From assembly GCA_004297445.1 (NCBI GenBank), contig SCUK01000009.1, positions 1-64,000 of the forward strand: a DNA stretch of 64,000 bases. Direction: 5' to 3'. Position numbers and translations under genes: made by a program. Positions 1-64,000 of this stretch are shown in pieces. How positions within the stretch are numbered: the stretch's first letter is position 1; the number at the start of each line of letters is the position of its first letter. This DNA is from Anaerolineae bacterium (GTDB taxonomy: Bacteria > Chloroflexota > Anaerolineae > Anaerolineales > UBA11579). Below the pieces are notes generated by a model. That model saw nothing but the letters and a program-made list of their open reading frames with translations. It was not told the origin of the DNA and made no database searches.

Positions 1-12
1 TATGATAAAGTC

Positions 13-90
13 GAGTGATCGGCATCGTTTACTCCGCTTCTAAAATGGTTGCGTAAACTCATTTTATGGCAGAACCGGTGCCGATCGCTC
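13..90 (+). terminator. Long imperfect hairpin with T-run, possible terminator
   Basis: The arms at 13-27 and 76-90 pair over 15 positions (two G-U wobbles). A smaller 7-bp perfect hairpin (41-47 with 60-66) lies inside the 48-nt loop. The right arm is followed by CTTTTTC at 91-97, so it would act as a plus-strand terminator for something left of the window. The long loop is unusual for a simple intrinsic terminator, so it could also be a palindromic repeat. It lies just past the end of the minus-strand acyltransferase gene. Confidence 0.4.
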
Positions 91-130
91 CTTTTTCACT
101 AAACTGTCAGGTGGCTAGATCTCTTTCTTT

Positions 131-1222
131 TTATTCCGGCCACACGCTACCCGCGCGCACAATGCCGCCTTGCGGCACATCGCTCTTAACGGTTGCGCCA
201 TTGCCGATGCGCGCCCGTGCCCCAATAGTGACACCCAGGTTGACCGTAACACCCATGCCCACCAGTGCGCCGGTCCCCACCTTCACGCCGCCCGCCAGGA
301 TCGCGCCGGGCGAGAGGTTAACCACCTCCTCCAGCACGCAATCATGCGAGACGATGGCCCCAGTGTTGATGATACAACCGAACCCGATGCGCGCTTCCGA
401 ACCCACATACGCGTGCGGGAACACCTGCACGCCTTCGGCCAGCGCTGCGCTGGCCTCAACAAATGCAGTCGGATGCACCACAGTGGGGAAGGCGAACCCG
501 GCGGCCTTGAGGCGTTCAAACACCTTCTGGCGGCTGGCCAGGTCGCCGATGCCGCCCACGGCGTTCACCGCCCGGCGGATGCCGCTGGCATACAACCTGT
601 TCAAGGACCCGCCGCCGCCCAGCACTTCGCTGGCCAGCACCCGTCCCCCCTGCGGCAGCCCGTCATCCACCACGCCGGCCACGCGCCAGCCGCCGGCCGC
701 CTGTAACAATTCAATCACGCTCTTGCCGTGCCCGCCGCCGCCATACACCAGCACGGCATAAAAGTCTTCTTCCTGCATTTCGTAACCACCGCCCTGTGCG
801 GCCAGTGCTTCGCGCACCATGCCCTCGGTGACCAGCGGGCCAACCGGCAGCGCGGCGAGGTCCAGCCCTTCGCCTTCTGCCAGGGCGCGGGCCGGCGCGG
901 TGATGCGCAGACCGGGAGGCAGGCCGTCGCCTGCTTCGGCCGCGGCGGGTTCCGGCGCAGCGGGCGGGGTCCAGTCCGGCGAGTCTGCCAGCCAGCCGAT
1001 CAGGTCCCCGGCGCGCACGGTGTCGCCTTCGGCGGCGCGCAGGCCCATCAGATATCCCCCGGCGGGCGCTTCCACTTCATGCGTGGACTTGGTGGTCTCC
1101 AGCGTGTAGAGCAGGTCGCCGGGTTTCACCTGCTGGCCTGGCTTCACGTGCAGGGCGGCCAGCAGGGCTTCGCGCTCGTTCGGATTCACCAGCGGGATGC
1201 GCAATTCAAGGGCTTCAGGCAT
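131..1222 (-). CDS. Lipoyl/E1-E3-binding domain fused to NeuD/PglD-type sugar acyltransferase
   Basis: 363 aa with three parts. Residues 1-80 form a lipoyl/biotinyl-like domain with the ETTKS turn, so Lys45 is the predicted lipoyl-lysine; there is no MKM biotin motif. Residues about 104-141 resemble the peripheral subunit-binding domain of E2 proteins. Residues about 155-363 are a NeuD/PglD acyltransferase: a GGGGHGK nucleotide-sugar loop (161-167) followed by left-handed beta-helix hexapeptides with the catalytic SHDC histidine (His293). The second His of PglD appears to be Asn302. NeuD/PglD enzymes normally take acetyl from acetyl-CoA. The fusion, next to E1 genes, suggests the acyl group comes instead from its own lipoyl arm (inference). 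Start chosen from a -10 element 6 nt upstream. Confidence 0.85.
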   Translation of the reverse strand: MPEALELRIPLVNPNEREALLAALHVKPGQQVKPGDLLYTLETTKSTHEVEAPAGGYLMGLRAAEGDTVRAGDLIGWLADSPDWTPPAAPEPAAAEAGDGLPPGLRITAPARALAEGEGLDLAALPVGPLVTEGMVREALAAQGGGYEMQEEDFYAVLVYGGGGHGKSVIELLQAAGGWRVAGVVDDGLPQGGRVLASEVLGGGGSLNRLYASGIRRAVNAVGGIGDLASRQKVFERLKAAGFAFPTVVHPTAFVEASAALAEGVQVFPHAYVGSEARIGFGCIINTGAIVSHDCVLEEVVNLSPGAILAGGVKVGTGALVGMGVTVNLGVTIGARARIGNGATVKSDVPQGGIVRAGSVWPE

Positions 1223-1228
1223 ACGGGA

Positions 1229-1234
1229 ATTGTA
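1229..1234 (-). promoter_or_regulatory. -10 element (TACAAT), leaderless start for the acyltransferase gene
   Basis: TACAAT on the minus strand ends 6 nt before the ATG at 1222. No Shine-Dalgarno is visible in the 26-nt gap to the upstream E1-beta gene. The position fits a transcript that begins at or next to the start codon. No clear -35 was seen. Confidence 0.45.
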
Positions 1235-1248
1235 ATGGCACTCGGGAA

Positions 1249-2274
1249 TTACCTGCTGGCAATCCGGATGACTTCGCGAACGATATCGCCCGCCTGCGGC
1301 AGGGCGGCATCTTCCATGGGCGTGGAGGCGGGGATGGGCGTATCTTCAGCGGCCACGCGCCCGGCGGCCCGCAGATTGGAACCCAAAGTTTCAGCGACGC
1401 GCGCCAGCACTTCGGCGCCCCAGCCCAGCGCGGCGGTGCCTTCCTCCACGGCCAGCAAGCGGCCGGTACGCTGTACGGCGGGCAGCAACAGGTTGTCAAA
1501 GTACGCGTTGCCGGGGAACGAAATGCGGGTGGGTACCAGCACCTCAACAAAGATTTCATGCTCGTACGCCAGTAGCAGGGCGGCTTTGCGCGCCAGTTCG
1601 GCGGCGTAACCGTAGGCGGCAATCGTCACGGTCGGCGGCGGCGCGCCGGAAATGCGCAGTGAATAGGCGGGCGCATAATCGCCGGGAAACGTGTGCGGGG
1701 TGAGTTCGAATTCCGGCAGGTCGGAGGCGGCGCGGGCAGGCTCCAGATAGAGTAGTTTGTTCTCTACAAACAGCACCGGGCCGGGGTCGTTCAGGATGGC
1801 GTCTGCCAGCAGCGCGCCAGGGTTGCCCAGCGCCGCCGGGGCCAGCACGGTCAGGCCCGGCACGCCAAGGAAATGCTTCTCAATCGTCTGGCTGTGGGTC
1901 GGGCCATAGCCGCGCCGCCCGCCCATCGGTGTGCGAATCACCAGCGGCACATCCACCTGCCCGCCGTACATCCAGCCGAACTTGGTGATGCTGTTGAGTA
2001 ACTGGTCGGCGGTCAGCATCAGGAAGTCGCCAAACATGATTTCCACCACCGGTTTCAGCCCGCGCAGCGCCAGCCCGCCGGCCATGCCGGCCAGCCCGGC
2101 CTCCGAGACCGGCGATGTGAACACCCGCGCCGGATACTGCGTGGCCAGGCCGCGCGGCACCTTGAACGCGCCGCCATACGGGTCAAGGATGTCTTCGCCG
2201 AGCAACAGCACACGCTCGTCTTCCGCGAAAGCCCGGTGCAGGCCGGCGTTGAGGGAGTCAAGGACGGTCGGCAT
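1249..2274 (-). CDS. 2-oxoacid dehydrogenase E1 component, beta subunit-like
   Basis: 341 aa, full length for an E1-beta of the pyruvate/acetoin/branched-chain dehydrogenase family. It pairs with E1-alpha to form a thiamine-diphosphate decarboxylase that delivers an acyl group to a lipoyl domain. Visible hallmarks are GED at 26-28, the cofactor-activating Glu in SPVSEAG (Glu58), the RTPMGGRRGYGPTHSQ segment with His127, and the C-terminal transketolase-like domain. Its start overlaps the stop of E1-alpha in a TGATG junction, indicating translational coupling. The next gene is a lipoyl-acyltransferase fusion rather than a normal E2, and no E3 gene is present. The 2-oxo acid substrate cannot be read from the sequence. 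Confidence 0.9.
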   Translation of the reverse strand: MPTVLDSLNAGLHRAFAEDERVLLLGEDILDPYGGAFKVPRGLATQYPARVFTSPVSEAGLAGMAGGLALRGLKPVVEIMFGDFLMLTADQLLNSITKFGWMYGGQVDVPLVIRTPMGGRRGYGPTHSQTIEKHFLGVPGLTVLAPAALGNPGALLADAILNDPGPVLFVENKLLYLEPARAASDLPEFELTPHTFPGDYAPAYSLRISGAPPPTVTIAAYGYAAELARKAALLLAYEHEIFVEVLVPTRISFPGNAYFDNLLLPAVQRTGRLLAVEEGTAALGWGAEVLARVAETLGSNLRAAGRVAAEDTPIPASTPMEDAALPQAGDIVREVIRIASR

Positions 2275-3167
2275 CAGGGTGTGCCCTCCGGCATCGGCTC
2301 AGCTTTGGCGGCCGCAAAGGCCGTCGCTACCTCCGCATCCACCTCGGTTTCAACCGCCTTGCGCGTGGCATCGTCCAACCGCGCCCCGTGAATTTTCACC
2401 GGGTCGCGCTCGGCGCGCATTTTCTCCACCAGTTCCGCCGGGCGGGTGTCATCGCCTTTGCTGTGCGGCCCAAAGCGGCAGGTGTGCAGAATCAGGGCGC
2501 GCGGGCCGGGTTCGGCGCGTATCGCGTCAAGTAGTTCGCCCGCCACCGGCAGGACTTCCAGCACATCACTGGTGTCCAGTTCACGCGCCGGGATGCCAAA
2601 CGCCTCAAAGCGCGCTGGGATGCTCCCTGCCAGCGCCAGCTCAATGGGCGTGGTCTGCGCGATGCGGTTGTCCTCCACCACGTACAGCACCGGCGCGCCC
2701 CACAACGCCGCCATGTTGAGCGACTCATACAGCACCCCTTCGCCCAGCGTGCCATCGCCGATAAAGCAGACCGTGACCGCCCCGGTGCCCTTGAGTTTCT
2801 CAGCCAGGGCCGCCCCGGCCGCCGCCGGCGTGGTGCTCCCCAGGATGCCGTTGGAGTAGAAGTCCTTCCAATGGATGTGTTGCGACCCTCCGCGCCCGCC
2901 GCTTACGCCGCTGGCCTTGCCCATCAGTTCGGCAAACAGGGCGCGCAGGTAGCCGCCATAAGCGATGAAGTGCCCGTGGCAGCGGTGATTGCTGAACACC
3001 ACGTCACCAGGGTGCAAATGAGCCAGTACGCCCACCGCGTCCGCCTCCTCGCCGATATAGGTATGTGTGGTGCCGTAGAACACGCCGCTGCTGAACTCGT
3101 TCAGCACGGTTTCTTCGAATCGCCGGATGCGATACAGGCCGCGGTAGAGGGTGGGGTGGTCGTGCAT
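2274..3167 (-). CDS. 2-oxoacid dehydrogenase E1 component, alpha subunit-like
   Basis: 297 aa, somewhat shorter than common E1-alpha subunits. It carries the thiamine-diphosphate motif from GDG (137-139) to EDN (165-167) and the conserved NHRCHGH active-site histidines (61-66). It is predicted to bind ThDP-Mg2+ with E1-beta and decarboxylate a 2-oxo acid. It lies 53 nt downstream of a PglC-like sugar transferase and is translationally coupled to E1-beta. A TATAAT element 9 nt before its ATG suggests a promoter of its own. It could equally be called acetoin- or pyruvate-dehydrogenase-like; the sugar genes around it argue against central metabolism. Confidence 0.9.
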   Translation of the reverse strand: MHDHPTLYRGLYRIRRFEETVLNEFSSGVFYGTTHTYIGEEADAVGVLAHLHPGDVVFSNHRCHGHFIAYGGYLRALFAELMGKASGVSGGRGGSQHIHWKDFYSNGILGSTTPAAAGAALAEKLKGTGAVTVCFIGDGTLGEGVLYESLNMAALWGAPVLYVVEDNRIAQTTPIELALAGSIPARFEAFGIPARELDTSDVLEVLPVAGELLDAIRAEPGPRALILHTCRFGPHSKGDDTRPAELVEKMRAERDPVKIHGARLDDATRKAVETEVDAEVATAFAAAKAEPMPEGTP

Positions 3168-3176
3168 AACTGGGGA

Positions 3177-3182
3177 ATTATA
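3177..3182 (-). promoter_or_regulatory. -10 element (TATAAT) 9 nt before E1-alpha
   Basis: A perfect TATAAT on the minus strand lies in the 53-nt gap between the sugar transferase and E1-alpha, with 9 nt to the ATG. This suggests that the E1 genes can be transcribed separately as a leaderless or nearly leaderless mRNA. No -35 consensus was recognised. Confidence 0.5.
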
Positions 3183-3220
3183 CGGCGGGATTTACCGGAA
3201 TGCGGGAGGAAGCGGGTGGT

Positions 3221-3847
3221 TCAGGGTTTTCCGCTTCCCATGAATTCGCGGGCGGTGGCGTTGCCCGGTTCGTTGATGCCCTCACGCCGTACGACTTTCC
3301 ACAGCGTCAGGAACAGGATTTTGACGTCCAGCCACAGCGACCAGTGGTCAACGTACCACACGTCCAGTTCAAACTTGATTTCCCACGACACATTGTTGCG
3401 CCCGTTCACCTGCGCCCAGCCGGTGATACCCGGCAACACGTCCATGCGTCGCGCTTGCTCCGGCGAGTAGCGCTCCAGGTATTGCATCAACAGCGGGCGC
3501 GGGCCCACCAGGCTCATCTCTCCGCGCAGCACGTTCCACAATTCGGGCAGTTCATCCAGGCTGCTGCCGCGCAGGAACCGGCCAAAACCGGTTAGTCGCT
3601 CGGCGTCCGGCAGGGGGTTGCCCCCCGCGTCGCGCCGGTCGGCCATCGTGCGGAACTTGTACAGGGTGAAGGGCTGGCCCTTGTAGCCCGGCCGTACCTG
3701 GGAGAACAGCACCGGCGCACCGTGGAGGAGCCGCACCAGCCCGGCCGTGAGCAGAATAACTGGAATGCTTACAGGCGCACTGATGAGGATGAGCGCCAGA
3801 TCAAACAGCCGTTTGCTGACCGGGATGCCGGGAGGGAAAAAGGCCAT
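3221..3847 (-). CDS. PglC/WcaJ-type phosphoglycosyl transferase (initiating sugar transferase)
   Basis: 208 aa, the length of a minimal PglC-type monotopic phosphoglycosyl transferase, which moves a sugar phosphate from a nucleotide sugar onto polyprenyl phosphate at the inner membrane. The N-terminal hydrophobic helix (about 13-38) is the re-entrant membrane anchor. The catalytic Asp-Glu dyad is in SSLDELPE, followed by the family signature LVGPRPLL and the PGITGWAQVNGRN segment. In Campylobacter, PglC works with the acetyltransferase PglD; here a PglD-like domain is three genes downstream. A weak TTAAAT lies 6 nt before the ATG and no Shine-Dalgarno is visible. Confidence 0.93.
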   Translation of the reverse strand: MAFFPPGIPVSKRLFDLALILISAPVSIPVILLTAGLVRLLHGAPVLFSQVRPGYKGQPFTLYKFRTMADRRDAGGNPLPDAERLTGFGRFLRGSSLDELPELWNVLRGEMSLVGPRPLLMQYLERYSPEQARRMDVLPGITGWAQVNGRNNVSWEIKFELDVWYVDHWSLWLDVKILFLTLWKVVRREGINEPGNATAREFMGSGKP

Positions 3848-3853
3848 ACCGGA

Positions 3854-3859
3854 ATTTAA
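3854..3859 (-). promoter_or_regulatory. Weak -10-like element (TTAAAT) before the sugar transferase gene
   Basis: TTAAAT lies 6 nt before the ATG at 3847, the same geometry as other leaderless starts in this window. It sits between the lexA terminator and the gene, so some promoter is needed here, but the match is weak. Confidence 0.3.
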
Positions 3860-3875
3860 CCACAGTTAGGGAAAC

Positions 3876-3922
3876 AAAAACCGTCCCGGTCGCGCAGGGA
3901 GGAGTGCGCACGACCGGGACGG
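3876..3922 (-). terminator. Intrinsic terminator after lexA
   Basis: A GC-rich stem pairs 3881-3896 with 3905-3922 (12 perfect outer base pairs plus an inner extension around one bulge). On the minus strand it is followed by TTTTTG (3880 downwards). It separates lexA from the sugar-modification cassette. Confidence 0.85.
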
Positions 3923-3955
3923 CGTGTAGCGTCTATCAGGAGTGGAGGCGATTGC

Positions 3956-4666
3956 CTAGATGGGGGAGGCCCCAACCTGGCGGATGACGAGCAACACCTT
4001 GCCCTGAATTTCCAGGTTCTTCGGGTTGTCCACGTAGATGGGTTCCATCGTCGGGTTGGCGGGTTGCAGGCGTACCCGGCCGCCCTCTTTGTAGAAATAC
4101 TTGAGGGTCATGGTGTCATCATCGGCCAGGCGCACAGCCACCATCTCGCCGTTGCGGGCGTCCTTGGCGTGCCGCATCACTACGATGTCGCCATCGTTAA
4201 TCATCGCGTCGATCATCGATTCACCGTCCACTTCCACGGCGAAGATATCCGAGGTGTCTTCGGGCAGCAGACTGCGGGCCACATCCACGCCGCTGTCGAC
4301 GTCGAAGTAGTTGAAGTCCGAGGCCGGGAGGGCCATGATACCGGCGCCGATACGGCCAGCCAGCGGGATGGTGAGGAAAGCTTCGTTGCCGCTGTTGCCG
4401 GAGGTGTCGCCCAGTTCATAGGCGTCGCCAGCGGCGGTCTTCAGCAAGCGCATCCCGCGCGAGACCTTGCGGTCGCGCTGGATGTATTCGGCCTCTTCCA
4501 ACTGGTCGAGGTAATAGTTCACCACCGAGGTGGAGGAGATTTTCGCCTGGCGCCCAATCTCACGAATCGAGGGCGGGTAGCCGTTTTCATCCTGGTATTT
4601 CTGCATCACTTCCAGGATCTTGAGGTGGCGGTCACTGAGACCTTTCTTTTTGCGTGCCATCATCAT
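3956..4666 (-). CDS. lexA: LexA SOS repressor
   Basis: 236 aa. The N-terminal winged helix-turn-helix (about 11-75, with YPPSIREIG) binds DNA. The C-terminal S24 autoprotease has an Ala103-Gly104 cleavage site in PLAGRIGAG, nucleophile Ser150 in GESM, and Lys189 in TLKY. It represses DNA-damage genes until RecA-stimulated self-cleavage. The start is set at the ATG of MMMARKKKG because AAGGAG lies 8 nt before it; an in-frame ATG six codons earlier lacks a site at proper spacing. The promoter carries a GAAC-N4-GTTC box, so the gene is almost certainly autoregulated. A strong terminator follows. Confidence 0.97.
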   Translation of the reverse strand: MMMARKKKGLSDRHLKILEVMQKYQDENGYPPSIREIGRQAKISSTSVVNYYLDQLEEAEYIQRDRKVSRGMRLLKTAAGDAYELGDTSGNSGNEAFLTIPLAGRIGAGIMALPASDFNYFDVDSGVDVARSLLPEDTSDIFAVEVDGESMIDAMINDGDIVVMRHAKDARNGEMVAVRLADDDTMTLKYFYKEGGRVRLQPANPTMEPIYVDNPKNLEIQGKVLLVIRQVGASPI

Positions 4667-4716
4667 GTCAGTCACTCCTTGCAAAGAACGCCAATTAACC
4701 GTTCATTTGTGCTAAA

Positions 4717-4745
4717 AATATACACGAACAGGTGTTCTGTGTCAA
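4717..4745 (-). promoter_or_regulatory. lexA promoter with embedded SOS box
   Basis: On the minus strand TTGACA (4745-4740), a 17-nt spacer and TATATT (4722-4717) form a strong sigma-70-type promoter. The palindrome GAAC-N4-GTTC at 4726-4737 lies inside the spacer and matches the Bacillus-type SOS box core. LexA bound there would block RNA polymerase. A second, looser pair of GAAC and GTTC half-sites spaced by 11 nt (4686-4704) lies in the leader. Confidence 0.85.
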
Positions 4746-4908
4746 GGGGCAATTTTTTAAGGCTGTGTTCTATGAATTCTCAGAGCCTGACCGAGAATGG
4801 CATACGCGTACTGAAATCTGCGGTTGCCTGCGGAAGTCAAGCTGCGGGTGGGCATGCTGAACCATCGCTTTTGAATTCGCCAATCCAGGCAAAGCCTGCT
4901 TCAGTTCG

Positions 4909-7776
4909 TCAGTCTTCCGGGCAGGTGGGCCGATAGTCGTCGCCCAGATAGCGGGCCCATTCGTCTTGCGTAAGGTTTCGGCCCACGCGGGAACAGAGCA
5001 GTTGGCTCCATGTGTCGGGATCCAGATTCCAGATTCTCAGGTTGCCCAAAATATCGAACGTATACGCGTTTACGCCATCGGGGCCAAAGGCCACCTCCAG
5101 GAACCCGGAGCCGTCCACAACCAGGTCGGAAAGCACCACCGCCGAGAAGTCAGGTTCGCTCCGGTGCATCAGCGCGTCTTCCAGATCAATCAGAGCCAGA
5201 CTTCCGTCATCGGAAATCGAAACCAGTCGACGTCCATCCGGTGAGATCGCCAGTCCGCGAACAGAATCCAGATGCTCGAACAGCTCGATTGGAAGGAACT
5301 GCTCAGCGGTGAGGTCCCAGAGCAATACCAGACCGTTATCCATGCCCGTGATGAGCGCTTCTTCGCCCGGCGTGAAGACCATGGCGGTGGCCACCCTGCC
5401 AGAGAGATCTGTAGTCTCCCAGCGGCAGCACGCAACTGTATCTGTCTCCAGAATTCCCAGGTACGAGAACTGCGAGATTGCCAGCCAATCTCCGGATGGA
5501 CTCATGGCAGAGCTTTCGGTGTAATCTGCCAGTGGCAGGTTAATTGAGGTCGGGTTTCCACCCCCGAATGACCACGAACTCAGGGGGTTGTCCCGAGTGC
5601 CAAAAGCCCCGAAGAATAACTGGCTTCCATCACTGGAAAACGAGATAGCATACGCGCCGCCCCTTGAATCACGGACTTCCACTTCCCGGCGGCTGGCGAC
5701 ATCCCAAATTCGTATAGCTGCTTCATTGGCATTAAATCCGGCGACGAGCCAGGCGCCATCCGGGCTGAAGGCCAGGTCGCCCAGGTAGTCAATCCGGCCA
5801 AGCGACGGCCTGATCAATTCCCCTGTGGCGAGGTCAACCAGGAAGATTTCCCCGTCTATGGTGCCCACAGCGGCTTTCCCGCTGGCTGGGTGGAACGCCG
5901 CGTACACGAGCTCCGGGGTCGAACCGGCCAGTCGAACGAGCGCGTCTGTGGCCGCCGGGCTGGTCGGGTCTGCGAGCCAGGCGCTGATGTGCCCGTCCTC
6001 CGAGGCACTGAGGATGAATCGTCCATCGGGGCTGTAGGCCACACGCTCCAGGAACCGGGCATGGCCGCCGCTGCGGTAATCGGTCTCTCCGGTTGCGGTA
6101 TCGACCAGGATGAGACGGTAATCCTTGCTGGCGGCCGCTACCAGGCTTCCCTCCAACGGGCTGGAGAGGCTGGTGACGAGATTATTAAGCGTATAGGTGC
6201 CGCGATTGTTTTCCAGCGTGTTGGGGTCGCGCAACCGCAAATAGCCAGCAAAATCCACCGTTGCCAGCACGCGCTCACCCGGGATGAAAGTAAGCGCGGT
6301 GATATGGTGAACCGTATCCGTCTCATCAATATGGGCCTCAAGGATTTCGGTCAGCAACTCGCCGGTGGCGGCGTCCCAGGCGCCCAGATGCAGGCTTGCC
6401 GCAACGATGCGCCTTCCGTCTGGCGAGAACGTGAAAAATTGGGCCGGCTCGTCCGGCCACGTCTGGATGGTCGTACGAATTTCCAAATTGCTTGAGTCAA
6501 GGACGGTAATCAGCCCCGCATCATTGGTCGCGATCCGAGAGCCATCCGGACTGAAGACCGGATTTTCGTAGAATGGCCCGCCGGCTGATTCCAGCAGGAC
6601 CTCGCCGGTGGAAGCATCCATCAGCTTCAAGATTCCATTGTCAGAAATAAGCAGGGTGCCGCTGTCCGGGTGTATGGCCAGACCACGGACGCTCGCGACC
6701 GTCTGCTCCCATTCCAGCTGGAATGTTTCACCATTCCAGCGGGCGATGACGCCTTCATTGTCGGAACTGATGGCGAACGAGCCGTCCGGGGCGAACACGA
6801 GCCCGCTGAGACTGCTTGTGTGTGGGCTGGCCAGCTGACGGTACAGGGTCGGGCTGGCGGCTGCCACCTGGCCCACTGTGGAGATGGCCCGGCCGTAGTC
6901 CTCCCGGGTGGGAGCATACCCGGGGGCGGCGGAGGTGGTGGCCACGCGCAGCGATTCAAGCGCCAGCAGCCCGGCCAGGTCGAAGCGCGCGCCTACCAGT
7001 TGCCGCGCTTCAGACGCAAGGAAGTTGTAGGTCGCGACGCGTTCGCTTTCCAGCGCTGAATTGCGCTGCAGGTAGGCGAAGAGCGCCAGCCCGGCCAGGA
7101 CGATGGACACGACCACGGCAATGCTCTGGTTGCGGCGCCTGCGGCGCAGGTCGTCGGTACGGCTGGCGCTGATGTAGTTGGCCTGGAGTTCCGTGGGCAA
7201 CGGGTCTTTTCCGCTGGCGGCCGTCGTGATGAAGGTCTCGCCGGCCAGCAGGTCCACCCCTCGCAGCAGATAACTGGGATTTTGGTCGCGTTGTTGCCAC
7301 TCAATCCCCTTGGAAAGCAGGCGGGTGTGCTCGGCCACCCATTCCAGGTCGGTATTGATGGTTTCGAACAGCGCAGGCAGAGTCGCCTCGAAGTTGTCCT
7401 GCGGTCGCATGTAAACCCAGTTGGTCGCGGCGATCTTCGGGTCCAGCTTGTCGCCCTTGTTCGGCTCCCGGTGCAGAATCGGCACCAGTTTCTTGTTGTT
7501 CGCCAGCGCCAGCTCGAGTTCTTCGGCGCACACCTTGCTGGACACCGAATCGGGACTGATAATGAAAACAATGACGTCCGCAGATTGGATACCCTTGGTG
7601 ATTTCTGCCATCCAGTCCGCGCTCAACGGAATTCCCTCCCAGTCCACCCAGACATTTTCGGCGGGCAGGCCGAGTTTCAGCAGCCCGTCATAGACCTGGC
7701 GGACGAACTCCTTGTCTTTGCGGGAATACGAAATCATGATGCGTGCAAGAGAGGTTGAGACGGGGGCGTCGGTCAT
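4909..7776 (-). CDS. TIR domain protein with transmembrane helix and WD40 propellers
   Basis: 955 aa. Residues about 11-140 form a TIR domain (RIMISYSRKD; SADVIVFIISPDSVSS; then CAEEL, whose Glu85/86 is at the usual position of the TIR NADase glutamate). A basic stretch (210-215) precedes one transmembrane helix (about 218-236). A helical linker follows, and from about residue 310 to the end there are many WD40-like repeats with SPDG turns, enough for two propellers. The TIR domain would be cytoplasmic; the propeller side relative to the membrane is unproven. Such proteins may sense a ligand and trigger NAD+ cleavage, but defence function is inference. AAGGAG lies 7 nt before the ATG. It stands alone as a gene. 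Confidence 0.88.
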   Translation of the reverse strand: MTDAPVSTSLARIMISYSRKDKEFVRQVYDGLLKLGLPAENVWVDWEGIPLSADWMAEITKGIQSADVIVFIISPDSVSSKVCAEELELALANNKKLVPILHREPNKGDKLDPKIAATNWVYMRPQDNFEATLPALFETINTDLEWVAEHTRLLSKGIEWQQRDQNPSYLLRGVDLLAGETFITTAASGKDPLPTELQANYISASRTDDLRRRRRNQSIAVVVSIVLAGLALFAYLQRNSALESERVATYNFLASEARQLVGARFDLAGLLALESLRVATTSAAPGYAPTREDYGRAISTVGQVAAASPTLYRQLASPHTSSLSGLVFAPDGSFAISSDNEGVIARWNGETFQLEWEQTVASVRGLAIHPDSGTLLISDNGILKLMDASTGEVLLESAGGPFYENPVFSPDGSRIATNDAGLITVLDSSNLEIRTTIQTWPDEPAQFFTFSPDGRRIVAASLHLGAWDAATGELLTEILEAHIDETDTVHHITALTFIPGERVLATVDFAGYLRLRDPNTLENNRGTYTLNNLVTSLSSPLEGSLVAAASKDYRLILVDTATGETDYRSGGHARFLERVAYSPDGRFILSASEDGHISAWLADPTSPAATDALVRLAGSTPELVYAAFHPASGKAAVGTIDGEIFLVDLATGELIRPSLGRIDYLGDLAFSPDGAWLVAGFNANEAAIRIWDVASRREVEVRDSRGGAYAISFSSDGSQLFFGAFGTRDNPLSSWSFGGGNPTSINLPLADYTESSAMSPSGDWLAISQFSYLGILETDTVACCRWETTDLSGRVATAMVFTPGEEALITGMDNGLVLLWDLTAEQFLPIELFEHLDSVRGLAISPDGRRLVSISDDGSLALIDLEDALMHRSEPDFSAVVLSDLVVDGSGFLEVAFGPDGVNAYTFDILGNLRIWNLDPDTWSQLLCSRVGRNLTQDEWARYLGDDYRPTCPED

Positions 7777-7871
7777 CCAAGGGCTCCTTAATTCCTGATT
7801 GCCGATTATCTCACCAATCTTATGGCAGAGGTTGGGTCAGTTTGTCCCTTTCAGCGCGGGTCAATTTTCCC

Positions 7872-7902
7872 TTGTTGATTCCCTACGCGGCTGTCATAAT
7901 AT
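7872..7902 (+). promoter_or_regulatory. Putative promoter of the formate-THF ligase gene
   Basis: TTGTTG (7872-7877) with CATAAT (7895-7900) at 17 nt, or TTGATT (7875-7880) with TAATAT (7897-7902) at 16 nt. A small inverted repeat, GTCAT-AAT-ATGAC, overlaps the -10 and could be an operator. The rest of the 159-nt gap to the divergent TIR gene holds nothing recognised. Confidence 0.45.
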
Positions 7903-7935
7903 GACCACGCTAATCCAATTAATGGAGGGTTCCCC

Positions 7936-9864
7936 ATGCCCAAGTCCGTCACCCGGCCGTCGCTGCGTCCTTTCGAGCCGCTCAAGCTCAACCTGCTCTC
8001 CCCTGTTCCATCCGACATTGAAATCGCCCAGGCGGCGCAAATCAAGCCCATCAGCCAGGTCGCCGAAGAAGTCGGCCTGCTGCCCGAGGAAATCGAGTTC
8101 TACGGCACCACCAAAGCCAAGGTGCGCCTGGAGGTCATCAACCGCCTCAAGGACCTGCCGGACGGCAAGTACGTCGACGTGACCGCCATTACCCCCACGC
8201 CATTGGGCGAAGGCAAGACCACCACCACCGTGGGCCTCAGCCAGGCGCTGGGCGCCCATCTCGGCAAGCGCGTCTTCACCTGCATCCGCCAGCCCAGCCA
8301 GGGCCCCACCTTTGGCATTAAGGGCGGCGCGGCCGGCGGCGGCTACAGCCAGATTCTGCCCATGGAAGAGTTCAACCTGCACCTCACCGGCGACCTGCAC
8401 GCCATCACCGCCGCCAACAACCTGATGGCCGCCGCGCTCGATGCCCGCATGATGCACGAAGCCCAGCAGAGCGACGAAGCCCTCTTCCGCCGCCTGTGCC
8501 CGCCGGACAAGGAAGGCGTGCGCGAGTTCTCGCCCTCCATGCTGCGCCGCCTCAAGAAACTGGGCATTAACAAGACCAACCCGGATGACCTTACGCCCGA
8601 AGAAGCCAGCCGTTTCGCCCGCCTCGACATTGACCCGGACCAGATTACCTGGCGGCGCGTGGTGGACGTGAACGACCGCTTCCTGCGCGGCATCACCGTC
8701 GGCCGCGGACCGGAAGAGAAGGGCATGGAGCGCGAGACCGGCTTCGATATCACGGTCGCCTCTGAAATCATGGCCATCCTGGCCCTCACCACCGACCTGG
8801 CCGATATGCGCGAACGCTTCGGCCGCATTGTCATAGGCACCAGCCGCAAGGGCGAGGCCGTCACCGCCGAAGACCTCGGCGTGGCCGGCGCGCTCACCGT
8901 GCTGATGAAGGACGCCATCAAGCCCACATTAATGCAAACGTTGGAAGGCACGCCCGCCTTCGTGCACGCCGGGCCGTTTGCCAACATCGCCCACGGCAAC
9001 AGCAGCATCATCGCCGACCGCATCGCCCTCAAACTGGCCGACTATGTGGTGACCGAATCCGGTTTTGGCGCCGACATCGGCATGGAAAAATTCTTTGACA
9101 TCAAGTGCCGCACCTCCGGCCTGATACCCAACGTGGTCGTGCTGGTCGCCACCATCCGCGCCCTCAAGATGCACGGCGGCGGCCCCAAGGTCACCGCCGG
9201 CGCGCCGCTCGACCCGGCCTACACCGATGAGAACCTCGACCTCCTGCGCGCCGGTCTGGGAAACATGGAAGTGCACATTAAGAACGCCCGCAAGTTTGGT
9301 ATCCCGGTGGTCGTGGCGGTGAATGCCTTCAAGGATGACACCGAAGCCGAACTGGAAGTGGTGCGCAAAGCCGCCATTGATGCCGGGGCGGAAGACTCGG
9401 TTGTCAGCAAGCACTGGATGCTGGGCGGCGCCGGCGCCGTGGCGCTGGCCGAAGCGGTGGTGAAAGCCGCCGAAAAGCCCAGTAATTTCAAATTCCTGTA
9501 TGATCTCGAATCCACCACGATTAAAGAGAAGATTGAGACCATTTGCAGGGAAATCTACGGCGCAGACGGGGTGGAATACTCCGCCGAAGCCGAAGAGAAA
9601 ATCGCCACCTACACCCGCCTCGGTTTTGACAAACTACCGATGTGCATGGCGAAGACCCATTTGAGCATCAGCCACGACCCGAACCTCAAGGGCGTTCCCA
9701 AAGGCTTCACTGTACCGATTCGCGACATCCGGGCCTCGGTGGGGGCGGGCTTCCTCTACCCGTTGCTGGGCAAGATGAGCACCATGCCCGGCCTGCCCAC
9801 CCGCCCGGCCTACTATGACGTGGACCTGGACCTCGAAACCGGCCGAATCATCGGTCTGTTCTAA
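7936..9864 (+). CDS. fhs: Formate-tetrahydrofolate ligase (long form)
   Basis: 642 aa. Catalyses the ATP-dependent joining of formate to tetrahydrofolate to give 10-formyl-THF, feeding purine, fMet and one-carbon metabolism. The ATP loop [15 protein letters not shown] is at about 87-101, followed by [20 protein letters not shown] and the [15 protein letters not shown] region. It is about 85 residues longer than typical bacterial FTHFS; an N-terminal extension and the inserted segment after ALDAR make it resemble the C1-THF-synthase type found in eukaryotes and some bacteria. The site GGAGG lies 8 nt before the ATG. It is monocistronic, followed by a palindromic repeat that could also terminate transcription. 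Confidence 0.96.
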
Positions 9865-9874
9865 CATCGTATCA

Positions 9875-9903
9875 GTAGGGGCGGGTTTCAAACCCGCCCC
9901 TAC
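9875..9903 (+). repeat. GTAGGGGC-headed palindromic repeat (copy 1)
   Basis: A perfect 14-bp inverted repeat (9875-9888 with 9890-9903) follows the fhs stop, with ATTTATTT after it. It shares its GTAGGGGC head with elements at 11032, 23298 and 60770, so it is a dispersed intergenic palindrome that may double as a terminator. Confidence 0.7.
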
Positions 9904-9976
9904 ATTTATTTAACAACCACCCTTGATGACCAGGGTGCATCATTTACAATTCAGGCAATTCCTGATGGAGACCCCA

Positions 9977-10987
9977 ATGCGCAAAAAAGTCACCCTCATC
10001 ACCGGCGCCTGCGGCGAAATCGGCCACGCCCTCATTGACCACCTGGCCGAACAGGGGGGGGCACCCATCCTCACCCTGGACTTGCAGGACATGGCCGAAG
10101 GCCAGCGCAACAAGGTCACCCACATCAAGGGCAGCATCACCGACAAAGCCCTGCTGGAACAACTGGTAAGCCAGTATGAATTTGACCAGATCATCCACCT
10201 CGCCGCGTTGCTCTCCACCCGCGCCGAGTTCAGCCCCTCGCTGGCGCACCGCGTCAATGTGGAAGGCACCCTCCTGCTGCTGGACATCGCCGCCGAGCAA
10301 TCCGAGTTCCGCCAGAAGCCGGTGCAGTTCATCTTCCCCAGCAGCATCGCCGCCTACGGCATGCCGGACCTTGCCACCAAGTCCCAGTTCCCCAATGTCA
10401 AAGAGTGGGAATGGAACTACCCGACCACCATGTACGGGGCCAACAAACTATACTGCGAGCGTCTCGGCATCTATTACAGCGAACACTTCAAGCAACTGGC
10501 CGAAGAAAAACCGGTGATGCTGGAATTCCGCTCGGTGCGCTTCCCCGGCCTCATCTCCGCTTTCACCGTGCCTTCCGGCGGCACCAGCGACTACGGCCCG
10601 GAGATGCTGCACGCCGCCGCACAGAACAAGGCCTACGCCTGCTTCGTGCGCCCGGACAGCGCCATCCCCTTCATGGCGATGCCGGATGCCATCAAGGCGC
10701 TCATTGCGTTGGCCGCCGCTCCCGCCGATGCCTTGAGCCAGCGGGTATATAACGTCACGGCCTTCAGCCTCACCGCCGAGCAGTTTGCCGCTGAAGTCGT
10801 CCGGCATTTCCCGCAGGCCGCCATAACCTACGCGCCGCACCTCAAACGTCAGGGCATCGTGGACTCGTGGCCGGTAGACACCGACGACCACAAGGCCCGC
10901 AAGGATTGGGGCTGGCTGCCGGATTACGACCAGCAGCGCTGCTTCGCCGAGTACCTCGTGCCCAACATCAAAGCGCGCTACAGCTAA
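9977..10987 (+). CDS. NAD-dependent epimerase/dehydratase, SDR-type threonine dehydrogenase-like
   Basis: 336 aa extended short-chain dehydrogenase. The Rossmann loop TGACGEIG is at about residues 8-15, the active-site Ser is in FPSSIAAYG, and the YxxxK pair is in MYGANKLYCE. The overall pattern (PTTMYGANKLYCERLG, FRSVRFPGLIS) matches the SDR-type L-threonine 3-dehydrogenase, which oxidises threonine to 2-amino-3-ketobutyrate, and close nucleotide-sugar epimerases. The start is chosen at the second ATG because GGAG precedes it by 6 nt; in-frame ATGs at 9923 and 9965 are alternatives. No kbl (2-amino-3-ketobutyrate ligase) gene is beside it, so the substrate stays open. Confidence 0.85.
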   Translation: MRKKVTLITGACGEIGHALIDHLAEQGGAPILTLDLQDMAEGQRNKVTHIKGSITDKALLEQLVSQYEFDQIIHLAALLSTRAEFSPSLAHRVNVEGTLLLLDIAAEQSEFRQKPVQFIFPSSIAAYGMPDLATKSQFPNVKEWEWNYPTTMYGANKLYCERLGIYYSEHFKQLAEEKPVMLEFRSVRFPGLISAFTVPSGGTSDYGPEMLHAAAQNKAYACFVRPDSAIPFMAMPDAIKALIALAAAPADALSQRVYNVTAFSLTAEQFAAEVVRHFPQAAITYAPHLKRQGIVDSWPVDTDDHKARKDWGWLPDYDQQRCFAEYLVPNIKARYS

Positions 10988-11031
10988 GACTCCCGAACAC
11001 TCCCGCTTCGTTTTCCCGCTCCAGGTTTTGT

Positions 11032-11051
11032 AGGGGCGTAGCATGCTACTG
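11032..11051 (+). repeat. GTAGGGGC-headed repeat, truncated copy
   Basis: The GTAGGGGC head is followed by a short GTAGCATGCTAC palindrome, but the closing GCCCCTAC arm is missing. This looks like a decayed copy of the dispersed palindrome at 9875. Confidence 0.45.
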
Positions 11052-11098
11052 GCAAAAAGCGGCGGCCCTTGTCGCCGCCTGCTTCAAAGTCGAATCAA

Positions 11099-11134
11099 AA
11101 CTCGCCCGCGTCCCCGCAGGCGAGTTCTTTTTTT
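11099..11134 (+). terminator. Intrinsic terminator downstream of the SDR gene
   Basis: AACTCGCC (11099-11106) pairs with GGCGAGTT (11119-11126), followed by C and seven T. Another small GC hairpin (GCGGCG/CGCCGC) precedes it near 11060-11078. The rest of 10988-11186 carries low-complexity GCACTTCAGCAC-type sequence and no gene. Confidence 0.8.
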
Positions 11135-11186
11135 GGACCACGGACTATGGACTTCCTGACCACCCGACCCCCGCACTTCAGCACAC

Positions 11187-11528
11187 TTACAAATACCTCA
11201 CAAACTTATTCCCCTCATCCACCAATATCTGCGTCGCCTTCACTGGTGTAGCGCTGATTTCAAACGCCATGATGATGATTTCCTCACCTGCCTCAATCAG
11301 GTGCGCCGCCGCGCCGTTCATCGTGATCTGCCCGGTGCCGCGTTCGCCTTCAATCACATAAGTTTCCAGCCGCGCCCCGGTGGTGTTGCTCACCACCAGC
11401 ACCTTCTCGCCCACCCACAGGTCGGCCTTCTCGATCAGGTCCGGGTCAATGCTGATACTGCCGATGTAGTTGAGGTTGGCCTCGGTAACGGTGGCCTTAT
11501 GTATCTTGGAACGCAACAGGATACGCAT
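11187..11528 (-). CDS. panD: Aspartate 1-decarboxylase
   Basis: 113 aa pro-enzyme. It self-cleaves between Gly23 and Ser24 in YIGSISID to make the pyruvoyl cofactor, then converts L-aspartate to beta-alanine for pantothenate and CoA. The MRILLRSKIHKATVTEANLNY start and the MNGAAAHLIEAGEEIIIMAF core are diagnostic. The start at MRILL is favoured over upstream in-frame starts because a TAGAAT element ends 7 nt before it, giving a leaderless mRNA, and because the family begins there. It converges with the SDR gene and diverges from purA. No other pantothenate gene is adjacent. Confidence 0.95.
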   Translation of the reverse strand: MRILLRSKIHKATVTEANLNYIGSISIDPDLIEKADLWVGEKVLVVSNTTGARLETYVIEGERGTGQITMNGAAAHLIEAGEEIIIMAFEISATPVKATQILVDEGNKFVRYL

Positions 11529-11535
11529 GGCGTTC

Positions 11536-11541
11536 ATTCTA
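11536..11541 (-). promoter_or_regulatory. -10 element (TAGAAT) for leaderless panD
   Basis: Minus-strand TAGAAT ends 7 nt before the preferred panD ATG at 11528; no Shine-Dalgarno is seen. Confidence 0.45.
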
Positions 11542-11642
11542 CCAAACCGCGTTGTCATTCAAACTCCAGTCTAGCCTTTAGGACAACGGACATTCGACTT
11601 CGGACTAACGACTTCCGCACTTCCGCACGTCCTTCCCCCCTG

Positions 11643-11648
11643 TATAAT
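11643..11648 (+). promoter_or_regulatory. -10 element (TATAAT) of purA
   Basis: TATAAT lies 32 nt before the purA ATG, leaving room for a short leader that includes the AGGAGGAG ribosome site. Confidence 0.55.
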
Positions 11649-11680
11649 GAATGCACACGCACGGGCAGGAGGAGACCGCC

Positions 11681-12973
11681 ATGCCGTTGGACATCATCGT
11701 GGGCGCCCAATGGGGCGACGAAGGCAAAGGCCGCATGGTCGACCTGTTCGCCTCGGGCGCGGCCGTTGTGGCGCGCTGGGGCGGCGGGGACAACGCCGGC
11801 CACACCGTCACCGTCGGCGATACCGTCTTCAAACTGCACCTCATTCCTTCCGGCATCATCCACCCGCACACCATCGGCGTGATGGGCAACGGCATGGTCA
11901 TCAACCCCGAAACCCTGCTGGCCGAAATGGCGAAACTGGAAGAACTGGGCGTGCCCGTGCCACCCGAACGTCTGCGCATCAGCCTCAACGCCCATCTCAT
12001 CACCCCCGCCCACCGCGCCCTGGATGCCGCCCAGGAGCAGCAGCGCGCCGGCGGCAAGATCGGCACCACCCTGCGCGGCATCGGCCCGGCCTACGTGGAC
12101 AAGGCCGCCCGCCGCGGCCTGCGCGTGGGCGATATGCTGGACGAAGAAGACCTCGCCGATAAGGTTAAGGCGCACGTCGAAAATACCAACCTGCAACTCA
12201 CCGCCCTCTACAACGCCGAACCGCTCGACCCGGACGAAGTCGCTGCCCAATTCGCTGAGTATGCCCGCCAACTGAAACCCTACATCGCCGACACATCCGT
12301 CTACCTGCACCAGGTCCTTGCCGATGGCAAGCGCGTGCTGGGCGAAGGCGCGCAGGGCACCCTGCTGGACCTCGACCACGGTACCTATCCCTACGTCACC
12401 TCCTCGCATCCCATTGCCCCAGCCGCGCTCGTCGGGCTCGGGCTGGGTTTCAACGCGGTGGGCGAGGTGGTCGGCGTGACAAAAGTGTTCCAGACCCGCG
12501 TGGGCGAAGGCGGCTTCCCCACCGAGCAGGACGGCGCGGTGGCCGAACGCCTGCGCGGCACCGGCGAAAACCCGTGGGACGAGTTCGGCACCACCACCGG
12601 CCGCCCGCGCCGCGTCGGCTGGCTGGACCTCGTCCTGCTGCGTTACGCGGTGCGCGTCAACGGCCTCACCCGGCTTGCCCTCACCAAGCTCGATATCCTC
12701 TCCGGCCTCAAGCCGCTGAAAATCTGCGTGGCCTACGAAGGCGGCGGCCGCACCCACCGCGAACTGCCGCTCGGCCTGCGCGGGCTGGAAGACTTCAAGC
12801 CCGTCTACCAGGAACTCCCCGGCTGGGATGAGGACGTGCGCGCCGTGCGCACCTGGGCCGACCTGCCACAAGCGGCCCGCGATTACATCCACCTCATCGA
12901 AGAGCAATCCCGCGTGGCGGTGGGCTGGGTGTCCGTCGGCCCCGAACGCGACCAGCTCGTCGCGCGGGGATAA
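11681..12973 (+). CDS. purA: Adenylosuccinate synthetase
   Basis: 430 aa. Joins IMP and aspartate with GTP to form adenylosuccinate, the first committed AMP step. GAQWGDEGKG (8-17) is the P-loop-like motif, the NAGHT segment carries the catalytic His, and later GTTLRGIGPAYVDKAARRGLR, EGAQGTLLD and TTTGRPRRVGWLD are all conserved. The start is placed at MPLDIIVG because GGAGGAG precedes it by 7 nt; an ATG ten codons earlier lacks a site and lies only 2 nt after the -10. It is a single-gene unit between divergent panD and a lipoprotein gene that has its own promoter. Confidence 0.97.
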   Translation: MPLDIIVGAQWGDEGKGRMVDLFASGAAVVARWGGGDNAGHTVTVGDTVFKLHLIPSGIIHPHTIGVMGNGMVINPETLLAEMAKLEELGVPVPPERLRISLNAHLITPAHRALDAAQEQQRAGGKIGTTLRGIGPAYVDKAARRGLRVGDMLDEEDLADKVKAHVENTNLQLTALYNAEPLDPDEVAAQFAEYARQLKPYIADTSVYLHQVLADGKRVLGEGAQGTLLDLDHGTYPYVTSSHPIAPAALVGLGLGFNAVGEVVGVTKVFQTRVGEGGFPTEQDGAVAERLRGTGENPWDEFGTTTGRPRRVGWLDLVLLRYAVRVNGLTRLALTKLDILSGLKPLKICVAYEGGGRTHRELPLGLRGLEDFKPVYQELPGWDEDVRAVRTWADLPQAARDYIHLIEEQSRVAVGWVSVGPERDQLVARG

Positions 12974-13002
12974 AGACTCTCCCCCGCCTCGACTAAAGCC
13001 TC

Positions 13003-13046
13003 GACTCCCCCTCTCCATATTATGGAGAGGGGGCCGGGGGGTGAGG
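13003..13046 (+). repeat. CCCCCTCTCCAT palindromic repeat, copy 1
   Basis: The 12-nt arm CCCCCTCTCCAT (13007-13018) pairs with 13022-13033 around a 3-nt loop, followed by CCGGGGGGTGAGG. Apart from the loop the same 44-nt unit recurs at 63393-63436, so this is a dispersed intergenic element. Confidence 0.85.
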
Positions 13047-13052
13047 AACGCT

Positions 13053-13061
13053 TGTTATACT
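13053..13061 (+). promoter_or_regulatory. Extended -10 (TGTTATACT) before the lipoprotein gene
   Basis: TATACT preceded by TGT forms an extended -10. It ends 9 nt before the ATG at 13071, with no Shine-Dalgarno between, indicating a leaderless or near-leaderless transcript. Confidence 0.5.
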
Positions 13062-13070
13062 TCTCTCCCC

Positions 13071-13856
13071 ATGAATGCCCGCGCCCGAATCCCCAATTTC
13101 GCCTCCCCACTCTCGGTTTTTCTCATTTTCCTGCTTTCGGCCCTGCTCCCCGCCTGCGCCGCTGAGCCCACCCCGCCGCCGCCCACCCTCACCCCTACCG
13201 CCACTGCCACGGTCACGCCCACCATCCAGTGGTTCCCGGCCACCAACACCCCCACCGCCGCCGTCACCATCGTCCCCATCCCCACGCTCGACCTCGCCGC
13301 GGACGCCGGCCCGCTGCTCTTCGCCGATGACTTCAGCGACGACTCCGTATGGACGCTCGCCAGCAGCGCCAGCGGCAGCGCCGGCATCGCCAACAACCAC
13401 CTCACGCTGGTCGCCAGGGTCAGCCGCACCACTCTGTTCAGCCTGCGCAGCCAGCCTTACCTTACTGACTTCTTCCTGGAAGTCACTGCCACGCCCAACC
13501 TGTGCCGCGCTGGCGACGAGTTCGGCCTGCTCCTGCGCGCCACCCCGGACTTCGACTACTACCGCTTCGGCGTCTCCTGTGACGGCCGCGCCCACGTGGA
13601 CCGCATCTACCGCGGCGCGGCCAGCGCCATGCAGGTGTGGACCGCCTTCCCCTTCCTGCCGTCCGCCCCGGCCGTCACCCGTCTCGCCGTCTGGGCTGAC
13701 GGTAGCGAGATTCGCCTGTACGCCAACGGCCAGTACCTCTTCACCATCACTGACTCGCTGTTCTACGGCGGCACGCTCGGCCTGTTCGTCCGCGCCGAAA
13801 CCGAGACCGGCATGTCAGTCAATTTCACTGACCTGTCGGTGTACTCGCTTCCATAA
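13071..13856 (+). CDS. Predicted lipoprotein with concanavalin-like domain
   Basis: 261 aa. A signal peptide ends in LLPAC, so Cys29 is the predicted lipidated residue. A Thr/Pro-rich linker (about 31-70) follows, then a beta-rich domain from FADDFSDDSVWTL that resembles the concanavalin-like lectin/glucanase fold (DUF1080-like) often found on bacterial surfaces; features are EFGLLLRATPDFDYYRFGVSCDG and GGTLGLFVRAE. A carbohydrate-binding role is plausible but not shown. No catalytic residues were recognised. The gene stands alone, with its own extended -10. Confidence 0.75.
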   Translation: MNARARIPNFASPLSVFLIFLLSALLPACAAEPTPPPPTLTPTATATVTPTIQWFPATNTPTAAVTIVPIPTLDLAADAGPLLFADDFSDDSVWTLASSASGSAGIANNHLTLVARVSRTTLFSLRSQPYLTDFFLEVTATPNLCRAGDEFGLLLRATPDFDYYRFGVSCDGRAHVDRIYRGAASAMQVWTAFPFLPSAPAVTRLAVWADGSEIRLYANGQYLFTITDSLFYGGTLGLFVRAETETGMSVNFTDLSVYSLP

Positions 13857-13966
13857 TTAACCGCCACCCGGTTTCCGAATAACCGCTCACGATTCTCGCC
13901 TTCTTCCCCTATAATTGAATCAACTTTTAATTGCATCGGCTACTTTTCTTGTGAAAGGTCCCTGGC

Positions 13967-14971
13967 ATGCCGAGACTGGACGTCCAGGACTTCATCCGCC
14001 TCCAATTCGACCCGGACACCACCCGCGCCGGAATCGACTACGTGCTGCGCTGGCTGGCCCAGCCCGGCCAGCGCGCCGCCCCCACCTACGATGCCCTGCG
14101 CGAACAGGTGGCCGAAAAAGCTGCCGAACTCGCCTTCCGCCGCCTGCTGGAGTCCGAGGGCATCCCCCATCGCTTCATTGAATCCAACACCTTTCAGGAG
14201 GCTGGAGTCTTCGACGTCTCCCTGGGCGGCCGCCGCACCACGTTGTGCACCACGCTGGTGTCCGGCCGCAAAGACATCTCTCGCTTCCATCACTACCCGG
14301 CGCGCTTCCTTGGCGCGCCCGCCCTGGCTCCTGCTGAACCGCACCGCCGCCCCGGCCAGGGCGATGAAGACCTGTACCTGTTCGCTTTCGTCACCGGCCT
14401 CGTCACCCGGGGCCACGCCAGCCTGAACCGCGCCATGCAGGCCGGCCAGCCGGTGTACCTCGCCAGCCTGTTACCGCCTGCCTGGGCCTCTCCGCCGCAG
14501 TGGCGCGCTATGGCCGATCTCGCCCTGAAATCCGAAGAAGAAGACTCGCTCGAAATCGAAGTGTTCGGGTTGGATGGGGCGCGCCGTTTTCAGTCCTGTC
14601 CCGTCACCTTGCCGCCGCGCGCCCGCGTCAACGTCCCCGCCGAGTTTCACACCCTCACCGCCCTGCGCGCCAACCGCCTGCCGGATGCCCGTTTGGGCCT
14701 GCACAGCCCGGCCGTGGCCGCCAGCCCCAAACTGCTCGGCCCGCTGGACTGGCACAACCTGTGGGCATACGGCATGCAGGTGTTCTTCGTCGGTTACCAG
14801 ACCCGCGGCGAGTTCGGGCGCGGGGCAGGGGTACTGCGGCAGGGCGCCCTTGCCCTCGGCGTGCCTGCCGCCCGCCAGGACTACCTCACCCGTCCGGTGA
14901 ACACCCTGCGCCCCCTCCCCGAACTGTTTGACCTCGTGCACATCTGGGAAGACCAGCGCGGCAAGCCTTAG
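13967..14971 (+). CDS. Conserved hypothetical protein, function unknown
   Basis: 334 aa, no signal peptide or membrane segment. The N-terminus (LDVQDFIRLQFDPDTTRAGIDYVLRW) is helical, then a mixed alpha/beta region with ESNTFQEAGVFDVSLGGRR could be a degenerate nuclease-like fold, but no complete catalytic motif was identified. The C-terminal half includes WHNLWAYGMQVFFVGYQTRGEF. I do not recognise the family. A TATAAT lies at 13910-13915, 51 nt before the ATG. Codon use is like its neighbours, so it is a native coding gene. Confidence 0.8.
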   Translation: MPRLDVQDFIRLQFDPDTTRAGIDYVLRWLAQPGQRAAPTYDALREQVAEKAAELAFRRLLESEGIPHRFIESNTFQEAGVFDVSLGGRRTTLCTTLVSGRKDISRFHHYPARFLGAPALAPAEPHRRPGQGDEDLYLFAFVTGLVTRGHASLNRAMQAGQPVYLASLLPPAWASPPQWRAMADLALKSEEEDSLEIEVFGLDGARRFQSCPVTLPPRARVNVPAEFHTLTALRANRLPDARLGLHSPAVAASPKLLGPLDWHNLWAYGMQVFFVGYQTRGEFGRGAGVLRQGALALGVPAARQDYLTRPVNTLRPLPELFDLVHIWEDQRGKP

Positions 14972-15120
14972 AGCCCAGTTAACCGCTTCGCGCTTTTGAC
15001 TTTCCCCGTGCCTCTGCGCCTTGAAAGGCTTCTAATTTCTAATTTGCTCCCTTGCCTCACCCGTCCCAATCCCCTTCCGAACAACTCTTCACTCATCCCG
15101 GCTTCTTTCAAAATTGCCTC

Positions 15121-15148
15121 TTGATTTTTTTATAGTTTTGTGTACAAT
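15121..15148 (+). promoter_or_regulatory. Putative ssb promoter
   Basis: TTGATT and TACAAT are separated by 16 nt in an AT-rich stretch unlike its surroundings. Transcription from here gives a leader of about 185 nt before ssb. Confidence 0.5.
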
Positions 15149-15236
15149 TGTTCTATAACCGGGTGCGTAATCAACCCAACACCGGACGGCGTTCGTCCGG
15201 GACCTGTACACAGCCGCACACGGTAAGGAGCCCCAC

Positions 15237-15281
15237 ATGCAGAATTCCATAGTCCTCCATGGACAGCACCTTCAGGGATAG
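15237..15281 (+). CDS. Possible 14-aa leader peptide upstream of ssb
   Basis: An ATG preceded by AAGGAG at 6 nt opens a frame encoding MQNSIVLHGQHLQG, which stops 57 nt before the ssb start. A GACAGC/GCTGTC inverted repeat overlaps its end (15262-15295). The strong ribosome site is the main argument for translation. It could be a regulatory leader peptide or chance. Confidence 0.35.
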   Translation: MQNSIVLHGQHLQG

Positions 15282-15338
15282 CCGTTGGCTGTCTCGTTTC
15301 ACGTTAACTCATCCAACCTACAGAACAGGAGAAAAATC

Positions 15339-15773
15339 ATGACCTTCCAGAAAGTTACCCTCATCGGCAACCTCGGCCGCGACCCCGAAATGCGCTACAC
15401 CCCCAACGGGCAGGCCGTCACCTCGTTTTCGATTGCCACCAACCGCACCTACACCGCCTCAAACGGCGAAAAGGTCAAGGAAACCACCTGGTTCCGCATC
15501 TCCGCATGGGGCAAGTTGGCCGAAACCTGCAACCAGTACCTCAAGCAGGGCAAGCAGGTGCTGGTCGAAGGCCGCCTGACCGGCGACAAGGAAACCGGCA
15601 ACCCCCGCATCTGGACCGCCCAGGACGGCACGCCACGCGCATCGTTTGAAGTGACGGCTGAAACGGTTCGTTTCCTCGGCGCGCGCGAGGATGGCGGCGG
15701 CAGTGGTTCCGGCGGCGCCATGCAGGAGCACGGCGCGCCCGACTTCGCCGAAGAGGACGAAATCCCGTTCTAA
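15339..15773 (+). CDS. ssb: Single-stranded DNA-binding protein
   Basis: 144 aa. OB fold (about 1-110) beginning MTFQKVTLIGNLGRDPEMRYTPNG, with the aromatic DNA contacts typical of SSB, then a short Gly/Ser-rich linker and the acidic tip EEDEIPF that recruits repair and replication partners. It protects ssDNA in replication, recombination and repair. The start is set by AGGAG 8 nt upstream; an in-frame ATG 18 codons earlier is rejected. It heads a run of nucleic-acid genes reaching recN, although a 128-nt gap separates it from the next gene. Confidence 0.97.
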   Translation: MTFQKVTLIGNLGRDPEMRYTPNGQAVTSFSIATNRTYTASNGEKVKETTWFRISAWGKLAETCNQYLKQGKQVLVEGRLTGDKETGNPRIWTAQDGTPRASFEVTAETVRFLGAREDGGGSGSGGAMQEHGAPDFAEEDEIPF

Positions 15774-15901
15774 CTGATTCCGTGGCAGCCACGTTCTGCC
15801 ACCTCGAATCTCCGTTTGTCCCAAGCGGATAGGCAGCGCGGGCGCCATTCCCGCGCTGCCTGCCGGGCCTTTCTCAGCCGACCAACCGACAAGGAGGCCG
15901 C

Positions 15902-16258
15902 ATGGCTGAATCGAAGAAGACTCCACTACCCAGCACCCCGCCGAATCTCCCCAAGCTGGTGCTGCCCGCCAACCTTACCAGCGTCTACGCCAATATGGTG
16001 CGCATTGCCCATACCCCGGCGGAACTGGTCTTCGACTTCGCCCGCATGCTCCCCGGCGATGCCGTGCCCACCGTTCAGGCGCGGGTGCTCATGTCGCCGC
16101 TGGGCGCCAAACTGTTCCTCAACGCCCTCACCGAGAACCTGGCGAAGTACGAAGCGTCCTTCGGCCCCATTCAAATTCCCCACCAGCAAAGCCTCGCCGA
16201 CTTTCTCTTCCGCCCGCCCGCCGGGCCGGATGACAAAGATGAACCGGAGAGCAAGTAA
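15902..16258 (+). CDS. DUF3467 family protein
   Basis: 118 aa. After a Pro-rich N-terminus the pattern YANMVRIAHTPAELVFDFARMLPGD, VQARVLMSPLGAKLFLNAL and ENLAKYEASFG matches the DUF3467 family, small proteins of unknown function. AAGGAGG lies 6 nt before the ATG. It ends 2 nt before the translin-like gene and is the first member of a tightly packed operon, so it probably works with nucleic-acid proteins, but nothing in the sequence gives a mechanism. Confidence 0.85.
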   Translation: MAESKKTPLPSTPPNLPKLVLPANLTSVYANMVRIAHTPAELVFDFARMLPGDAVPTVQARVLMSPLGAKLFLNALTENLAKYEASFGPIQIPHQQSLADFLFRPPAGPDDKDEPESK

Positions 16259-16260
16259 CG

Positions 16261-16911
16261 ATGGACCAGCTCGACGAGATCGCCGAACGCATTCACACCG
16301 GTTTTGAAGCGCACACCAAAGCGCGCGACGCCGCGCTGGGTCACGCCCGCACCCTCACCCGCCACTGCGCCCACACCATCCGCGCCGTGCATCGTGAAGA
16401 ACGCGCCAACGCCGAAACCGAACTGGCCGCCGCCGCGCAACTGGCCGCCCACCTGCGCGCCCTCCATGCAGAGTACCCCAGCGTGTACTACGCTGGCTAC
16501 ACCCAGGATGCCCTCAAGGAATACGCCGAAGCCAACATCGTCTTTCACCTGATTCTGGATGGCGGCCGCCTGCCAACCCCCGAAGACCTCAAGGTCGAAA
16601 ACGATACCTACCTCAAAGGGCTGTCCGAAGCCGTGGGCGAACTGCGCCGCCGCTGCCTGGACATCCTGCGCCACGGTTATTCGGACGAGGTCGAACGCCT
16701 GCTCAAGCACATGGACGACATCTTCAACGTCCTCGTGACGATGGACTACCCCGACGCCGTCACCGGCGGCCTGCGCCGTCTCACAGACATCGCCCGTTCC
16801 ATCATCGAGCGCACGCGTGGCGACGTCACCCTCTCCAGACGCCAGCAGGAATTGCAGAACACCCTGGGCCGCCTGGAAAAGAAACTTGGCAAGGCAGGGC
16901 AGGAGGACTAG
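16261..16911 (+). CDS. Translin family RNA/DNA-binding protein
   Basis: 216 aa, almost entirely alpha-helical. The C-terminal half has the translin signature: NDTYLKGLSEAVGELRRRCLDIL, then MDDIFNVLVTMDYPDAVTGGLRRLTDIARSI and ERTRGDVTLS. Eukaryotic translin forms an octameric ring that binds ssDNA/RNA and, with TRAX, makes the C3PO RNase; prokaryotic homologues are predicted RNA-binding proteins. No TRAX-like second copy is present here. It is 3 nt upstream of a Cas4-like gene, so a joint nucleic-acid role is suggested. Confidence 0.85.
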   Translation: MDQLDEIAERIHTGFEAHTKARDAALGHARTLTRHCAHTIRAVHREERANAETELAAAAQLAAHLRALHAEYPSVYYAGYTQDALKEYAEANIVFHLILDGGRLPTPEDLKVENDTYLKGLSEAVGELRRRCLDILRHGYSDEVERLLKHMDDIFNVLVTMDYPDAVTGGLRRLTDIARSIIERTRGDVTLSRRQQELQNTLGRLEKKLGKAGQED

Positions 16912-16914
16912 CCG

Positions 16915-17154
16915 GTGCGCACCATCCGCGCCTCCGAGATTGGCTCCTTTCTATACTGCCGCCGCGCCTGGTGGTACCAGCAGCAGGGCATCCCCTCTGA
17001 GAATCAGGCCGAACTGGCCGCCGGGGGCGCCGTCCACCAGCGCCATGGCCGTGCCGTCGTTGCTGCCGGATTGCAGCGCGGGCTCGCCTTCCTCTTCCTG
17101 TTGGCGGCCCTCGTCCTGCTGGTCGCGCAATTCACGCTGCAGGTGCTGAACTGA
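16915..17154 (+). CDS. Cas4-like nuclease, N-terminal half with membrane anchor
   Basis: 79 aa, GTG start. ASEIGSFLYCRRAWWY is the N-terminal segment of Cas4/RecB-type nucleases, including the first iron-sulfur cysteine, and GGAVHQRHGR carries the motif I histidine. The chain then ends in a hydrophobic helix (about 57-78) instead of continuing into the nuclease core. Its stop overlaps the ATG of the next gene in TGATG, so the two halves are translationally coupled. Either a natural split nuclease or, less likely, a disrupted single gene. Confidence 0.75.
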   Translation: MRTIRASEIGSFLYCRRAWWYQQQGIPSENQAELAAGGAVHQRHGRAVVAAGLQRGLAFLFLLAALVLLVAQFTLQVLN

Positions 17155-17684
17155 TGGACGTCTCCCTCTGGCTCGGCCTTCTTCTACTGTTCCTCGCGCT
17201 GGCGCTCTTCTGGCGTTCCGGCCGGGCGCGCCATGCGGCTGGCCTCCCCGGCGGCCGCATCATCTACACCGACACCCGCGCCTGGGATGCCACCCCCGCG
17301 CCGCTGTTTGACCCGGTGACTCAACTCACCGGCAAGCCGGATTATTTGGTCCGCCAGGGCAGGCACATCATCCCCGTGGAAGTCAAAAGCAGCCGCCCGC
17401 CTGAAGCCCCTTACGACTCGCACATCTACCAGCTCGCCGCGTACTGCCTGCTGGTTACCCGCGAACATGGCACGCGGCCGCCTTACGGCATCATCCATTA
17501 CACCGGCGGCGGCGGCGGGCGCAGCTTCGCCGTGGATTACACCCCCGCCCTAGAAAACGCCCTGTTGGACCTGCTTACCGAGATGCGCCGTGCCGACCAG
17601 CAGGCCACCGTTGACCGCTCGCATGACCAGCCCGGCCGCTGCCGCGGCTGCGGCTACCAGACCCTATGCGAACAAAGACTATAA
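17154..17684 (+). CDS. Cas4-like PD-(D/E)XK nuclease, C-terminal half with membrane anchor
   Basis: 176 aa. An N-terminal transmembrane helix (about 4-22) is followed by the nuclease core: GKPDYLV (motif II Asp), PVEVKSS (the E-x-K motif), and HIYQLAAYCLL (the QxxxY helix). The C-terminal CRGCGYQTLCEQRL supplies the three other cysteines expected of a Cas4 iron-sulfur site. The motif I His and first Cys come from the preceding 79-aa protein, so the active site and cluster would be built from two chains held at the membrane. No CRISPR array or other cas gene is near; a repair or RNA role beside translin and recN is inferred. Confidence 0.8.
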   Translation: MDVSLWLGLLLLFLALALFWRSGRARHAAGLPGGRIIYTDTRAWDATPAPLFDPVTQLTGKPDYLVRQGRHIIPVEVKSSRPPEAPYDSHIYQLAAYCLLVTREHGTRPPYGIIHYTGGGGGRSFAVDYTPALENALLDLLTEMRRADQQATVDRSHDQPGRCRGCGYQTLCEQRL

Positions 17685-17685
17685 T
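17680..17685 (+). promoter_or_regulatory. -10 element (TATAAT) for leaderless nadK
   Basis: A perfect TATAAT overlaps the end of the Cas4-like gene and ends 7 nt before the nadK ATG at 17693. It would start a leaderless transcript inside the operon. No -35 match was seen. Confidence 0.5.
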
Positions 17686-17692
17686 CCCCGCC

Positions 17693-18559
17693 ATGAGCGT
17701 CCTGGACCTTGCCGCCATCGCCGTCCTCGTGCATCCCAACGTGGAACGCGGTGCGCAAATCGGCGAGGAAATTGTCGCTGCGGTGCAGGCCCACGGCCTT
17801 GGCGCGGTGAGCGGCGGCCTGTATGACCAGGAATTGCGCGGCCGCATCGCCGCTTCAGAATTTCAACTCGTCATCACCCTCGGCGGCGACGGCACCGTCC
17901 TGCGCGCCGGCCACCTGTGCGCCCCGCACGGCATTTCCGTCCTGCCGGTCAACTTCGGCCATCTCGGTTTCCTCATTGAAGTGCGCCGCGACTCATGGCA
18001 GATTGCGCTCGATAAGTTGATTCAAGGGGAATATTGGCTCGAGGAACGCCTGATGTTACAGGCGCAACACTGGCGCGGCGAGCAGCAGTTGGGCACCTGG
18101 GAGGTCGTCAACGAGGCGGTTGTGGGCCGCGGTCAGCAGGTGCGGCCGCTGCACCTCTCTGCCAGCCTGGATGGCGAACCGCTCACTACCTACGTGGCCG
18201 ATGCCCTCATCGCCGCCACGCCCACCGGCAGCACTGCCTATGCCCTGGCGGCTGGCGGCCCGATTCTCCCGCCCACCCTGCGCAACATCCTGCTCTTGCC
18301 CGTCGCCCCGCACCTGTCCATCGACCGGGCCATCGTGCTGGCCGAAGGCGCAACCGTGACGTTGAGCGTCCTCTCCGACCATTCCGCCGTCCTCAGCATT
18401 GACGGCCAGTCCTCCATAGCATTGGAATCGCAAGACCGGGTGGTGGTCACCGTCAGCCAGCACGCGCTCAAGCTGGTGCGCTTCCAGCCGGCCGGCTACT
18501 TCTACCGCAACCTGATTACGCTTATGGACCAGAATCCATCCGTTGACGAGGTCTCGTAA
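17693..18559 (+). CDS. nadK: NAD kinase
   Basis: 288 aa. Phosphorylates NAD+ to NADP+ in the cytoplasm. The diagnostic GGDGT is at 64-68, followed by LPVNFGHLGFL, the NEAVVGRG segment, and the ATPTGSTAYALAAGGPI diphosphate-binding region. The start at MSVLDL is preferred over an ATG nine codons upstream because TATAAT ends 7 nt before it. It sits 8 nt after the Cas4-like gene and 1 nt before the zinc-finger membrane gene; nadK next to recN is a common bacterial arrangement. Confidence 0.96.
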   Translation: MSVLDLAAIAVLVHPNVERGAQIGEEIVAAVQAHGLGAVSGGLYDQELRGRIAASEFQLVITLGGDGTVLRAGHLCAPHGISVLPVNFGHLGFLIEVRRDSWQIALDKLIQGEYWLEERLMLQAQHWRGEQQLGTWEVVNEAVVGRGQQVRPLHLSASLDGEPLTTYVADALIAATPTGSTAYALAAGGPILPPTLRNILLLPVAPHLSIDRAIVLAEGATVTLSVLSDHSAVLSIDGQSSIALESQDRVVVTVSQHALKLVRFQPAGYFYRNLITLMDQNPSVDEVS

Positions 18560-18560
18560 C

Positions 18561-19079
18561 ATGACCACTGCCCCGCTCACCTGCTACCGCCACCCTGACC
18601 GCGAAACGTCTTTGCGCTGCAACCGCTGCGAGCGGCCCATCTGCGCCTCGTGCGCCAAACGCACCCCCACCGGCTACCGCTGCCCGGAGTGTCTGCGCGA
18701 GCAGGCCCAGGTGTTCGTCACCGCCCAGACCCAGGACTACATCGTTGGCTTTCTTGTCGCCGCCGTGCTTTCGGCCATCGCCGCCATGGTGCTGGGCAAC
18801 TTTGGTTGGTTCACCATTTTTCTGTCCCCGTTAGCCGGCGGTCTGATTGCGGAAGTGGTGCGCCGCGCCGTCGGTCGCCGCCGTTCGCCCGTCCTGTTCC
18901 GCCTGGCGGCCGCGGGCGTGGCGCTGGGCGGCCTCGCACCGCTCGTGCCCTTCCTTTTCCTGCTCTTCATGGGCGGCGGCCTCGGGATGCTCTTCAGCGC
19001 ACTTTGGCCGCTCATCTATGTCCTGCTGGCCACCTCGGCGTGCTACGCCTCGCTGGCCGGAATCCAGTTATCCAGGTGA
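18561..19079 (+). CDS. B-box-like zinc finger membrane protein
   Basis: 172 aa. The N-terminal 45 residues contain a Cys/His zinc finger (CYRHPDRETSLRCNRC, CASC, CPEC) of B-box-like type. About four transmembrane helices follow (roughly 56-78, 80-95, 112-135, 140-165). Proteins with this layout are common in Chloroflexota and Actinobacteria, where a zinc finger precedes membrane helices; rhomboid proteases can carry the same finger, but no Ser/His rhomboid catalytic pair is visible. Function unknown. It is packed between nadK and recN. Confidence 0.75.
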   Translation: MTTAPLTCYRHPDRETSLRCNRCERPICASCAKRTPTGYRCPECLREQAQVFVTAQTQDYIVGFLVAAVLSAIAAMVLGNFGWFTIFLSPLAGGLIAEVVRRAVGRRRSPVLFRLAAAGVALGGLAPLVPFLFLLFMGGGLGMLFSALWPLIYVLLATSACYASLAGIQLSR

Positions 19080-19085
19080 TGAACC

Positions 19086-20813
19086 ATGTTGGTTGAACTC
19101 CGTATCGAAAATTTTGCCATTATTGATCAGCTCCAGTTGGAGTTTGGCGAGGGGCTGGTCATCTTCACCGGCGAGACCGGGGCGGGCAAGTCCATCATTA
19201 TTGACGCCGTCGAGACCTTGCTGGGCGTGCGCGCCGACCCCACCCTCATCCGTTCCGGCGTGGAGCGCGCCACCGTGGAAGGCACATTCCGCATCGCCCC
19301 GGAATTGCGCGCCGTGGTCCATGAAATCCTCAAGCGCGAAGACTTGCTCGATGATCCCAACTACGTCACCCTCGGCCGCGAATTCCGCCGTGAGGGCCGC
19401 AACACCGCCCGCGTCAATGGTCGCACCACCAACCTCGGCCTGCTCAGGGAACTGGGCGAACTGCTGATTGACCTGCACGGCCAGTCGGAGCATCTCTCCC
19501 TGTTGCGCGTGCCCAGCCACCTCGGCCTGCTCGACCGTTTTGCCGAGGTCGAAGACCGGCTGGCAAAGTACCAGGGCGTTTACCGCGAATTGCATGGCGT
19601 CCGCAAGGAACTCAACCACCTGCGCGAATCTGAAAAGGACGCCGCCCGCCGCGCTGAACTGCTCGCCTTCCAGGTGGGCGAGATTTCCGATGCCGCCCTT
19701 GCCCCCGGCGAGGAAGAAGGGTTGAAGGAAGAACGCACCCGCCTCGCCAACGCCGAAACGCTGGCCACCCAGGCCAACGTGGCGATGAACGCCCTCGACT
19801 CCGGCGACCCCGATTCCCCATCAGCCATTGACCAGTTGGGCGCCGCGCTGGAAGCGCTGGATACCCTCGCTCGAATTGACCCCGCCCAGGCCGCCCAGGC
19901 CGCCCGCATTCAGGAGTTGTTCGATGGCGTCGCCGACCTCGGGCGCGACCTGAGCAGTTATCTGGACGGTGTTGAATTCAATCCCAAACGGCTGGAACAG
20001 ATTGAAGAACGCATCGACCTGATTAACAACCTGAAGCGCAAATACGGCCAATCCATCGAAGAAATCCTGGCGCACGGCGAGCAGGCCCAGCAGGAACTGG
20101 ATGCCATCACCCATGCCGAAGAGCGCATCGCTGAACTTGCCGAAACCGAAACCCGCCTGCTGGCCGCCCTGGCCGAGAAAGCGCAGGCGCTCTCCGCCGG
20201 CCGTCACGCCGCCGCCGCTTCGCTCAGCCGCGCCATCGAGAACGAATTGAAAGACCTGAAGATGGAAGCCGCCCAGTTCGGCGTGGACTTCAAGACCCGC
20301 ACGGATGCCCACGGCCTTGACCTCAACGGCGCCCGCGTCGCCTTTGACCAGACCGGCCACGAGCAGGTCGAATTCCTCGTGGCCCCCAACCCCGGCGAGG
20401 GCCTCAAACCGCTGGTCAAGATTGCCTCCGGCGGCGAGACCGCCCGCCTGATGCTGGCGCTCAAAAACGTGTTGGCGCGCGCCGACCAGACTCCCACCCT
20501 CATCTTCGACGAAATCGACCAGGGCATCGGCGGGCGCGTGGGCGCAGTGGTCGGCCAGAAACTCTGGAACCTTGGCCGCCAGCACCAGGTCTTGTGCATC
20601 ACGCATCTGGCACAGTTGGCTGGTTTTGGTGACCAGCACTTCAAGGTGGAAAAGGTCCTTGAAGGCGGCCGCACCACCACCGCGGTGCGCAAACTCGGCG
20701 GCGAGGACCGCATGGTGGAACTGGCGCTGATGCTGGGTGAGGTGAGTGCCGGTACCCTGCAATCCGCCAGCGAGATTCTCCAATCCGTGAATCAGGCCAC
20801 CGCCGCCCGTTAG
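19086..20813 (+). CDS. recN: DNA repair protein RecN
   Basis: 575 aa SMC-like ATPase for double-strand break repair. Walker A is GETGAGKS (29-36), the RVNGRTTNLGLLRELGE and DLHGQSEHLSLL segments are RecN-specific, a long coiled-coil region spans about 155-370, the ABC signature is ASGGETARLMLALK, and Walker B is TLIFDEIDQGIGG. It is the last gene of the run from DUF3467. RecN is usually under LexA control, but I found no GAAC-N4-GTTC box immediately upstream, and the gene begins only 6 nt after its neighbour. Confidence 0.97.
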   Translation: MLVELRIENFAIIDQLQLEFGEGLVIFTGETGAGKSIIIDAVETLLGVRADPTLIRSGVERATVEGTFRIAPELRAVVHEILKREDLLDDPNYVTLGREFRREGRNTARVNGRTTNLGLLRELGELLIDLHGQSEHLSLLRVPSHLGLLDRFAEVEDRLAKYQGVYRELHGVRKELNHLRESEKDAARRAELLAFQVGEISDAALAPGEEEGLKEERTRLANAETLATQANVAMNALDSGDPDSPSAIDQLGAALEALDTLARIDPAQAAQAARIQELFDGVADLGRDLSSYLDGVEFNPKRLEQIEERIDLINNLKRKYGQSIEEILAHGEQAQQELDAITHAEERIAELAETETRLLAALAEKAQALSAGRHAAAASLSRAIENELKDLKMEAAQFGVDFKTRTDAHGLDLNGARVAFDQTGHEQVEFLVAPNPGEGLKPLVKIASGGETARLMLALKNVLARADQTPTLIFDEIDQGIGGRVGAVVGQKLWNLGRQHQVLCITHLAQLAGFGDQHFKVEKVLEGGRTTTAVRKLGGEDRMVELALMLGEVSAGTLQSASEILQSVNQATAAR

Positions 20814-21132
20814 GTTGCTATTAGAATCCAAGTTATTCCCTTGAGTTCTATTCCGAAATCGACTGATGTCGTACCGGAGTCTTTCGCAACCAGACAGCGG
20901 GCTTAAACCAAGCGCTGCTTGGTCGCCCGCTGCGACGTACTGCTCTTTTCACCAAATTCCCTATTGCATTTTTGACAGTTTTCGGTATAAATAAGCGAAA
21001 TCCCCAAATTAAATAGAGGCGTCCATGCCTCCTGCCAAAAACTGGAATTGCATCGCGCACGCCGGAAAGCGGGCCGCTCGATCGCAATTCTTTTATTTTT
21101 GGCCTGTTATCAGGAAGAGGAACAGCAAACTT
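20814..21132. other. Intergenic region (319 nt) with nested hairpin and a putative promoter
   Basis: Holds a strong nested stem (outer 20895-20902 with 20925-20932, inner 20907-20913 with 20917-20923) without an immediate T-run. A plausible plus-strand promoter follows: TTGCAT (20964-20969), 16 nt, TATAAA (20986-20991). No gene is supported; a minus-strand open frame here has no ribosome site or recognisable content. Confidence 0.5.
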
Positions 21133-21519
21133 ATGATGGTAGTGAACGTACGCGTTAAAGACAGCGCAATCCACGGGTTAGGCTGCTTTGCCGACCAGCC
21201 CATTGCCAAGGGCCAATTGGTGTGGACCTTTGATGACCGCATTGACCTGCGCATCCCCGTCGAACGCGTCCCGGGCCTACCACAGCCTGCCCGCGACTTT
21301 CTGGACATGTACGCCTTTCAGGAAGTGAAGGACGGCAAGACCTACCTCATCCTCTGCGGTGACCACGGCAAACATATGAATCATTCCGAACAGCCCAACA
21401 CCACAGAAGAGAGTAACGGTGACAACCGCGCCGCCCGCGACATCGCCGCCGGCGAAGAACTTACCTGCAATTACTTCCTGTTCGACGCGGGGGCGGCCGC
21501 CCGCATTGGACGGCCCTAG
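21133..21519 (+). CDS. SET domain protein 1
   Basis: 128 aa, essentially one SET domain, the fold of S-adenosylmethionine-dependent protein lysine methyltransferases. DSAIHGLGCFADQPIAKGQLVWTF is the first SET block, NHSEQPNT is the cofactor-binding NHS motif, and AAGEELTCNYFLFD is the last block with the catalytic Tyr. No post-SET cysteines. The start is placed at the tandem ATG-ATG; the in-frame region upstream overlaps the promoter. Its substrate is unknown. A second SET gene follows after 82 nt. Confidence 0.85.
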   Translation: MMVVNVRVKDSAIHGLGCFADQPIAKGQLVWTFDDRIDLRIPVERVPGLPQPARDFLDMYAFQEVKDGKTYLILCGDHGKHMNHSEQPNTTEESNGDNRAARDIAAGEELTCNYFLFDAGAAARIGRP

Positions 21520-21539
21520 CCCGCGCACCCCACCTGGCG

Positions 21540-21564
21540 AAACCCCCTCTGTGTAGGGGTTCGT
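21540..21564 (+). terminator. Small hairpin between the SET genes
   Basis: AACCCC pairs with GGGGTT around a 9-nt loop, followed by CGTATAAAAAT. It may be a weak terminator of SET gene 1, and the TATAAA after it may be the -10 of SET gene 2. Confidence 0.35.
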
Positions 21565-21601
21565 ATAAAAATCTTGCAACCGGAGGAACAGATAAACAAA
21601 A

Positions 21602-22162
21602 ATGACCGGAAATTCCGCTTCATACCTGTCTGAAAAGCTTGAGGCCCGGGAGAACCCGGCCAAGGGCGGTTGGGGCCTGTTTGCCCACCAACCGGTGAAA
21701 GCCGGAGAACTGCTCATTTTCTGGGGCGGCTCGATCATCAACTATCAGGAACTGATGGCCCTGCCCGAAGATGTGCGTATCCACACCATCCAGGTGGAAG
21801 AGGACCTTTTCCAGGTCCCGGTGCGGCAGGGTGAGGCCGCCGACATGATTAACCATTCCTGCGATCCGAACGCTGGCCTCTCGAGCGCAATCTCGGTGGT
21901 GGCGATGCGGGACATCAAAGCCGGGGAAGAGGTCTGCTTCGACTACGCCACGTGCGACAGCCAGCCCTACGACGAATTTGAATGTGGCTGCGGCGCTGCC
22001 AACTGCCGCAAGCACGTCACCGGCGCAGACTGGCGCAAACCCGAACTGTGGGCGCGCTACAACGGCTACTTCTCCCCGTACCTGCAACGCCGTATCAACG
22101 AACTGGTCGGTGAGCAGGCCCTGTCGTTTGCGATGAGCGAGCAATCCCCGTCCGGTGACTGA
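21602..22162 (+). CDS. SET domain protein 2 with post-SET cysteines
   Basis: 186 aa. NPAKGGWGLFAHQPVKAGELLIFWGG opens the SET fold, MINHSCDPNAGLSS carries the NHSCxPN cofactor motif, and IKAGEEVCFDYATCDS the catalytic Tyr. FECGCGAANCRKHVTG follows as a post-SET-like zinc cluster, then a C-terminal helix. This is closer to eukaryote-type lysine methyltransferases than SET protein 1. The GGAGGA site is 14 nt before the ATG, longer than usual. The target may be a chromatin or ribosomal protein (inference). Confidence 0.88.
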   Translation: MTGNSASYLSEKLEARENPAKGGWGLFAHQPVKAGELLIFWGGSIINYQELMALPEDVRIHTIQVEEDLFQVPVRQGEAADMINHSCDPNAGLSSAISVVAMRDIKAGEEVCFDYATCDSQPYDEFECGCGAANCRKHVTGADWRKPELWARYNGYFSPYLQRRINELVGEQALSFAMSEQSPSGD

Positions 22163-22288
22163 ACTGTCCAGCCCTTGACAAGACCTTGTCTTAATTGGCA
22201 GGTTAAGTAAAATACTGGGTATGGTTTACATCGACTTTCAGCCCAATGCGGGCAACACCGACCTGGCAGACCGAACAGGAATCTTGCC

Positions 22289-22582
22289 ATGAACAAAGCC
22301 AAATGCCCGATGTGCGGCGCCGATGTTACCATTGGCAAGAGTGCCAAACTGGGGACCATCGTCATCTGCGGCGAATGCGAGGCCGAGCTGGAGGTTGTCA
22401 GCCTCAAGCCGCTGGAACTCGATTGGCCGCTGGATAACCTCGAAGAGGACGAAGAAGACGACTTCGATGACTTCGATATCGAAGAGGAAGACGAGATTGA
22501 CGGCCTTGACGAGTTCGAAGAAGAGGAAGAAGACCTCGACGTTTTTGAAGACGAGGATGAAGATGAGGACGACGATTACTAA
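22289..22582 (+). CDS. LysW-like zinc protein with long acidic tail
   Basis: 97 aa. Residues 1-45 match the zinc-binding core of the amino-group carrier LysW: CPMC (Cys6, Cys9) and CGEC (Cys27, Cys30) with GTIVICGECEAELEVVSLKPL. Real LysW ends in EDWGE, whose terminal Glu carries the biosynthetic intermediate. Here that end is replaced by about 45 residues made mostly of Asp/Glu, ending in DDDY. No lysX, lysZ or argX-type ligase is adjacent. It is probably not a working carrier; the acidic tail suggests binding to a basic partner. A strong terminator follows. Confidence 0.75.
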   Translation: MNKAKCPMCGADVTIGKSAKLGTIVICGECEAELEVVSLKPLELDWPLDNLEEDEEDDFDDFDIEEEDEIDGLDEFEEEEEDLDVFEDEDEDEDDDY

Positions 22583-22604
22583 TCGCTGTGCCTGACCGTT
22601 ACTC

Positions 22605-22642
22605 AAAAAAAGACCGCCGGGATTTCCCGGCGGTCTTTTTTT
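22605..22642. terminator. Bidirectional intrinsic terminator
   Basis: A perfect 10-bp GC-rich stem (22612-22621 with 22626-22635) has an A-run before it and a T-run after it. It serves both the LysW-like gene on the plus strand and the UPF0316 gene on the minus strand. Confidence 0.95.
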
Positions 22643-22654
22643 GAAAGATGGGGC

Positions 22655-23182
22655 TTACATGCGCCAGAAGCCGCGGCTTACCGGGCGCATGTCTTCGGTG
22701 GTCATGAAGGCGTTGGCATCCACCGACTTCACGAGGTCCATGGCTTGCCCTGCCTGCCGCCGGAAGATGCTGACGTTCAGCAGCGTCACCGCACCGTCCT
22801 TGCCGCGCGCCGGGATTTCGGTGACGGCAAAACCCGCGCCGCGCAGTTTTTCCGCCACGGCCGTGCCCAGATTCGGGCTGATGACCCGCAGGGTGATGTA
22901 GCCGATGGCCATGCGTTCTTCGGCCCACATGCCGACCACATTGCCGGTGGCGAACCCGGCCGAATAAGCGAACAGGTTGACGAAGTTGTCGATGCCATCA
23001 ATCACATAAGTAAAGGCGATGACATAGATGACGGTCTGGATGAAGCCCAGCACGAACGTGAGGGCGCGGCGGTTGCGCATCACCATCATCACCCGCACCG
23101 TGTCCAGCGCCATGTTCAGCACGCGCAGGACGAAGATAAGCAGGGCGATGAGCCAGGTCTGGGGGGTCAGCAGGGTTTCCAT
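22655..23182 (-). CDS. UPF0316 (DUF5698/DUF2179) membrane protein
   Basis: 175 aa. Three transmembrane helices (about 8-28, 40-60, 65-88) form the DUF5698 part, with the conserved RVLNMALDTVRVMMVMRNRR segment. A soluble C-terminal DUF2179 domain (about 95-170) contains the R-GKDGAVTLLNVSIFRRQ pattern. Members are thought to be membrane proteins with a ligand-binding tail, but no activity is known. The start is supported by a TAGAAT element 6 nt before the ATG. It faces the LysW-like gene across a shared terminator. Confidence 0.87.
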   Translation of the reverse strand: METLLTPQTWLIALLIFVLRVLNMALDTVRVMMVMRNRRALTFVLGFIQTVIYVIAFTYVIDGIDNFVNLFAYSAGFATGNVVGMWAEERMAIGYITLRVISPNLGTAVAEKLRGAGFAVTEIPARGKDGAVTLLNVSIFRRQAGQAMDLVKSVDANAFMTTEDMRPVSRGFWRM

Positions 23183-23188
23183 GCGGCC

Positions 23189-23194
23189 ATTCTA
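23189..23194 (-). promoter_or_regulatory. -10 element (TAGAAT) for the leaderless UPF0316 gene
   Basis: Minus-strand TAGAAT ends 6 nt before the ATG at 23182, with no Shine-Dalgarno present. Confidence 0.4.
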
Positions 23195-23297
23195 CTTTCT
23201 TCGTCCGCTCCCGTCCTCCCCGATTGGGAGGAGATTCCATTGTTATCAGGCTAATAATCGCCGGCGTAGCCCGCGAAATCAATCCCTATGTACCGAC

Positions 23298-23336
23298 GTA
23301 GGGGCCGACCATCCGCCGTTGGCGGTGTGTCGGCCC
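23298..23336 (+). repeat. GTAGGGGC-headed hairpin repeat (copy 3)
   Basis: After the GTAGGGGC head, GGGCCGAC (23302-23309) pairs with GTCGGCCC (23329-23336), and an inner CCGCC/GGCGG stem lies within. The 3' closing TAC is lost. It lies 7 nt beyond the stop of glgP and could act as its terminator on the minus strand. Confidence 0.6.
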
Positions 23337-23343
23337 GAGACGA

Positions 23344-25515
23344 TTATTTCTTCGCCGCGGCCGCCTCGGATTCCTGCATCACCGGCAGGTAAAGCTGTTG
23401 GGTGTAATCCTTCACCATCCGTTTCATGCTGAAGCGCGGGGCCAGGGTGCGCAGGCATTCCTTCACCATCCCCACCCACTTCACCGGCATCTTGTCGCCT
23501 GGGCGCTGGTCGTAATACAGCGGGATGATTTCGTTCTCCAGCGTGGCGTACAGGCTCGCGGCGTCTTCCTTGTCCTGCAGGGCATGGTCGTCGTAGTCCT
23601 TATCTTCGCCAATCGCCCAGCCGTTCTGGCCGTTGTAGCCTTCGCGCCACCAACCATCCAGGATGGAAAAGTTAAGCACGCCGTTGAGCGCGGCTTTCTC
23701 GCCGCTGGTGCCGCTGGCCTCGTTGGGGCGGCGCGGGGTGTTGAGCCACACGTCCACGCCCTGCACCAGGTAGCGGGCGATGTTCATGTCGTAGTCTTCC
23801 AGGAATACCAGCCGCCCGCCGTTCTCCGCCTGCTTCACCTTGCGGTACACCTCTTGAATCAGCAGTTTACCCGGTTCATCGGCGGGGTGAGACTTGCCGG
23901 CGAAGATGATTTGCACCGGCCGGTTTGGTTGGTTGATGAGTTTGAGGATGCGTTCCACATCGCTCAACACCAGACCGGCGCGCTTGTAGGTGGCAAAGCG
24001 GCGCGCAAAGCCGATGGTGAGGGCGTAGGGGTCCAGCAGGGTGCCGGCGGCCACCACCTGCACCGGGTGCACGCCGTCGTGCCGCCACTGGTCGCGGGCG
24101 CGCTCGCGCATGTAGGCCACCAGTTTGCGCTTGAGGTGCTTGCGCACTTCCCACAGCTCTTCATCCGGGATGCCGCCGACGTGTTCCCAGATGTCCGGGT
24201 CGTCGGTGCACTCGTACCAGTCAGCGGGGAGGTAGGTGTTGAACAGCTCCCGCATGCGGCGCGCCAGCCACGTGCCGCTGTGGATGCCGTTGGTGATGTG
24301 TGTGATGGGCACGTCCTCGGCGCGCTTGGCGGGGTAGAGGAACTGCCACATCTTGCGCGCCACCTGGCCGTGCAATTCGCTCACGCCGTTGGCATAGGCG
24401 CTCATGCGCAGGGCCAGCACCGGCATGCTGAAGCTCTCGCCCCACGAAAGGCTGCGGCGAGCGACATCCATGAATTGCTCGCGGCTGAGGCCGAGTTCCG
24501 GCCACAGGTGCGAGAAGTATTTGTCCATCAGCCACAGCGGGAATTCGTCGTTCCCGGCCGGGACGGGGGTATGCGTGGTGAACAGGGTGGCCTTGCGCAC
24601 TTCTTCCACGGCATCGGCAAACGCTCGCCCGGCGGCCACGCGCTCGCGGCAGCGCTCCAGCGAGAGGAACGCCGAGTGTCCTTCATTCATGTGCCACACG
24701 CTGGGGTTGTAGCCCAGCATGCGCAGGGCGCGCACGCCGCCCACGCCCAGGATCACCTCCTGGCTGATGCGCAGGTCGAGGTCACTGCTGTACAGGCGGG
24801 CGGTGAGCAGGCGGTCGGCCTCGCTGTTGCCGTCCACGTTGGTGTCCAGCAGGTAGAGCGGGGCGCGGCCCACCCGCACTTCCCAAATACGGGCATGTAC
24901 TTCGCGGCCGGGCAGTTCCACGCTCACAGTAAGCGGGCGGTCTTCTTCATCCAGTAGCGGCAACACCGGCAGGTCTTCAAACTTGAGCGCCACCTGGTGG
25001 GCTTCCTGCCAGCCGTCTTCGGTGATGTGCTGGCTGAAGTAGCCCTGCGTATAGAGGAAGCCGATAGCGACGAACGGCAGGCCGAGGTCGGAGGCTTCCT
25101 TGACGTGGTCGCCGGAGAGCACGCCGAGGCCGCCGGCATAGATGGGCAGGGTTTCATGCAGGCCAAACTCTGACGAGAAATAAGCAATGGGGTTGTTGAT
25201 GAGGCCGGGGTGGTTGTGGCGGAACCAGGTGGTATCGGCGGCCATATAAGCATCGAACAGCACCAGGGTGTGGTCGTAGAATTCGGTGTACCACTTGTCG
25301 TGCGTGACGGCGTTGAGGCGCGCCCGCGCCGCCTGCCGCAGGAATTTGATGGGGTTGTGGTAGGTTTCTTCCCACAGGTGCGGGTCAATGTATTCAAACA
25401 GGCGCTGGGTTTCTTTTTCCCAGGTCCACCACAGGTTGTAGGCCAGTTCGCCGAGGCGGGCGATGCGCTCTGGCAGATTGAAGTGATTGGGCATTTCACT
25501 GCGAAAGGCTTGCAT
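23344..25515 (-). CDS. glgP: Alpha-glucan (glycogen) phosphorylase, DUF3417 type
   Basis: 723 aa, GT35 family. Releases glucose-1-phosphate from glycogen or maltodextrin with a pyridoxal phosphate cofactor. The N-terminal DUF3417 domain (about 1-115, with NLWWTWEKETQRLFEYID) marks the shorter TM1168-like class. YFSSEFGLHETLPIYAGGLGVLSGDH follows, and ASGTSGEKAALNG holds the PLP lysine (Lys607); the usual Met before that lysine is Glu here. The start follows a weak GAGGAA. It is monocistronic, with no other glycogen gene in the window. Confidence 0.95.
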   Translation of the reverse strand: MQAFRSEMPNHFNLPERIARLGELAYNLWWTWEKETQRLFEYIDPHLWEETYHNPIKFLRQAARARLNAVTHDKWYTEFYDHTLVLFDAYMAADTTWFRHNHPGLINNPIAYFSSEFGLHETLPIYAGGLGVLSGDHVKEASDLGLPFVAIGFLYTQGYFSQHITEDGWQEAHQVALKFEDLPVLPLLDEEDRPLTVSVELPGREVHARIWEVRVGRAPLYLLDTNVDGNSEADRLLTARLYSSDLDLRISQEVILGVGGVRALRMLGYNPSVWHMNEGHSAFLSLERCRERVAAGRAFADAVEEVRKATLFTTHTPVPAGNDEFPLWLMDKYFSHLWPELGLSREQFMDVARRSLSWGESFSMPVLALRMSAYANGVSELHGQVARKMWQFLYPAKRAEDVPITHITNGIHSGTWLARRMRELFNTYLPADWYECTDDPDIWEHVGGIPDEELWEVRKHLKRKLVAYMRERARDQWRHDGVHPVQVVAAGTLLDPYALTIGFARRFATYKRAGLVLSDVERILKLINQPNRPVQIIFAGKSHPADEPGKLLIQEVYRKVKQAENGGRLVFLEDYDMNIARYLVQGVDVWLNTPRRPNEASGTSGEKAALNGVLNFSILDGWWREGYNGQNGWAIGEDKDYDDHALQDKEDAASLYATLENEIIPLYYDQRPGDKMPVKWVGMVKECLRTLAPRFSMKRMVKDYTQQLYLPVMQESEAAAAKK

Positions 25516-25616
25516 GCATGTTCCTCAAGAGTGGGTTGTTCAGACTACGAGGGAGAATCTTACCACCGCTTGCCGGGCATTTAGTTGCATGCGGGCCGTA
25601 TGTTGGGCAGAAATGC

Positions 25617-25644
25617 TTGTCTTTCATTCAGGGTTCGCTATAAT
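25617..25644 (+). promoter_or_regulatory. Promoter of the MNT/HEPN module, leaderless
   Basis: TTGTCT (25617-25622), a 16-nt spacer and a perfect TATAAT (25639-25644) end 6 nt before the ATG of the MNT gene. Transcription would begin at the start codon itself. Confidence 0.65.
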
Positions 25645-25650
25645 CAGGGT

Positions 25651-25941
25651 ATGGCAGTTGATCGATTTCTGGATTCCACTCGCAAAGATATCCTTGCGAT
25701 TGCGGCCAAACACGGCGCAACGCGTATTCGTGTGTTTGGTTCAAGGACCCGCGGCGAAGCAACACCGACCAGCGACATTGATTTTCTGGTGGATCTGGAG
25801 CCGGGCCGCACGCTGCTGGACCTGGGTGGGCTGTTGATGGATTTGCAGGACCTGCTGAACATGCCCGTGGATGTCGTGACGCCCAACTCGCTAAATATCC
25901 GCTTCCGCCAGCAGGTGCTGGATGAGGCCGAGACCCTATGA
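25651..25941 (+). CDS. MNT-type nucleotidyltransferase antitoxin (MntA-like)
   Basis: 96 aa minimal nucleotidyltransferase. The GS motif is in VFGSRTRGEATPTSDIDFLVDL (Gly30-Ser31), with metal-binding Asp42 and Asp44, and a later Asp in MPVDVVT. In HepT/MntA pairs the MNT protein neutralises the HEPN toxin by adding AMP to a tyrosine. It overlaps the HEPN gene by 4 nt (ATGA), the usual coupling for this module. The start is fixed by the -10 element 6 nt upstream. Confidence 0.88.
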   Translation: MAVDRFLDSTRKDILAIAAKHGATRIRVFGSRTRGEATPTSDIDFLVDLEPGRTLLDLGGLLMDLQDLLNMPVDVVTPNSLNIRFRQQVLDEAETL

Positions 25942-26273
25942 GGGATGACCGGGGTCGACTGGAAGACATCCTTCTGGCAATTGATAAGATTGAGCGAGCC
26001 GTGGGTGGGAAGAGCCAACAAGATTTTGACCAGGATGAGATGCTTCAAGTTTGGTCGATCTATCATCTTCAGATAATCGGGGAGGCTGTGAGCCGCCTGA
26101 GTGAAGATTTCTTGAAGCGCACGCCGGACGCACCCTGGCGCAAAGCCATTGGCATGCGACACATATTGGTGCACCAATATTTCGGCATCGACAAGGACAT
26201 TGTTTGGGGAGTGATTGAACAGGAATTGCAGCCGCTGAAAACCGTCGTGAGCAAGGCACTTTCAGAAATCTAG
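25938..26273 (+). CDS. HEPN domain RNase toxin (HepT-like, DUF86)
   Basis: 111 aa all-helical HEPN protein. The catalytic RX4HXY motif is intact: Arg74, His79 and Tyr81 in MRHILVHQYFG. The tyrosine is the residue AMPylated by MntA in characterised pairs. It is expected to be a metal-independent RNase toxin. Such modules act in plasmid or prophage maintenance and phage defence; no phage genes are near here. Confidence 0.9.
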   Translation: MRDDRGRLEDILLAIDKIERAVGGKSQQDFDQDEMLQVWSIYHLQIIGEAVSRLSEDFLKRTPDAPWRKAIGMRHILVHQYFGIDKDIVWGVIEQELQPLKTVVSKALSEI

Positions 26274-26379
26274 GGAAGTGTTGAGGTAGGCCAGAGGGGG
26301 ATGCTCTCAATAAGTGCTGCCATCTTTGACCATCCAGCAGTTATCTTTCCTCCCCGCGCCCCCGTTCCCCCTCGCGGGT

Positions 26380-26385
26380 TATAAT
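26380..26385 (+). promoter_or_regulatory. -10 element (TATAAT) of the dnaG-sigA operon
   Basis: TATAAT lies 41 nt before the dnaG ATG; no convincing -35. The rest of 26274-26426 holds nothing else recognised. Confidence 0.45.
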
Positions 26386-26426
26386 TCGTACCAATCCCGC
26401 CGTCTCAGGTGGGAATTGGGCAACGC

Positions 26427-28361
26427 ATGAGTTCCATCGAAGAAATCAAGGCCCGCCTCGATATCCTGGACGTGGTTTCCGAGACCGTCCAACTGAAGCG
26501 CTCGGGCAAGTCCTACACCGGATTTTGCCCGTTCCATGCCAACACGCGCACGCCCTCCTTTGTGGTCTGGCCGGACAGCGGCGTGTGGAAATGCTTCGGG
26601 GCGTGCAACGAGGGCGGCGACATCTTCAAATTCGTGATGAAGCGCGACGGCCTGGACTTTGCCGACGCGTTGAAGGCGCTGGCCGAAAAAGCGGGGGTGA
26701 CGCTGCGGCCGCCCACCGCCTTTGAAGAAGCCCAGCGCGAAGAACACGAAGCCATGCGCGGCCTGCTGGAAGAGGCCGTTTCCTTCTACCGCAAACACCT
26801 GCGCCAGCCGGCCGGCAAAGCCGCGCTGGACTACCTGCACGGCCGCGGCCTCACCGACGAGACCATCGCCCTGTTCGAACTGGGCTACGCCCCGGCGGGC
26901 TGGGATAACCTCCTCAAGTACTTCACTGAACAGGGGCGCACCGAGCAGGAATTGCTGGAAGCCGGCCTGCTCTCCGAGCGCGACAAGGGCGGCGTGTATG
27001 ACCGCTTCCGCCACCGCATCATGTTCCCGATTCGCGACGAGCGCGGCCGCATGGCGGGCTTCGGGGCGCGCGCCCTCAACCCGGATGACGTGCCCAAGTA
27101 CCTCAACTCGCCGCAAACGCCGGTGTTCGACAAAAGCGCCCTGCTCTATGGGCTGGACAAGGCGCGCAAACCCATCCGCGAGAAAGACCAGGTGGTCATC
27201 GTGGAAGGCTACATGGATGTCATCGCCCCGGTGCAGGCGGGCTTTACCAACCTCGTCTCACCGATGGGCACCGCCCTCACCGAAGCGCAGTTGAAACTGC
27301 TCAAACGCCTCACGCGCCGCATGGTGTTGGCGCTGGACGCCGACGCCGCCGGCGCTAATGCCACCCTGCGCGGCCTCAATGTGGCCCGCAACACGCTGGA
27401 CCGCGAGGCCGACCCGACCTTCAACGCCCGCGGGCTGGTGAGTTTCGAGGGCCGCCTGCAGGCCGATATCCGCGTGACGACCCTGCCGGATGGCCAGGAC
27501 CCGGACGAGGTGGTGCAGAAAGACCGGGCGCAGTGGGAAGCGCTGATTGCCGCCGCCAAGCCGGTGGTGGAGCATGTGATGGAAACGCTGGCCGCCGGGC
27601 AGAACCTGGACGACGCCAAAATCAAAACCGACATCGCCGCGCAGGTGATGCCGCTGATACGTGATGTGCCCAGCGCCATCGAGCGCGACACCTACATCCA
27701 GAAACTGGCGCGGCTCATCCGCGTGGATGAACGCACCCTGATGCAGGAAGCGGGGATGCGCGCCACCGGCCAACGCCCGCCAGTAAAGCGGCAACCGGCG
27801 CAGCGCGGGGCCAGCGCGCCCGCCGTCGAGGAACGGTCCCCGGCCAGCGCCGCCGCCAACTCCATCGCCAAACTGGAAGGCCACATCCTGAGTGTGATAT
27901 TGCGCCAGCCGGAACTGCTGTACAAAATCGACCGTGCCCTGCAGGAGTCCGGGCTCACCCGCATCGCCGCCCAGGACTTCCAGCTCACCAATCACCAGGT
28001 CACGTTTGGCCTGGCGCTGGAAAGCCTGGAGCAGGACCACACCGAACCGTTGAACTTCGCCATGGAGAATCTCCCCCTGCCGCTGTTCGACATGGTCGAC
28101 GACTTTCTCGAAGACTCAGAAGACCTGGACCCCGCCGCCGACCGCGTGCTGGAAGACCTGCTGCGCGCCATCCTGCAGTTGCGCCTGAAACACCTGCGCC
28201 AGTCCAGCGACCAGCTGCGCTTCCTGCAGGAAGCGGCCCACGAACTGGGCGACCTCAAAGCGACGCAGTACGCCCAGACCCTGCTGCAAATCACCCGCAA
28301 TCTGGATCTGATCAACCGGGCGCTTGGGCGCTTCGGAAACGTTTCTATCGCGATACACTAG
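26427..28361 (+). CDS. dnaG: DNA primase
   Basis: 644 aa. Makes RNA primers at the replication fork. The N-terminal zinc domain has CPFH at about 36-39 and then CFGAC, the catalytic N-domain follows, and the TOPRIM core shows EGYMDVIAPVQAGF (catalytic Glu) and ALDADAAG (DxD). A Pro/Ala-rich linker near 450-480 leads to the helicase-binding C-terminal domain. The start at MSSIEEIK is the family start; no strong ribosome site is visible. sigA begins 9 nt after the stop, so the classical macromolecular synthesis operon (minus rpsU) is present. Confidence 0.97.
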   Translation: MSSIEEIKARLDILDVVSETVQLKRSGKSYTGFCPFHANTRTPSFVVWPDSGVWKCFGACNEGGDIFKFVMKRDGLDFADALKALAEKAGVTLRPPTAFEEAQREEHEAMRGLLEEAVSFYRKHLRQPAGKAALDYLHGRGLTDETIALFELGYAPAGWDNLLKYFTEQGRTEQELLEAGLLSERDKGGVYDRFRHRIMFPIRDERGRMAGFGARALNPDDVPKYLNSPQTPVFDKSALLYGLDKARKPIREKDQVVIVEGYMDVIAPVQAGFTNLVSPMGTALTEAQLKLLKRLTRRMVLALDADAAGANATLRGLNVARNTLDREADPTFNARGLVSFEGRLQADIRVTTLPDGQDPDEVVQKDRAQWEALIAAAKPVVEHVMETLAAGQNLDDAKIKTDIAAQVMPLIRDVPSAIERDTYIQKLARLIRVDERTLMQEAGMRATGQRPPVKRQPAQRGASAPAVEERSPASAAANSIAKLEGHILSVILRQPELLYKIDRALQESGLTRIAAQDFQLTNHQVTFGLALESLEQDHTEPLNFAMENLPLPLFDMVDDFLEDSEDLDPAADRVLEDLLRAILQLRLKHLRQSSDQLRFLQEAAHELGDLKATQYAQTLLQITRNLDLINRALGRFGNVSIAIH

Positions 28362-28370
28362 CAGGACACC

Positions 28371-29957
28371 ATGGCCCGGAAACGCACTGACGAACCCGAA
28401 GACCTCCCGATTGAAGACGATGACGTCCTCGATGAAGTGATTGACGCGGAAGACGACCTCATCGAACTGGAAGACGACGAATTGGACGTCATCGAACCGT
28501 CCGAGGATGAACTGGTCGAAGTGGCGGTAGACCTGGAAGACGAGGTGGACGGCGAGGACGAGGAGGGGCCGTACATCGAAATCCCGGTGGAGTACGGCGA
28601 CGACCTGATGCGCCTGTACCTCAAGGAAATCGGCCGGGTGGACCTGCTGGATGTGGACCACGAATTCTGGCTTGCCACCCAGGTGGAAGGCATCAAGCGG
28701 CTGGAACGCGTGCGGCGCGCCCACACCAAGGGCCGGCGCGCCGAAGTGCATCCCGCCGAGGTGTACAAGGCGCTGTACGACGAAATCCTCGTCTCATGGA
28801 AAGCGGTGCAGACCGGCGCAAAGAAGGCCCGGCGCAAAGCCCCGGACCTGCGCGAGACGCTGGCCGAAGCTCAGCAATTGCAGGCCACCTGGGATTTGCG
28901 GCGCAAGTCTTACCTGCGCGATTACCTGAACAACGGGTTGTGGTCGCACAGCGATAACTGGGACTCGGTGGCCAAGGCGGCCTTCCGCCTGTTCACTGCC
29001 TGTTACCTGCTGCCGCCCATCACCTCCGAAAAACTCCTGGCCTCTTTGGAAAAGAACAAGGAATTGCCGGCCAAGCGCGCCTTCTCGCGCTACCTGCCGG
29101 ATGACGGCCAACTGGAACGCTTCATTCAGGGTGTGCGCGCCCGGTCGGATGAAGCGCAGGAGGCCATCATCAGCGCCAACCTGCGGCTGGTGGTCAGCAT
29201 CGCCAAGCGCTTCGTGGGGCGCGGCTCCACGTTTGAAGATTTGATTCAGGAAGGCAACATCGGCCTGCTGCGCGCCGTCCACAAGTTCGACGTGACCCGC
29301 GGCTTTAAGTTCAGCACCTACGCCACCTGGTGGATTCGCCAGGCCATCACCCGCAGCATCGCCGACCAGGCGCGCACCATCCGCATCCCTGTGCACCTGC
29401 TTGAATCCATCCAGCGCCTCATGCGCACCCAGCGCCAACTGACGCAGTCTCTCGGGCGCGAGCCGAGCCGCGAGGAACTGGCGCTCGAAGCCGGTTTCCT
29501 CGAACCCGAAGACACCCTCGCCATTCGCAAGGCCCTGGAAAAAAACCGCGAACTGACCGGCGACCTCCGCCGCAAGTGGGACAAGGCCACCGCCAAAGTG
29601 GAGCAAACCCTGCGCACCGCCGAGGAGCCGATGTCTCTGGAAAGCCCGGTGGGCAGCGGGGACAACAGCCAGTTGGGCGACTTCATTGAAGATGACGATG
29701 CGCTGGAGCCGATGGATGCCGCCGCGCGTGAGATGCTGCGCGAGCAGGTGCAGAACGCCCTGGCAGCTCTCACCGACCGCGAGCGCGAGGTGTTGGAACT
29801 GCGCTACGGCCTGTTGGATGGCAAGGACCACACCCTGGAAGAAGTGGGGCAGTATTTCAAGGTTACGCGCGAGCGCATCCGCCAGATAGAAGCCAAGGCC
29901 CTGCGCAAACTGCGCCATCCCACTCGCAGCCGGGATTTGCGGGATTATCTAGGCTAG
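28371..29957 (+). CDS. sigA: Primary sigma factor (RpoD/SigA)
   Basis: 528 aa. A very acidic N-terminal region (about 1-65) precedes region 1.2 ([17 protein letters not shown]). A long non-conserved segment follows, then region 2 ([48 protein letters not shown]), region 3, and region 4 with the helix-turn-helix [17 protein letters not shown]. It directs core RNA polymerase to the TTGACA/TATAAT promoters, which fits the elements seen here. It is co-transcribed with dnaG. Confidence 0.97.
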
Positions 29958-30022
29958 TGAATTTGGGAAGAATCTAAGTTCAACGAGTCAAAACAAACAG
30001 TATTCGGGAGTTAGGCGGATTA

Positions 30023-31072
30023 GTGAGGCTATTTAGATACAACGAGACGGTTGGGGTTGTAACAGCTTTGAATCCTTTAGAAGATGTAATCGATTGGATT
30101 ACGGGACTTAGAAGTACCGGCTATACCTCAGATTTACTAAGAACAACCCATGGGTTTACAGATAACGCTAGGATTAAGACAGTTGCATCTCAGATTGCCA
30201 CAACTGCGGGAAATTCGGTAGGATTATTTGAACAAGCATATTCTGGGCCACCAGAAGTCTCTTTCTTACCACTGTATTATGCTCTTCTCAATCTCTCAAA
30301 AGTCAGTATATTGGCATCAGGATTCGATGTAGAACTTGCTCGCCAAAAGCGACATGGATCGAGTTATGACCCTGCGAGAAAGTCTAGCAGAGATCTAATT
30401 AATGAGAAGTTCGAAATCTGGCCAAGTGGCGTCTTTCCATTATTTGTCAGAGCGATTACAGGTAGGATAATTCCAAGAAGATTTACCATATCAAACTCGG
30501 AGATTTATCCTTTTGTTCCAGGCATTGGTCATGAATTTGGCCATGCCTATGAAATGCCCCCTATTCTTCAAGGAATTTCAATCGAGCTCAGAATTAATGC
30601 CAACAAAATGTATTGCCTTTTCGCTGTCTTGGCTGAAAGTAGTCACCCCAATGCCCTAAATCTAAGGAGTCACAGAGTATTACGGGGATTTGAGAGTATC
30701 GAAAGAAAACGAAACGAGTTTCAATCTCGGCTTGTTTTGCCCTCAACGATTCCCGAAGACGAAGCAATGCTGCAATTAGCAAGAGACTTTCCCAGGTATC
30801 TGCTCTACCAAGATACCAATATCTTAGGTGAGTTAATTACGGCTACACCTATTTCTTCTAAGAGAGAATTGTTTCCTCCAGAAGCTTATATCTGGCTTGC
30901 CTTCTTCCATTTGTCTAGTGTCGTGCGATATAAGCCGGAATTTCTCGAACAATTAATGGACTCGAAGACGTGGCCTACACTTCTCGCCCTCACAAAACAC
31001 TCGGTTTTGGAATTTATAGTCATGTTCTGGTCATTCATTCGTAGGGCTAATTATCACATTATTGTTAGATAG
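30023..31072 (+). CDS. YaaC-like family protein, AT-rich and probably acquired
   Basis: 349 aa, GTG start not firmly supported (GGGAG lies 12 nt upstream). Its composition differs strongly from both neighbours: AT-rich, with many AGA, ATA and TTA codons that are rare elsewhere in the window. The segment FLPLYYALLNLSKVSIL, a later HGSSYDPARKSSRDLINEKFEI, and FIVMFWSFIRRANYHIIVR resemble YaaC-like proteins of unknown function, which often occur in mobile or defence-related islands. No catalytic motif, signal peptide or mobility gene was found. The flanking 29958-30022 and 31073-31215 are similarly AT-rich. Confidence 0.7.
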   Translation: MRLFRYNETVGVVTALNPLEDVIDWITGLRSTGYTSDLLRTTHGFTDNARIKTVASQIATTAGNSVGLFEQAYSGPPEVSFLPLYYALLNLSKVSILASGFDVELARQKRHGSSYDPARKSSRDLINEKFEIWPSGVFPLFVRAITGRIIPRRFTISNSEIYPFVPGIGHEFGHAYEMPPILQGISIELRINANKMYCLFAVLAESSHPNALNLRSHRVLRGFESIERKRNEFQSRLVLPSTIPEDEAMLQLARDFPRYLLYQDTNILGELITATPISSKRELFPPEAYIWLAFFHLSSVVRYKPEFLEQLMDSKTWPTLLALTKHSVLEFIVMFWSFIRRANYHIIVR

Positions 31073-31215
31073 ATTAGGCAGGTGTGCAGCCCAGTCTGCA
31101 TAATCTGATTCCTTAGAGCAATTTGGGAGGAATGAGAGTCTGGAAATTGAACCTTACGATAGAAAAATCTAATTGAATTCAATCCAAGATTAATGCCTTG
31201 TAGCGGCAAATTCCT

Positions 31216-34200
31216 CTACCCCAATTCCTCATTCACCAACCCCAGCAGGTAATTCGCCTCAATCCGCGTCAGCAGGTCGCGGGCGTTTTCCAGCCATTCG
31301 CGCCGGCGCGGGTCGGTGGCGGGCAGGGCGCGCGCCAGGTGGTAGAAGGCGGCGGCCTGTTCGCGCGGCATGTTCTTCTGCCCGGCCAGCGTGGCCGCCC
31401 GCGCCATTGCCTTGGCGGCCCCCTCCTTCTTGCTCTGCACCCCCAGCAGGCGGCCGCGTGATAACTCATACGAAGGCATGGCGGACGAGTACACCCGTCC
31501 CACGCCCTTGATCGCTTTGATGCCGCGGCTGATCCAGTCCATCAGTTCGGCGCGGTCGCCGTGGCCGCGTTCCAGCAGCGTCAGCAGTGTATCGTTGGCC
31601 GGGCCGAGACCCACCATGGCGGCGTAGTCCACCGTGCTGATGCCGCCCATGCGTTCAATTGCAGTCTTGGCCTGTTCGGCGGCGAGATCCAGTTCGCCCA
31701 TTTGTAGGTTGGCGTGCGCCTGCATCGCCGCGGTGGAGGAGAGGATAATGGGCACCGCAAGGTCCGGGTAGCGGCTCATTAAGCCTTCAATTTCGCTCAA
31801 TTTGCTGGCGGCGGCGGCCGGGTTGCCGCGAATTAAATCGTAGTAGGTCTTCCAGTGCATCGACCAGGTGAGGTGCAGCGGGTTGTTGCTTTGCGTGGCG
31901 GTTTCATACAGCAGCGAGGCGTATTCGTCGCCGCGCTCCGGCCGGCCGGAGAGGTAGGCGTTGAGGGTCAGGAAAGACAGGCTCTCGGCGGCCTGGCGGT
32001 CGTCGTTCAGTTCCTTGCAATAGCCATAGGCCGGCTCCAACAGGTCGTCCACCAGGTCCCATTGGGCTTCGCCGCTCTGGCTGGCCGCAATTGCAATGGC
32101 GGAACTGATGAACAGGTCCGGCCGGTTGAACCGGGCCAGCAGTTGCATCGCCCGCTGGCTGTAATCGCGCGCCAGGTTGCGCAAGGGCACAAAACTGGCG
32201 ACCACGCTCATCTGCGCATAGGCATAGGCCAGTTCAGCCGATTCACCGGCGCGCTCCGCCAGGTTCAGGTAGCTCAACGCGGTGAGCACCGATTCAATCT
32301 GGGCGTTGGTGAGGTAATACGGAATGCCCATTTCGGCAAACGTGAGCGCGGCTTCCATCAGCTGCGCCCGCTGGGCTTCAGTCTGGTTGCGCGGCTGCCA
32401 CAAGCGGCGTGGCAGCGTCTCATGGATGATCTGCCGCCCGAGCCGCCGCAGCAGGATGAGCATCGTGCCGGCGATGCCCTTCGGAATAGGTCGCCCCTGC
32501 AGGGCGAGGGCCGTCTTGTAGTGGTCGAGGCTTTCGGTCAGCCGCGCCAGCGCCAGGCTGGCCTGCGCCATGCGGCGGTGCCATTTCACCTGGCGCATCG
32601 CCGGCACATGCAGGGTCTTGTTCAGCCGGATGGCCTGCTTGAGGAATTCCAGCGCTTCTTCGTTGGCGTAGTTCCGCACGGATTGTTCCGCCGCCAGTTC
32701 CAGGTAATCCAGCGCTTTCGCCGCCAGGGCGGTATCCAGTTCGTCGGCGGTGGCGGCGCGTTCGTAGTGATACGCCAGCAGCGGGTAATATGGGGAGAGG
32801 TCGGCGGCGTAGGTGGATTCCAGCCAGCGCGCCAGGTCCTGGTGCAGTTGGCGGCGCTGGCCGAACAGCATCAGCCCGTAAGCGACTTCATGCGTGACGG
32901 CATGCTTGAACAGGTAAGACAGTTCCGGTTCCATCGCCAGCAGGGTGGTGAAAGACAACTGGCGCAGGGTGGTCAGGTAATGGTTGAGGTTGGGCTTGTC
33001 ATTCTCGATGGGGTAGATGGCTTCCAGCGCCCGCACCAGGAACTCGCGCCCGATGACGCTGGCGACCTTTAACGCCAGTTTCTCCGAAGGCGGCAGGCGG
33101 TCAATTCTGCTCGTGACGATGCCCTGCAGCGTGTCCGGCAGGGACAGCGAGTCGAGTTGTTCGGCGGTGGCCATGCGGCACTGGCCGCTTTCCACCACCA
33201 CCAGCCCGGTGTCCCGCAGGGCGTACAGCAACTCCTCGCTGTAGAAGGGGTGCCCGGCGGCCTTGCTCCAGATGAGGTTAACAAGTTGGGCCGGAATTTG
33301 CTGCGCCCCCAGCCGCTGGCGGATGAGCGCCGCCACGTTTTCCTGGGTGAAGGATTCGAGGTCCAGCAGGGTGGTGTTCGGCGCGGCCAGCAGGGCGGCC
33401 AGTTCTTCCGGCGTGTCCTCTTCGGCGATGGGCCGGCTGGAGAGTACCAGCAGCAAATGCTCAATGCTGCGGCTGACGCGTCCGGCCAACGCCCACGAAG
33501 CCGAGTCGAACCATTGCAGGTCATCGAACACCAGCAGCAATGGGTGTTCCTCGGCGCGCTGCGCCAGCAGGTCGGTCATGATTTCGAGGATATTGTTCCC
33601 GCGCACTTCGGCGCTCATGGCGCTGGTGAGGTCGTTATCTGGCAGGTCGATGGGCAGCAGGATGTTGAGCAGCGGCGCCATCAGCAGGTACTGGGGGTGG
33701 GTGCGTTCCAGGTACTTGAGCACCTGCGCCTGGTGCACGTCGCGCTGGGCAGTGCCCTGCAGTTCGGGCAATACGTTCAGTTCGAATACCTGGCGGAAGA
33801 TTTCGCGCCAGGCATGGAACGGGCTGTTGCGGTCGATGGCGTCCAGCGTGCCGTAGTACGAAGTGAGCTTGAGGCTCTTGGACTGGCGGAAGAGGTCTTC
33901 CAGCAGGCGCGATTTGCCGATGCCGGCCTCGCCACGGATGATGATGGTGCGGGCCGACTGGCCGCGCTGCAGGGTTTGCAGCGCATCCGCCAGCAGGGTG
34001 CGTTCCTTGTCGCGGCCAATCATCTCGCTGGCAGCGCGCACGGTGTCGGTGCGCTCAACCAGCGGGTGGAACACCGCCACCTTGTCGGCTTTGCCCTTCA
34101 CGTGCTGTTCGGGCAGGATTTCGAACTCGGCCTGGTCTTTGGCGGCCTCGTAGGTAGCGCGGTCCACCAGGATGGGCACGCCGTGCGTTTTCTTCAATTC

Positions 34201-35379
34201 GATTTGCTGCTTGGCGAGGCCCATCAGGCGGGCGGAGAGGTTGACCACATCGCCGATCATGGTGTATTCACGGCGACGGTCATTGCCCACCGAGCCGCAA
34301 AAGGTGAGACCGGAGGTGATGCCGATGTAGGATTCGATGCCCAGCGCGTTCAGTTCGCGGCGGATGCGCAGGGCGGCGCGCACGCCGCGCGCCGCATCGT
34401 CTTCGTGCGCGAACGGCGGCAGACCGAGGGCCGCCACCAGCGTCACGCCCTTGTCGTCCACGTTCAGCTTGTTGATGCTGCCTTCATAATAGTAGAGCGA
34501 GGTTTGCAGCAGGCGGGCGATTTGCTGGCCGCTTTCCAAGCTGGCGGCGGCGTTCAGGCCCGGAAGGTTGATGAACAGCACGGTCAGGCGGCGCAGTTCC
34601 GCCAGCCAGCCGCTCTGACCCACCGAAAGCCGGTCGTTGATGGCGCCGGGGATATAGGCCTTGAGGCGCACCGCCAGTTCTTCGCTCAATTGCGGGTGCT
34701 GGGTCGGTTGGGGCAGAGGCAGGGTGGCGGAGATGCGTTCCAGCAGTTTGCCGCTGTGCCCGTTGGGGAAATCCACGTTGGGGCCGTGCACGCCGTCCTG
34801 CGCCGCTTCGCACGCCGAGGGGCCAAGGATGACCTGCCCGGCGCGCGCCACGTCGTTGGCCAGGCCGACTTCCACCAGCGGCGCGCCGTCCAGCAGGAAT
34901 TCCCAGCGGCTGAACACGCCGCCGATGTGAATCTGGCTGATGGCCCCGGCCGATATGGCGATTTTGAGCGAAAGCTGCACGCCTTCGGCGGAGAAGTCTT
35001 TAAGGGCGGTCTGCACCTGCTGGCCGCAACTGGCAGCCCGCAGGATGGCCGGGCGCAGGCTGGGCCCTTCCACCGGCCACAGGGCGATCAGTGCATCGCC
35101 GGCGAACTTGACCACATCGCCGCCATTGGCGAGGATGATGTCAATCAGCTTGCCGAAATAGTTGTTGAGCAGGTTGGCGAGGGTTTCCGCCCCGGCCGGG
35201 CCGCGCTGGCTGAGCACGGTGGTCACTTCGGTGAAACCGGAGATGTCCGCAAACAGCACCGCTGCCTGGAAGGACTCGGACACCGGGCTGGTGATGGGGG
35301 CAGGGTCGGCCAGCACCCGTTTCAGGATGAGGTCGGGGACGTAGGATGCGAAGGTCTCAACCAGCGTGGGTTGTTCCAT
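31216..35379 (-). CDS. Soluble adenylyl cyclase-like protein: two cyclase domains, AAA ATPase, TPR
   Basis: 1387 aa. Cyclase domain 1 (about 36-190) has both metal Asps (Asp45 in LFADISGFT, Asp95 in KFAGDALIALW) but lacks the catalytic Asn/Arg. Domain 2 (about 264-440) lacks the metal Asps (VLFINLPGLN) but has Asn380 and Arg384 in GDVVNLSARLMG. Together they make one composite active site, as in mammalian soluble adenylyl cyclase, which also shares the SINKLNVDDKG and FCGSVG-EYTMIG blocks and the following AAA module (Walker A GEAGIGKS about 483-490, Walker B LLLVFDDLQWFD) and TPR-rich C-terminus. Predicted to make cAMP in the cytoplasm. Its promoter has TGATATACT at 35409-35417. Confidence 0.9.
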   Translation of the reverse strand: MEQPTLVETFASYVPDLILKRVLADPAPITSPVSESFQAAVLFADISGFTEVTTVLSQRGPAGAETLANLLNNYFGKLIDIILANGGDVVKFAGDALIALWPVEGPSLRPAILRAASCGQQVQTALKDFSAEGVQLSLKIAISAGAISQIHIGGVFSRWEFLLDGAPLVEVGLANDVARAGQVILGPSACEAAQDGVHGPNVDFPNGHSGKLLERISATLPLPQPTQHPQLSEELAVRLKAYIPGAINDRLSVGQSGWLAELRRLTVLFINLPGLNAAASLESGQQIARLLQTSLYYYEGSINKLNVDDKGVTLVAALGLPPFAHEDDAARGVRAALRIRRELNALGIESYIGITSGLTFCGSVGNDRRREYTMIGDVVNLSARLMGLAKQQIELKKTHGVPILVDRATYEAAKDQAEFEILPEQHVKGKADKVAVFHPLVERTDTVRAASEMIGRDKERTLLADALQTLQRGQSARTIIIRGEAGIGKSRLLEDLFRQSKSLKLTSYYGTLDAIDRNSPFHAWREIFRQVFELNVLPELQGTAQRDVHQAQVLKYLERTHPQYLLMAPLLNILLPIDLPDNDLTSAMSAEVRGNNILEIMTDLLAQRAEEHPLLLVFDDLQWFDSASWALAGRVSRSIEHLLLVLSSRPIAEEDTPEELAALLAAPNTTLLDLESFTQENVAALIRQRLGAQQIPAQLVNLIWSKAAGHPFYSEELLYALRDTGLVVVESGQCRMATAEQLDSLSLPDTLQGIVTSRIDRLPPSEKLALKVASVIGREFLVRALEAIYPIENDKPNLNHYLTTLRQLSFTTLLAMEPELSYLFKHAVTHEVAYGLMLFGQRRQLHQDLARWLESTYAADLSPYYPLLAYHYERAATADELDTALAAKALDYLELAAEQSVRNYANEEALEFLKQAIRLNKTLHVPAMRQVKWHRRMAQASLALARLTESLDHYKTALALQGRPIPKGIAGTMLILLRRLGRQIIHETLPRRLWQPRNQTEAQRAQLMEAALTFAEMGIPYYLTNAQIESVLTALSYLNLAERAGESAELAYAYAQMSVVASFVPLRNLARDYSQRAMQLLARFNRPDLFISSAIAIAASQSGEAQWDLVDDLLEPAYGYCKELNDDRQAAESLSFLTLNAYLSGRPERGDEYASLLYETATQSNNPLHLTWSMHWKTYYDLIRGNPAAAASKLSEIEGLMSRYPDLAVPIILSSTAAMQAHANLQMGELDLAAEQAKTAIERMGGISTVDYAAMVGLGPANDTLLTLLERGHGDRAELMDWISRGIKAIKGVGRVYSSAMPSYELSRGRLLGVQSKKEGAAKAMARAATLAGQKNMPREQAAAFYHLARALPATDPRRREWLENARDLLTRIEANYLLGLVNEELG

Positions 35380-35408
35380 GACGGACGGGGCAACACTCCT
35401 CGGCGGAT

Positions 35409-35417
35409 AGTATATCA
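35409..35417 (-). promoter_or_regulatory. Extended -10 (TGATATACT) of the cyclase gene
   Basis: Minus-strand TGATATACT lies about 30 nt before the ATG, leaving a short leader that includes GAGGAG (16 nt from the ATG, longer than ideal). Confidence 0.45.
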
Positions 35418-35598
35418 GAGGCGACCAAGGCGGGAATCAGGGCATCAGGAAGATGTGTGCGCTAGGTGCAATTGGAAAGTTAGCCGCCCGCGCCGTCAGC
35501 ACACGACGGAAGAGAAAATCACCGGTGCGAGCCTCACCGCCTGCCCGGACTTCTGCGATAATAGGCATGAGTTCACGCGTGTTCTCAAGGAGCTTTCC

Positions 35599-36978
35599 AT
35601 GCGCCGCATCCTCTTGCTCGCTACCCTCGTGGCATTGCTGGCTGTGCCTGCGCCCGCCCGCGCCGATGTGGCTCCGCCAGGCCAACCCCCCGGCAGCAAT
35701 CCCCAGCCGGGGGACGAACTGACCCAGGTGCGCATGGCGGCCGAGACGGTGCTGATTGAGGTGCTGGCCGACGCGCCCGCCGGTAGCCTGGGGCGCGCCC
35801 GTGTCACCGCCGATTTCACGATGCACAACCTCGGCGCGCAGACAGAGACGATGGCCGTGCGCTTCCCGATCGCCGCCAATAGCGGTTTCTTCAATTATCC
35901 CGAAATCCTCGGCCTGATGGTGGTGGTGGATGGTCGCAACATCCCCATTCGTCGCACGACCGGGCCAGACCCGGTGTACGGCGGGGAAGACGTGCCCTGG
36001 GCGGAGTTCGACGTCACCTTCCCGCCGGGGCAGGACGTGCAGATACGGGTGACCTACCTGTTTGAGGGGACAGGCGAAACGCCGTACATCGCCTTCTACT
36101 ATATCCTGGCGACCGGCGCGGGCTGGAAGGACACCATCGGCAGCGTTGACCTGATTCTGCGCCTGCCGTATGAGGCCAGCCCCCACAACGTCATCTTCGA
36201 GACCGAGATCGGTTGGGCGACCACCACCCCCGGTGGCGTGCTGGAAGGCCGCGAGATACGCTGGAAATTCGAAGGCCTTGAGCCGACTCAGGCAGACGAT
36301 CTGGTTGTGGCGCTGGTGATGCCTTCGGTATGGCAGCGGGTGCTGACCGAGCGCGCCAACGTGGCCGCCAACGCGAACGATGGCGAGGCCTGGGGGCGGC
36401 TGGGCAAACTGTATAAGGAGACTTTCCTGCTGCGGCGCGGCTTTCGTGAGGATGCTGGCGGGCAGGAACTCTACGATCTGGGGGTTGCGGCCTACGAACA
36501 GGCCGTGATTCTGCTGCCGGACGACGCCCTGTGGCATGCCGGATTTGCCGAATTACTGGCAACCCGCGGCATTTATTCGGCTGACATGGGCAAAGATGTG
36601 ACCGCGGAACTGGTGTACGCCTTGAATGAAATCCATACCGCCCTGACGCTGCGGCCAAACGACTCCACGGTGCGCCAGATTGCGGATGAGATTCTGTATT
36701 ACTACCTGTATGATGAGCGTTTTGCCAATTCGATTGAGCAGACGGAGAATGGCTACGATTTTCTGTGGCTGACGGCTACCCCCACGCAGATGACGAGCTC
36801 GGTAGTGGCCGACCTCACCGCCACGCTGGAGCCGCTCGCTGGCGTGACCCCTTCAGCGCCCAAAACGCAGGCGCCGCCGGCGAGTACGCCAGCCGCGCCT
36901 GCTGGCGCCGGCAGAGCGCCGCTGTGCGGGGCGGCCCTGCTGCCGCTGGCACTGCTTTTCGCCCGCCGCAGGCGCTAA
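35599..36978 (+). CDS. Secreted surface protein with TPR-like region and C-terminal anchor
   Basis: 459 aa. Signal peptide (MRRILLLATLVALLAVPAPARA), then a beta-rich domain of about 200 residues (FTMHNLGAQTETMAVRFPI) resembling DUF4424-type extracellular domains, then a helical segment with repeat-like units (YEQAVILLPDDALWHAGFAELLA; EIHTALTLRPNDSTVRQIAD). The C-terminus is a Thr/Pro/Ala linker, CG, a hydrophobic helix and RRRR, a tripartite sorting-like anchor. Function unknown. AAGGAG precedes the ATG by 7 nt, and a GATAAT lies at 35557-35562. A much longer open frame extends upstream in phase but is only antisense to the cyclase gene. Confidence 0.82.
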   Translation: MRRILLLATLVALLAVPAPARADVAPPGQPPGSNPQPGDELTQVRMAAETVLIEVLADAPAGSLGRARVTADFTMHNLGAQTETMAVRFPIAANSGFFNYPEILGLMVVVDGRNIPIRRTTGPDPVYGGEDVPWAEFDVTFPPGQDVQIRVTYLFEGTGETPYIAFYYILATGAGWKDTIGSVDLILRLPYEASPHNVIFETEIGWATTTPGGVLEGREIRWKFEGLEPTQADDLVVALVMPSVWQRVLTERANVAANANDGEAWGRLGKLYKETFLLRRGFREDAGGQELYDLGVAAYEQAVILLPDDALWHAGFAELLATRGIYSADMGKDVTAELVYALNEIHTALTLRPNDSTVRQIADEILYYYLYDERFANSIEQTENGYDFLWLTATPTQMTSSVVADLTATLEPLAGVTPSAPKTQAPPASTPAAPAGAGRAPLCGAALLPLALLFARRRR

Positions 36979-37109
36979 AACAACAAACCGGGCCGCCGGG
37001 GTGCAACAAAAGAAACAGCCCGCGCACTCTTCCGCGCAGGCCGTCCAATTACCGATTACCTGTTTCCCAACGACCGCACTTCAGCACCCCCGCACATCAG
37101 CACGCTTCT

Positions 37110-38213
37110 TTAGAACACAAACTTCCCGTTCTTGTACACCGTCTCGCCGTCCAGCATGATTTCGGCATCCTTGCGCATGTCGCAAATCATGTCCCAATGG
37201 ATGCTGCTGGTGTTCTTGCTGCCCGTCTCCGGGTAGCCCGCGCCCAGCGCCATGTGGAACGACCCGCCGATTTTCTCATCGAACAGGATGTTGCCGGTGA
37301 AGCGGTCGATTTCGAAGTTGGTGCCGATGGCGAACTCACCGAGATAGCGGGCGCCCTTGTCGGTTTCCAGCATGCGCAACAGGAATTCTTCGTTGGTCTT
37401 GGCCTTGGCGTTGAACACCTGGCCTTCCACAAACTGCAACTCAATGCCTTCCACCGAGCGCCCCTGGGTGATGGCCGGGTAGGTGAAGCGCACCCAGCCC
37501 TTTACGGACTTCTCCACCGGGCCGGTGTAAATCTCGCCATCCGGCATGTTGTGCTCGCCGGCGGCGTTCAGGAACGTGCGGCCTTTAATGGAAAGGGTGA
37601 GGTCCACGTTCGGGCCGCGCAGCACGACTTTGTCGTGTCCCTCGAAACGCTCGACGATGCTCTTCTGTTCCTCCTCCACCTTCTTCCAGTAAGCGATGGG
37701 GTCTTTCTCTTCCGCATGCACCGCGCCGTACACGAAATCCTCGTACTGGCGCAGGCTCATGCCGGCGTCCTTGGCGTAGGCTTCGGTGGGGAACAGGGTG
37801 GTCACCCACTTGAATTTCTTTGCTGCGCCGCGGCGCATCTGGGCTTCCAGAATCGGCTGCAACGCCTTGCCGTGGTCGGCCTGGCGTTTCGGGTCCACCG
37901 TGCCCAGGCTGCGGGTGTCCAACAGAGAGTGGATGCGGAAGCGGCTCTCGAATTCTTCGTACGCCAGCTTGCGGAAGATGGGCGTGTGCTTGATGGCCGC
38001 ATCGTTGGCGTGCTGGAAGAACAGTTCCTGCTGGTGTGGCAGGTCCAGCGCCGGGTAGGGGATGCCACCGCGCTCCAGAATCAGGACGTACATTTCTTCA
38101 ATCAGCGGGATGGCGGCGGTGGTGCCTTCCAGCAGCACGCGGTCGCCTTCGGTGATCTTGGCGGAGTGGTCCACCAGGATTTGGGCAAATTTCTTTACTC
38201 GGTTGTCAGCCAA
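37110..38213 (-). CDS. M29 family aminopeptidase (thermophilic type)
   Basis: 367 aa. Metal-dependent exopeptidase of the AmpS/AmpT family. The C-terminal region contains the expected Glu/His/Asp ligands in GIELQFVEGQVFNAKAKTNEEFL, GTNFEIDRFTGNILFDEKIGGSFHMALG and SSIHWDMICDM. Removes N-terminal residues from peptides in the cytoplasm. A TTG start is chosen: GGAG lies 6 nt before the TTG of LADNRVKK, while an alternative TTG four codons upstream overlaps that site. A TATAAT at 38251-38256 (minus) gives a leader of about 30 nt. It is monocistronic. Confidence 0.93.
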   Translation of the reverse strand: MADNRVKKFAQILVDHSAKITEGDRVLLEGTTAAIPLIEEMYVLILERGGIPYPALDLPHQQELFFQHANDAAIKHTPIFRKLAYEEFESRFRIHSLLDTRSLGTVDPKRQADHGKALQPILEAQMRRGAAKKFKWVTTLFPTEAYAKDAGMSLRQYEDFVYGAVHAEEKDPIAYWKKVEEEQKSIVERFEGHDKVVLRGPNVDLTLSIKGRTFLNAAGEHNMPDGEIYTGPVEKSVKGWVRFTYPAITQGRSVEGIELQFVEGQVFNAKAKTNEEFLLRMLETDKGARYLGEFAIGTNFEIDRFTGNILFDEKIGGSFHMALGAGYPETGSKNTSSIHWDMICDMRKDAEIMLDGETVYKNGKFVF

Positions 38214-38250
38214 GAGAGTCTCCAATGTGTGATTTTTGTCGCAATTGTGA

Positions 38251-38256
38251 ATTATA
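38251..38256 (-). promoter_or_regulatory. -10 element (TATAAT) of the M29 aminopeptidase gene
   Basis: Perfect minus-strand TATAAT 37 nt before the preferred TTG start; no -35 match. Confidence 0.45.
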
Positions 38257-38337
38257 CCTATAAATGGGCAGGAAGACGGGAAAGAGGAAGGTGAGAGTGC
38301 CTAAACTCGAATACAAATATTCTGTCATTTGCTTAAG

Positions 38338-38374
38338 AGTTGGGCGTAGGCCAACTTCATTCGCTCGCAATGAC
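38338..38374 (+). repeat. Short hairpin plus CATTCGCTCGCAATGAC remnant
   Basis: AGTTGG pairs with CCAACT (38338-38356), followed by ATTCGCTCGCAATGAC at 38359-38374, wording typical of dispersed intergenic repeats and related in style to the remnant at 42198. The rest of 38257-38466 holds only a TACAAT near 38424 that may be the proS -10. Confidence 0.35.
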
Positions 38375-38466
38375 AATCCTCACTCCCCGCTCCCCAAATC
38401 CCAAACCGACTTCTAATCCTAATGATACAATTTTCACTTGTTAAGAAACAGAATCAAGGTGCAAAC

Positions 38467-39909
38467 ATGAGCAAAGAGAACAAACTCACTCCCCGCAGCC
38501 AGGACTTCAACGACTGGTATAACGCCGTTGTCCAAATGGCAGACCTAGCCGATTACGGCCCGGTGCGCGGCACGATGATCGTCAAACCCTACGGCTGGGC
38601 GATTTGGGAAAACATCCAGAAAGCCCTCGATACCCGCTTCAAAGCCACCGGGGTTGAGAATGCCGGCTTTCCCATGTTCATCCCCCTCAGTTTTCTGCAA
38701 AAAGAAGCCAAGCACATCGAAGGCTTTGCCCCCGAACTTGCCATCGTCACCCACGGCGGCGGTGAAGAACTCGCCGAACCGCTGGTCGTCCGCCCCACTT
38801 CCGAAACCATCATCGGTCATGCCTACTCAAACTGGGTGCAGTCCTACCGGGACCTGCCGATCCTGATCAACTTGTGGAACTCGGTCGTGCGCTGGGAAAT
38901 GCGCACCAAGCTCTTCCTTCGCACCCTTGAATTCTACTGGCAGGAAGGCCACACCGCCCACGCCACTTCTGAAGAAGCCGACGCGCGTACCAGAATGATG
39001 CTGGATGTGTACACCGATTTTGCGGTCAACGAGGCCGCCGTCCCGGTGATCCCCGGCGAAAAATCCGAGATGGAACGCTTTGCCGGCGCGGTTCAAACCA
39101 CTACCATCGAAGCCATGATGGGCGACGGCAAGGCCCTGCAGGCCGCCACCTCCCACAACCTTGGCCAGAACTTCGCCAAAGCCTTCGAAATCCAATACCT
39201 GGACGAAAACAACCAACAGCAGTTCGCCTGGACCACCTCCTGGGGACTTAGTACCCGCTTTATCGGCGCAATCATCATGACCCACGGCGACGACAACGGC
39301 CTGGTTCTGCCCCCCAACATCGCTCCCATCCAGGTGGTGGTCGTGCCGATCTATAAGACCGACGACGACAAAGCCGCCCTGATCGCTGCCGCCAACAAAC
39401 TTGCCCAGGAATTGAAAGACGCTGAGATCACCGTCAAGGTCGATGCCCGCGAAAATCTCTCCCCCGGCTTCAAATTCAATGATTGGGAAATGCGCGGCGT
39501 TCCCGTCCGCCTGGAACTCGGCCCGCGTGACCTGGAAAACAACGCCGTGGTCGCCGCCCGCCGAGACATTCCCGGCAGAGACGGCAAGCAGTCCCTCTCC
39601 CTGGACGGTCTGGCCCCCAACATCCAGGCCCTGCTCAGCGAGATCCAGGCCAACCTGCTCGCCAAGGCCACCCAATTCCGCGAGGATAACACCCACGCTG
39701 CCGCTTCAATGGAAGAATTCGAGCAGGCCGTCAAGACCGGCTTCGCCAGAGTCTGGTGGGCCGGAGACACCGAAGATGAAATTGCCATCAAAGAAAAAAC
39801 CAAAGCCACCCTCCGCTGCTTCCCCCATCAGCAGCCCGGCGGCAACGGAATTTGCTTCTACACCGGCAAACCTGCCGACAGAATCGCCATCTTTGCACGG
39901 GCTTACTAA
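38467..39909 (+). CDS. proS: Prolyl-tRNA synthetase (archaeal/eukaryotic-type)
   Basis: 480 aa class II synthetase that charges tRNA-Pro. It belongs to the shorter ProRS group without the bacterial editing insertion. Motif 2 is in NSVVRWEMRTKLFLRTLEFYWQEGHTAH, and the class II core includes VVRPTSETIIGHAYSNWVQSYRDLP and SWGLSTRFIGAIIMTHGDDNGLVLPP. An anticodon-binding domain (about 285-395) and the C-terminal zinc-like domain typical of this group (LRCFPHQQPGGNGICFYTGKPADRIAIFARAY, reduced cysteines) follow. The start at MSKENKL is supported by AGGTG 6 nt upstream. It stands alone. Confidence 0.96.
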   Translation: MSKENKLTPRSQDFNDWYNAVVQMADLADYGPVRGTMIVKPYGWAIWENIQKALDTRFKATGVENAGFPMFIPLSFLQKEAKHIEGFAPELAIVTHGGGEELAEPLVVRPTSETIIGHAYSNWVQSYRDLPILINLWNSVVRWEMRTKLFLRTLEFYWQEGHTAHATSEEADARTRMMLDVYTDFAVNEAAVPVIPGEKSEMERFAGAVQTTTIEAMMGDGKALQAATSHNLGQNFAKAFEIQYLDENNQQQFAWTTSWGLSTRFIGAIIMTHGDDNGLVLPPNIAPIQVVVVPIYKTDDDKAALIAAANKLAQELKDAEITVKVDARENLSPGFKFNDWEMRGVPVRLELGPRDLENNAVVAARRDIPGRDGKQSLSLDGLAPNIQALLSEIQANLLAKATQFREDNTHAAASMEEFEQAVKTGFARVWWAGDTEDEIAIKEKTKATLRCFPHQQPGGNGICFYTGKPADRIAIFARAY

Positions 39910-40012
39910 CACGCCCCACCCCCTCCACTCCCGGAGGGAGTAAGTACCAAGTAGGCAGGTGGACAAGGATCTGCTAGTCGGGGGACGGCAGGAAAGGGGA
40001 AGGGGTGGCGGT

Positions 40013-40018
40013 TATAAT
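40013..40018 (+). promoter_or_regulatory. -10 element (TATAAT) before the bi-domain oxidoreductase
   Basis: TATAAT ends 12 nt before the ATG at 40031 with no Shine-Dalgarno in between, implying a 5-6 nt leader. Confidence 0.45.
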
Positions 40019-40030
40019 CGCGCCGCGACC

Positions 40031-42193
40031 ATGAAACAGGTGCTGCAAAACCTCAAGGACGGCAAAACACTGGTGGCCGACGTCCCCGCGCCCACGCCCA
40101 AACCCGGCCAGGCGCTGGTGCGTACCGCCGCCTCGCTCGTCTCCGCCGGCACCGAGCGCATGCTGGTGGAGTTCGCCGGCAAGTCCCTGCTCGGCAAGGC
40201 CCAGGCGCGCCCCGACCTCGTGCGCCAGATGCTGGACAAGGCCCGCCGCGAAGGCATCCTCTCCACGCTGGAAGCCGCCTTCAACCGGCTGGACCAGCCC
40301 CTGCCGCTGGGCTACTCTTCCGCCGGAACCATCGTTTCCCTCGGGGCGGGCGTTACTGGCTTCCAACCCGGCGACCGCGTCGCCTGTGCCGGCGGCGGCT
40401 GGGCGGTGCATGCCGAATATGCCGCCGTGCCTGCCAACCTGCTGGCAAAGCTCCCCGACAACGTGGACTTCGATTCCGCCGCCTTCGCCACGCTGGGCGC
40501 GATCGCCATGCACGGCTTCCGCCTTTCCGGCGCGGCGCTGGGCGACTCGGTGGCCGTCATCGGCCTCGGCCTGCTCGGCCTGCTCACCGTCGAGATTGCC
40601 CATGCCGCCGGCTGTCGTGTCCTCGGCATTGACCTGGACCCCGCCCGCGTGGCCCTTGCCGCTTCCCTCGGCGCAACCGCCGCGCACCGCCCCGATGCCG
40701 AAGCCGCCGCCACTGCCTTCGCCCAGTCCCGCGGCGTGGACGCCGTCCTCATTTGCGCCGATACCGAGTCCGACGACCCCGTTGAACTGGCCGGAGAAAT
40801 CGCCCGCGACCGCGCCAAAGTCGTTGCCGTCGGCGCGGTGGGCCTCAACGTCCCCCGCCGCACCTATTACGCCAAAGAACTCGACCTCATCATCTCGCGC
40901 TCCTACGGCCCCGGCCGCTATGACCCGGCCTACGAAGAGGGCGGCGCCGATTACCCCGCCGCCTACGTGCGCTGGACCGCCGGGCGCAACTTGCAGGCCT
41001 TCGTCGACCTGCTCGGCGCAGGCAAGCTGGACGTGACGCCCATCATCACGCATCGCTTTCCTGTTGCCGATGCCCCCGCCGCCTACGACCTGATTACCGG
41101 CAAGAGTGGGGGGGCTTTCCTCGGCGTCCTGCTGACTTACCCGCAATCCGAATCGTCAGAAGTCCACTCAAATGCAAAATATCTTGCATACAGCCCAGAA
41201 TCCGGAGTCGAGGCTTCAGCCGAGATTCCCGAATCCGATGTCCGTCTCGGATTACTCGGCGCGGGCAACTTCGGTGGCGCAGTCCTCTTCCCTATATTAA
41301 AGAAACTCCCCGGCATCCGTTTGCAGGCCGTCGCCTCCGCCAGCGGCCTATCCGCCGCCCACGCCGCCCGCAAGTTCGGCTTCGCCCGCGCCGCCAGCGA
41401 TGAAAATGACATCCTCACCGCCGCCGATGTGGACGTCGTCGCCATCCTCACCCGCCACAACCTGCACGCCGCCCAAACCCTCGCCGCCCTGCAACTGGGC
41501 AAGCACGTGTACTGTGAGAAGCCCCTCGCCCTCACCCAACCCGACCTCGCCGCCATCGAAGCCGCGCTCGCTGTACCCAATGCCCCCCGCCTCACTGTCG
41601 GCTTCAACCGCCGCTTCGCCCCGCATGTCCTTCTATTAAAAGAGTTCCTCGCCAACTCCGGCGAACCTCTCGCCATGCACCTGCGCGCCAACGCCGGTTA
41701 CCTGCCGCCCGACCACTGGACCCAGCACCCGGAGCAGGGCGGCGGCCGCCTGCTCGGCGAAGCCATTCACTTCATTGACCTGATGGCCTTCCTTGCCGGC
41801 GCGCCCCCATCCTCCGTTCATGCCGTCGCCATGCCGGATGGCGGCCGCTACACCCAGGACAACCTCGCCCTCACCTTCACCTTCCCGGACGGTTCGGTGG
41901 GTACGCTTCATTATCTAGCCAATGGGGATAAGTCCGTGCCGAAGGAGCGTCTCGAGGTCTTCACCGCTGGCCGCGTCGCCATCCTCGATGACTACCGCCG
42001 CCTCTCCCTCACCCGCGACGGCCGCACCACGACTCACACCGCCCGCCTGCGCCAGGACAAAGGCCACCGCGCCGCCTGGGCCGCCTTCATCGCCAGCCTG
42101 CACGCTGGCACCCCGCCCCCCATCCCCTACGCACACATCTTCGGCGTCCACCGCGCCGCCCTCGCTGCCCTCGCCGCCCTACGCGGGGAGTGA
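40031..42193 (+). CDS. Bi-domain oxidoreductase: MDR alcohol dehydrogenase fused to Gfo/Idh/MocA
   Basis: 720 aa fusion. Residues about 1-370 are a medium-chain dehydrogenase (VSAGTERMLVEFAGKSLLGKAQARPDLV; PLGYSSAGTIVSLGAGV; Rossmann loop VIGLGLLGLL). Residues about 400-720 are a Gfo/Idh/MocA oxidoreductase (GLLGAGNFGGAVLFPILK; KHVYCEKPLALT with the catalytic EKP Lys; GGRLLGEAIHFIDLM). Such fusions are usually found in polysaccharide biosynthesis clusters, where they probably redox-modify a sugar. Here the gene is alone, which is unusual; no glycosyltransferase or heparinase-like partner is near. Confidence 0.92.
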   Translation: MKQVLQNLKDGKTLVADVPAPTPKPGQALVRTAASLVSAGTERMLVEFAGKSLLGKAQARPDLVRQMLDKARREGILSTLEAAFNRLDQPLPLGYSSAGTIVSLGAGVTGFQPGDRVACAGGGWAVHAEYAAVPANLLAKLPDNVDFDSAAFATLGAIAMHGFRLSGAALGDSVAVIGLGLLGLLTVEIAHAAGCRVLGIDLDPARVALAASLGATAAHRPDAEAAATAFAQSRGVDAVLICADTESDDPVELAGEIARDRAKVVAVGAVGLNVPRRTYYAKELDLIISRSYGPGRYDPAYEEGGADYPAAYVRWTAGRNLQAFVDLLGAGKLDVTPIITHRFPVADAPAAYDLITGKSGGAFLGVLLTYPQSESSEVHSNAKYLAYSPESGVEASAEIPESDVRLGLLGAGNFGGAVLFPILKKLPGIRLQAVASASGLSAAHAARKFGFARAASDENDILTAADVDVVAILTRHNLHAAQTLAALQLGKHVYCEKPLALTQPDLAAIEAALAVPNAPRLTVGFNRRFAPHVLLLKEFLANSGEPLAMHLRANAGYLPPDHWTQHPEQGGGRLLGEAIHFIDLMAFLAGAPPSSVHAVAMPDGGRYTQDNLALTFTFPDGSVGTLHYLANGDKSVPKERLEVFTAGRVAILDDYRRLSLTRDGRTTTHTARLRQDKGHRAAWAAFIASLHAGTPPPIPYAHIFGVHRAALAALAALRGE

Positions 42194-42197
42194 AATC

Positions 42198-42230
42198 CTG
42201 TCATTCCGAGCGCAAGCGAGGATTCCCGAC
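42198..42230 (+). repeat. TGTCATTCCGAGCG-type repeat remnant
   Basis: The phrase GTCATTCCGAGCGCAAGCGAG is typical of dispersed intergenic repeats. Only the left end remains. The remainder of the 297-nt gap to nuoA is C-rich until the nuo promoter. Confidence 0.4.
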
Positions 42231-42390
42231 CAACATTCTTCCGCCACACCTGCTCGCCGGAAACCGGCCCGCCCAACCCCTGTCCGCCCGACTCGCCCGC
42301 TACCGGCATCCACCGCGCCTCCCCGTCCTCTCCCTCATTGAACCTCCTCTCACCCTCAACTCTCGTATAATCCGATTGACTTTGTGAAAA

Positions 42391-42419
42391 TTGACACCTA
42401 TTCGCCGCGGTGTTATACT
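42391..42419 (+). promoter_or_regulatory. nuo operon promoter
   Basis: A perfect TTGACA (42391-42396), a 17-nt spacer and TATACT (42414-42419) form the strongest sigma-70-type promoter on the plus strand. The expected leader is about 65 nt, with a small CCGCG hairpin and AAGGG before nuoA. Confidence 0.88.
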
Positions 42420-42490
42420 AAATCGGCTTCGCCTGTCCAAAAAGCCGCGCCGCATCTCGCGGGGCAAAATCTAATTCACAAGGGCACTTC

Positions 42491-42874
42491 ATGCAGACCA
42501 ACCTGCTGACCGATTATTGGCCGATTGCGATCCTGCTCGTGTTGACCACCGGGCTCTCCCTGATCATGATTGTGGGCGGCAACCTCCTCGGCCCCCGCCG
42601 CCGCGGCGCCAGCAAAGACTCCGCCTACGAATCCGGCATGCGCGCCATCGGCCCCGGCACCCGCCAGATGCCCGTGCGCTTCTACCTCATCGCCGTCCTC
42701 TTCATCCTCTTTGATATCGAAGTCATTTTCTTCCTGCCCTGGGCGGTCGTCTTCCGCCAGTACTATGAAAGCGGGCTGGGCGCCTTCATCCTGCTCGAAA
42801 TGCTCGTCTTCATCGTCATCCTGCTCGTAGGCTATGCCTACGCCTGGAAAAAAGGAGCCCTGGAATGGGAATAG
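42491..42874 (+). CDS. nuoA: NADH-quinone oxidoreductase subunit A
   Basis: 127 aa, three transmembrane helices (about 9-31, 64-84, 93-117). The conserved [40 protein letters not shown] block is the quinone-site loop and second helix. It is the membrane subunit nearest the peripheral arm and the first gene of a 14-gene complex I operon in canonical order. Its end overlaps the start of nuoB by 10 nt, so the two are translationally coupled. Confidence 0.97.
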
Positions 42875-43347
42875 AGCAAAAACTGGGCGATATGGGCGTC
42901 GTCACCGCCCGTTTGGAAGACCTCGTCAACTGGGGACGCACCCGCGCCATGTGGCCCATGCTCTTCGGCCTCGCCTGCTGCGCCATCGAAATGATGTCGG
43001 CGCAGGCCGCCAATTACGATATGAGCCGCTTCGGCATGGAACTCATGCGCGCCTCACCCCGCCAGTCCGACCTGATGATTGTGGCCGGGCGCGTCTCGCG
43101 CAAAATGGCCCCCGTCCTGCGCCGCCTGTATGACCAGATGCCCGACCCCAAGTGGGTGGTGGCCATGGGCGACTGCGCTTCGTGCGGCGGCGTGTTCAAC
43201 AACTACGCCATCGTCCAGGGCGTGGACGAAATCGTGCCGGTGGATGTCTACGTCGGCGGCTGCCCGCCGCGCCCTGAAGCGCTCATTCACGGCATCATGA
43301 CCCTGCATGAGAAGGTCAAGCTCGAATCCTTCAAGGACTGGTCCTAA
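42865..43347 (+). CDS. nuoB: NADH-quinone oxidoreductase subunit B
   Basis: 160 aa. Holds the terminal [4Fe-4S] cluster N2 that passes electrons to quinone: Cys38-Cys39 in LACCAIEMM, Cys104 in GDCASCGG and Cys133 in GGCPPRPEA, with the 29-residue spacing of the last two conserved. AAAGGAG lies inside the end of nuoA and serves as its ribosome site. Confidence 0.97.
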
Positions 43348-43389
43348 AGAAACGCCCACAAGGGGCTACGCTACGCCATCGGTCAAACT

Positions 43390-43902
43390 ATGAACAAACC
43401 ACTCGAAAAAATCGCCGCTGACCTCAATGCCGAATTCGGCGCAACCTACACCGAAGACCGCGGCGAGGTCAGTTTTGTTGTCCCCGCAGAGCGCATCGTG
43501 GATTTTGCCGCCGCCCTCAAGAAGAAACACAAATTCGAAATGCTCGCCTCGCAAACCGCCGTGGACTACTGGCCGGCGCTCGCTCCCCGCTACCACATCG
43601 TCTACCAGTTCACCTCCGTCAGCAAAAAACTGCGCCTGGAAGCCCGCGTCCCGTTGGACGGCAACGACCCCGAAATGCCCAGCTTGGTGGACGTCTTCCC
43701 CAACGCCAACTGGTTCGAGCGCGAACTGTTTGACATGTTCGGCATCCGCTTCTCCGGCCACCCGGACCTGCGCCGTATCCTCATGCCCTTCGACTGGGAA
43801 GGCCACCCGCTGCGCAAGGACTACCCCCTCGGTTACGAAGAAGTGCAATTCTCCTTCAACTACGAAGACATCGAAGTCCGCAAGCCGCGGCCCAAGGACT
43901 AG
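43390..43902 (+). CDS. nuoC: NADH-quinone oxidoreductase subunit C
   Basis: 170 aa soluble 30-kDa subunit of the hydrophilic arm. WFERELFDMFGIRFSGHPDLRRILMPFDWEGHPLRKDYPLGYEE is the family signature. It is separate from NuoD here, unlike the NuoCD fusion of enterobacteria. No strong ribosome site is seen before the ATG. A 128-nt gap with an inverted repeat separates it from nuoD. Confidence 0.97.
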   Translation: MNKPLEKIAADLNAEFGATYTEDRGEVSFVVPAERIVDFAAALKKKHKFEMLASQTAVDYWPALAPRYHIVYQFTSVSKKLRLEARVPLDGNDPEMPSLVDVFPNANWFERELFDMFGIRFSGHPDLRRILMPFDWEGHPLRKDYPLGYEEVQFSFNYEDIEVRKPRPKD

Positions 43903-43928
43903 AAACCGGGAATAGAGATTAGAGAATA

Positions 43929-43979
43929 GTTATTCGATTTCCTGGACCCTGAAGAATCGAGACACGAAGATCGAATAAC
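43929..43979 (+). repeat. 10-bp inverted repeat in the nuoC-nuoD gap
   Basis: GTTATTCGAT (43929-43938) pairs perfectly with ATCGAATAAC (43970-43979) across a 31-nt AT-rich loop. The 128-nt gap is the longest inside the nuo operon and is visibly AT-richer than its surroundings. It may be an mRNA processing or attenuation site, or a decayed intergenic repeat. Confidence 0.55.
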
Positions 43980-44030
43980 CAATATCGAACATCGAAAAAC
44001 GGCTCACGAATACCGACTACTGAGAAAACC

Positions 44031-45266
44031 ATGACCCTCGAACCCGTAATGGAAGTCACCGTCAATGATCTGAAGCACCTGCTTTCCGAGCGGGCCGCCG
44101 AAGGCGACACCCTGCTGCTCAACATGGGGCCGCAGCACCCCAGCACCCACGGCGTACTGCGCCTGCTGCTGGAACTGGATGGCGAAATCATCGTCCGCTG
44201 CATCCCGGACATCGGCTTCCTGCACACCGGCATCGAGAAGAACATGGAAGCCAAGACCTACGTCAAGGCCGAGGTCATGACCGACCGGCTGGACTACCTC
44301 AACACGACCGGCAACAACCTCGTCTACGTGATGGCCATCGAAAAACTTGTCGGCTTGGACGTCCCCGCCCGCGCCGAAGTCATCCGCGTCCTCATCGTGG
44401 AATTGCAGCGCATCGCTTCGCACCTCGTCTGGCTCGGCACCCACGCCCTGGACCTGGCGGCCATGTCGGTCTTCTTCTACTGCTTCCGCGAGCGCGAGAA
44501 GATCCTGGACATTCTGGAAATGTGCGGCGGCCAGCGCATGATGACCACCTATTTCCGCCCCGGCGGGCTGTGGCGCGATACGCCGGTGGAATTTGAATCG
44601 GCGGTGCGCGATTTCCTGAAAGTATTTCCCAGGCGTATTGATGAATACGAAGCCCTGCTGACCAAGAACCCCATTTTCATTGACCGCACCAAGGGCATCG
44701 GCATCATCCCCAAAGACAAGGCGCTGGAATGGGGCCTCACCGGGCCTACCCTGCGCGGCTCCGGCATCGAGTACGACATCCGGCGGGCGTTCCCCTATGC
44801 CGGCTATGAGAATTACGAATTCGATGTGGCCACCGATGACGGGTGCGATGTCTACGCCCGTTACACCGTGCGCATGCAGGAAATGCGCGAGTCGCTCAAG
44901 ATTGTTCAGCAGGCGCTGGACAACATGCCGATGGGGCCGGTGAACAGCGCCAACCGCAAGTTCGTGCCGCCGCCGCGCTCGGAGCTGGGGCACAGCATGG
45001 AAGCCGTCATCCACCACTTCAAGTTGTGGACTGAAGGCTTTGAGGCGCCGAAAGCCTCGGTCTACATGCCGGTCGAGTCGCCGCGCGGCGAACTGGGCGT
45101 GTACCTGGAAGGCGATGGCGGCCCCAAACCGTACCGTGTCCATTTCCGCACTCCCTCCTTTACCAACCTGCAAGCCGTGCCCTGGCTGGCAGAAGGCCAT
45201 TACGTGGCCGACCTCGTCGCCATCATCGGCAGCATTGACATCGTATTGGGAGATACAGACCGGTGA
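44031..45266 (+). CDS. nuoD: NADH-quinone oxidoreductase subunit D
   Basis: 411 aa 49-kDa subunit that forms the quinone-binding pocket with NuoB. NMGPQHPSTHGVLRLLLELDGE at about 33-54 contains the quinone-site His; HTGIEKNMEAKTY, the TDRLDYLN-NN segment and the C-terminal VPWLAEGHYVADLVAIIGSIDIVLGDTDR are typical. An ATG seven codons in is a possible alternative start. Its stop overlaps the GTG of nuoE. Confidence 0.97.
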   Translation: MTLEPVMEVTVNDLKHLLSERAAEGDTLLLNMGPQHPSTHGVLRLLLELDGEIIVRCIPDIGFLHTGIEKNMEAKTYVKAEVMTDRLDYLNTTGNNLVYVMAIEKLVGLDVPARAEVIRVLIVELQRIASHLVWLGTHALDLAAMSVFFYCFREREKILDILEMCGGQRMMTTYFRPGGLWRDTPVEFESAVRDFLKVFPRRIDEYEALLTKNPIFIDRTKGIGIIPKDKALEWGLTGPTLRGSGIEYDIRRAFPYAGYENYEFDVATDDGCDVYARYTVRMQEMRESLKIVQQALDNMPMGPVNSANRKFVPPPRSELGHSMEAVIHHFKLWTEGFEAPKASVYMPVESPRGELGVYLEGDGGPKPYRVHFRTPSFTNLQAVPWLAEGHYVADLVAIIGSIDIVLGDTDR

Positions 45267-45772
45267 ACGCCCTGCAAACCAAGTACGCCAAAGACATCAA
45301 GGCGATACTCGCCAAATACCCGGAAGACGAGAAACGCTCGGCGGTGATGCCGCTGCTGTATGTGGCGCAACGCGAGGGCGGTTATGTGAGCCGCCAGGAC
45401 CTGGCCGATATCGCTGAAATCATCGAGGTGACGCCCACCGAGGTTGCTTCGATTGTGGGCTTCTACACGCTGTACCACGACAAGCCGGAAGGCCAATACC
45501 GGGTGCAGGTGTGCAACGACCTGCCGTGTGCCATGCGCGGGGCGGACGCCTTCCTGCAGGGCGTGTGCGAAAATCTGGGCATTGAAGTCGGCGAGACCAC
45601 CAAAGATGGGCTTGTGAGGGTGGAAGCCGTGATGTGCCTGGCGGCGTGCGACAAGGCACCGATGTTCCAGGTGCAGGACTGCGAGAACATCACTTATTAT
45701 GAAGAACAGACGGTGGACAGCACGATAAAGCTGGTGGAAAAGTGGCGCAAAGCCGGGGCGAAGAAGAAATGA
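45263..45772 (+). CDS. nuoE: NADH-quinone oxidoreductase subunit E
   Basis: 169 aa, GTG start overlapping the nuoD stop (GTGA). A thioredoxin-like subunit with the [2Fe-2S] N1a cluster, ligated by CNDLPC and CLAACDKAP. A helical N-terminal bundle (about 1-75) precedes it. It works with NuoF and NuoG in the NADH-oxidising tip. The 3' end overlaps nuoF by ATGA. Confidence 0.96.
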   Translation: MNALQTKYAKDIKAILAKYPEDEKRSAVMPLLYVAQREGGYVSRQDLADIAEIIEVTPTEVASIVGFYTLYHDKPEGQYRVQVCNDLPCAMRGADAFLQGVCENLGIEVGETTKDGLVRVEAVMCLAACDKAPMFQVQDCENITYYEEQTVDSTIKLVEKWRKAGAKKK

Positions 45773-47067
45773 GCACCGTCAAAGGCTCCCACATCCTGCT
45801 GCGCCACCGCGACAAACCGGCGCTCTCCACCTTTGAAGGCTACGTCAAGGACGGCGGCTTCAAGACCTGGAAGCAGGTCGTGACCAAGATGACGCCCGAA
45901 GCCGTGGTGAACGAAGTGTTCGATTCCGGCCTGCGCGGGCGCGGCGGGGCAGGCTTTCCCACCGGCCTCAAATGGCGCTTCATTGACAAGAACAATTGGC
46001 CGCACTACGTGGTGGTCAACGCCGACGAGTCCGAGCCGGGCACCTTCAAAGACCGCGAAATCATGGAAAAGAACCCCTACCAGTTCCTGGAAGGGGTGAT
46101 GTTGACCGCCTACGCCGTGAACGCCAACCGGGCGTATATTTACCTGCGCGGCGAGTTCTGGAGGCTGGCGGCGGAACTGGACAAACAGATCGCGCGGCTG
46201 CACAAAGAAAAACTACTGGGCAAAAAACTGTTCGGCAAGGACTACGAACTGGAACTGTACACCCACCTCGGGGCAGGGGCGTACATCTGCGGCGAAGAGA
46301 CTGCGCTGCTCGAATCTCTGGAAGGCAAGCTCGGCCAGCCGCGCCTGCGCCCGCCGTTCCCGCCCACGTTTGGCCTTTATGGCAAGCCGACCATCGTCAA
46401 TAATGTAGAGACGCTGGCGAATGTGCCGCTCATCCTTGAGAAGGGCGCCAAGTGGTATCGCAAGTTCGGCACCGAGAAAAGCCCCGGCACCAAGATTTTC
46501 AGCCTTTCGGGGCGGGTGGTGAAGCCAGGCAACTACGAGCTGCCGTTGGGCACCACCTACGGCGAATTAATCATGGAACACGGCGGCGGCATCATCGACG
46601 GCCGGCAAATCAAGGCCATCATGTCGGCGGGTGCGTCGTCGTCACTGATTGTGGCGAACGATAAGGCGCTGGCCACGCCGATGGATTATGAAAACGTGCC
46701 CTCCCTGGGAGCGCAGTTGGGGTCGGCCTCCATCATCGTGATTGATGAGACCGTGGACCTCAAGTGGCTGGTGGACAAGACCGTCCACTTCTTCAAACAC
46801 GAGTCGTGCGGCAAGTGCACGCCGTGCCGCGAAGGCACCTACTGGATGAACAACATCACCCATCGCATCCTGCATGGCGAGGCCGAGCAGAAGGATGTAG
46901 ATCTGCTGAAAGACGTGGCGGTCAACATGAAGGGCAAGTGTTTGTGCGCCCTGGGCGAGTTCGCCACGGAAGCAGTGGTGTCTTCCATTGAACGTTTCCC
47001 CAATGACTTCAAACTTAAGACCGCGGCGAAGGCAGTCGCCGGTGAACTAAAGGTGACGCATGACTGA
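45769..47067 (+). CDS. nuoF: NADH-quinone oxidoreductase subunit F
   Basis: 432 aa. Binds FMN and NADH and carries the N3 [4Fe-4S] cluster. GRGGAGFPTGLKWRF is the FMN/NADH loop, NADESEPGTFKDREIM and GAGAYICGEETALLESLEG are conserved, and ESCGKCTPCREG plus a later Cys (KCLCALGEF) ligate the cluster. The start is set by the ATGA overlap with nuoE; an upstream in-frame ATG is inside nuoE. Confidence 0.97.
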   Translation: MSTVKGSHILLRHRDKPALSTFEGYVKDGGFKTWKQVVTKMTPEAVVNEVFDSGLRGRGGAGFPTGLKWRFIDKNNWPHYVVVNADESEPGTFKDREIMEKNPYQFLEGVMLTAYAVNANRAYIYLRGEFWRLAAELDKQIARLHKEKLLGKKLFGKDYELELYTHLGAGAYICGEETALLESLEGKLGQPRLRPPFPPTFGLYGKPTIVNNVETLANVPLILEKGAKWYRKFGTEKSPGTKIFSLSGRVVKPGNYELPLGTTYGELIMEHGGGIIDGRQIKAIMSAGASSSLIVANDKALATPMDYENVPSLGAQLGSASIIVIDETVDLKWLVDKTVHFFKHESCGKCTPCREGTYWMNNITHRILHGEAEQKDVDLLKDVAVNMKGKCLCALGEFATEAVVSSIERFPNDFKLKTAAKAVAGELKVTHD

Positions 47068-49594
47068 CGCCGTCAAGCCAACCGTGCAGACCACGCTGGT
47101 CAACCTGACCATCGACAACGTGCCGGTACAGGCGCCGAAGGGCACGCTGGTGGTGGACGCCGCCAAGCGCGCCGGCATTGACATCCCCGTGTTCTGCTAC
47201 CACCCCAAGATGAAGCCGGTCGGCATGTGCCGCATGTGCCTGGTGGACATCGGCCTGCCGGCGGTGGACCGCGCCACCGGCAAGGTACAAACCGACCCGC
47301 AGGGTCATCCGGTCATCAACTTCGGGAAGGCGCTGCAGACCGGCTGCACCGTGGAAGTGGCCGAAGGCATGGTGGTGGTCGGGTATACCGAAAAAGTGCA
47401 GAAGGCGCGCCAGGATGTGGTGGAGTTCCTGCTCACCTCGCACCCGCTGGACTGCCCGATCTGTGACAAGGGCGGTGAGTGCCCGCTGCAAAACCTGACG
47501 ATGGCGCATGGCAGCAGCGACAGCCGCTTCATCTTCGACGAGAAAATTAAGCTGGCGAAGCACGTGCCGCTGGGCGAACTCATTTACCTCGACCGCGAGC
47601 GCTGCATTCAGTGCGCGCGCTGCACCCGCTTTCAGGACGAAATCGCTGACGACCCTGTCATCGGGTTCGAGGCGCGTGGCCGCTCGTTACAAATCGTGAC
47701 CTATTCCGAACCCGGCTTTGACTCCATCTGGTCCGGCAACACCACCGACATCTGCCCGGTGGGCGCGCTCACAACGTCGGATTTCCGCTTTGGCGCGCGC
47801 CCGTGGGAATTGCAGGCTTCGGCTTCCATCTGTACGCATTGCCCGGTGGGCTGCAACACCACCCTCAACACGCGCCGCGAGGCCAAGGCCGGCGGAGAGA
47901 TGGTGGTCAAGCGTGTGATGCCGCGCCAGAACGAAGACGTGAACGAAATCTGGCTGTGTGACAAGGGCCGTTTTGCCCACCACTACGCCGCCAAGGACGA
48001 CGGCCGCCTGACCCGGCCGCTGGTGCGCAAGGACGGCAAGCTGGTCGCCACGACCTGGGAGAAGGCCCTGGCGCTGGTGGCTGAGAAATTCGATGCTGCT
48101 GGCAGGGGCCTGCTCACGCTGGCGGGCGGGAAGCTGACCAACGAAGATTTTTACCATTTGGCCGGGCTGGCCAGGGCGCGCGGCGGCAAAGCCGTGCTGG
48201 ACAGCCGCATGGCGGGCGGCGACCTGACCGCCCAGGTGGGGCTGTCAGCCGGCAGTAATCTGGTGGCACTCGGGGCGGGGGATGCCGTGCTGGTCATCGC
48301 CTCCGACCTGGAAGAAGAAGCGCCCTTGTGGTGGCTGCGAGTCAAGCAGGCGGCAGAACGTGGCGTGACCGTGGTGGTCGCCAACCCGCGCCGCACCAAG
48401 CTGGACCGCCACGCCACCCATACCTTGCGCTATGACTACGGCTACGAAGCCGCGCTGGTGACGGCTCTGATAGGGTCGTTCTCGCCCAAGCGCGCCGACC
48501 TTCCCGCGGCGGTGCAGGCGCTGATTCGCAACAAAGATGTCAAAGACGCCGGGCAGGTCATCGCCCAGGCGAATAACCTGATTGTGTTCTACGGCAGCGA
48601 TGGGACGGGGCTGGCCGAATCGACAGCGCTGGCACGCGCCTGCGCCAATTTGCTCATCGGCACCGGCCATGTTGGCCGCGCCAACAACGGCCTCGTGGCG
48701 GTCTGGGACAAGGCCAATGCCCAGGGCGGCTGGGACATGGGCCTGCGCCCCTCCGCCGACCTGGCGGCGGACCTTGGCGCGGCGAAAGTTGCGTACATCG
48801 TGGCGGCAGACCCGGCGGGGGATAGCCCGGCGCTGGCCGAAGCGGTGAACGCCGCGGAATTCGTTGTGGTGCAGGACATCCGCCTGAGCGCGACCGCCGA
48901 ACTGGCGGACGTGGTGCTGCCGGCGGCGGCGTTCACGGAACGCGATGGCACGTTCACCAGCGGCGAGCGGCGCGTGCAGCGCCTGCATCCGGCTGTTCCG
49001 GCCTATGCCGGTCTGCGCGGCGATTTCGCCGTGACGGCGCAGATTGCGGCGCGGTTGGGTCTGGCGCAGGAGAAACTGCTGGCGACCAAAGTGTTCAACC
49101 AGATTGCGGCCAGCGTACCCGCTTACGCTGGCCTGTCCATTGCGGCGCTCTCCGAAGTGCGCGAGCAATGGCCGGTGATTGGCCGCGGCGATGTGTACTA
49201 CGGCGGCACGACCTACGACAACAAGCAGGGTCTGGGCGTTCAGTTGCCCGTCAGTGGAGACAGCCCGGCGCTGACCTTTGAGCAGCCGGCCGAACCCGTC
49301 AAGGTGAAGGGCCTCAAGGCTGTGGCGGTCACCCGCCTGTACGACCGCGGCACCACTGTGACGCCCTCGACGGTGCTTGGCACGCGCCTGCCGCAAACCT
49401 TCATTGTCTTGAGCGTGGAAGACGCCGATAAGATGAAGATTGAACCCGGCCAGAAGGTGAAAGCCACCCTGAACGGCGTGACCGCCGAAGCCGAAGCCCG
49501 GATTGATAACAGCCTGGCAAAGGGCGTTGTGCTGGCCCCGCGCAGCCTGGGGTTGGCGATTGACAGCCCGTGCGAGATTACGGTGAAGAAATGA
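47060..49594 (+). CDS. nuoG: NADH-quinone oxidoreductase subunit G
   Basis: 844 aa. Residues about 10-240 hold the iron-sulfur clusters: [2Fe-2S] in CYHPKMKPVGMCRMC, the His-containing cluster near HPLDCPICDKGGECPLQN, and C-x2-C-x2-C in CIQCARCTRF. CTHCPVGC with a later LCDKGRF forms an additional N7-type [4Fe-4S] site, present in only some bacteria. The rest is a molybdopterin-oxidoreductase-like domain that no longer binds molybdopterin. Its start overlaps nuoF by 8 nt. Confidence 0.96.
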   Translation: MTDAVKPTVQTTLVNLTIDNVPVQAPKGTLVVDAAKRAGIDIPVFCYHPKMKPVGMCRMCLVDIGLPAVDRATGKVQTDPQGHPVINFGKALQTGCTVEVAEGMVVVGYTEKVQKARQDVVEFLLTSHPLDCPICDKGGECPLQNLTMAHGSSDSRFIFDEKIKLAKHVPLGELIYLDRERCIQCARCTRFQDEIADDPVIGFEARGRSLQIVTYSEPGFDSIWSGNTTDICPVGALTTSDFRFGARPWELQASASICTHCPVGCNTTLNTRREAKAGGEMVVKRVMPRQNEDVNEIWLCDKGRFAHHYAAKDDGRLTRPLVRKDGKLVATTWEKALALVAEKFDAAGRGLLTLAGGKLTNEDFYHLAGLARARGGKAVLDSRMAGGDLTAQVGLSAGSNLVALGAGDAVLVIASDLEEEAPLWWLRVKQAAERGVTVVVANPRRTKLDRHATHTLRYDYGYEAALVTALIGSFSPKRADLPAAVQALIRNKDVKDAGQVIAQANNLIVFYGSDGTGLAESTALARACANLLIGTGHVGRANNGLVAVWDKANAQGGWDMGLRPSADLAADLGAAKVAYIVAADPAGDSPALAEAVNAAEFVVVQDIRLSATAELADVVLPAAAFTERDGTFTSGERRVQRLHPAVPAYAGLRGDFAVTAQIAARLGLAQEKLLATKVFNQIAASVPAYAGLSIAALSEVREQWPVIGRGDVYYGGTTYDNKQGLGVQLPVSGDSPALTFEQPAEPVKVKGLKAVAVTRLYDRGTTVTPSTVLGTRLPQTFIVLSVEDADKMKIEPGQKVKATLNGVTAEAEARIDNSLAKGVVLAPRSLGLAIDSPCEITVKK

Positions 49595-50628
49595 ACGAAA
49601 CGCTGTTGCTGATTCTGGAATGGACCATCAAGGGCGGGCTGCTGGCGTTTGTGTTGGCCACCGGCTTTGCTTATACCACGTTCTATGAACGCAAGTGGGC
49701 GGCGCGCCTGCAAATCCGCATCGGCCCGAACCGCACCGGTCCGGGCGGCTGGCTGCAACCCGCCGCCGACGGCGTGAAGCTGTTCTTCAAGGAAGAGTTC
49801 ACCCCGGCCAATGCCTACAAACTGGCCTTTAACCTCGCCCCGATTCTCACCATGGTCCCGGCCATCGTCATCATGGCGGTCATCCCGTGGGGCTCGGAGA
49901 TCGAACTGTTCGGGCGCATCATCCCGCTGGGCATCTCGAATGAGTTGAATGTCGGCGTGCTGTTCCTGCTCTCGGTGGCGTCCATCTCCGTTTACGGTAT
50001 CGTGCTGGCGGGCTGGTCGTCCAACAACAAATATGCGATGTTGGGCGGGCTGCGTTCCACCGCCCAGATGATTTCATATGAGCTGGCGCTGGGCCTGTCG
50101 TTCGTCGGCCCCATCATGCTGGCGGGGTCGCTTAATCTGGCGGACATCGTCCGGGCGCAGATGGCAGCCGGCGGGTGGTTCTTTACGAAATGGTACGTGA
50201 TTTACCTGCCGCTGGCGGCGGTCGTGTTCTACATCGCCGCGCTGGCCGAAGTGAACCGCTCGCCGTTTGACATGCCGGAAGCCGAGCAGGAATTGACCGC
50301 CGGGTACCACACCGAATATTCAGGCATGAAATTCTCGCTGTTCTTCATGGGCGAATACATCAAGATGATTGCGGTCAGCGCCATTTGCGCCACGCTCTTC
50401 TTTGGCGGCTACGACGGCCCGTTTGTGGACAGTTACCCGCTCTTAGGCCCGCTGTACCTCGGAATCAAAATCTTTATCAGCCTGGGCCTGATGATCTGGA
50501 TTCGTGCCGCGATGCCGCGTTTACGCTACGACCGGCTGATGTCCTTTGGCTGGAAGGTCATGCTTCCGCTTTCCCTGCTGAATGTGGTCTGGGCGGCGGC
50601 GGTCATTATCTTTTTCAATGCCGGGTAG
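49591..50628 (+). CDS. nuoH: NADH-quinone oxidoreductase subunit H
   Basis: 345 aa, about eight transmembrane helices. This subunit joins the peripheral arm to the membrane arm and lines the quinone entry path. ERKWAARLQIRIGPNRTGPGGWLQPAADGVKLFFKEE and AEVNRSPFDMPEAEQELTAGYHTEYSGMKF are the conserved cytoplasmic loops. The ATG lies in an ATGA overlap with the nuoG stop. Confidence 0.97.
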   Translation: MNETLLLILEWTIKGGLLAFVLATGFAYTTFYERKWAARLQIRIGPNRTGPGGWLQPAADGVKLFFKEEFTPANAYKLAFNLAPILTMVPAIVIMAVIPWGSEIELFGRIIPLGISNELNVGVLFLLSVASISVYGIVLAGWSSNNKYAMLGGLRSTAQMISYELALGLSFVGPIMLAGSLNLADIVRAQMAAGGWFFTKWYVIYLPLAAVVFYIAALAEVNRSPFDMPEAEQELTAGYHTEYSGMKFSLFFMGEYIKMIAVSAICATLFFGGYDGPFVDSYPLLGPLYLGIKIFISLGLMIWIRAAMPRLRYDRLMSFGWKVMLPLSLLNVVWAAAVIIFFNAG

Positions 50629-50644
50629 TTTTGGAGACTGACTG

Positions 50645-51163
50645 ATGGCAAATGTGATTGAATCCATCTGGGCGATTATCAAAGGGATGTGGACCGTCCT
50701 GAAACTCGGGCTGTCCCCCAATGTAACCACCCAGTACCCGGAAGAAAAACGGCCGGTGCACCGCCGTTTCAAAGGCCGGCACTTCCTGCAGCGTTATGAC
50801 AATGGCCTGGAGCGCTGCATCGGTTGTTCGCTGTGCGCCGCGGCCTGTCCCGCGGACGCTATTTTTGTGGAAGCCTCCGAGAACACGGACGACAAGCGCT
50901 TCTCGCCCGGCGAACGCTACGCCAGCACATACGAAATCAACATGCTGCGCTGTATCTTCTGCGGCTACTGCGAAGATGCCTGCCCGACCCAGGCCATTGT
51001 GCTGGGCGACAATTACGAACTTTCGTTCACGGACCGCTCCCAGGCCATCTACACCCGTGAGATGCTGCTGAACCCGGTGCCGCTGGCCGGCCAGCCCACC
51101 CCACAGAAAGTTGCGCCCGGCTCGTTTGACCGTTCCATCCCGGATATGAAGGACCCCAACTGA
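50645..51163 (+). CDS. nuoI: NADH-quinone oxidoreductase subunit I
   Basis: 172 aa. Two ferredoxin-like [4Fe-4S] clusters (N6a, N6b): CIGCSLCAAACPAD and CIFCGYCEDACPTQ, each with the CxxCxxCxxxCP pattern. Passes electrons from NuoG to NuoB. An N-terminal amphipathic helix (about 1-30) lies at the membrane surface. The stop overlaps the nuoJ start (TGATG). Confidence 0.97.
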   Translation: MANVIESIWAIIKGMWTVLKLGLSPNVTTQYPEEKRPVHRRFKGRHFLQRYDNGLERCIGCSLCAAACPADAIFVEASENTDDKRFSPGERYASTYEINMLRCIFCGYCEDACPTQAIVLGDNYELSFTDRSQAIYTREMLLNPVPLAGQPTPQKVAPGSFDRSIPDMKDPN

Positions 51164-51684
51164 TGGCTCCTGAATTGATTGTCTTTCTTGTGCTGGGCGC
51201 GGTGGCCGTGGGGTCGGCCCTCGGTATGCTGATGAGCCGCAACGCGGTGTATTCAGCGATGTTCCTCATCATGAATTTCGCCACGGTGGCGGTGTTCTAC
51301 CTGGTGCTGGGCGCGCCGTTCATCGCTATGGTGCAGGTGACGGTGTACGCCGGCGCCATCATGGTGCTGTTCCTCTTCGTCATCATGTTGCTGGGGGCGG
51401 AGCATCTGGAACGCCGCACCGGTCTGGACTGGCAGAAACCGATTGCAGTGGTACTCGGTCTGGTTCTTCTGGTGGAAGCCGGTTATGTATTGGCGAGCGG
51501 CCAGGCCAGCCTGCCGGCGATTGCCATCCCCGAAGCGGGGTACGGCGCGCCGGCGCAAATTGGCGAATTGCTGTTCAGCCAGTACCTGCTGCCGTTTGAA
51601 GTGACCTCGGTGCTGCTGCTGGCGGCGATGATTGGCGCGATCGTCATCACGCGGCGCGATGCGCCCAAGCGCAAGAAGAACTAA
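51163..51684 (+). CDS. nuoJ: NADH-quinone oxidoreductase subunit J
   Basis: 173 aa with five predicted transmembrane helices. The [22 protein letters not shown] helix, with its pi-bulge region and conserved acidic residues, is characteristic and takes part in coupling quinone reduction to proton transfer. nuoK follows after 13 nt. Confidence 0.95.
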
Positions 51685-51697
51685 AGGAAGAGACGCG

Positions 51698-52000
51698 ATG
51701 GTCCCTGTTGAATACTATGTCGGTCTGAGCGCCATCCTGTTCACTATCGGCACGCTGGGCGTGCTGACGCGGCGCAATGCCATCATCATCTTTATGTCGA
51801 TTGAGTTGATGCTCAATTCGGCCAACCTGCTGTTTGTGGCCTTTGCGCGCACCTTTGAGGCGCTCTCCGGCCAGATTTTTGTGTTCTTTGTGATGACCGT
51901 GGCGGCCGCCGAAGTGGCGGTGGGCCTGGCGTTGATTGTGGCGGTGTTCCGCACCAAGGACACCATCAACATTGATGAAGTCAGCAGCCTGCGCGGCTAG
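51698..52000 (+). CDS. nuoK: NADH-quinone oxidoreductase subunit K
   Basis: 100 aa, three transmembrane helices, with the conserved Glu in [19 protein letters not shown] and a second Glu in [17 protein letters not shown] that form part of the central proton channel. The start is set by AAAGGAAG 7 nt upstream; an in-frame ATG 22 codons earlier lies in nuoJ and is rejected. Confidence 0.96.
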
Positions 52001-52032
52001 GCCCGCTGAAGAGTTGAGGAGAATCGACACAC

Positions 52033-54156
52033 ATGCTCCTGAGTGAAGCCACCAACCCCGGCGGGGCGTTCAACCTCGTCCCGTGGATTGTCTTCTTCCC
52101 GGTCATCGGCTTGCTGGTGAATCTTGTGGCAGGCAAGCGCATGGGCGAGAAGTTCATCGGCACGGTCGCCAGCTTGGCCTCCGGTCTGGCGTTTGCCGTT
52201 TCCGTGGCGCTGTTCTTCGCCTTGCAAGCCAACCACGGCCATAAGGAAATTTTCCACCTGCTGGACTGGATTAACATCGGCGCGCTGAACATCGGCTGGG
52301 ACTTCCGCATTGACACGTTGAGCGTGACGATGATGCTGGTGGTGTCCGGCATCGGCACGCTCATTCACATCTACGCTGCAGGTTACATGCACTACGATGT
52401 GCGCTACAAGGAAGACCCCGCCTCGTACGTGCGCTTCTTCATTTATCTGAACCTGTTCATCGCCATGATGATGATTCTCGTTAGCGGCGACAATTACCTG
52501 ATGCTGTTCGTGGGCTGGGAAGGCGTGGGCCTGTGTTCGTTTCTGCTCATCGGTTTCTGGTTCAACCGCAGCCCGGACGGCACCTTTGGAACCGGCAACT
52601 CCTATGCGGCCAAGAAAGCCTTTATCGCCAACCGCGTGGGCGACTTTGGTTTCCTGATGGCGATTTTCACCACCTTCTGGGTGACCCACTCACTGCAATT
52701 CGATGAGGTCTTCCATCACCTGGATTCTGGCGAAGTACCGGCCTGGGCCATCTGGGCCATCGCCATGTTCATGCTATTGGGCGTCACCGGCAAGTCTGCC
52801 CAGATTCCGCTGTACGTCTGGCTGCCGGATGCCATGGCTGGCCCCACGCCGGTCTCGGCGCTCATTCACGCCGCGACAATGGTGACGGCCGGCGTATACC
52901 TTATCACCCGTTCGGCGCCCATCTTCTCCGCCGGCGAGGGCGTTCACAATGTAGTGGCGTGGGTGGGGGCGGGCACGGCTCTGTTTGCTGCCACGATTGC
53001 GGTAGGGCAATACGACATCAAGAAAGTGCTGGCTTATTCCACCGTCAGCCAGTTGGGCTTCATGGTGGCGGCGGTGGGCATGGGCGCCTATGCGGCGGGC
53101 ATGTTCCACCTCGTCACGCACGCGTTCTTCAAGGCGCTCTTGTTCCTCGGCTCCGGCTCGGTCATCCTGGCCGTGGAACGCGGGCATCACCCCATTGGCG
53201 AAGACGCCCACGGCGACCATCACGACGAACATCACGGGCATGACGACCACGGCCACGCCTTTGATCCGCAAGACATGCGCAACATGGGCGGCCTCCGCAA
53301 ACGTATACCCTGGACCTTCTGGACCTACATCATGGGCACGCTGGCGCTGGCGGGCGTCCCCATCTGGGCCGGGTTCTTTTCCAAGGACGAAATCCTGGCC
53401 GATGCCCTGCACTTCAACATCGGTATCTACATTGTTCTGAGCATCGCCGCTTTCTTCACCGCCTTCTACATGGGGCGGCAAGTCTGGCTGGTGTTCTTCG
53501 GCGAGCCGCGCAGCCACGGCGCCGAGGCCGCCAAAGAAAGCCCGCGCACCGTGCTCATTCCATTGGTTATCCTTGCCATCCTGTCCACGCTGGGCGGCTT
53601 CATGAACTTCCCGGAAGTGCACCAGTTCGGCCACTGGTTGGAATACACCCTGGGGCACTTCTACCATCCCACCGAGTTCAACGCCAACGTGGCGCTGGGC
53701 AGTACCGCGTTTGGGCTGGCGGCGTTGTTCATCTCCTGGCTGGTGTACGGCCAGAACCCGCGCCAGACCGCCAAAGAAAAAGACCCGCTTGAAAAAGCCT
53801 TCCCCGGTATTTTTGCCGGCATGAACGCCAAGTGGTGGATCGACGAAATCTACGAAGACCTCATCATCCGGCCGTACCAGAAACTGGCCGCCTGGCTGGC
53901 GGATGTGCTGGACTGGCGCTTCTGGCACGACTGGTTCCATGAGCGCGTCATCCGCGACGGCTTCTTTGGCCTCACCCGCTTCCTGGCGCATCCGGTGGAC
54001 CTGGGCGTGATTGACGGCATCGCCAACGGGTTGGCGCGCGTCACGCAGGGTGGGGCGACGGCGCTCAGCATCTTTCAGACCGGTTTTGTACGCAACTATG
54101 CCCTGTGGGTGTTTGTGGGCGTGGTGAGCATTCTGGGCTATCTGATCTTCCGGTAA
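52033..54156 (+). CDS. nuoL: NADH-quinone oxidoreductase subunit L with His-rich insert
   Basis: 707 aa antiporter-like proton-pumping subunit with about 14-16 transmembrane helices. GWEGVGLCSFLLIGFW and GKSAQIPLYVWLPDAMAGPTPVSALIHAATMVTAGVYL hold the channel Glu and Lys. The C-terminal part (about 560-707) includes the long lateral helix. Unusually, the loop before QDMRNMGGL is expanded into a His/Asp-rich stretch (about residues 389-415, ten His) that could bind metal ions. Confidence 0.96.
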   Translation: MLLSEATNPGGAFNLVPWIVFFPVIGLLVNLVAGKRMGEKFIGTVASLASGLAFAVSVALFFALQANHGHKEIFHLLDWINIGALNIGWDFRIDTLSVTMMLVVSGIGTLIHIYAAGYMHYDVRYKEDPASYVRFFIYLNLFIAMMMILVSGDNYLMLFVGWEGVGLCSFLLIGFWFNRSPDGTFGTGNSYAAKKAFIANRVGDFGFLMAIFTTFWVTHSLQFDEVFHHLDSGEVPAWAIWAIAMFMLLGVTGKSAQIPLYVWLPDAMAGPTPVSALIHAATMVTAGVYLITRSAPIFSAGEGVHNVVAWVGAGTALFAATIAVGQYDIKKVLAYSTVSQLGFMVAAVGMGAYAAGMFHLVTHAFFKALLFLGSGSVILAVERGHHPIGEDAHGDHHDEHHGHDDHGHAFDPQDMRNMGGLRKRIPWTFWTYIMGTLALAGVPIWAGFFSKDEILADALHFNIGIYIVLSIAAFFTAFYMGRQVWLVFFGEPRSHGAEAAKESPRTVLIPLVILAILSTLGGFMNFPEVHQFGHWLEYTLGHFYHPTEFNANVALGSTAFGLAALFISWLVYGQNPRQTAKEKDPLEKAFPGIFAGMNAKWWIDEIYEDLIIRPYQKLAAWLADVLDWRFWHDWFHERVIRDGFFGLTRFLAHPVDLGVIDGIANGLARVTQGGATALSIFQTGFVRNYALWVFVGVVSILGYLIFR

Positions 54157-54186
54157 CCCCGGAAAGTTCAAGGACGAGGAACAACG

Positions 54187-55683
54187 ATGGACTTTATTCT
54201 GCAACCCCTCAATCTGGTGACCTTCTTCCCCCTGGTGGGCGTGTTGGTGTTGTTGTTCGTGAAGAAAGACAGCGCTGCCCGCTGGATCTCGCTGGTCACT
54301 GCACTCATCACCTTTGGCATTTCGCTGTGGATGCTGACCCTGTTCAACCAGAGCAACGGCGGCCTGCAACTGGAGATTAACCAGCACTGGTTCTCCTTTG
54401 CCGGCTGGGACATCCGCTACGCCCTGGGCATAGACGGCCTCAGCATCCTGCTCGTCCTGCTCACCACTTTCCTTACGCCCATCGCCATCCTCTCCACCTG
54501 GCACGCGGTGGAAGAGCGGGTGCGCGACTTCCAGTTGTTCTTCCTCCTGCTGGAAGTGGGCATGGTCGGCGTGTTCCTGGCGCAGGACCTGTTCCTGTTC
54601 TACATTTTCTGGGAGTTCACCCTGATTCCGATGTATTTCCTCATCGGCATCTGGGGCGGCGAGAAGCGCATGTACGCCGCCATCAAGTTTTTCCTCTACA
54701 CCATGGCCGGTTCCATCCTGATGCTGCTCGCCATCCTGTGGTTGGGCATTCAGCAGGGCACTTTCCACGTGCCCACGCTGGTGGCCATGGGCGGCATTTC
54801 GCCATACTACCAGCACTGGTTGTTCCTGGCCTTTGCGGCGGCGTTCGCCATCAAGGTGCCGATGTGGCCGCTGCACTCCTGGCTGCCGGATGCCCACGTG
54901 CAGGCCCCCACGGCTGGCTCCGTCATCCTTGCCGGCGTGTTGCTGAAGATGGGCACGTACGGCTTCCTGCGTTTCAACCTGCCGTTGTTCCCGGCGGCCG
55001 CCGAGCGCCTCGCCCCGTTCATGGCCACGCTGGCGGTCATCGGCATCCTGTATGGCGCGGCGGTGTCGTTCAGCCAGACGGATGTCAAGAAGCTGGTGGC
55101 CTATTCCTCCATCAGCCACCTCGGCTTCGTGGTCTTGGGCATGTTTGCCCTTAACGAGCAGGGCATCGCCGGCGCGATTTTGCAGATGGTCAACCACGGC
55201 ATCAGCACCGGCGCGTTGTTCCTCATCGTCGGTTTCATTTACGAGCGCCGCCACACGCGTGAGCTGGACCAGTTCGGCGGGTTATGGAAGGTGATGCCGG
55301 TGTATGCCGTGCTCACTCTCATCGTCAGCCTGTCCTCGATGGGCCTGCCGGGCCTGAATGGCTTCGTGGGCGAGTTCACAATCCTGCTCGGGGCCTGGGG
55401 CGCGGGGAACGGCCCGCTGGGTTCGTATCTGTATGCCGCGCTGGCCGCCCTCGGCGTCATCCTGGCGGCGGTGTATATGCTCTTCATGTTCCAGAAGATG
55501 TTCCTCGGGCCGGTAACCAACAAAAAGAATGAGGGCTTGGCAGATTTGAGCCGCCGCGAAATCCTCATCCTCATCCCGCTGCTGGTCTTCATCTTCTGGA
55601 TTGGTCTGTATCCCAAACCGTTCTTCGGGCTGATTGGCGCCAGCGTCGAAAGCCTGGCGGCGATGTTCAGCGTCGTCCATTGA
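54187..55683 (+). CDS. nuoM: NADH-quinone oxidoreductase subunit M
   Basis: 498 aa antiporter-like subunit with about 14 helices. YALGIDGLSILLVLLTTFLTPIAI, FYIFWEFTLIPMYFLIGIWGGE (channel Glu) and FAIKVPMWPLHSWLPDAHVQAPTAGSVILAGVLLKMGTYG (Lys) are canonical. AAGGACGAGG precedes the ATG. Works with NuoL and NuoN in proton translocation. Confidence 0.97.
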   Translation: MDFILQPLNLVTFFPLVGVLVLLFVKKDSAARWISLVTALITFGISLWMLTLFNQSNGGLQLEINQHWFSFAGWDIRYALGIDGLSILLVLLTTFLTPIAILSTWHAVEERVRDFQLFFLLLEVGMVGVFLAQDLFLFYIFWEFTLIPMYFLIGIWGGEKRMYAAIKFFLYTMAGSILMLLAILWLGIQQGTFHVPTLVAMGGISPYYQHWLFLAFAAAFAIKVPMWPLHSWLPDAHVQAPTAGSVILAGVLLKMGTYGFLRFNLPLFPAAAERLAPFMATLAVIGILYGAAVSFSQTDVKKLVAYSSISHLGFVVLGMFALNEQGIAGAILQMVNHGISTGALFLIVGFIYERRHTRELDQFGGLWKVMPVYAVLTLIVSLSSMGLPGLNGFVGEFTILLGAWGAGNGPLGSYLYAALAALGVILAAVYMLFMFQKMFLGPVTNKKNEGLADLSRREILILIPLLVFIFWIGLYPKPFFGLIGASVESLAAMFSVVH

Positions 55684-55693
55684 GAAGGCGATT

Positions 55694-57148
55694 ATGGCCC
55701 CGGTAAATCTTAACGACCTCCTGACCATCCTGCCCGCGGTCTTCATCGTGGTGTGGGCCTGCGTCCTGCTGCTGGTGGATGCGTTCGCCGGCGCGCTGGG
55801 CAAGCGCCTCACGCCCTGGCTCACCGCGCTCGGGTTGGTGGTGGCGCTGGTGCTGGACGTGAGCGCCGCGGGCGTGCAGGCCTCGGCGTTCAACGGCATG
55901 CTGGAAGTGGACGGGTTTTCCCACGCCATCAACGTGCTGGTGCTGGGCGCAGGCCTGCTGTCTTTCTTCGTGTCGTATGACTATCTGAATCGCCAGGGCA
56001 TCGCCAAAGGCGAGTATTACATCCTTATGCTGTTCTCCATCAGTGGCATGATGCTGATGGGCGCCGCGGCGGATTTGATTGTTGTTTTCCTGGCGGTGGA
56101 GTTGTTGTCCATCCCGCTGTATATCCTGGCAGCGTTTGCCCAACCGGAGCCGAAGTCCGAAGAGGCCGGGTTGAAGTACTTCCTGCTCGGCGCGTTCGCC
56201 GGCGGTTTCCTGCTGTACGGTGTGGCGCTGGTGTACGGCGCGACCGCCAGCACCCGGCTTTCTGAAATTGTGGCGGCCGTGGCGGCGGGGTTGGAAAACC
56301 CCATCTTCCTGCTGCTGGGCGCGGCGCTCATCCTCATCGGTCTCGGGTTCAAAGTGGCGGCGGTGCCGTTCCACATGTGGACGCCGGACGTGTACGAGGG
56401 CGCGCCCAGTTCGGTCACTGCCTTTATGGCGGTGGGCGCCAAGGTGGGTGGTTTTGCCGCCCTGCTGCGCGTGTTCATCGTAGCGTTTCCGTCACTGGGC
56501 GTGGACCTTGCGCCAGTGCTCACCGGCGTGGTAGCCGCCACCCTCATCGTGGGCAATGTGGCCGCCATCGCCCAGCGCAATATCAAGCGCCTGCTGGCGT
56601 ACTCGTCCATTTCGCATGCCGGGTTCATCCTCATGGCCATCGTGCCGTATGCCGATGACGCGGTCCACCGGGATACCGCGGCCGCCGCGCTGTTCTATCT
56701 GCTGGCCTTCGCGTTGACTTCGTTTGGTGCGTGGGCGGTGGTGATGACGCTGGAGCGCGCCGAGGGCAAAGGACTCGAACTGAGCGACTATGCCGGCCTG
56801 TTCCGCAAGTATCCGGCGCTGGCGCTTGCCATGCTGGTATTCATGCTGTCATTCGCCGGGGTGCCGCCCACGCTGGGCTTTGCCGGCAAGTTCTTCCTGT
56901 TCCGCGCCGTGCTGGAAGGCGGCTATGTGGGGCTGGCGGTGCTGGGGGTGCTTACCTCGCTGGTCTCGGCGTACTACTACCTGCGGGTCGTGGTGATAAT
57001 GTTCATGGAAGAAGGCAAACCGCAGGCCGCCGGCAGCCCATTGCTGAACCTGACAACTGGACTGACCGCCCTGGGCACGGTCGGGCTGTTCTTCTTCAGC
57101 CAACCCCTGCTGGACTGGGCGACCAACGCACTGCTGCGACTGTTCTAA
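55694..57148 (+). CDS. nuoN: NADH-quinone oxidoreductase subunit N
   Basis: 484 aa antiporter-like subunit. VFLAVELLSIPLYILAAF holds the channel Glu, GLGFKVAAVPFHMWTPDVYEGAPSSVTAFMAVGAKVGGFAAL the Lys pair, and KRLLAYSSISHAGFILM is conserved. The start is at MAPVNLND, 10 nt after the nuoM stop; an in-frame upstream ATG lies inside nuoM. It is the last gene of the operon and is followed by a terminator. Confidence 0.96.
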   Translation: MAPVNLNDLLTILPAVFIVVWACVLLLVDAFAGALGKRLTPWLTALGLVVALVLDVSAAGVQASAFNGMLEVDGFSHAINVLVLGAGLLSFFVSYDYLNRQGIAKGEYYILMLFSISGMMLMGAAADLIVVFLAVELLSIPLYILAAFAQPEPKSEEAGLKYFLLGAFAGGFLLYGVALVYGATASTRLSEIVAAVAAGLENPIFLLLGAALILIGLGFKVAAVPFHMWTPDVYEGAPSSVTAFMAVGAKVGGFAALLRVFIVAFPSLGVDLAPVLTGVVAATLIVGNVAAIAQRNIKRLLAYSSISHAGFILMAIVPYADDAVHRDTAAAALFYLLAFALTSFGAWAVVMTLERAEGKGLELSDYAGLFRKYPALALAMLVFMLSFAGVPPTLGFAGKFFLFRAVLEGGYVGLAVLGVLTSLVSAYYYLRVVVIMFMEEGKPQAAGSPLLNLTTGLTALGTVGLFFFSQPLLDWATNALLRLF

Positions 57149-57169
57149 ACGAACCCACTTGATTTCGAG

Positions 57170-57198
57170 ACGCCTCGCTTTGCGGGGCGTTTTGTTTT
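57170..57198 (+). terminator. Terminator of the nuo operon
   Basis: A 9-bp stem (57170-57178 with 57182-57190, one G-U) and a T-rich tail TTTTGTTTT follow nuoN by 21 nt. Confidence 0.88.
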
Positions 57199-57293
57199 CA
57201 CCGGCAGGGCTAACTGGCCGGGTTAGAATTGCCGGGAACTACTTGCCCGCGTGGTTCGTTCTTGAATTACCCGCACCCCGAAGGAGCTGACCG

Positions 57294-57902
57294 ATGAACC
57301 GACCTAAGCCTGTGCTGATACTGGGGCTGGCGTGCCTGCTGGCGGCCTGCACCGCGCCAACGCCCGAACCCACCCCGACCCTTCCACCGCCCACCGCAGT
57401 CCCCGCCCCCAGCGCGACGCCTGCCCCGCTGCCGGGAATGACCTTCGAAGACCTCGAAAGCGATATGGTGGATTGTGTTGCGTTGCTCGGCGCGCAGGAC
57501 CCCCAGGGTGACCTGGTGACAGCGCGCGCCGCGCTCGAAGCCGACCACCTCTACCTCGAGGCCAACACCGCCGCGCCGTTGGAAAGCCTGTATGGGTTCA
57601 CCATCCAGGTGCAGGTCTATTCAGGCTCTGATGAGGGCGTGTTTTCCTGGGACGTGCGCGAAAGCGTGGTGCAAAGCGGCGAAGTGGGGCTGGCCGATGG
57701 CGGTCTGCTGGACTTGCAGCCAATTGGGTTTGAGATGACGTTTGAACCCGCCGAAGGGCAGCTGGTGCTGCGCCTGCCGTTCGAACGGCTGCAACCCCCG
57801 TATGCGTTCGTGCTATTGCGCACCTATTTCAGTTCGCGCGCCGGACGGCCGCAATTGTGCGATACCCTGGACCTGATTGGCATCCATACGCTGACGCCCT
57901 AG
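57294..57902 (+). CDS. Predicted lipoprotein, unknown function
   Basis: 202 aa. The signal peptide ends with lipobox LAAC, so Cys19 is the predicted lipidated residue. A Thr/Pro/Ala linker (20-48) follows. The remaining 150 residues form a beta-rich domain with two cysteines (DCVALLGAQD; QLCDTLDL) that could make a disulfide. No known family was recognised. AAGGAG precedes the ATG by 7 nt. It is the same kind of linker-bearing lipoprotein as the gene at 13071. Confidence 0.75.
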   Translation: MNRPKPVLILGLACLLAACTAPTPEPTPTLPPPTAVPAPSATPAPLPGMTFEDLESDMVDCVALLGAQDPQGDLVTARAALEADHLYLEANTAAPLESLYGFTIQVQVYSGSDEGVFSWDVRESVVQSGEVGLADGGLLDLQPIGFEMTFEPAEGQLVLRLPFERLQPPYAFVLLRTYFSSRAGRPQLCDTLDLIGIHTLTP

Positions 57903-57921
57903 GGAATTCTGCGCCGGATGC

Positions 57922-57927
57922 TATAAT
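57922..57927 (+). promoter_or_regulatory. -10 element (TATAAT) for the leaderless HAD gene
   Basis: A perfect TATAAT ends 7 nt before the ATG at 57935; no Shine-Dalgarno or -35 match is visible. Confidence 0.5.
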
Positions 57928-57934
57928 TTCCGCC

Positions 57935-58612
57935 ATGACCCCCATTCGGGCGTTGATCTTTGACCTGGATGGCCTGATTGTGGACACCGAGACGCCGGAC
58001 TACGAGGCCTGGCAACAGGTGTACCACGACCACGGCCAGGACCTGCCGCTGGAAAAATGGGCCAGCATTGTGGGCGGGACTGGCGCGTCCGATTTTGACC
58101 CGTGCGACTATCTGGAAGAACAGGCTGGCGGGCCGGTGGACCGTGAGGCCATCTGGATTAGACGCCGCAAGTACTACGTCGAACGGCTGGACAGTCAGGA
58201 CTGCCTGCCGGGTGTGTGCGACCTGATTGCCAATGCCGAATTGATGGGTCTGAAGATGGCGGTGGCGTCTTCCTCGCCGGAGAACTGGGTGGTGGGGCAC
58301 CTGCGCCGCCTGGCGATTTTGGAGAAATTCGCCTGCATCTGCACGGCGGATGACGTTGAAAAAACCAAGCCCGACCCGGCGCTCTTCCTGGCCGCGGCGC
58401 ACGACCTGGATGTTTCCAATACCGAGGCAATCGTGTTTGAGGATTCGCCCAACGGTGTGCTGGCGGCCAACCGGGCGGGGATGTATGTGGTGGCAGTGCC
58501 GAACGCCGTGACGCGCCAGTTGGACTTGAGTCATGCCAACGAGGTCATGGAATCGCTGGTGGGGCTGGATCTGGACGCGCTCATGGCGCGGGCGGCCCAA
58601 AATGAAAATTGA
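57935..58612 (+). CDS. HAD family phosphatase / beta-phosphoglucomutase-like
   Basis: 225 aa. HAD motif I is FDLDGLIVDTE (nucleophile Asp10 and acid Asp12), motif II is VASSSPENWV, the motif III Lys is in KTKPDPALF, and motif IV is FEDSPNG. A helical cap sits between motifs I and II, the pattern of sugar-phosphate phosphatases and beta-phosphoglucomutases. The exact substrate is not readable. The start is fixed by the -10 element 7 nt upstream. Confidence 0.9.
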   Translation: MTPIRALIFDLDGLIVDTETPDYEAWQQVYHDHGQDLPLEKWASIVGGTGASDFDPCDYLEEQAGGPVDREAIWIRRRKYYVERLDSQDCLPGVCDLIANAELMGLKMAVASSSPENWVVGHLRRLAILEKFACICTADDVEKTKPDPALFLAAAHDLDVSNTEAIVFEDSPNGVLAANRAGMYVVAVPNAVTRQLDLSHANEVMESLVGLDLDALMARAAQNEN

Positions 58613-58693
58613 CTCGAATAAAGACAGATGAAGACCTCAAAAATCTGCTAAAACTACAGGTATTGCAGGTTATTTCTCACCCTTGGAGATTCC

Positions 58694-60682
58694 ATGCCGA
58701 ACAAACGTCTCATCACTGCCGAACATCTCTATAACTTTGAGCAAATCACCAGTCTGGATATCAGCCCCGACGGCACGAAGGTGGTCTATGCGTTGCAAAC
58801 GGTGGACCGCGCTACCGAAAAGAAATCCACCCAGCTGTGGCTGGCCGGGCGTGGCGCGCCGCGGCAACTGACATTTGGCAAGCACACCAACACCGCGCCA
58901 AAATTCTCACCGGATGGCAAGACCCTGGCCTTCCTGTCGACTCGCACCGGTGATGAAATGCAAATCCACCTGCTGCCGATGGAGGGCGGTGAAGCGCGGC
59001 CGCTCACCACGCTCAAGGGCAGCATTGGCGATTTTCACTGGTCGCCGGATGGCGATTCGTTCCTGGTGGAGTTCACCAAACAGGACAAAGACGAAGCCGA
59101 ACGCGAGGCCGATGAAAAGAAAAAGAAACTCGGTGTGGTTGCCCGCCATTACACCCGCATGTTCTATAAATACGATGGCGCAGGATTCTTCGGCCATGAG
59201 CAACAGCACCTGTGGATGGTGAACGCCCGCACCGGCAAGGCCACACAAATTACCGAAGGCGACGAGTACGGCGAAGGACAGGCCGCCATCTCGCCGGACG
59301 GCAAAACCATTGTTTTCGTTTCCAACCGCTACCCGGACCCTGAGTGGTCCGGCGGCGACCTGTTCACCGTCTCCACCAAAGGCGGGCGGATTAAGAAACT
59401 CGAAACCTACTACGGCGATAAGTTCCTCCCGAGTTTCTCGCCGGATGGCAAGTGGGTTGCCTTCCTCGGCAACCAGAGTGACTGGGACAATGCCTATCTG
59501 TGGATTGTGGCGGCGGACGGCAAGAGCAAGCCGCGCAACCTGACCCGCAAATGGGATATGGATGCCCAGGTGCTGGGCGCGCACGATGTCTCCCCGGCCG
59601 CCACCATGCGCCCCACGTGGAGCCCGGACGGCACGCGCATCTACTTCCAGGTGGGGGAGCACGGCAGCGCCTACCTGAAAGCCTATAACCTGAAGACCAA
59701 CAAACTGGAAGATGTCATCACCGACAGGGGTGAGGTGGGGGCCTATGCCTTCAGCGCCGATCACAAACGGCTGGCCTACTTCTTCGGCACGATTGACGAC
59801 ATCAATCAGGTGCATCTGCGTGAGATGGCGACGGGCAAGACCCGCCAATTGACCAAAACCAACGCGTGGATTAAGCGCCTGGACCTCGGCAAGATTGAGG
59901 AAGTGTGGTTCAAGGGCACTCACAAGAAAGACCTGCAGGGCTGGATACTCAAGCCGCCCGGCTTCCGCCCCGGCCGCAAGTACCCCACCATCATCGAAAT
60001 CCACGGCGGGCCGCAGGCGCAGTACGGCTGGCGTTTCTTCCATGAATTCTATTACCTGGCGTCACAGGGCTATGTGGTGGCGTTCAGCAACCCGCGCGGC
60101 GGCCGCGGCTACGGCCGCGACCACATCAAAGCCATCCGCCATGCGTTTGGCACGGTGGATTACGATGACGTCATGACCTTCACCGACCTGGTGGAGAAAC
60201 AGCCCTACGTGGACAAAGCGCGCATGGGCGTCACCGGCGGCTCCTATGGCGGCTTCATGACCGCATGGATCATCGGCAAGACCAACCGCTTCAAGTCCGC
60301 CGTCGTGCAGCGCGCCGTTACCAACTGGGTGAGTTTTGTCGGTAACAGTGACCTGAACTGGTACTTTGAACGCTGGATGGGCAATGGCCCGCCCTATGAG
60401 AGCGAAGCGATGCTGAAGAAGTACTGGCGGCAGTCGCCGATTTCGCTGATGGGCAAGCATGTCAAGACGCCCACGCTTATCACGCACAGCCTGATGGACC
60501 AGCGCGTGGAGCACGAGCAGGGCGAGCAGTTGTATATCGCCCTCAAGCGCATGGGCGTGGAAAGCGAACTGGTTCTGTTCCCCGAATCGCCGCATGGCCT
60601 CTCGCGCGTCGGCCGCACCGACCGCCGCATCGTGCGTCTCAATCACATCCTGCGCTGGATGGATAAGTATTTGAAAAAATAG
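58694..60682 (+). CDS. S9 family prolyl oligopeptidase-like serine peptidase
   Basis: 662 aa. Residues about 15-390 form a beta-propeller with repeated SPDGK turns (PD40/WD40-like). The C-terminal alpha/beta hydrolase holds the triad Ser517 (GGSYGGFM), Asp602 (LMDQRV) and His634 (PHGLS). The arrangement matches dipeptidyl/acylaminoacyl peptidases of family S9C. No signal peptide is seen, so it is cytoplasmic. GGAG lies 6 nt before the ATG. A strong terminator follows. Confidence 0.95.
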   Translation: MPNKRLITAEHLYNFEQITSLDISPDGTKVVYALQTVDRATEKKSTQLWLAGRGAPRQLTFGKHTNTAPKFSPDGKTLAFLSTRTGDEMQIHLLPMEGGEARPLTTLKGSIGDFHWSPDGDSFLVEFTKQDKDEAEREADEKKKKLGVVARHYTRMFYKYDGAGFFGHEQQHLWMVNARTGKATQITEGDEYGEGQAAISPDGKTIVFVSNRYPDPEWSGGDLFTVSTKGGRIKKLETYYGDKFLPSFSPDGKWVAFLGNQSDWDNAYLWIVAADGKSKPRNLTRKWDMDAQVLGAHDVSPAATMRPTWSPDGTRIYFQVGEHGSAYLKAYNLKTNKLEDVITDRGEVGAYAFSADHKRLAYFFGTIDDINQVHLREMATGKTRQLTKTNAWIKRLDLGKIEEVWFKGTHKKDLQGWILKPPGFRPGRKYPTIIEIHGGPQAQYGWRFFHEFYYLASQGYVVAFSNPRGGRGYGRDHIKAIRHAFGTVDYDDVMTFTDLVEKQPYVDKARMGVTGGSYGGFMTAWIIGKTNRFKSAVVQRAVTNWVSFVGNSDLNWYFERWMGNGPPYESEAMLKKYWRQSPISLMGKHVKTPTLITHSLMDQRVEHEQGEQLYIALKRMGVESELVLFPESPHGLSRVGRTDRRIVRLNHILRWMDKYLKK

Positions 60683-60731
60683 GGGCAATGAGGCCACGAG
60701 TTGCCGGGGGCATGAGGCACAGACCAAATAG

Positions 60732-60761
60732 AAACAGGCCGCCCATTCGGGCGGCCTGTTT
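60732..60761. terminator. Hairpin terminator between S9 peptidase and ABC permease genes
   Basis: A perfect 13-bp stem (60732-60744 with 60749-60761) has AAA on one side and TTT on the other. It can serve the convergent genes on both strands. Confidence 0.85.
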
Positions 60762-60768
60762 GTTCTCT

Positions 60769-60814
60769 AGTAGGGGCACGACGAAAGTTGCGGAGCAACT
60801 CATGTGCCCCTACT
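60769..60814 (+). repeat. GTAGGGGC-headed palindromic repeat (copy 4)
   Basis: An 11-bp outer inverted repeat (60769-60779 with 60804-60814) encloses an inner AGTTGC/GCAACT hairpin, giving a nested structure with intact GTAGGGGC and GCCCCTAC ends. Confidence 0.7.
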
Positions 60815-60817
60815 GTT

Positions 60818-63373
60818 TCACTCGTAGCGCAGCGCCGCGACCACATCCATCTTCGCTGCCTGGCGGGCGGGAATCAGCCCGGCCAGCGCCCCGAAGATGA
60901 GGCCGGTGGCCAGCCCGGCAATCAGCCCGGCGATCGGGAACGAATACGACATCGGGAAGAAAGCGTCCATCGCCACCACCCACGAGTAGCCGAGGTACAG
61001 GCCGCTGAGCAGGCCCATGCCGGTGCCGATGCCCGCCAGCAGCAGCGCCTCGGCGGTGACCATGCGCCGCACCTGGCGGCGGGTGGCGCCTACCGCGCGC
61101 AGCATGCCGATCTCACGTGTGCGCTCGATGACGCTAATGGTCAGTGTGTTGAGCATGGCGATCAGCGAAGGCACGGCCAGGAAGGCCAGCAGGAAGTACA
61201 GCGCGCTGAAGACTGCGTTGAGATAACCCAGCATCTGCTCCACATAGGCGCGCCCGGCGATAGTGTTGAACTGCGGGTAGTCGTGCATGATGGCGCGAAT
61301 CTCGGTGTCCACTGTCTCGGCTTCAGCTCCCTCTTCAAGATTCAGCTGGATGAGCACGTCCTCGGCACGGCCGAAGTCTGCGGCCATGTTGGCCTGCGAG
61401 ATGAATGCCGTGGTGACTTTGGCGTTGAACATATCCGCGGCCACGGCGACGATGCGGTAGGATTGCACGCCGTCCGGCGTGGCGAGTTCGAGCGTGTCGC
61501 CCAGTTCGGCGCCGGTGGCCATCAGGAACGCGCCGTTCACAATCATGGCACGTCCGGCGGCGAGGACTTCGTACGCGCTTTCGTCGCCTTCCTGGAAAGC
61601 CATGCCACTCACCTGCGGGTAAATGGCCGGGTCGATGCCCAGGAGGGAGATGGCGACGCCGTCCGAGGCGCTGCCGGCAAAGCGGGTGGTGGCTACCGGC
61701 CCCACGCCGTCGATGGCGGACAGTTCTTCGGCCAACCCCGCGCTCGCGCCCACATTGTTGGCCCACAGGCCAATTGAAGGCGGCACCATCAGGTAGTCAC
61801 TGCCCAGGTTTTGCCGTAGCACGTCGGTCATCGTGCCGGTCATGCTCGTCAGCACGGCGCCGACCGCCACGATGACGGCCAGGCCGATCATGGAAGCGCT
61901 GGCCGTGGTGGCTACCCGCGCCGGTTGGCGCAGCATGTTGCCGCGCGCCACTTCGCCGGTGCCCTCGCGGGCATACAGCCGGCCCAGCAGTACGCTGAAC
62001 ATATCCGTGACCGGGCGCACGATGGCCGGGGCAAGGAAGACGAGGCCGATGAGGAACACGAAACCTCCGGCAGCAATCATCGCCTCCTGCCCGACGAAGA
62101 GCATGATGATGGAAGCCAGGACCAGCAGCGCGCCGACCCAGAAGCCGCGGCCGCGTTCGCGCTCAAAATCTGCCTGTGCGCTGGTGGGGCGTAGGGCTTC
62201 CAGCGGGGTGATGCGGCTGGCGCGCACGGCGGGCAGGATGCCCGCCACAACGGTGACGCCGATGCCCATGACGATGGAGAGCAGGACAATGCCGGGGCTG
62301 ACGACCGGGTTGTCCAGCCGGATGTTGACGAAGGCACTGATGGGCCCCTCGGCGGCCTTCAGGATGCCGACCCCGAGCAAATAGCCCAACGCAAGGCCCA
62401 CTATCGTTCCAAGCACGCCTTGAATCAAACCCTCGGCGATGAACAGGCCCAGGATGGTGCGGCGCGAGGCGCCCACTGCCCGCAGCATGCCGATATCATG
62501 CTGGCGTTCCATAAGCACGGTGCGGAAGGTGTTGTGAATGATGAAGCCGCCCATGAACAGCGCCATGACGCCAAACATGCTCAGGATGGCCTGACTCATC
62601 TGCAGCACTGCAAAGACGTCCGTGCCGCTGGACAGCGCGCCGATTGTATAGGACGAACCTAGCTGGGATTGAATTTCGGCGGCGACGGCGTCGCGGCCCT
62701 CCTGGTCGGCGGCATCCAGCGCGACGTTTACGTCGATGGATGTAATGCGTCCCGGCTGACCGCTCATTTCTTGGGCGGCGGAAAGGGTGGTGTAGACCTC
62801 TTCGTTGCCGGGCAGGGTGCGCGGCGGAAGAATGCCAACCAGGGTCAGGTCGGTGAGGCCGTTGACGCTGGGCAGTGTGAGGGTGTCGCCAACGGTAAGC
62901 AACTGGGCATCCGCCAGAGATTGGCTGATGACGGCAGCGTTTGTATCGCCGGATTGCAGGAAGCGGCCGCTGGAGATGGGGAAGGCGCGCAGGGTCTGGA
63001 CGGCGTCCGGGTCCATGCCCACGAGTTGGATGGCGGTGATGCGGTCTGGGCTGTCGGGGTCGTTGTCCAAGAAGTCAGCGCCGAGGTTGAAGATGCGCGT
63101 GAAGGATGGCGCGACCGCGCTGATTTCTTCGATGCCTTCCAATCGGGACATCACGGCCGGGTCGAAGGCGTCGCCCGAGACGCTGGAGATGGAGAAATCC
63201 ACCACGCCGGCGGCGGCCTTCATGTTGGCTTCCATAGCCTGCATCATGCTGGGCAGGATAATGTTCATCCCGAACAGAATGACCACGCCGAAGACGATGG
63301 CAAGGGTGGTGAGGAAGGTGCGCAGTTTGCGGCCGCCGAGGTAGCGGGACGCGAGCATAAGGTTGAGATTCAT
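60818..63373 (-). CDS. ABC transporter permease, MacB/FtsX type with duplicated FtsX domain
   Basis: 851 aa. An N-terminal transmembrane helix (about 15-40) is followed by an extracytoplasmic MacB-like domain, a first FtsX domain with three helices (about 245-370), a further helix pair (about 410-450), a second extracytoplasmic region, and a second FtsX domain at the C-terminus (about 725-845). Both FtsX domains carry the RTREIGMLRAVGATRR type loop (QHDIGMLRAVGASRRT and RTREIGMLRAVGATRRQ) that contacts the ATPase. Such transporters export lipoproteins, peptides or drugs mechanically across the membrane. The partner ATPase gene precedes it, separated by a palindromic repeat. Confidence 0.92.
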   Translation of the reverse strand: MNLNLMLASRYLGGRKLRTFLTTLAIVFGVVILFGMNIILPSMMQAMEANMKAAAGVVDFSISSVSGDAFDPAVMSRLEGIEEISAVAPSFTRIFNLGADFLDNDPDSPDRITAIQLVGMDPDAVQTLRAFPISSGRFLQSGDTNAAVISQSLADAQLLTVGDTLTLPSVNGLTDLTLVGILPPRTLPGNEEVYTTLSAAQEMSGQPGRITSIDVNVALDAADQEGRDAVAAEIQSQLGSSYTIGALSSGTDVFAVLQMSQAILSMFGVMALFMGGFIIHNTFRTVLMERQHDIGMLRAVGASRRTILGLFIAEGLIQGVLGTIVGLALGYLLGVGILKAAEGPISAFVNIRLDNPVVSPGIVLLSIVMGIGVTVVAGILPAVRASRITPLEALRPTSAQADFERERGRGFWVGALLVLASIIMLFVGQEAMIAAGGFVFLIGLVFLAPAIVRPVTDMFSVLLGRLYAREGTGEVARGNMLRQPARVATTASASMIGLAVIVAVGAVLTSMTGTMTDVLRQNLGSDYLMVPPSIGLWANNVGASAGLAEELSAIDGVGPVATTRFAGSASDGVAISLLGIDPAIYPQVSGMAFQEGDESAYEVLAAGRAMIVNGAFLMATGAELGDTLELATPDGVQSYRIVAVAADMFNAKVTTAFISQANMAADFGRAEDVLIQLNLEEGAEAETVDTEIRAIMHDYPQFNTIAGRAYVEQMLGYLNAVFSALYFLLAFLAVPSLIAMLNTLTISVIERTREIGMLRAVGATRRQVRRMVTAEALLLAGIGTGMGLLSGLYLGYSWVVAMDAFFPMSYSFPIAGLIAGLATGLIFGALAGLIPARQAAKMDVVAALRYE

Positions 63374-63392
63374 GGGATTAGCCTTTCTTCTT

Positions 63393-63436
63393 GACTCCCC
63401 CTCTCCATGCAATGGAGAGGGGGCCGGGGGGTGAGG
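63393..63436 (+). repeat. CCCCCTCTCCAT palindromic repeat, copy 2
   Basis: The arm CCCCCTCTCCAT (63397-63408) pairs with 63412-63423, followed by CCGGGGGGTGAGG. The 44-nt unit is identical to 13003-13046 outside the 3-nt loop. It lies between the ABC ATPase and permease genes, where it may stabilise or attenuate the mRNA. Confidence 0.85.
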
Positions 63437-63442
63437 CCGGGT

Positions 63443-64000
63443 TTAATTCGCCAGCTTCGTCATGCGCTCGGCGACCATCTCGGCGTTCTTGCCGTTCTTC
63501 TGTTCCAGCAGGGTTTCATCAATGACTTTGCCGTCCTTGAGGAAGATGATGCGGTCGGCATAGGCAGCGATGCGCGGGTCGTGCGACACCATCACCACGG
63601 TGCGGCCATATTTCTGGCTCACATCCCGCAGCAGGGCGGCGATCTCATCGCCGGAGCGGGTGTCCAGGTTGCCGGTGGGCTCGTCGGCCAGCACCAGCTT
63701 GGGCTCGGACACCAGGGCGCGGGCAACTGCCACGCGCTGCTGCTGGCCGCCGGAGAGCTGGTCCGGCCGGTTCGCCAGGCGGTCGGCGAGGCCGAAGCGC
63801 GTGAGCCACTCGGTGGCTTTGACCTTGGCTTCGTCCGGTTTCACGCCATCCAGCATGATCGGCAGGGCGGCGTTCTCCACCGCGCTCAACACAGGCAGCA
63901 GGTTGAAAAACTGGAACACGAAGCCCATCTCGCGTCGGCGCAGTTCGGTGAGCGCGTCGTCGGTCATTTCGGCGATGTCCTGGCCGTTGATGAGCACTTT
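63443..64000 (-). CDS. ABC transporter ATP-binding protein (MacB/LolD type), truncated by window edge
   Basis: At least 186 aa; the N-terminus with Walker A lies beyond the right edge. Visible are the Q-loop region [21 protein letters not shown], the ABC signature [16 protein letters not shown], Walker [15 protein letters not shown] and the switch His in MVSHDPRIA. The short C-terminal extension is basic. It energises the FtsX-type permease encoded 69 nt downstream. Confidence 0.95.

Follow-up and report, generated by a model that had tools for sequence, protein, structure and literature searches.

A Cas4-Type Nuclease of Chloroflexota Is Very Probably Assembled from Two Membrane-Anchored Chains

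Introduction

Cas4-family nucleases are described as soluble proteins of one chain. A locus in the genome of an Anaerolineae bacterium raises the question of whether a nuclease of this family can be divided between two genes and put together at the membrane. The window, i.e., the whole stretch of 64,000 nucleotides that was analyzed, contains two overlapping genes, chain 1 and chain 2 (Table 1). An initial annotation, made from the letters of the DNA, proposed that they encode the halves of a split Cas4-like nuclease. Are the two genes parts of one enzyme or the remains of one gene? Our answer is that a working enzyme is very probably assembled from the two proteins at the cell membrane.

Results

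The Cas4 Motifs Are Divided between Two Genes

Table 1. Features of the split pair and of its nearest neighbors; positions are those of the window.
Feature	Positions	Strand	Remarks
Trax/translin-family gene, directly upstream of chain 1	16261..16911	+	Matches AfTrax (3zc1); context only
Chain 1, 79 aa	16915..17154	+	GTG start, AGGAGG upstream; N-terminal Cas4 segment, then C-terminal TM helix
Cys15 codon (chain 1)	16957..16959	+	Predicted fourth Fe-S ligand; counterpart of Cys32 in SSO0001 and Cys64 in Pcal_0546 (PMC4176176)
His41 codon (chain 1)	17035..17037	+	RecB motif I; counterpart of His62 in SSO0001 (PMC4176176)
Chain-1 TM helix	17083..17139	+	N-in/C-out by the positive-inside rule; part of helix 35–82 in the read-through model
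TGATG stop/start overlap, chain 1/chain 2	17152..17156	+	
Chain 2, 176 aa	17154..17684	+	ATG start; TM helix at the N terminus, followed by the RecB/Cas4 catalytic core and the 3-Cys motif
Chain-2 TM helix	17154..17213	+	N-out/C-in; helix 92–117 in the read-through model
Asp63 (chain 2), motif II, GKPDYL	17340..17342	+	135/135 sequences
Glu76-Val-Lys78 (chain 2), motif III, ExK	17379..17387	+	135/135 sequences
Gln93-xxx-Tyr97 (chain 2), QhxxY	17430..17444	+	135/135 sequences
Cys163, Cys166, Cys172 (chain 2), CxxCx5C	17640..17669	+	Predicted Fe-S ligands; 135/135 sequences
NAD kinase gene, downstream	17696..18559	+	Identified by sequence and place beside RecN, not by profile search

Chain 1 contains LYC15RRAWWY and G37xxxH41, followed by a hydrophobic helix. 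Chain 2 has a hydrophobic start, then GKPD63YL, E76VK78, Q93LAAY97, and C163RGC166GYQTLC172. That is, RecB motifs I (His), II (Asp), and III (ExK) and the QhxxY motif are all there, shared out between the two chains. The four-Cys pattern of Cas4 is likewise complete, with one Cys from chain 1 and three from chain 2.

Profile matches divide in the same way. On the Pfam Cas_Cas4 profile (160 positions), chain 2 occupies positions 53–158 with 42.8 bits (cut-off 22.7), and chain 1 occupies 3–41 with 17.2 bits, which is under the cut-off when chain 1 is taken alone. On TIGR00372 (NCBIfam, 180 positions), chain 1 covers 2–45 and chain 2 covers 63–179; chain 2 scores 62.3 against a cut-off of 65, and chain 1 is also under the cut-off. 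On both profiles, the halves are complementary and do not overlap, and the TM helices sit in the gap. The two reading frames and their overlap are as the initial annotation had them, and its division of the motifs between the two proteins agrees with both the residues and the profile halves.

The Split Is Conserved

A search at the order level covered 60 relatives and the genome of the window. Chain 2 was present in 53 of these 61 genomes, and 30 loci were fetched. In all 30, chain 1 has its own TM helix and a stop codon ahead of chain 2, one locus (L015) being cut by a contig end inside chain 1. The initial annotation had suggested looking for the same break with two helices in relatives, and had named an uninterrupted protein in close relatives as the finding that would overturn it. 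No such protein turned up: every order-level locus is broken at the same place, with a helix on either side, and split loci are found throughout the phylum.

The spacing of the halves is variable. From the stop of chain 1 to the start of chain 2, the gap in the order-level loci ranges from −10 to +87 nt, and the frames vary. Among 178 chain-2 loci, a set with some redundancy across collections, 132 have an adjoining chain 1, and in 29 a further gene separates the two chains, with chain 1 on the same strand. The other 17 have a divergent chain 1 that was recognized by eye, are truncated, or are unlinked. The commonest intervening gene encodes a conserved HEAT-like protein of about 200 residues. 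This gene (MSxLLNRLGYLQTRRDRTPNLDLARDLAA...) lies between the chains in many Anaerolineales, at L081, L094, L112, and about 20 other loci.

Chain 1 has a dN/dS of 0.11–0.19 within the genus, and chain 2 one of 0.14–0.23. Among 140 unique chain-1 sequences, Cys15 is found in 137/137 and His41 in 140/140; Asp63, Glu76, Lys78, Gln93, Tyr97, and the three Cys are each found in 135 of 135 unique chain-2 sequences. Chance is excluded by ligands that are invariant in 135–140 unique sequences, together with dN/dS of 0.11–0.23 in both genes.

These observations bear on two explanations that would do away with a two-part protein. In the first, the pair is a single-chain Cas4 gene with a sequencing error, a recent frameshift, or the decay of a pseudogene. 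A frameshift could give the one-base gene overlap seen in the window, but it would have to account for a split shared by 30 of 30 order-level loci in different frames, and for the dN/dS values. Together with the varying spacing, the intervening genes and the unlinked halves (see below) rule out a frameshift or pseudogene, which we regard as scarcely credible.

In the second explanation, a single polypeptide is still produced, through programmed frameshifting or stop read-through. Both chains do lie in one frame in 29 loci, some of them only one stop apart. However, the offset varies, the halves of many loci are separated by another gene, and in some cases one half lies on a different contig or at a distant site of one chromosome, so no single recoding signal could fit all. 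Read-through is ruled out on these grounds, and recoding of any kind is very improbable. The two genes are best read as encoding two proteins.

The Two Genes Occur Together, Even When Unlinked

A survey of 400 genomes of the phylum, Chloroflexota, in which a strong chain 2 was defined by E ≤ 1e-44, found a strong chain 1 in 86 of the 86 genomes with a strong chain 2 (Fisher p 1e-59, a statistic in which shared ancestry is left uncorrected). Chain 1 occurs without chain 2 only in G095, where chain 2 is fragmentary, and in G119, which is 82% complete. In eight of the eight listed order- or class-level genomes without chain 2, chain 1 was not found.

The halves are unlinked in about 10 genomes of the phylum. 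In a single-contig genome, the distance comes to about 0.5 Mb; G262, which is one contig, has its two genes at 244,712 and 3,051,906. In G401 and G341, both genes lie on one contig at a great distance from each other, and G094, G208, G315, G329, G336, G357, and G377 (and G153) have them on separate contigs. Chain-1 genes lying apart from chain 2 keep the Cys, the His, and the TM helix. Among the genetic evidence, the retention of unlinked halves points most strongly to a requirement for both in trans.

Natural Fusions Occur in One Family

Natural fusions were found at three loci of family f41 (L165, L179, and L196) and nowhere else; each is one chain with a TM hairpin. All three have lost the motif I His and/or the motif II Asp. 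A model of the L179 fusion (pLDDT 84.8) is Cas4-like as well. The fusions identify the two chains as counterparts of a single protein; it is linkage rather than activity that they establish. Split f41 members near the fused forms, L166 and L171, are also without the motif II Asp. A further peculiarity of f41 is a chain 1 with an insertion of about 40 residues ahead of the GxxxxH motif, seen at L158–L163, L178, and L201.

The fusions help to weigh two other readings of the pair. In one of them, chain 2 would act as the nuclease by itself or as a homodimer; chain 1 would regulate or inhibit it, and its likeness to the Cas4 N terminus would be accidental. Chain 2 by itself passes the Pfam Cas4 cut-off, and the genes can be unlinked, as this reading would allow. 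It is nonetheless quite improbable, since chain 1 retains just what chain 2 misses, i.e., the Cys ligand and the motif I His, and since chain 1 is the N-terminal half in the fused forms. Alternatively, the two chains might form a complex without nuclease function, such as a membrane DNA-binding or sensing Fe-S protein. The f41 fusions, which keep the fold despite their lost residues, speak for this. We consider it unlikely, because none of H, D, E, K, Q, and Y varies (100% conservation) in the 135–140 unique sequences outside the fused f41 branch, which is more than binding alone would require. We therefore retain the reading of a two-chain nuclease.

Topology and Predicted Fold

A mean Kyte–Doolittle hydropathy of at least 1.6 over 19 residues is found in 141 of 141 chain-1 sequences and in 99% of 136 chain-2 starts, as expected if each chain has its own TM helix at the break. 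The K+R count flanking the chain-1 helix is 3.22 before versus 0.30 after; for the chain-2 helix, it is 0.07 before versus 3.41 after. With positive charges before the first helix and after the second, both catalytic parts are predicted to be cytoplasmic, and the cut is predicted to lie on the outer side.

Because the two chains of the window do not share a frame, a relative, L013, was modeled in their place; its chain 2 is 59% identical to that of the window. The AlphaFold2 model is L013 read through its single in-frame stop, as a single chain and not as a heterodimer; its alignment input held 14 further in-frame rows and 42 separate chains. The model is a confident Cas4 fold (pLDDT 93.7, pTM 0.88), and at the break it forms a TM hairpin. 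Helix 35–82 holds motif I and runs on as the first TM helix, and the second TM helix is 92–117. The best PDB match is the type I-C Cas4 (8d3l; E 2.8e-6, 275 alignment columns), followed by Dna2, ACE1, SSO0001, Pcal_0546, and MGME1.

Gene Neighborhood and Probable Independence from CRISPR

The pair lies outside CRISPR loci, without cas1 or cas2 alongside, as does a solo-Cas4. Cas1 was not found in the genome of the window, nor was a second Cas4, and a role in CRISPR adaptation is thus ruled out. Likewise, Cas1 was not found in 20 of the 86 genomes with a strong pair.

The downstream neighborhood, NADK–B-box–RecN, is conserved within the taxonomic order. Upstream, the product of the Trax-family gene matches AfTrax with E 4.2e-21 over residues 16–200, i.e., it is homologous over its whole length. 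This gene also adjoins DUF3467 and SSB genes. A Trax–Cas4 operon that works on RNA or ssDNA would fit the 3 nt that separate Trax from chain 1 here, the Trax gene upstream in 23 of the 30 order-level loci, and its presence near chain 1 in a few other families. Against this, 220 of 400 genomes have Trax homologues, mostly apart from chain 1, and such homologues are also present in relatives that lack both chains. This wide and mostly unlinked distribution rules out Trax as an obligate partner, and we hold such an operon to be highly doubtful.

In other classes, an RseP-like protease gene is ahead of chain 1. Since the neighbors differ between classes, they indicate no pathway. A competence link was considered as well. 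ComEC is present in 12 of 13 genomes without the pair, that is, it occurs with or without the pair, and it was not found in two searched genomes of the window's own genus; the co-occurrence pattern is uninformative. To summarize, the context points to a chromosomal, CRISPR-independent role for the split Cas4 but to no pathway.

The Same Split outside Chloroflexota

The search beyond the phylum covered plasmid and viral collections. The same arrangement is found on three Bacillus subtilis plasmids of about 64 kb (L202, L206, and L207), with a chain 1 of 81 residues and a chain 2 of 162 residues, and on two Planctomycetota plasmids. A third Planctomycetota plasmid has a truncated copy adjoining a transposase gene. 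The Chloroflexota-type profiles match the plasmid chains with 47–57 bits for chain 1 and 67–98 bits for chain 2. Around the pair, the B. subtilis plasmids have a row of DinG-like helicase, hfq, thermonuclease-family, and toprim genes. Relatives were not found in viral contigs, phage records, or viral collections, which rules out a phage origin.

Discussion

Comparison with Known Cas4-Type Nucleases

Solo-Cas4 genes (COG1468/PF01930) have been reported as “present in many Chloroflexi” (Hudaiberdiev et al. 2017, PMC5704561), and this group probably includes chain 2. The split pair shares with them the Cas4 fold and motifs, the location outside CRISPR loci, and a mainly vertical inheritance. It differs in that two genes are needed; PMC5704561 mentions no split, membrane anchor, or first half.

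In SSO0001 and Pcal_0546, the cluster is bound by one Cys from the N-terminal part and three from the C-terminal part, Cys32/188/191/197 and Cys64/200/203/209, respectively (PMC4176176). The metal site consists of His62/Asp99/Glu113 in SSO0001 and His94/Asp123/Glu136 in Pcal_0546 (PMC4176176). The split pair resembles SSO0001 (4IC1) and Pcal_0546 (4R5Q) in fold, in the D, ExK, and QxxxY residues, and in an identical C-x2-C-x5-C spacing. The Cys-to-His spacing is close, being 30 in both proteins and 26 in chain 1. In contrast to the pair, both are soluble single chains, decamer or monomer (PMC4176176), in which no TM helices separate motif I from motif II.

The type I-C Cas4 of the Cas4–Cas1–Cas2 complex (8D3L), the best fold match of the rejoined model, acts with Cas1–Cas2, whereas the genome of the window is without cas1. 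The Argonaute-associated Cas4 ACE1 (9IAB, 9IAC) is a non-CRISPR member of the family and a fold match with E 2e-5, but it is a single chain of about 266 residues, and its partner is Argonaute. The nuclease cores of Dna2, MGME1, and EXO5 have the RecB-like fold in common with the pair; the matched structures are single-chain nuclease domains, unsplit at motif I/II. The single polypeptide typical of the Cas4 family is replaced by two genes everywhere examined, save in the three f41 fusions. In the open-licence literature, our searches turned up no report of a Cas4 that is split or membrane-bound.

Proposed Mechanism

The initial annotation held that one active site and one cluster would be rebuilt across two polypeptides. 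Co-occurrence in 86 of 86 genomes, joint absence, and halves that are unlinked yet kept argue for this, as do the f41 hairpin fusions and the confident Cas4-like model of the read-through chain. We hold it highly likely that the two genes encode the chains, both of them obligate, of a single membrane-tethered solo Cas4-type nuclease whose site and cluster lie across the chains at the cytoplasmic face.

The proposed assembly is as follows. A chain-1 helix that leads directly into the membrane would carry the motif I His and the Fe-S Cys; chain 2, coming back from the membrane, would add the Asp, ExK, QxxxY, and the other three Cys. Paired antiparallel, the two TM helices would amount to a hairpin with its connecting loop severed. 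The core of the nuclease, its active site, and a 3+1-Cys Fe-S cluster would then form between the two polypeptides at the cytoplasmic face. Neither chain has the full site, so activity is expected only once both are inserted and paired, and nuclease action would then be confined to the membrane. The most economical mechanism is a membrane-tethered Cas4-type ssDNA nuclease that would be active only with its chains paired in the membrane.

From these data, we infer a physical complex with an Fe-S cluster and metal-dependent cleavage of ssDNA, as by a Cas4-like 5′–3′ exonuclease/endonuclease. The enzyme presumably has a role on DNA at the membrane, independent of CRISPR; incoming or end-processed DNA is our guess as to the substrate. 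On balance, we also favor a broader proposal, i.e., a widespread class of split Cas4s, on Chloroflexota chromosomes and on Bacillus and Planctomycetota plasmids, in which membrane pairing of two single-pass proteins would be the on-switch by completing the Fe-S (1+3 Cys) and metal sites. A conserved Cas4 cut between motifs I and II, with a helix at each cut end, would be a natural case of nuclease control through obligate membrane assembly. The pair accounts for genes annotated as “hypothetical protein” and “Dna2/Cas4 domain protein”, and the B. subtilis plasmid copies bring it within reach of tests in a laboratory species.

Other Genes in the Window

Judged by sequence only, two further loci of the window have putative domains. 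The minus-strand gene at 4909–7776 encodes 955 residues that read as a TIR-like domain at the N terminus, together with a TM segment and WD40-like repeats. At 21025–21519 and 21602–22162, two small adjoining proteins are SET-domain-like.
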